Source of the DNA: an uncultured Verrucomicrobiales bacterium
Lineage (GTDB): Bacteria > Verrucomicrobiota > Verrucomicrobiia > Verrucomicrobiales > Akkermansiaceae
DNA: 10,210 nucleotides
Direction: 5' to 3'
Assembly: GCA_937952875.1 (NCBI GenBank)
Contig: CALFDI010000308.1
Location: 1-10,210, forward strand
Made by a program: the position numbers and the translations under genes. The notes below the pieces were generated by a model that made no database searches, was not told where the DNA came from, and saw only the letters and a program-made list of their open reading frames with translations. This document shows positions 1-10,210 of the stretch, in pieces (positions within the stretch are counted from its first letter, which is position 1; each line of letters opens with the position of its first letter).

Positions 1-2811
1 ATTGATTCAGCTATCGAAGCATTTCAAGCTGAAGCCGAATCACTTTTTAAACCTGCTGGGAGTCGCAATGTGATCGCTGAAGCACTCAAGGCCTACAAAG
101 CATCGATTAGCTCAACGAACGAACACCGCACGACTGCAACAGAATGGAAGGCGCATACTCGTAATCTTCAAATAGCGCAGGATCATTTCAAAGAAGCAGA
201 TCAACGATTAAGGGAAGCAAATACGCGGCGTCTCAAGCTCGAACGAATCCTCTCAGCTCTGCCAAATATTTCGCGCCTCCAGAGAACCGAAGAACAGATT
301 CACAGTCTTTCTCACATTCCCAATGTTCCGAAAGACTTTGTCGCTCATGTCCGCGAAACTCAAAAGCAGATTGAAAAGATACATCTTCAGATACAAACCA
401 ATGAGCGGACACAAGCTGAACTCAAAAAGAAGCGAGAAGCATTTTCTCCCCGTAAAGACATCCTGTCTCACGCCAGCGAGATAGAATCATTGCATCAAGT
501 CCTCCCTAGCTACCTAGAGTTACGCAGCCAAATTCCTACTACAGACGTAGATCCTGCCATTGCAGAACTACCAACCGTCTCAAAACACACACTAACGAAC
601 TATGCTCGCATCATAGAAGAGATTAGAACCTATGAAGAGCAGAGTTCTCATACACAGACTCAGATATCACAAATAGAAGATGAGCTATCTACTCTAGCAG
701 AAGAGCTAGAGCAAAGCCACGAACTCGAATTCTCTCCGGAGCTCACCACCTTACATGAGAAGGTGTCAGAGCATACATCTGAACGCCTTCAGCTAGCTCC
801 ACTGAAACTCAAAAAACAGACACTCGAGAAAAAGCTCTCTTCTCTCTGGCACAGCACACCCGTCCTCCCCTCTTCACAAATACCTAGCCGAGATAGCGCC
901 ACTCATCAGATCCAACTTTTCAAAGAACTCGATCACTCAAGACTACAGATTCTTGAAAAACAGTCTGAGATAGATACCTCGATTCTAGATATCGAAAGTC
1001 AACTGTCCCACCTCAAAAAGCACTCTCCTCTCACATCTCGAGAAGAGCTTATATCCTCTCGAGATAAACGTGACTCACTCGTAGCGGCTTCTCTCAAAAA
1101 CAGTGAAATCGACTCAAGCCTTCCATCTGCGATATCTAAATCAGACACTCTCGCAGATAGCCTTCATACTCACGCAGAAAGTATCTCACAGGCGAATGCT
1201 CATCAGACACATTTGGAGAAACTCCGAACACAGCGTAAGAGATACGATCAAGATCTCGACCGAGTGACTCGCGACATCACAGAAGCAAAAGACGATTGGA
1301 ATGCACAAGTCACTGCTGCAGGACTGAAAGACTACTCCCCGCATCAGTATCTCGCATGGAAAGAAACGTGGGACGCACATCTTACTCTCACAGAAGAAAT
1401 TAATCACCTGGATTGCTCAATCGAGCAAATGACAGAGGATTCTACAAAACTCGTATTAGAGCTGCAAAAAGCCCTTTCCAGAAAAGACACTGATTTCGAT
1501 ATTTTGCGCTCAGTGCTTCAACAAAAAGCACACGACACCCTCAAAGCAAGTGGTTCACAGGAGACCTTACTTGAACAAAAGAAAGCCCTCACAAAAAAAC
1601 ACCGTGAGCACTCTGCGAAGCTCACAGACATAAAAAACCTTCTACACGCTTCTCAAAAAGAACTCGATCAACTCACTACTCCTTTTCCAGTAAAAATCAG
1701 CATCCCTGATATTTATGAAGCGCAACAACAACTCACCATACTAGAGAAAGCCAATCAGATTCAGAAGAGAATCTCAAATCTATCTCACCAATTACTCAAG
1801 CACTCTGAAATCGCTGAAGACACTGCTGTCTATGAACTCAAGCAACTTCTAGACGACAACAAAGACTTAGACGCAAAGGCAACTCTTACTCAAGAGTCTC
1901 TCGACACCTGTGTATCTGAGCATGAACTTGCGACATTAGCATTAGCCTCTGCTGAAAAAACGCTTTCTGAATTAACTCAATCAACGTCATCTCAGTGCGA
2001 ATCTTCGCTTGAAGAGACACTCGCAGGCATTGAAAAGAAGTCAGAATTCTTCAAAGACGCTGAAAAGTTACGTCTAATCATCACCGAGGGCACCTCCGAA
2101 CCATTCGATGAATTCATTCAAGAAGCCAGATCACAAGACGAAGCCGAATGGATCAATCAACAGCAAGACTTAGACCTCTCTCTACCTCGTCTACAAAAGG
2201 AACGCGACATCGCTCGCGAAGAGCTACACATACTAGAGACTCACGATAAGGAGCTGAATAAAGCAAGCAGTCGAGCCGCTGAAGAAAATCAAAGTGCACA
2301 GCTCCATCTCGCTAGCCTGACGACAAATGCTAAGCGCTTCATACAACTGCAGTCTGCCATTCACTTCTTACGCGAGCAGATCGACCTCTATCGCCAACGC
2401 AATCAAGGGCCCATGCTGACCCTCACGAGTTCGATTTTTTCTCAACTCACGGGTGGAGCCTTCAACCATGTTGCGGCACAATTGTCTGAGAAAGGAGACC
2501 CTATTTTAGTCGGTGTGCGCACAGATAAGACTGAAGTGCGCCCACAAGAGATGTCGGAAGGAACTGCTGATCAATTGTATCTCGCTCTCAGGTTAGCAGC
2601 GATACAGTTGCATCTCAAGGCACACCCGCCGATGCCTCTTATTCTAGACGACTTATTGATGACATTCGACGATGAGAGAACTCAAGCTCTCCTTCCGATT
2701 CTCGCTGACTTATCAACTCAGACTCAGATTCTCGTATTCACACACCATAATCACCTAGAGAATTTGTTCGAGAAAACCATTTCGGGAAAATACCAAAGGC
2801 ACACTCTTTAG
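1..2811 (+). CDS. SMC/YhaN-like coiled-coil ATPase, C-terminal part (5' end outside window)
   Basis: The frame is open from the first base of the window, so the gene starts further left; the GTG at 70 is internal. 936 residues are visible. The first residues (EAFQAEAESLFKP...) resemble the end of the N-terminal AAA half of YhaN-type proteins, whose Walker A would lie upstream. Most of the protein is a long Glu/Leu/Lys/Gln/Ser-rich helical region typical of coiled coils. The C-terminal ATPase half is clear: an ABC signature-like SEGTADQLYLALRLA from base 2554, Walker B PLILDD ending at 2652, a D-loop region FDDERTQ, and an H-loop FTHH at 2737-2748. There is no CxxC zinc hook in the visible coiled coil, which argues against canonical SbcC/Rad50. 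Proteins of this family are usually partnered with a SbcD/YhaO-like metallophosphoesterase in DNA end processing; the partner would be left of the window (inference). No terminator is visible before the kinase gene 44 bp downstream. Confidence 0.85.
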   Translation: MDSAIEAFQAEAESLFKPAGSRNVIAEALKAYKASISSTNEHRTTATEWKAHTRNLQIAQDHFKEADQRLREANTRRLKLERILSALPNISRLQRTEEQIHSLSHIPNVPKDFVAHVRETQKQIEKIHLQIQTNERTQAELKKKREAFSPRKDILSHASEIESLHQVLPSYLELRSQIPTTDVDPAIAELPTVSKHTLTNYARIIEEIRTYEEQSSHTQTQISQIEDELSTLAEELEQSHELEFSPELTTLHEKVSEHTSERLQLAPLKLKKQTLEKKLSSLWHSTPVLPSSQIPSRDSATHQIQLFKELDHSRLQILEKQSEIDTSILDIESQLSHLKKHSPLTSREELISSRDKRDSLVAASLKNSEIDSSLPSAISKSDTLADSLHTHAESISQANAHQTHLEKLRTQRKRYDQDLDRVTRDITEAKDDWNAQVTAAGLKDYSPHQYLAWKETWDAHLTLTEEINHLDCSIEQMTEDSTKLVLELQKALSRKDTDFDILRSVLQQKAHDTLKASGSQETLLEQKKALTKKHREHSAKLTDIKNLLHASQKELDQLTTPFPVKISIPDIYEAQQQLTILEKANQIQKRISNLSHQLLKHSEIAEDTAVYELKQLLDDNKDLDAKATLTQESLDTCVSEHELATLALASAEKTLSELTQSTSSQCESSLEETLAGIEKKSEFFKDAEKLRLIITEGTSEPFDEFIQEARSQDEAEWINQQQDLDLSLPRLQKERDIAREELHILETHDKELNKASSRAAEENQSAQLHLASLTTNAKRFIQLQSAIHFLREQIDLYRQRNQGPMLTLTSSIFSQLTGGAFNHVAAQLSEKGDPILVGVRTDKTEVRPQEMSEGTADQLYLALRLAAIQLHLKAHPPMPLILDDLLMTFDDERTQALLPILADLSTQTQILVFTHHNHLENLFEKTISGKYQRHTL

Positions 2812-2855
2812 TTTAGCCAGAGTTAATCATTCATGATAGCATATCGAGTTATATC

Positions 2856-4688
2856 ATGGAAAATCAGACATATTCAGCGCGGGGAAGAATTTGCACAGCC
2901 ATCACGCTCGCTGGCATCGCCCTTGCTGGTCTAATCTGGCTGATCTCGCAATTAAACACATCCGCAGGCAATCAAATTGTCGCCACTCTGGTCATCATTT
3001 CTATTATCTGCCTAGTATTTCTCACAATTTATAAAACAGAGACTGCAAACCAATCCTCTCAATGCAGTGACTATTTCATTGAGAAGAATAAACTGTTAGA
3101 AGAGCAGCTAAATGAAGTCACACAAGAGAACCATACTCTTGAGCACTATTTTTCGACTCTCATGGAAGAGATTCCTGCCAACATCTACTTTAAAGACCTC
3201 GACTCGCGTTTTCTTAAAGTAAATCAGAGCCTCGCAAAAACCTTCGACTGCGGTCATCCTACAGATTTGTTAGGAAAGGCTGACCACGATTTTTTTAATG
3301 ATGAACACGCTGACAAAGCACTCAAAGATGAGAAACAAATCCTCGCTTCCGGTAAGAAAATCACTGGTCAGGTCGAACTTGAAACATTCAGCAACGGTCG
3401 GCACGGCTGGGTTCTAACTACGAAAATGCCTTTTCGTGATCGGAACGGACGCATCATCGGCACCTTCGGAATGTCTAGTGATGTCACAGAACTCATCGAG
3501 GTCAAAAACACTCTAGAGCGTGAGAGAAACATGTTGAGATCACTCATTGATAGCTTCCCCGATAAAATTTTTGTGAGAAATGCGTGCCGTGAATATACCC
3601 TTGTTAATAAAGCCTTAGCGGAGTGGGTCGGAGCTGAAACACCAGATGCAATGTTAGGGAAAACACCTGATGAATTCTACGCAGAAGACGTCGTTCAACT
3701 GGGATCCAGCGAAGACTCAGAAATATTATCTACTGGAAACCCCATAATAAATCGCGAGTGGAAATACAAAAAAAGCGAGGATGATATACGAATCATGCTC
3801 ACCACTAAAGTCCCCCTTTTAGACGAAGAAGGACGAAGCTGGGGCATCGTAGGAATGGATAGAGACATCACGACCCAAAGAAAAACGCGGGAAGATCTCC
3901 TCATCGCCAATAGCAATCTTCAACACGCGCAAGAGCAGCTCATTCAGGCTGAAAAGATGGAATCAATTGGTCGACTTGCCTCCGGCGTAGCACACGAAGT
4001 CAAAAATCCACTCGCTATGATCGGCATGGGAATCGAACTCCTCTCGAAACGTATCCCTGAGAACGATGATACTGGTCAAGATACGATCGAACGAATGAAG
4101 CGGGGAATTAATCGCGCTAAAAAGATAGTCGAAGGACTCGTTAATTTCTCGTCTGCACGCCAACTCACACGCGAATTAAAAGATATCAACCTCGTGATCA
4201 GTGACGCCATATCTCTCAATGAATACCAATTTCGCAAGGCCAACATCCACGTCGTCCAAGAATTAGCAAAGGACCTCCCAGCTGTAAAACTCGATGCGAC
4301 AAAGGTGGAGCAAGTGCTCGTGAATCTGATGATCAATTCACAACATGCGATGCCTGACGGAGGAACTCTCACAATACGCAGCTACGCCACACAATTAGAA
4401 AAAGTCATCAAAGATGAGGGCGCACGAACTGCTGATCACCTTCGAGAAGGTGACGGTGTCATCAGAATTGAAATCGATGATACAGGCAGCGGCTTTGAGG
4501 AGAAACATGCGAATCAGATCTTCGATCCATTTTTTACGACAAAGCCAACTGGTGTCGGCACTGGGCTAGGATTATCTGTATCTCGTAAAATCATTGAACT
4601 CCACGAAGGAACGCTCGCTCTCACGAACCTCGAAGCCGGAGGAGTTCGCGCGTCCATTACGCTCAAAATTCCAGAAACATCTTCATAA
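2856..4688 (+). CDS. Membrane-anchored sensor histidine kinase with two PAS domains
   Basis: This 610-residue protein is a complete two-component sensor kinase. Two hydrophobic helices at about residues 12-31 and 40-59 flank a loop of only about eight residues, so there is no real periplasmic sensor domain. A short coiled coil (about 65-98) leads to PAS1 (about 100-215) and PAS2 (about 227-343), both ending in the usual D-[VI]-T motif. The dimerisation/phosphoacceptor domain carries the H-box HEVKNP with His380. The HATPase domain shows the N-box (Asn490, Asn494), the G1 box DDTGSGF (541-547), the F-box FDPFFTTKP and the G2 box GTGLGLS (568-574). Signal detection is therefore probably cytoplasmic or at the membrane, through the PAS domains; the ligand cannot be told. 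The probable partner is the receiver protein 58 bp downstream. No Shine-Dalgarno is visible before the ATG, and no other in-frame ATG lies just upstream. Confidence 0.93.
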   Translation: MENQTYSARGRICTAITLAGIALAGLIWLISQLNTSAGNQIVATLVIISIICLVFLTIYKTETANQSSQCSDYFIEKNKLLEEQLNEVTQENHTLEHYFSTLMEEIPANIYFKDLDSRFLKVNQSLAKTFDCGHPTDLLGKADHDFFNDEHADKALKDEKQILASGKKITGQVELETFSNGRHGWVLTTKMPFRDRNGRIIGTFGMSSDVTELIEVKNTLERERNMLRSLIDSFPDKIFVRNACREYTLVNKALAEWVGAETPDAMLGKTPDEFYAEDVVQLGSSEDSEILSTGNPIINREWKYKKSEDDIRIMLTTKVPLLDEEGRSWGIVGMDRDITTQRKTREDLLIANSNLQHAQEQLIQAEKMESIGRLASGVAHEVKNPLAMIGMGIELLSKRIPENDDTGQDTIERMKRGINRAKKIVEGLVNFSSARQLTRELKDINLVISDAISLNEYQFRKANIHVVQELAKDLPAVKLDATKVEQVLVNLMINSQHAMPDGGTLTIRSYATQLEKVIKDEGARTADHLREGDGVIRIEIDDTGSGFEEKHANQIFDPFFTTKPTGVGTGLGLSVSRKIIELHEGTLALTNLEAGGVRASITLKIPETSS

Positions 4689-4711
4689 TCTATGAGATAT
4701 CACGAACACTC

Positions 4712-4741
4712 TTGCCAGTTATACATTTATGGCCTTATACT
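4712..4741 (+). promoter_or_regulatory. Sigma70-like promoter immediately before the receiver gene
   Basis: A -35-like TTGCCA (4712-4717) and a -10-like TATACT (4736-4741) are separated by 18 bp. The ATG of the receiver gene begins only 5 bp after the -10 box, so initiation at the usual 6-7 nt downstream would put +1 at or next to the start codon, giving a leaderless mRNA. No Shine-Dalgarno lies before that ATG, which fits. This is read by eye from consensus resemblance only. Confidence 0.5.
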
Positions 4742-4746
4742 AATCT

Positions 4747-5139
4747 ATGATCTCTTCAAAAATACTGATTATAGATGACGAGCCCGACTTCTCAGCATTA
4801 CTGAAAGCAAATTTAGACGAAACAGGAGAATTCATCGTTCAGGACATCAATGACTCTGCATTAGCTGTCCGAGTGGCTAAGAAATTCAAACCTGATCTCT
4901 GTATCATTGACGTCATTATGCCAGGGATGGATGGAGGAGACGTTGTGGCGCGCTTTTCTAAGGAACCTGAGCTAAAAGACATTCCAGTGATTATGCTGAC
5001 CGCTCTAGTAGAAGAAAATCCTGACTCTAGCGTAGGCGAAACGCATACTTGCGGACTCCCCTTCCTGAGTAAGACCTCAGACTTCCAGACCATCTTAGCC
5101 TGCATTCGAAAACATCTGCGTGAAGATGTTTTGACCTAG
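4747..5139 (+). CDS. Stand-alone CheY-like response regulator receiver
   Basis: The 130-residue protein is a single receiver domain with no DNA-binding or enzymatic output domain. Key residues are present: the acidic pair Asp10-Asp11, the phosphoacceptor Asp55 in the IIDVIMPGMDG stretch, Thr85 in MLTA, and Lys109. The Lys109 neighbourhood reads PFLSKT where PFLxKP is common, so the residue after Lys is Thr and not Pro. It follows the PAS histidine kinase on the same strand and is its probable phosphorylation partner (inference from adjacency). Without an output domain it must act through protein contacts or as a phosphorelay intermediate. A promoter-like sequence just upstream suggests it can be expressed separately from the kinase. 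Transcription ends near a hairpin 15 bp past the stop. Confidence 0.9.
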   Translation: MISSKILIIDDEPDFSALLKANLDETGEFIVQDINDSALAVRVAKKFKPDLCIIDVIMPGMDGGDVVARFSKEPELKDIPVIMLTALVEENPDSSVGETHTCGLPFLSKTSDFQTILACIRKHLREDVLT

Positions 5140-5153
5140 TCTCGCGAAAAGAA

Positions 5154-5183
5154 AGGCTCTTTGATTATAAAACCAAAGAGCCT
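5154..5183 (-). terminator. Hairpin terminator between convergent receiver gene and gpmI
   Basis: A perfect 10-bp inverted repeat, AGGCTCTTTG (5154-5163) and CAAAGAGCCT (5174-5183), surrounds a 10-nt loop. On the minus strand the stem is followed directly by the T-rich TTCTTTT, so it works best as the intrinsic terminator of gpmI, whose stop lies 24 bp away. On the plus strand the tail is A-rich, with a weaker T-rich run only about ten bases later, so termination of the receiver gene there is less certain. Confidence 0.75.
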
Positions 5184-5207
5184 GAAAAAACTGATTTTCT
5201 TATCAAG

Positions 5208-6743
5208 TTACTGACGAACGATCAGGCTCTGGCCTGTCATTTCCGCCGGTTGATTGACTCCTAACATATCGAGAAGAGTCGGTGAGACATCAGCGAGGAT
5301 CCCGTCCTTCATGGACACGCCTTCTGTATTATTTGAGACGTAGTAGACTTGCACAAGGTTAGTCGTGTGAGCTGTCTGTGGTGATCCATCAGGATTCCGC
5401 AAGACTTCACAATTTCCATGATCTGCTGAGATCAGAAGTTGGCCATCTAGCTCTAACACCTTATTGGTGATGGCCTTCATATTTGCATCAATCGTAGTGC
5501 AGGCCTTCTTACATGCCTCTAACATACCTGTATGCCCGACCATATCCGGGTTAGCAAAATTCAGAATGCACAGATCATAATTCTCAATAAGGTCTAGGAC
5601 TTTTTCTGTGACTTGAGGCGCATTCATTTCTGGCTGCAAGTCATACGTCGCCACCTTCGGCGATGGAATGATCTGACGATCTTCGCCTTCGTTTGGTGTT
5701 TCTTCACCTCCATTAAAGAAATACGTCACATGTGGATACTTCTCAGTCTCAGCGATCCGTAATTGAGTCTTTCCAGCTGCAGCGACGACAGTCCCCAGAG
5801 TATTTTCTAGAGTCTGAGGAGGAAATGCGACGGCACAGTCGTAATTAGCATCGTATTCAGTCAAGGTGACGAGGTGAGTCTTCGGACGACCATGGGTGTC
5901 AAAGCCATCGAAAGAATCATCTAGCATCGCATCACAAATCTGGCGGGCTCGATCTGCGCGGAAGTTGAACCAGACGACGACATCGCCGTCATTGATACGA
6001 CGCTTATTCACTTCGCCAAAGATCATAGGAAGAATGAATTCGTCGGTCTTATCCTCTTTATAGCAAGCCGCGACAGCCTCACTTGGTAGAACGTCAACGT
6101 GAGTCCCCTTTCCTTCGACTATCGCATCCCATGCGAGCTGATTCCTGTCCCAACGCTTATCTCGGTCCATCGCGTAGTAGCGACCGATGACTGTTCCTAT
6201 CGGCACGCCGATCTGACCCAGTTCATCCTCAACCTTCGAGAGATACTCAGCTCCACCAGTCGGCGATGTGTCGCGACCGTCAGTGATGGCGTGCAGCATG
6301 ACATTTTCGACACCAGCTTTCTTCGACTCCTTCGCGAGTGCTATGAGCTGATCCTGATGACTATGCACTCCTCCATCTGAGATCAGGCCGATGAAATGAA
6401 GCGTGTGGCCTTTTGCTCGAGAGAATGCATCCTTCAGAGCGGGCACATCACTCAGCTCCCCATCAGCAATGCACTTATTAATCCGTGTGAGATCTTGGTA
6501 GACGATCCTGCCTGCACCAAGATTCAAGTGACCCACTTCTGAATTCCCCATCTGCCCCTCAGGAAGGCCGACGTCTAAGCCTGATGCCGATAAATGTGAC
6601 TTAGGGCATGCGCTGAGCACCTCGTCATGGAATGGAGTATCAGCCAAAAGCGCTGCGTTATGATCACGCTCTGCTGTCTCAAGCCCTCCGGGATTTTCAC
6701 CCCAGCCATCACGAATTATAAATACCACTGGTTTCTTAGCCAT
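5208..6743 (-). CDS. gpmI: 2,3-bisphosphoglycerate-independent phosphoglycerate mutase
   Basis: This enzyme interconverts 3- and 2-phosphoglycerate in cytoplasmic glycolysis and gluconeogenesis through a phosphoserine intermediate, using two Mn2+ ions. The 511-residue length is normal for the family. All expected catalytic positions are visible: Asp12 in RDGWG, the nucleophile Ser68 in MGNSEVGH, His127 in DGGVHSH, Arg157-Asp158 in DGRDTSP, the GRYYAMDRDKRWDR block (187-200), the NFRADRAR block, Asp400 and His404 in NPDMVGHTG, Asp441-His442 in ADHGN, and His459 in HTTNLV. By family knowledge, Asp400/His404/His459 and Asp12/Ser68/Asp441/His442 form the two metal sites. The residue before Asp12 is Arg, where many homologues have a hydrophobic residue. 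The ATG start is preceded by only a weak AGG. The gene stands alone, divergent from the carboxypeptidase gene and convergent with the receiver gene. Confidence 0.97.
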   Translation of the reverse strand: MAKKPVVFIIRDGWGENPGGLETAERDHNAALLADTPFHDEVLSACPKSHLSASGLDVGLPEGQMGNSEVGHLNLGAGRIVYQDLTRINKCIADGELSDVPALKDAFSRAKGHTLHFIGLISDGGVHSHQDQLIALAKESKKAGVENVMLHAITDGRDTSPTGGAEYLSKVEDELGQIGVPIGTVIGRYYAMDRDKRWDRNQLAWDAIVEGKGTHVDVLPSEAVAACYKEDKTDEFILPMIFGEVNKRRINDGDVVVWFNFRADRARQICDAMLDDSFDGFDTHGRPKTHLVTLTEYDANYDCAVAFPPQTLENTLGTVVAAAGKTQLRIAETEKYPHVTYFFNGGEETPNEGEDRQIIPSPKVATYDLQPEMNAPQVTEKVLDLIENYDLCILNFANPDMVGHTGMLEACKKACTTIDANMKAITNKVLELDGQLLISADHGNCEVLRNPDGSPQTAHTTNLVQVYYVSNNTEGVSMKDGILADVSPTLLDMLGVNQPAEMTGQSLIVRQ

Positions 6744-6756
6744 GTTGCTGCCTGCT

Positions 6757-6768
6757 ATAGCGCGCTAT
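6757..6768. other. 12-bp perfect palindrome in the divergent spacer
   Basis: ATAGCGCGCTAT is its own reverse complement and lies 13 bp upstream of the gpmI start, in the 119-bp spacer between gpmI and the carboxypeptidase gene. It could be an operator, but a palindrome this long is expected by chance a few times in 10 kb, and no convincing promoter was found around it. The rest of the spacer shows only a weak -10-like GATAAT on the plus strand near 6800. Confidence 0.25.
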
Positions 6769-6862
6769 GCGTGAATGAAAAGCCCCATTGCCACGTCAGA
6801 TAATTTCACTCTGTGTGTAAGCGCACGCTTGCTCATCTTGTAAAAACTTAGACAGTCCTTCC

Positions 6863-7747
6863 ATGCGACACATTTTCCGTCCATTTTTCATTCTACTCGC
6901 TGCATGTAGCTTAGCCTGTGCACAACAGCCACGCATCATAGAAGCAGAGAGCGTTGTTAACCCCAAAGCACCAGTCATCACAGGCACGATTCCTCGGGCT
7001 GCGGCGCCTAAGATCACAGCCAAACGAGCAATTGTCATCGATTACGCATCCGGCCGTGTTCTTTTTGAGAAAAATGCCGATCAAAAGTGTGCAGTCGCCT
7101 CGACTCAGAAGCTACTCACTGCTCTCTGTGTCTTAGATAAAGGCAATCTCAAGAAATGGGTCAAAATCGCCAAAACTGACACCTACGTCGAGCCTACGAA
7201 AATTTACGTCAAACCAGGCCAAACCTATCGTAGAAGCGCTCTCCTCAAGGCTCTCATTGTCAAAAGTGGAAATGACGTCGCCCGTGTATTAGCTCGTGAT
7301 AATGCGGGGAGTCAGGTGAAATTCTCCACTGTGATGAATGCCAAAGCTCGCTCGCTTGGGATGAAGAATTCAAAGTTTCTCAATGCGCATGGCCTCACTG
7401 AAAAAGGCCAATATTCAACTGCACGTGACATGGCGAAATTAGGTCGTGCGGCCTATAAGTCGCGTTTCATTCGAGATGCAATGAAGACCAAGCAATACAC
7501 ATTTCACTTCTCCGACGGTAAAAAGAAGCTGCTAAAAAACACAAACCGCGTGCTTCGGAAATTGGCATATTGCAATGGGATGAAGACCGGAACAACTCGC
7601 GCTTCGGGTCGCTGTCTCATGGCTTCTGGAGAGTTAAATGGAAGAACTGTGATAGCTGTCGTGCTAGGAAGCACATCAAAACAAATCTGGAATGATTCTG
7701 AAGCACTGCTCAGATGGGCTCTCGAGCGACCTGCTGCAGGAAACTAA
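6863..7747 (+). CDS. Serine-type D-Ala-D-Ala carboxypeptidase (peptidase S11, PBP5/6-like)
   Basis: This exported enzyme of 294 residues would trim the terminal D-Ala from peptidoglycan stem pentapeptides. The N-terminus is a signal peptide: a short basic start, then a hydrophobic stretch to about residue 19. The ACA-QQ sequence suits signal peptidase I cleavage after residue 20, but LLAAC at 11-15 also resembles a lipobox, so a lipoprotein is possible. The active-site motifs are in order: S80-T-Q-K83 (nucleophile and base), S135-G-N137, and K241-T-G-T244. The protein ends soon after the catalytic domain, so the PBP5-type C-terminal beta domain and amphipathic membrane anchor are missing; short S11 proteins of this kind are known. 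It is very basic. No Shine-Dalgarno is visible before the ATG. bioF follows 21 bp later on the same strand and may be co-transcribed, without an obvious functional link. Confidence 0.92.
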   Translation: MRHIFRPFFILLAACSLACAQQPRIIEAESVVNPKAPVITGTIPRAAAPKITAKRAIVIDYASGRVLFEKNADQKCAVASTQKLLTALCVLDKGNLKKWVKIAKTDTYVEPTKIYVKPGQTYRRSALLKALIVKSGNDVARVLARDNAGSQVKFSTVMNAKARSLGMKNSKFLNAHGLTEKGQYSTARDMAKLGRAAYKSRFIRDAMKTKQYTFHFSDGKKKLLKNTNRVLRKLAYCNGMKTGTTRASGRCLMASGELNGRTVIAVVLGSTSKQIWNDSEALLRWALERPAAGN

Positions 7748-7768
7748 TCTTTTCTGAATGATTTTCTC

Positions 7769-8893
7769 ATGCGCCAGCCATCGGACGAACTTGCAGAACT
7801 CGATGAACGTGGTCTGCGGCGAAATCTGAGTCTGCGCAGTGAAGCGCTCATTGATTTTGCTTCGAACGATTATCTTGGCTTAGCCAATCATCCTCGATTA
7901 GCTCAAGCGGCTGTTTCGGCAATCGAAACATATGGCGTTGGTAGCCGATCCGCTCGTCTCATTTCCGGCACCCACGCTCCACATCGAGAACTCGAGGAAA
8001 AGCTAGCCGAAGCCAAAAATACACAGGCCTCTCTGGTCTTCAGCACGGGATACGCCACAGCCCTCGGCACACTTACAGCCCTCGCTCAAAAGGGTGACAC
8101 CTTGATTTTAGATAAGCTCTGTCATGCCTCACTCATCGATGGTGCACGCTTATCAGGGGCGACTCTTCGCGTGTATCCGCATAATCATTTGGAAAAGCTC
8201 GAGCGGTTGCTCAAGGCCCACCCTCCGACTCAAAATAGTCGCACAATCGTCGTGACGGAATCTATTTTCAGTATGGATGGAGATCGAGCCCAGCTTTTAG
8301 ACATCATTGAATTGAAAGAAAAGTATGGTGCATGGCTTCTTCTCGATGAAGCACATGCATTCGGACTCTATGGAAAGACAGGCACTGGTCTAGCGGAAGA
8401 GCTTCACGTCCGAGATAGAGTCGACCTTCATATGGGCACTCTCAGTAAAGCAGCGGGAGTCTCCGGAGGCTATCTTGCAGCGAATCGAGATACCATAGAC
8501 CTTGTCCTGAATACGGCGCGATCTTTCATTTATTCGACGGCCCCTCTCCCCGCGCAAGCTGCAGCTGCATGTTCTGCTCTCGATCTTATACGGTCTGCAG
8601 AAGGTGAAGCTTTACGGAAGAGGCTAGCGCACAATATTGAGCACTTTTCACAACTTATAGGATCGCACCAGGACAGTGCTATTCATCCCGTGATCATCGG
8701 TGACAATCATGCAGCTCTAGCAAGAGCCGAAGAATTGAAAGAGCAAGGATTCAGTGTTCCAGCGATTCGATACCCGACTGTGCCGAAACTGACAGCTCGG
8801 CTAAGAATATCCCTATCCGCTGGGCATAAGACGGATGACATTGAACTCCTTGGAAGAGCGATCGCTACCTTTCAGAAAGAATCGCCGGACTAG
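7769..8893 (+). CDS. bioF: 8-amino-7-oxononanoate synthase (biotin biosynthesis)
   Basis: This is a PLP enzyme of the alpha-oxoamine synthase group. It condenses pimeloyl-ACP/CoA with L-alanine to give 8-amino-7-oxononanoate, the first ring-forming precursor step of biotin synthesis. The 374-residue length is normal for BioF. Visible family blocks are NDYLGLANHP near the N-terminus, the RLISGTH segment, His119 (PLP ring stacking) in CHASLIDGARL, D193-E-A-H196 binding the cofactor, and the Schiff-base Lys227 in GTLSKAAGVSGGY. Related enzymes (Kbl, HemA, SPT) share the fold. The short N-terminus, the LAELDERGLRR start and the SGTHAPHRELE stretch favour BioF. No other bio gene is in the window, so the pathway is scattered or lies elsewhere. 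The gene follows the carboxypeptidase gene after 21 bp, lacks a clear Shine-Dalgarno, and ends before a hairpin shared with convergent infA. Confidence 0.93.
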   Translation: MRQPSDELAELDERGLRRNLSLRSEALIDFASNDYLGLANHPRLAQAAVSAIETYGVGSRSARLISGTHAPHRELEEKLAEAKNTQASLVFSTGYATALGTLTALAQKGDTLILDKLCHASLIDGARLSGATLRVYPHNHLEKLERLLKAHPPTQNSRTIVVTESIFSMDGDRAQLLDIIELKEKYGAWLLLDEAHAFGLYGKTGTGLAEELHVRDRVDLHMGTLSKAAGVSGGYLAANRDTIDLVLNTARSFIYSTAPLPAQAAAACSALDLIRSAEGEALRKRLAHNIEHFSQLIGSHQDSAIHPVIIGDNHAALARAEELKEQGFSVPAIRYPTVPKLTARLRISLSAGHKTDDIELLGRAIATFQKESPD

Positions 8894-8920
8894 AAAGCAC
8901 GCCTTTTAGCGGGTAACAAA

Positions 8921-8953
8921 AAAGCTTCATGCCACAAATGAGCATGAAGCTTT
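8921..8953 (-). terminator. Strong hairpin terminator between bioF and infA
   Basis: A perfect 12-bp stem, AAAGCTTCATGC (8921-8932) paired with GCATGAAGCTTT (8942-8953), encloses a 9-nt loop. Read on the minus strand it ends in a run of six T (8923-8918), a classic intrinsic terminator for infA, whose stop is 21 bp away. On the plus strand it follows bioF by 27 bp, but the tail is not a strong T run, so plus-strand activity is less certain. Confidence 0.82.
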
Positions 8954-8974
8954 AAGAAAATCTGTTTTCGAGGC

Positions 8975-9271
8975 TTACCCGAGACGGAAAACAATACGCG
9001 CCTTTGTCGTATCATAAGGTGACATTTCCATCTTCACGCGGTCACCGATCACGAGTCTGATAAAGCGCTTTCGCATCTTACCCGAAATATGAGCAAGGAC
9101 TTCATGTCCACTCGGGAGCTCCACTTTAAACATAGTGCCAGCGAGGACAGCAGAAATTGTTCCTTCCACCTCAACAGCCTTGTCAGTGTCTCCCTTACTC
9201 GTGTTACGTAAACGATTGTCACGACGGCGACCTCCACGGCCTCCTCCTCTTCTTCCTCTTGGTCCTGCGAT
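8975..9271 (-). CDS. infA: Translation initiation factor IF-1 with Arg/Gly-rich N-terminal extension; proposed non-AUG start
   Basis: The S1/OB-fold core is unmistakable: EVEGTI...LAGTMFKVEL, HISGKMRKRFIRL, GDRVKMEMSPYD and KARIVFR are IF-1 hallmarks. IF-1 binds the 30S A site and assists IF-2 and IF-3. The only standard start, GTG at 9169, falls inside conserved sequence: the codons before it read DKAVEVEGT, matching the usual EDAIEVEGT, so translation must begin further up. The frame stays open to a TAA at 9290-9292 but has no ATG, GTG or TTG above that GTG. The best candidate is ATC at 9269-9271, six nt after AGGAG; ATT at 9272-9274 is second. This gives 98 residues, against about 72 usually, with a basic extension MAGPRGRRGGGRGGRRRDNR followed by a linker. 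A sequencing error at the start codon is the main alternative. The minimal certain coding part is 8975-9169. The gene has its own promoter and terminator. Confidence 0.85.
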   Translation of the reverse strand: MAGPRGRRGGGRGGRRRDNRLRNTSKGDTDKAVEVEGTISAVLAGTMFKVELPSGHEVLAHISGKMRKRFIRLVIGDRVKMEMSPYDTTKARIVFRLG

Positions 9272-9277
9272 AATATA

Positions 9278-9282
9278 CTCCT
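9278..9282 (-). promoter_or_regulatory. Shine-Dalgarno AGGAG for infA
   Basis: On the minus strand AGGAG lies 6 nt before ATC (9269-9271) and 3 nt before ATT (9272-9274). It decides the proposed infA start, because the 6-nt spacing suits ATC. It is the only strong Shine-Dalgarno seen before a gene in this window; the other visible starts have none or only a weak AGG. Confidence 0.65.
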
Positions 9283-9334
9283 GGTAAATTTATGGTTAGA
9301 GAATCTTTCGATGAAGATGCAATCAACCAGAGGT

Positions 9335-9363
9335 ATAATAGGTGATAGAGAGCGGTGGTGCAA
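9335..9363 (-). promoter_or_regulatory. Sigma70-like promoter of infA
   Basis: On the minus strand, TTGCAC (9363-9358) and TATTAT (9340-9335) are separated by exactly 17 bp. This is close to the TTGACA/TATAAT consensus. It lies just after the stop of the FAD dehydrogenase gene and would give infA a leader of roughly 55-60 nt up to the proposed start, so infA need not depend on transcription from the upstream gene. Confidence 0.65.
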
Positions 9364-9378
9364 CGTCTAATTTCACGA

Positions 9379-10210
9379 TCATTTCGAACGCGATGCTTTT
9401 GCAACAGCCTCGGCACACTTCATACCGTCTAGAGCTGCGGATACGATACCGCCAGCATACCCAGCCCCTTCCCCACAGGGGTAAAGACCAGGGCATTCTG
9501 GGTGAAGTAGCGTTTCATCATTACGCGGAATTCTCACCGGAGAACTTGTGCGAGTTTCAAACCCGATCAGTAAAGCATTTTCCATCAGATAACCCTTCAT
9601 CTTCCGGCCAAATTGCTGCAGCCCTTTTTGCATACGGCTCACGACGAACTCAGGGAGAATCTGGTCGAGACGTGCGGATGTAAGACCTGGGAAATAACTG
9701 GTCTCAGGCAGACTATTACTGAGGCGGCCTGCGATGAAATCCACCACTCTCTGAGCCGGCGCGACTTGACCTCCCCCACCCGCTTTTTTGGCTTCTTGTT
9801 CGAGCCATTTCTGAAAAGCGATACCCGCAAGAACTCCGTGTTCCTCGTAGAAGCCCTCAACATCTTCAGGCTCTACTGTGACAACCATACCACTGTTTGC
9901 GTATTTCGAATCACGCCGAGCAAGAGACATACCATTCACGACGACTTCGTCATTTTCAGTCGCAGCGGGCACGATAAATCCACCCGGACACATACAGAAT
10001 GAATGCACGCCACGACCACCTATCTTAGTGGCTAAGCGATATCTCGCAGCTGGCAGTAAACGATCACGCTCGACTCCAAGCGGCGTGTGATACTGCACGC
10101 TATCAATGAACGCCTGCGGGTGCTCTATGCGCACGCCAACAGCAAAAGGCTTTTGTTCTAACAGAACATTCTCCCTATGCAGCATATGATAAATATCGCG
10201 TGCTGAGTGC
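9379..10210 (-). CDS. COG2509-type FAD-dependent dehydrogenase, C-terminal part (5' end outside window)
   Basis: The frame is open to the right edge; the ATG at 10185 is internal, because the codons before it read HSARDIYH, a conserved stretch of this family that continues into MLHRENVLLEQKPFAVGVRIEHPQ. 277 residues are visible. Family features include FCMCPGGFIVPAATENDEVVVNGMS, YANSGMVVTV, and near the C-terminus the FAD-contacting CGEGAGYAGGI (ending about 30 residues before the stop). The missing N-terminal part should contain the GxGxxG dinucleotide-binding Rossmann motif. Proteins of this group are annotated as uncharacterised FAD/NAD(P)-dependent oxidoreductases; the substrate is not known to me. 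It ends about 110 bp before the proposed infA start on the same strand. A promoter lies between the two, so any co-transcription is optional. Confidence 0.9.
   Translation of the reverse strand, partial: HSARDIYHMLHRENVLLEQKPFAVGVRIEHPQAFIDSVQYHTPLGVERDRLLPAARYRLATKIGGRGVHSFCMCPGGFIVPAATENDEVVVNGMSLARRDSKYANSGMVVTVEPEDVEGFYEEHGVLAGIAFQKWLEQEAKKAGGGGQVAPAQRVVDFIAGRLSNSLPETSYFPGLTSARLDQILPEFVVSRMQKGLQQFGRKMKGYLMENALLIGFETRTSSPVRIPRNDETLLHPECPGLYPCGEGAGYAGGIVSAALDGMKCAEAVAKASRSK

Follow-up and report, generated by a model that had tools for sequence, protein, structure and literature searches.

The infA gene of the window, a stretch of 10,210 nucleotides from an uncultured member of the Akkermansiaceae (Verrucomicrobiales; contig CALFDI010000308.1), is probably translated from the AUC codon at 9271-9269 of the minus strand, and discrimination by the initiation factors IF3 and IF1 against this codon probably limits and adjusts the synthesis of IF1, as for infC. 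The AUC start itself is well supported by comparison with related genes. The feedback part of this reading, control through the start codon, is what we infer from it; it agrees with what has been published on how IF3 and IF1 act, and with the infC starts in most genomes of the family.

The infA coding sequence (8975-9271, minus strand) comprises 98 codons and a stop at 8977-8975; its assignment is based on two profile matches and on the conservation of its frame and start. In profile searches, the frame from the ATC to the stop matched PF01176 (E=1.6e-22, 79.3 bits against a cut-off of 30.2) and the infA model TIGR00008 (91.8 bits against a cut-off of 61.15). The protein is thus a bacterial IF1 by OB-fold profiles above their curated cut-offs, and the IF-1 homology claimed in the original prediction was borne out. 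Read on the minus strand, the frame runs from an upstream in-frame TAA (9292-9290) through ATT TAC CAG GAG TAT ATT ATC (9271-9269) GCA GGA CCA AGA GGA, and further on through GTT GAG GTG (9169-9167) GAA GGA. This GTG is the first canonical start-type codon in the frame, and it was rejected as the start. ATG, GTG and TTG are absent from the 40 codons between the TAA and the GTG, which bears out the claim that infA here appears to lack a canonical start codon. Taken alone, such a run carries little weight (chance of about 0.13 under uniform sense codons); it becomes strong evidence because the absence is conserved. In 27 of 58 family genomes (that of the window and 26 others), no ATG, GTG or TTG interrupts the stretch from the upstream stop to the OB fold, versus 0 of 31 genomes elsewhere in the order.

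A Shine-Dalgarno-like AGGAG (9282-9278, minus strand) is spaced as had been claimed, 6 nt ahead of the ATC and 3 nt ahead of the ATT at 9274-9272. Downstream of the ATC, positions 9268-9170 of the same strand encode an Arg/Gly-rich N-terminal extension together with the opening residues of the OB fold, as indicated by a similar extension in relatives and by the differences at each codon position. This extension varies in length; in Akkermansia, it places about 100 residues ahead of the OB fold. One intrinsic-terminator-like hairpin was found 3' of infA (8921-8953, minus strand; shuffle mean 0.5). The leader region folds worse than its shuffles (z = +2.15), and a stable RNA structure was not found in it; seven loci compared with Rfam gave no match at the gathering score, and a promoter scan found none.

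Among named relatives, those that match the window's genome best include Akkermansiaceae. The profile search for infA covered 98 genomes, 97 of them with a match, and the start region was read in 58 of 60 Akkermansiaceae genomes and in 31 of 38 genomes of other families in the order. Two genomes were left out of the family counts, G004 (divergent paralog only) and G057 (no match); neither has a usable infA match, and their contigs with the gene are perhaps missing. At the aligned start, the 58 family genomes have ATC (33), ATT (4), ATA (3) or ATG (18). AUC, AUU or AUA (hereafter AUH) therefore stands at the aligned start in 40 of the 58, and the conservation of the codon in relatives, by which the original prediction was to be checked, was indeed observed; neither GUG nor UUG was seen at this position in the 58 genomes. 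The four ATT starts come from genera g4 and g7, the three ATA starts from g9 and g14. The 18 ATG starts belong to six genomes of g6, six of g10, five of g13, and to G001. AUH starts were thus found in 13 of the 16 genera read, mixed with AUG in Akkermansia, and AUG in all read genomes of g6, g10 and g13. Seven further Akkermansia genomes showed three ATC, one ATT (by inspection) and three ATG starts. The prediction had left the choice between AUC and AUU undecided: the AUC at 9271-9269 is the conserved codon at which codon periodicity begins, and the ATT before it is not favoured by the relatives, in which the codon preceding the AUH varies (GTT, ATT, CTT, ACT, CAT and others).

Elsewhere in the phylum, 61 of 63 infA-like loci, second copies included, have an in-frame canonical codon ahead of the OB fold; the phylum-wide set comprised 70 loci read, with L389 and L390 unparsed. 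Four automatic AUH calls (L033, L045, L026 and L065, three of them in Akkermansiaceae) were dropped by hand in favour of ATG starts common to their relatives. All 26 parsed loci of the control gene rplT (of 30 in the order's genomes; L243, L246, L247 and L252 were unparsed) have an ATG start, so the assemblies do not show AUH starts as a general feature. In family f6, an AUC or AUU precedes an Arg/Gly-rich or Arg/Pro-rich extension at L051, L061 and L084, and follows an AAGGAG-like leader at L051 and L061. These three loci also have an ATG at -35 and possibly yield two products from one gene; they were not counted as AUH because an IF1 begun at this ATG would be of ordinary length. At L002:1234-1446 (G000:C86, minus strand), a second, divergent protein of 71 aa with an ATG start resembles IF1. 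It scores 24.2 bits with PF01176, below the cut-off of 30.2, and the gene directly after it, judged by a motif at its start, is a putative selB. Weak second IF1 matches similar to this one occur in many relatives.

Judged by a short list of motifs, 23 of the 40 AUH infA genes of the family, Akkermansia genes included, have a Shine-Dalgarno-like motif and 17 have none. Nine of the latter (L003, L004, L005, L010, L013, L021, L025, L034 and L062) have leaders resembling AACCCATTTTTAAGTTATCGC, with an in-frame TAA one codon before the start in six of the nine. A. muciniphila is counted among organisms with scarce Shine-Dalgarno sequences in PMC10783764.

The infC genes of the family use the same class of start codons. 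Among 48 family genomes searched, 47 had an infC match and 45 starts were read (G017 had no match; L194, L408, L257 and L258 were unparsed). By inspection, 22 start with ATA and 13 with ATC; the remaining ten start with GTG. These ten are all the Akkermansia among the 45 (L176, L397-L403, L406 and L415). In many infC genes, an ATG also lies inside the frame, two codons ahead of the conserved RVNERIR, which makes the reading of the infC start less tight than that of infA. When both genes are considered in the 45 genomes, 19 have AUH starts on both, 16 on infC only (g6, g10 and g13), six on infA only (Akkermansia) and four on neither (Akkermansia G001, G143, G160 and G196). A cursory reading outside the family found AUH-like infC starts in G060, G061, G062, G063, G064, G067, G068 and G069, but no such start close to the expected position in G066, G070 and G073. 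In a tree of IF3, L20 and IF1 from 33 genomes, the ATG genomes of g6, g10 and g13 group with a support of 100; along the backbone of the family, support on several branches is low (31-57), and for this reason no direction of start-codon change is claimed.

The codon would be read by the ordinary initiator tRNA. In the Akkermansia genome G027, one initiator-type tRNA, with a CAU anticodon, was found among 42 of 52 tRNA matches (10 matches of at least 80 nt were left out), and the same 42 include no initiator-type tRNA with a GAU anticodon. A dedicated non-AUG initiator tRNA with an anticodon reading AUC was thus not found among them. The tRNA in question (L320, G027:C1:1452370-1452480) has the anticodon stem CAGG-CTCATAA-CCTG. 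A stem motif of the CAU initiator was found in 51 of 58 genomes, with the window's own incomplete genome among the seven misses, and nearly all of the 51 carry an A-U variant of the stem. The usual initiator stem has three G-C pairs, the first of which is replaced in this variant; the variant could bear on the tolerance of weak start codons. A search with the canonical stem pattern was discarded, as its matches were chance-like and the order mostly carries the A-U variant.

Published data on start-codon discrimination, which come from E. coli-type systems and may not match the Akkermansiaceae, indicate that IF3 discriminates against AUU, AUC and AUA but not against AUG, GUG or UUG, and that IF1 works together with IF3 in initiation fidelity (PMC4611024). 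In vitro, initiation with weak third-position pairs such as AUU with CAU declines as IF3 increases (PMC10158994). The AUC of infA should be a weak start sensitive to IF3 and IF1, because it belongs to the IF3-discriminated class, faces a CAU initiator tRNA and follows an unstructured leader. In the proposed mechanism, the initiator tRNA would pair with the AUC despite a third-position mismatch, and the AGGAG six bases upstream would aid initiation. IF3, helped by IF1, would reject the AUC and make infA initiation inefficient, and initiation would drop further whenever IF3 and IF1 exceed ribosomes. The very factors that set start-codon stringency would in this way both restrict and tune the synthesis of IF1. 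Many genera would have both infA and infC under this control, and the main Akkermansia group infA only, because infC starts at GUG there. Since IF1 helps ribosomes to reject AUC, AUU and AUA, infA may control its own output. For Akkermansia, a switch carried by infA (AUC or AUU) and not, as in other bacteria, by infC (here with GUG, which IF3 does not reject), by which IF1 would repress its own synthesis through stringency, is a tentative proposal that we consider plausible but doubtful. On this proposal, start-codon discrimination would set the amount of IF1 and not that of IF3. Such control of infA appears to be dispensable, because 18 of 58 family genomes use ATG.

The AUC could also make infA weak and not regulated. 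The main competing explanation is a start of constant low efficiency that holds IF1 at a low level, with no feedback from IF3 or IF1; it is unlikely, yet it deserves to be taken seriously. All evidence that locates the start fits it equally well, and three non-canonical starts in S. aureus gave about 10% of the output of AUG in poor medium (PMC13009471). Against a fixed weak start, the non-AUG codons on infA are all AUC, AUU or AUA, the class rejected by IF3, and neither GUG nor UUG appeared among the 58; moreover, infC uses the same class in most parsed family genomes.

The remaining alternatives place the start elsewhere, and they bear on where coding begins. In 34 same-genus pairs, those of 65 with at least 70% amino-acid identity, differences after the AUH fall on the three codon positions as 177/129/542, with 435 synonymous and 222 non-synonymous codons; in the 45 nt upstream, they fall as 242/234/202. 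Ungapped blocks of all 65 pairs gave 202/197/188 (-30 to -15) and 130/108/91 (-15 to 0) upstream of the AUH, compared with 17/44/67 (+3 to +18) and 71/55/152 (+18 to +33) downstream; the pairs are not independent, and all these figures are descriptive counts. Codon periodicity in infA sets in at the AUH codon and is absent upstream. The AUH codon itself varies within genera at its third base only (6 differences). Database proteins agree in part: the IF-1 of Rubritalea marina (P0159, MAGKPK...) starts exactly at the aligned codon, with letters matching L023, in which the DNA is ATC, and that of Akkermansia muciniphila (P0122, MSPNPR...) starts, by protein alignment, at the place of the ATC in L056. 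In the NCBI entries P0009, P0021, P0043 and P0063, compared as proteins only, an N-terminus of the type MA(G/R)... lies at the aligned AUH place.

It is very improbable that an ATG, GTG or TTG farther upstream, differing from genome to genome, reads into infA, whether to give an extended protein or through an indel or frameshift in the window. Such a codon is present in frame upstream of the AUH in 10 of the 40 AUH genes (13 of 40 contain a canonical codon at some other in-frame place ahead of the OB fold), and the annotated starts of the entries P0001, P0003, P0005 and P0024 lie upstream. P0001 is the closest public protein to the IF1 of the window (96% identity); its extra N-terminus aligns to the TTG at 9326-9324, which is out of frame in the window. 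A canonical alternative start must exist in that relative, because the equivalent of the TTG has to be in frame there, and P0001 is the one fact that favours an upstream start in this species. Against this, the position of the upstream codons is not conserved, periodicity does not extend to them, and 11 genomes of six genera have an in-frame stop one codon before the AUH (stop-NNN-AUH, NNN being GTT, ATT or CTT).

An internal canonical start, such as the GTG at 9169, would produce a short IF1 and leave the Arg/Gly-rich stretch untranslated. In 16 of the 40 genes, the canonical codon that follows the AUH most closely is a GTG at -28 or -26 with respect to HISGK, and the entries P0062 and P0086 are short. 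This position is not conserved among relatives, however: 19 of the 40 show no canonical codon downstream of the AUH until the frame is within the OB fold (-23 or later), and in 14 of the 40, from seven genera, no canonical codon of any kind comes earlier than that. The Arg/Gly-rich stretch also has a strong third-position bias, and an internal start is highly unlikely. A sequencing or assembly error at 9269-9271 can practically be dismissed: the source assembly is fragmented and incomplete (2.04 Mb, 385 contigs, 72% complete), but the same codon recurs in independent genomes, including the single-contig, 99-100% complete G027 and G037.

If the proposed control is real, start-codon-based control would extend from IF3 to IF1. 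The family would offer natural replicates for asking what purpose such control serves, with AUH starts on both genes, on infC only, on infA only or on neither. For the much-studied gut bacterium Akkermansia, the AUC start would settle the N-terminus of the essential IF1. The case further illustrates that gene calling restricted to ATG, GTG and TTG can misplace the start of a conserved essential gene or cut the gene short. Among the matches listed from the open-access literature, no paper described an AUC-started bacterial infA.

In sum, the best reading of these sequences is that infA carries the class of start codon, discriminated by IF3 and IF1, that is known from infC. Three features of the infC type appear to be present: infA is an initiation-factor gene, it has an AUH start without an in-frame canonical alternative, and this start is conserved across species. 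Like infC, which starts with AUU, AUA or AUC and is autoregulated by IF3, infA would be an initiation-factor gene with an IF3-discriminated start. It differs from infC in the gene concerned and in its main codon, AUC; IF1 assists IF3 and is not the main discriminator, and the autoregulation of infA is putative. The eukaryotic factor eIF1, a fidelity factor that limits its own synthesis through its start site, resembles the control proposed here; it differs in relying on a poor start context, not on a non-AUG codon, and on other machinery. Conserved weak AUH starts like that of infA are described for S. aureus ccpN (AUA) and cvfC1 (AUU) in PMC13009471; unlike infA, these genes do not encode initiation factors and have extended Shine-Dalgarno sequences, whereas a Shine-Dalgarno-like motif was found in only 23 of 40 infA genes. 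The chloroplast infA with a UUG start, as cited in PMC9845219, is likewise an IF1 gene with a non-AUG start, but, unlike the infA of Akkermansiaceae, it is organellar, and UUG is not discriminated by IF3 (PMC4611024). AUH starts are already known from infC and from a small number of further genes, and a UUG start from chloroplast infA; the infA of Akkermansiaceae would bring the IF3-discriminated class to the bacterial IF1 gene.
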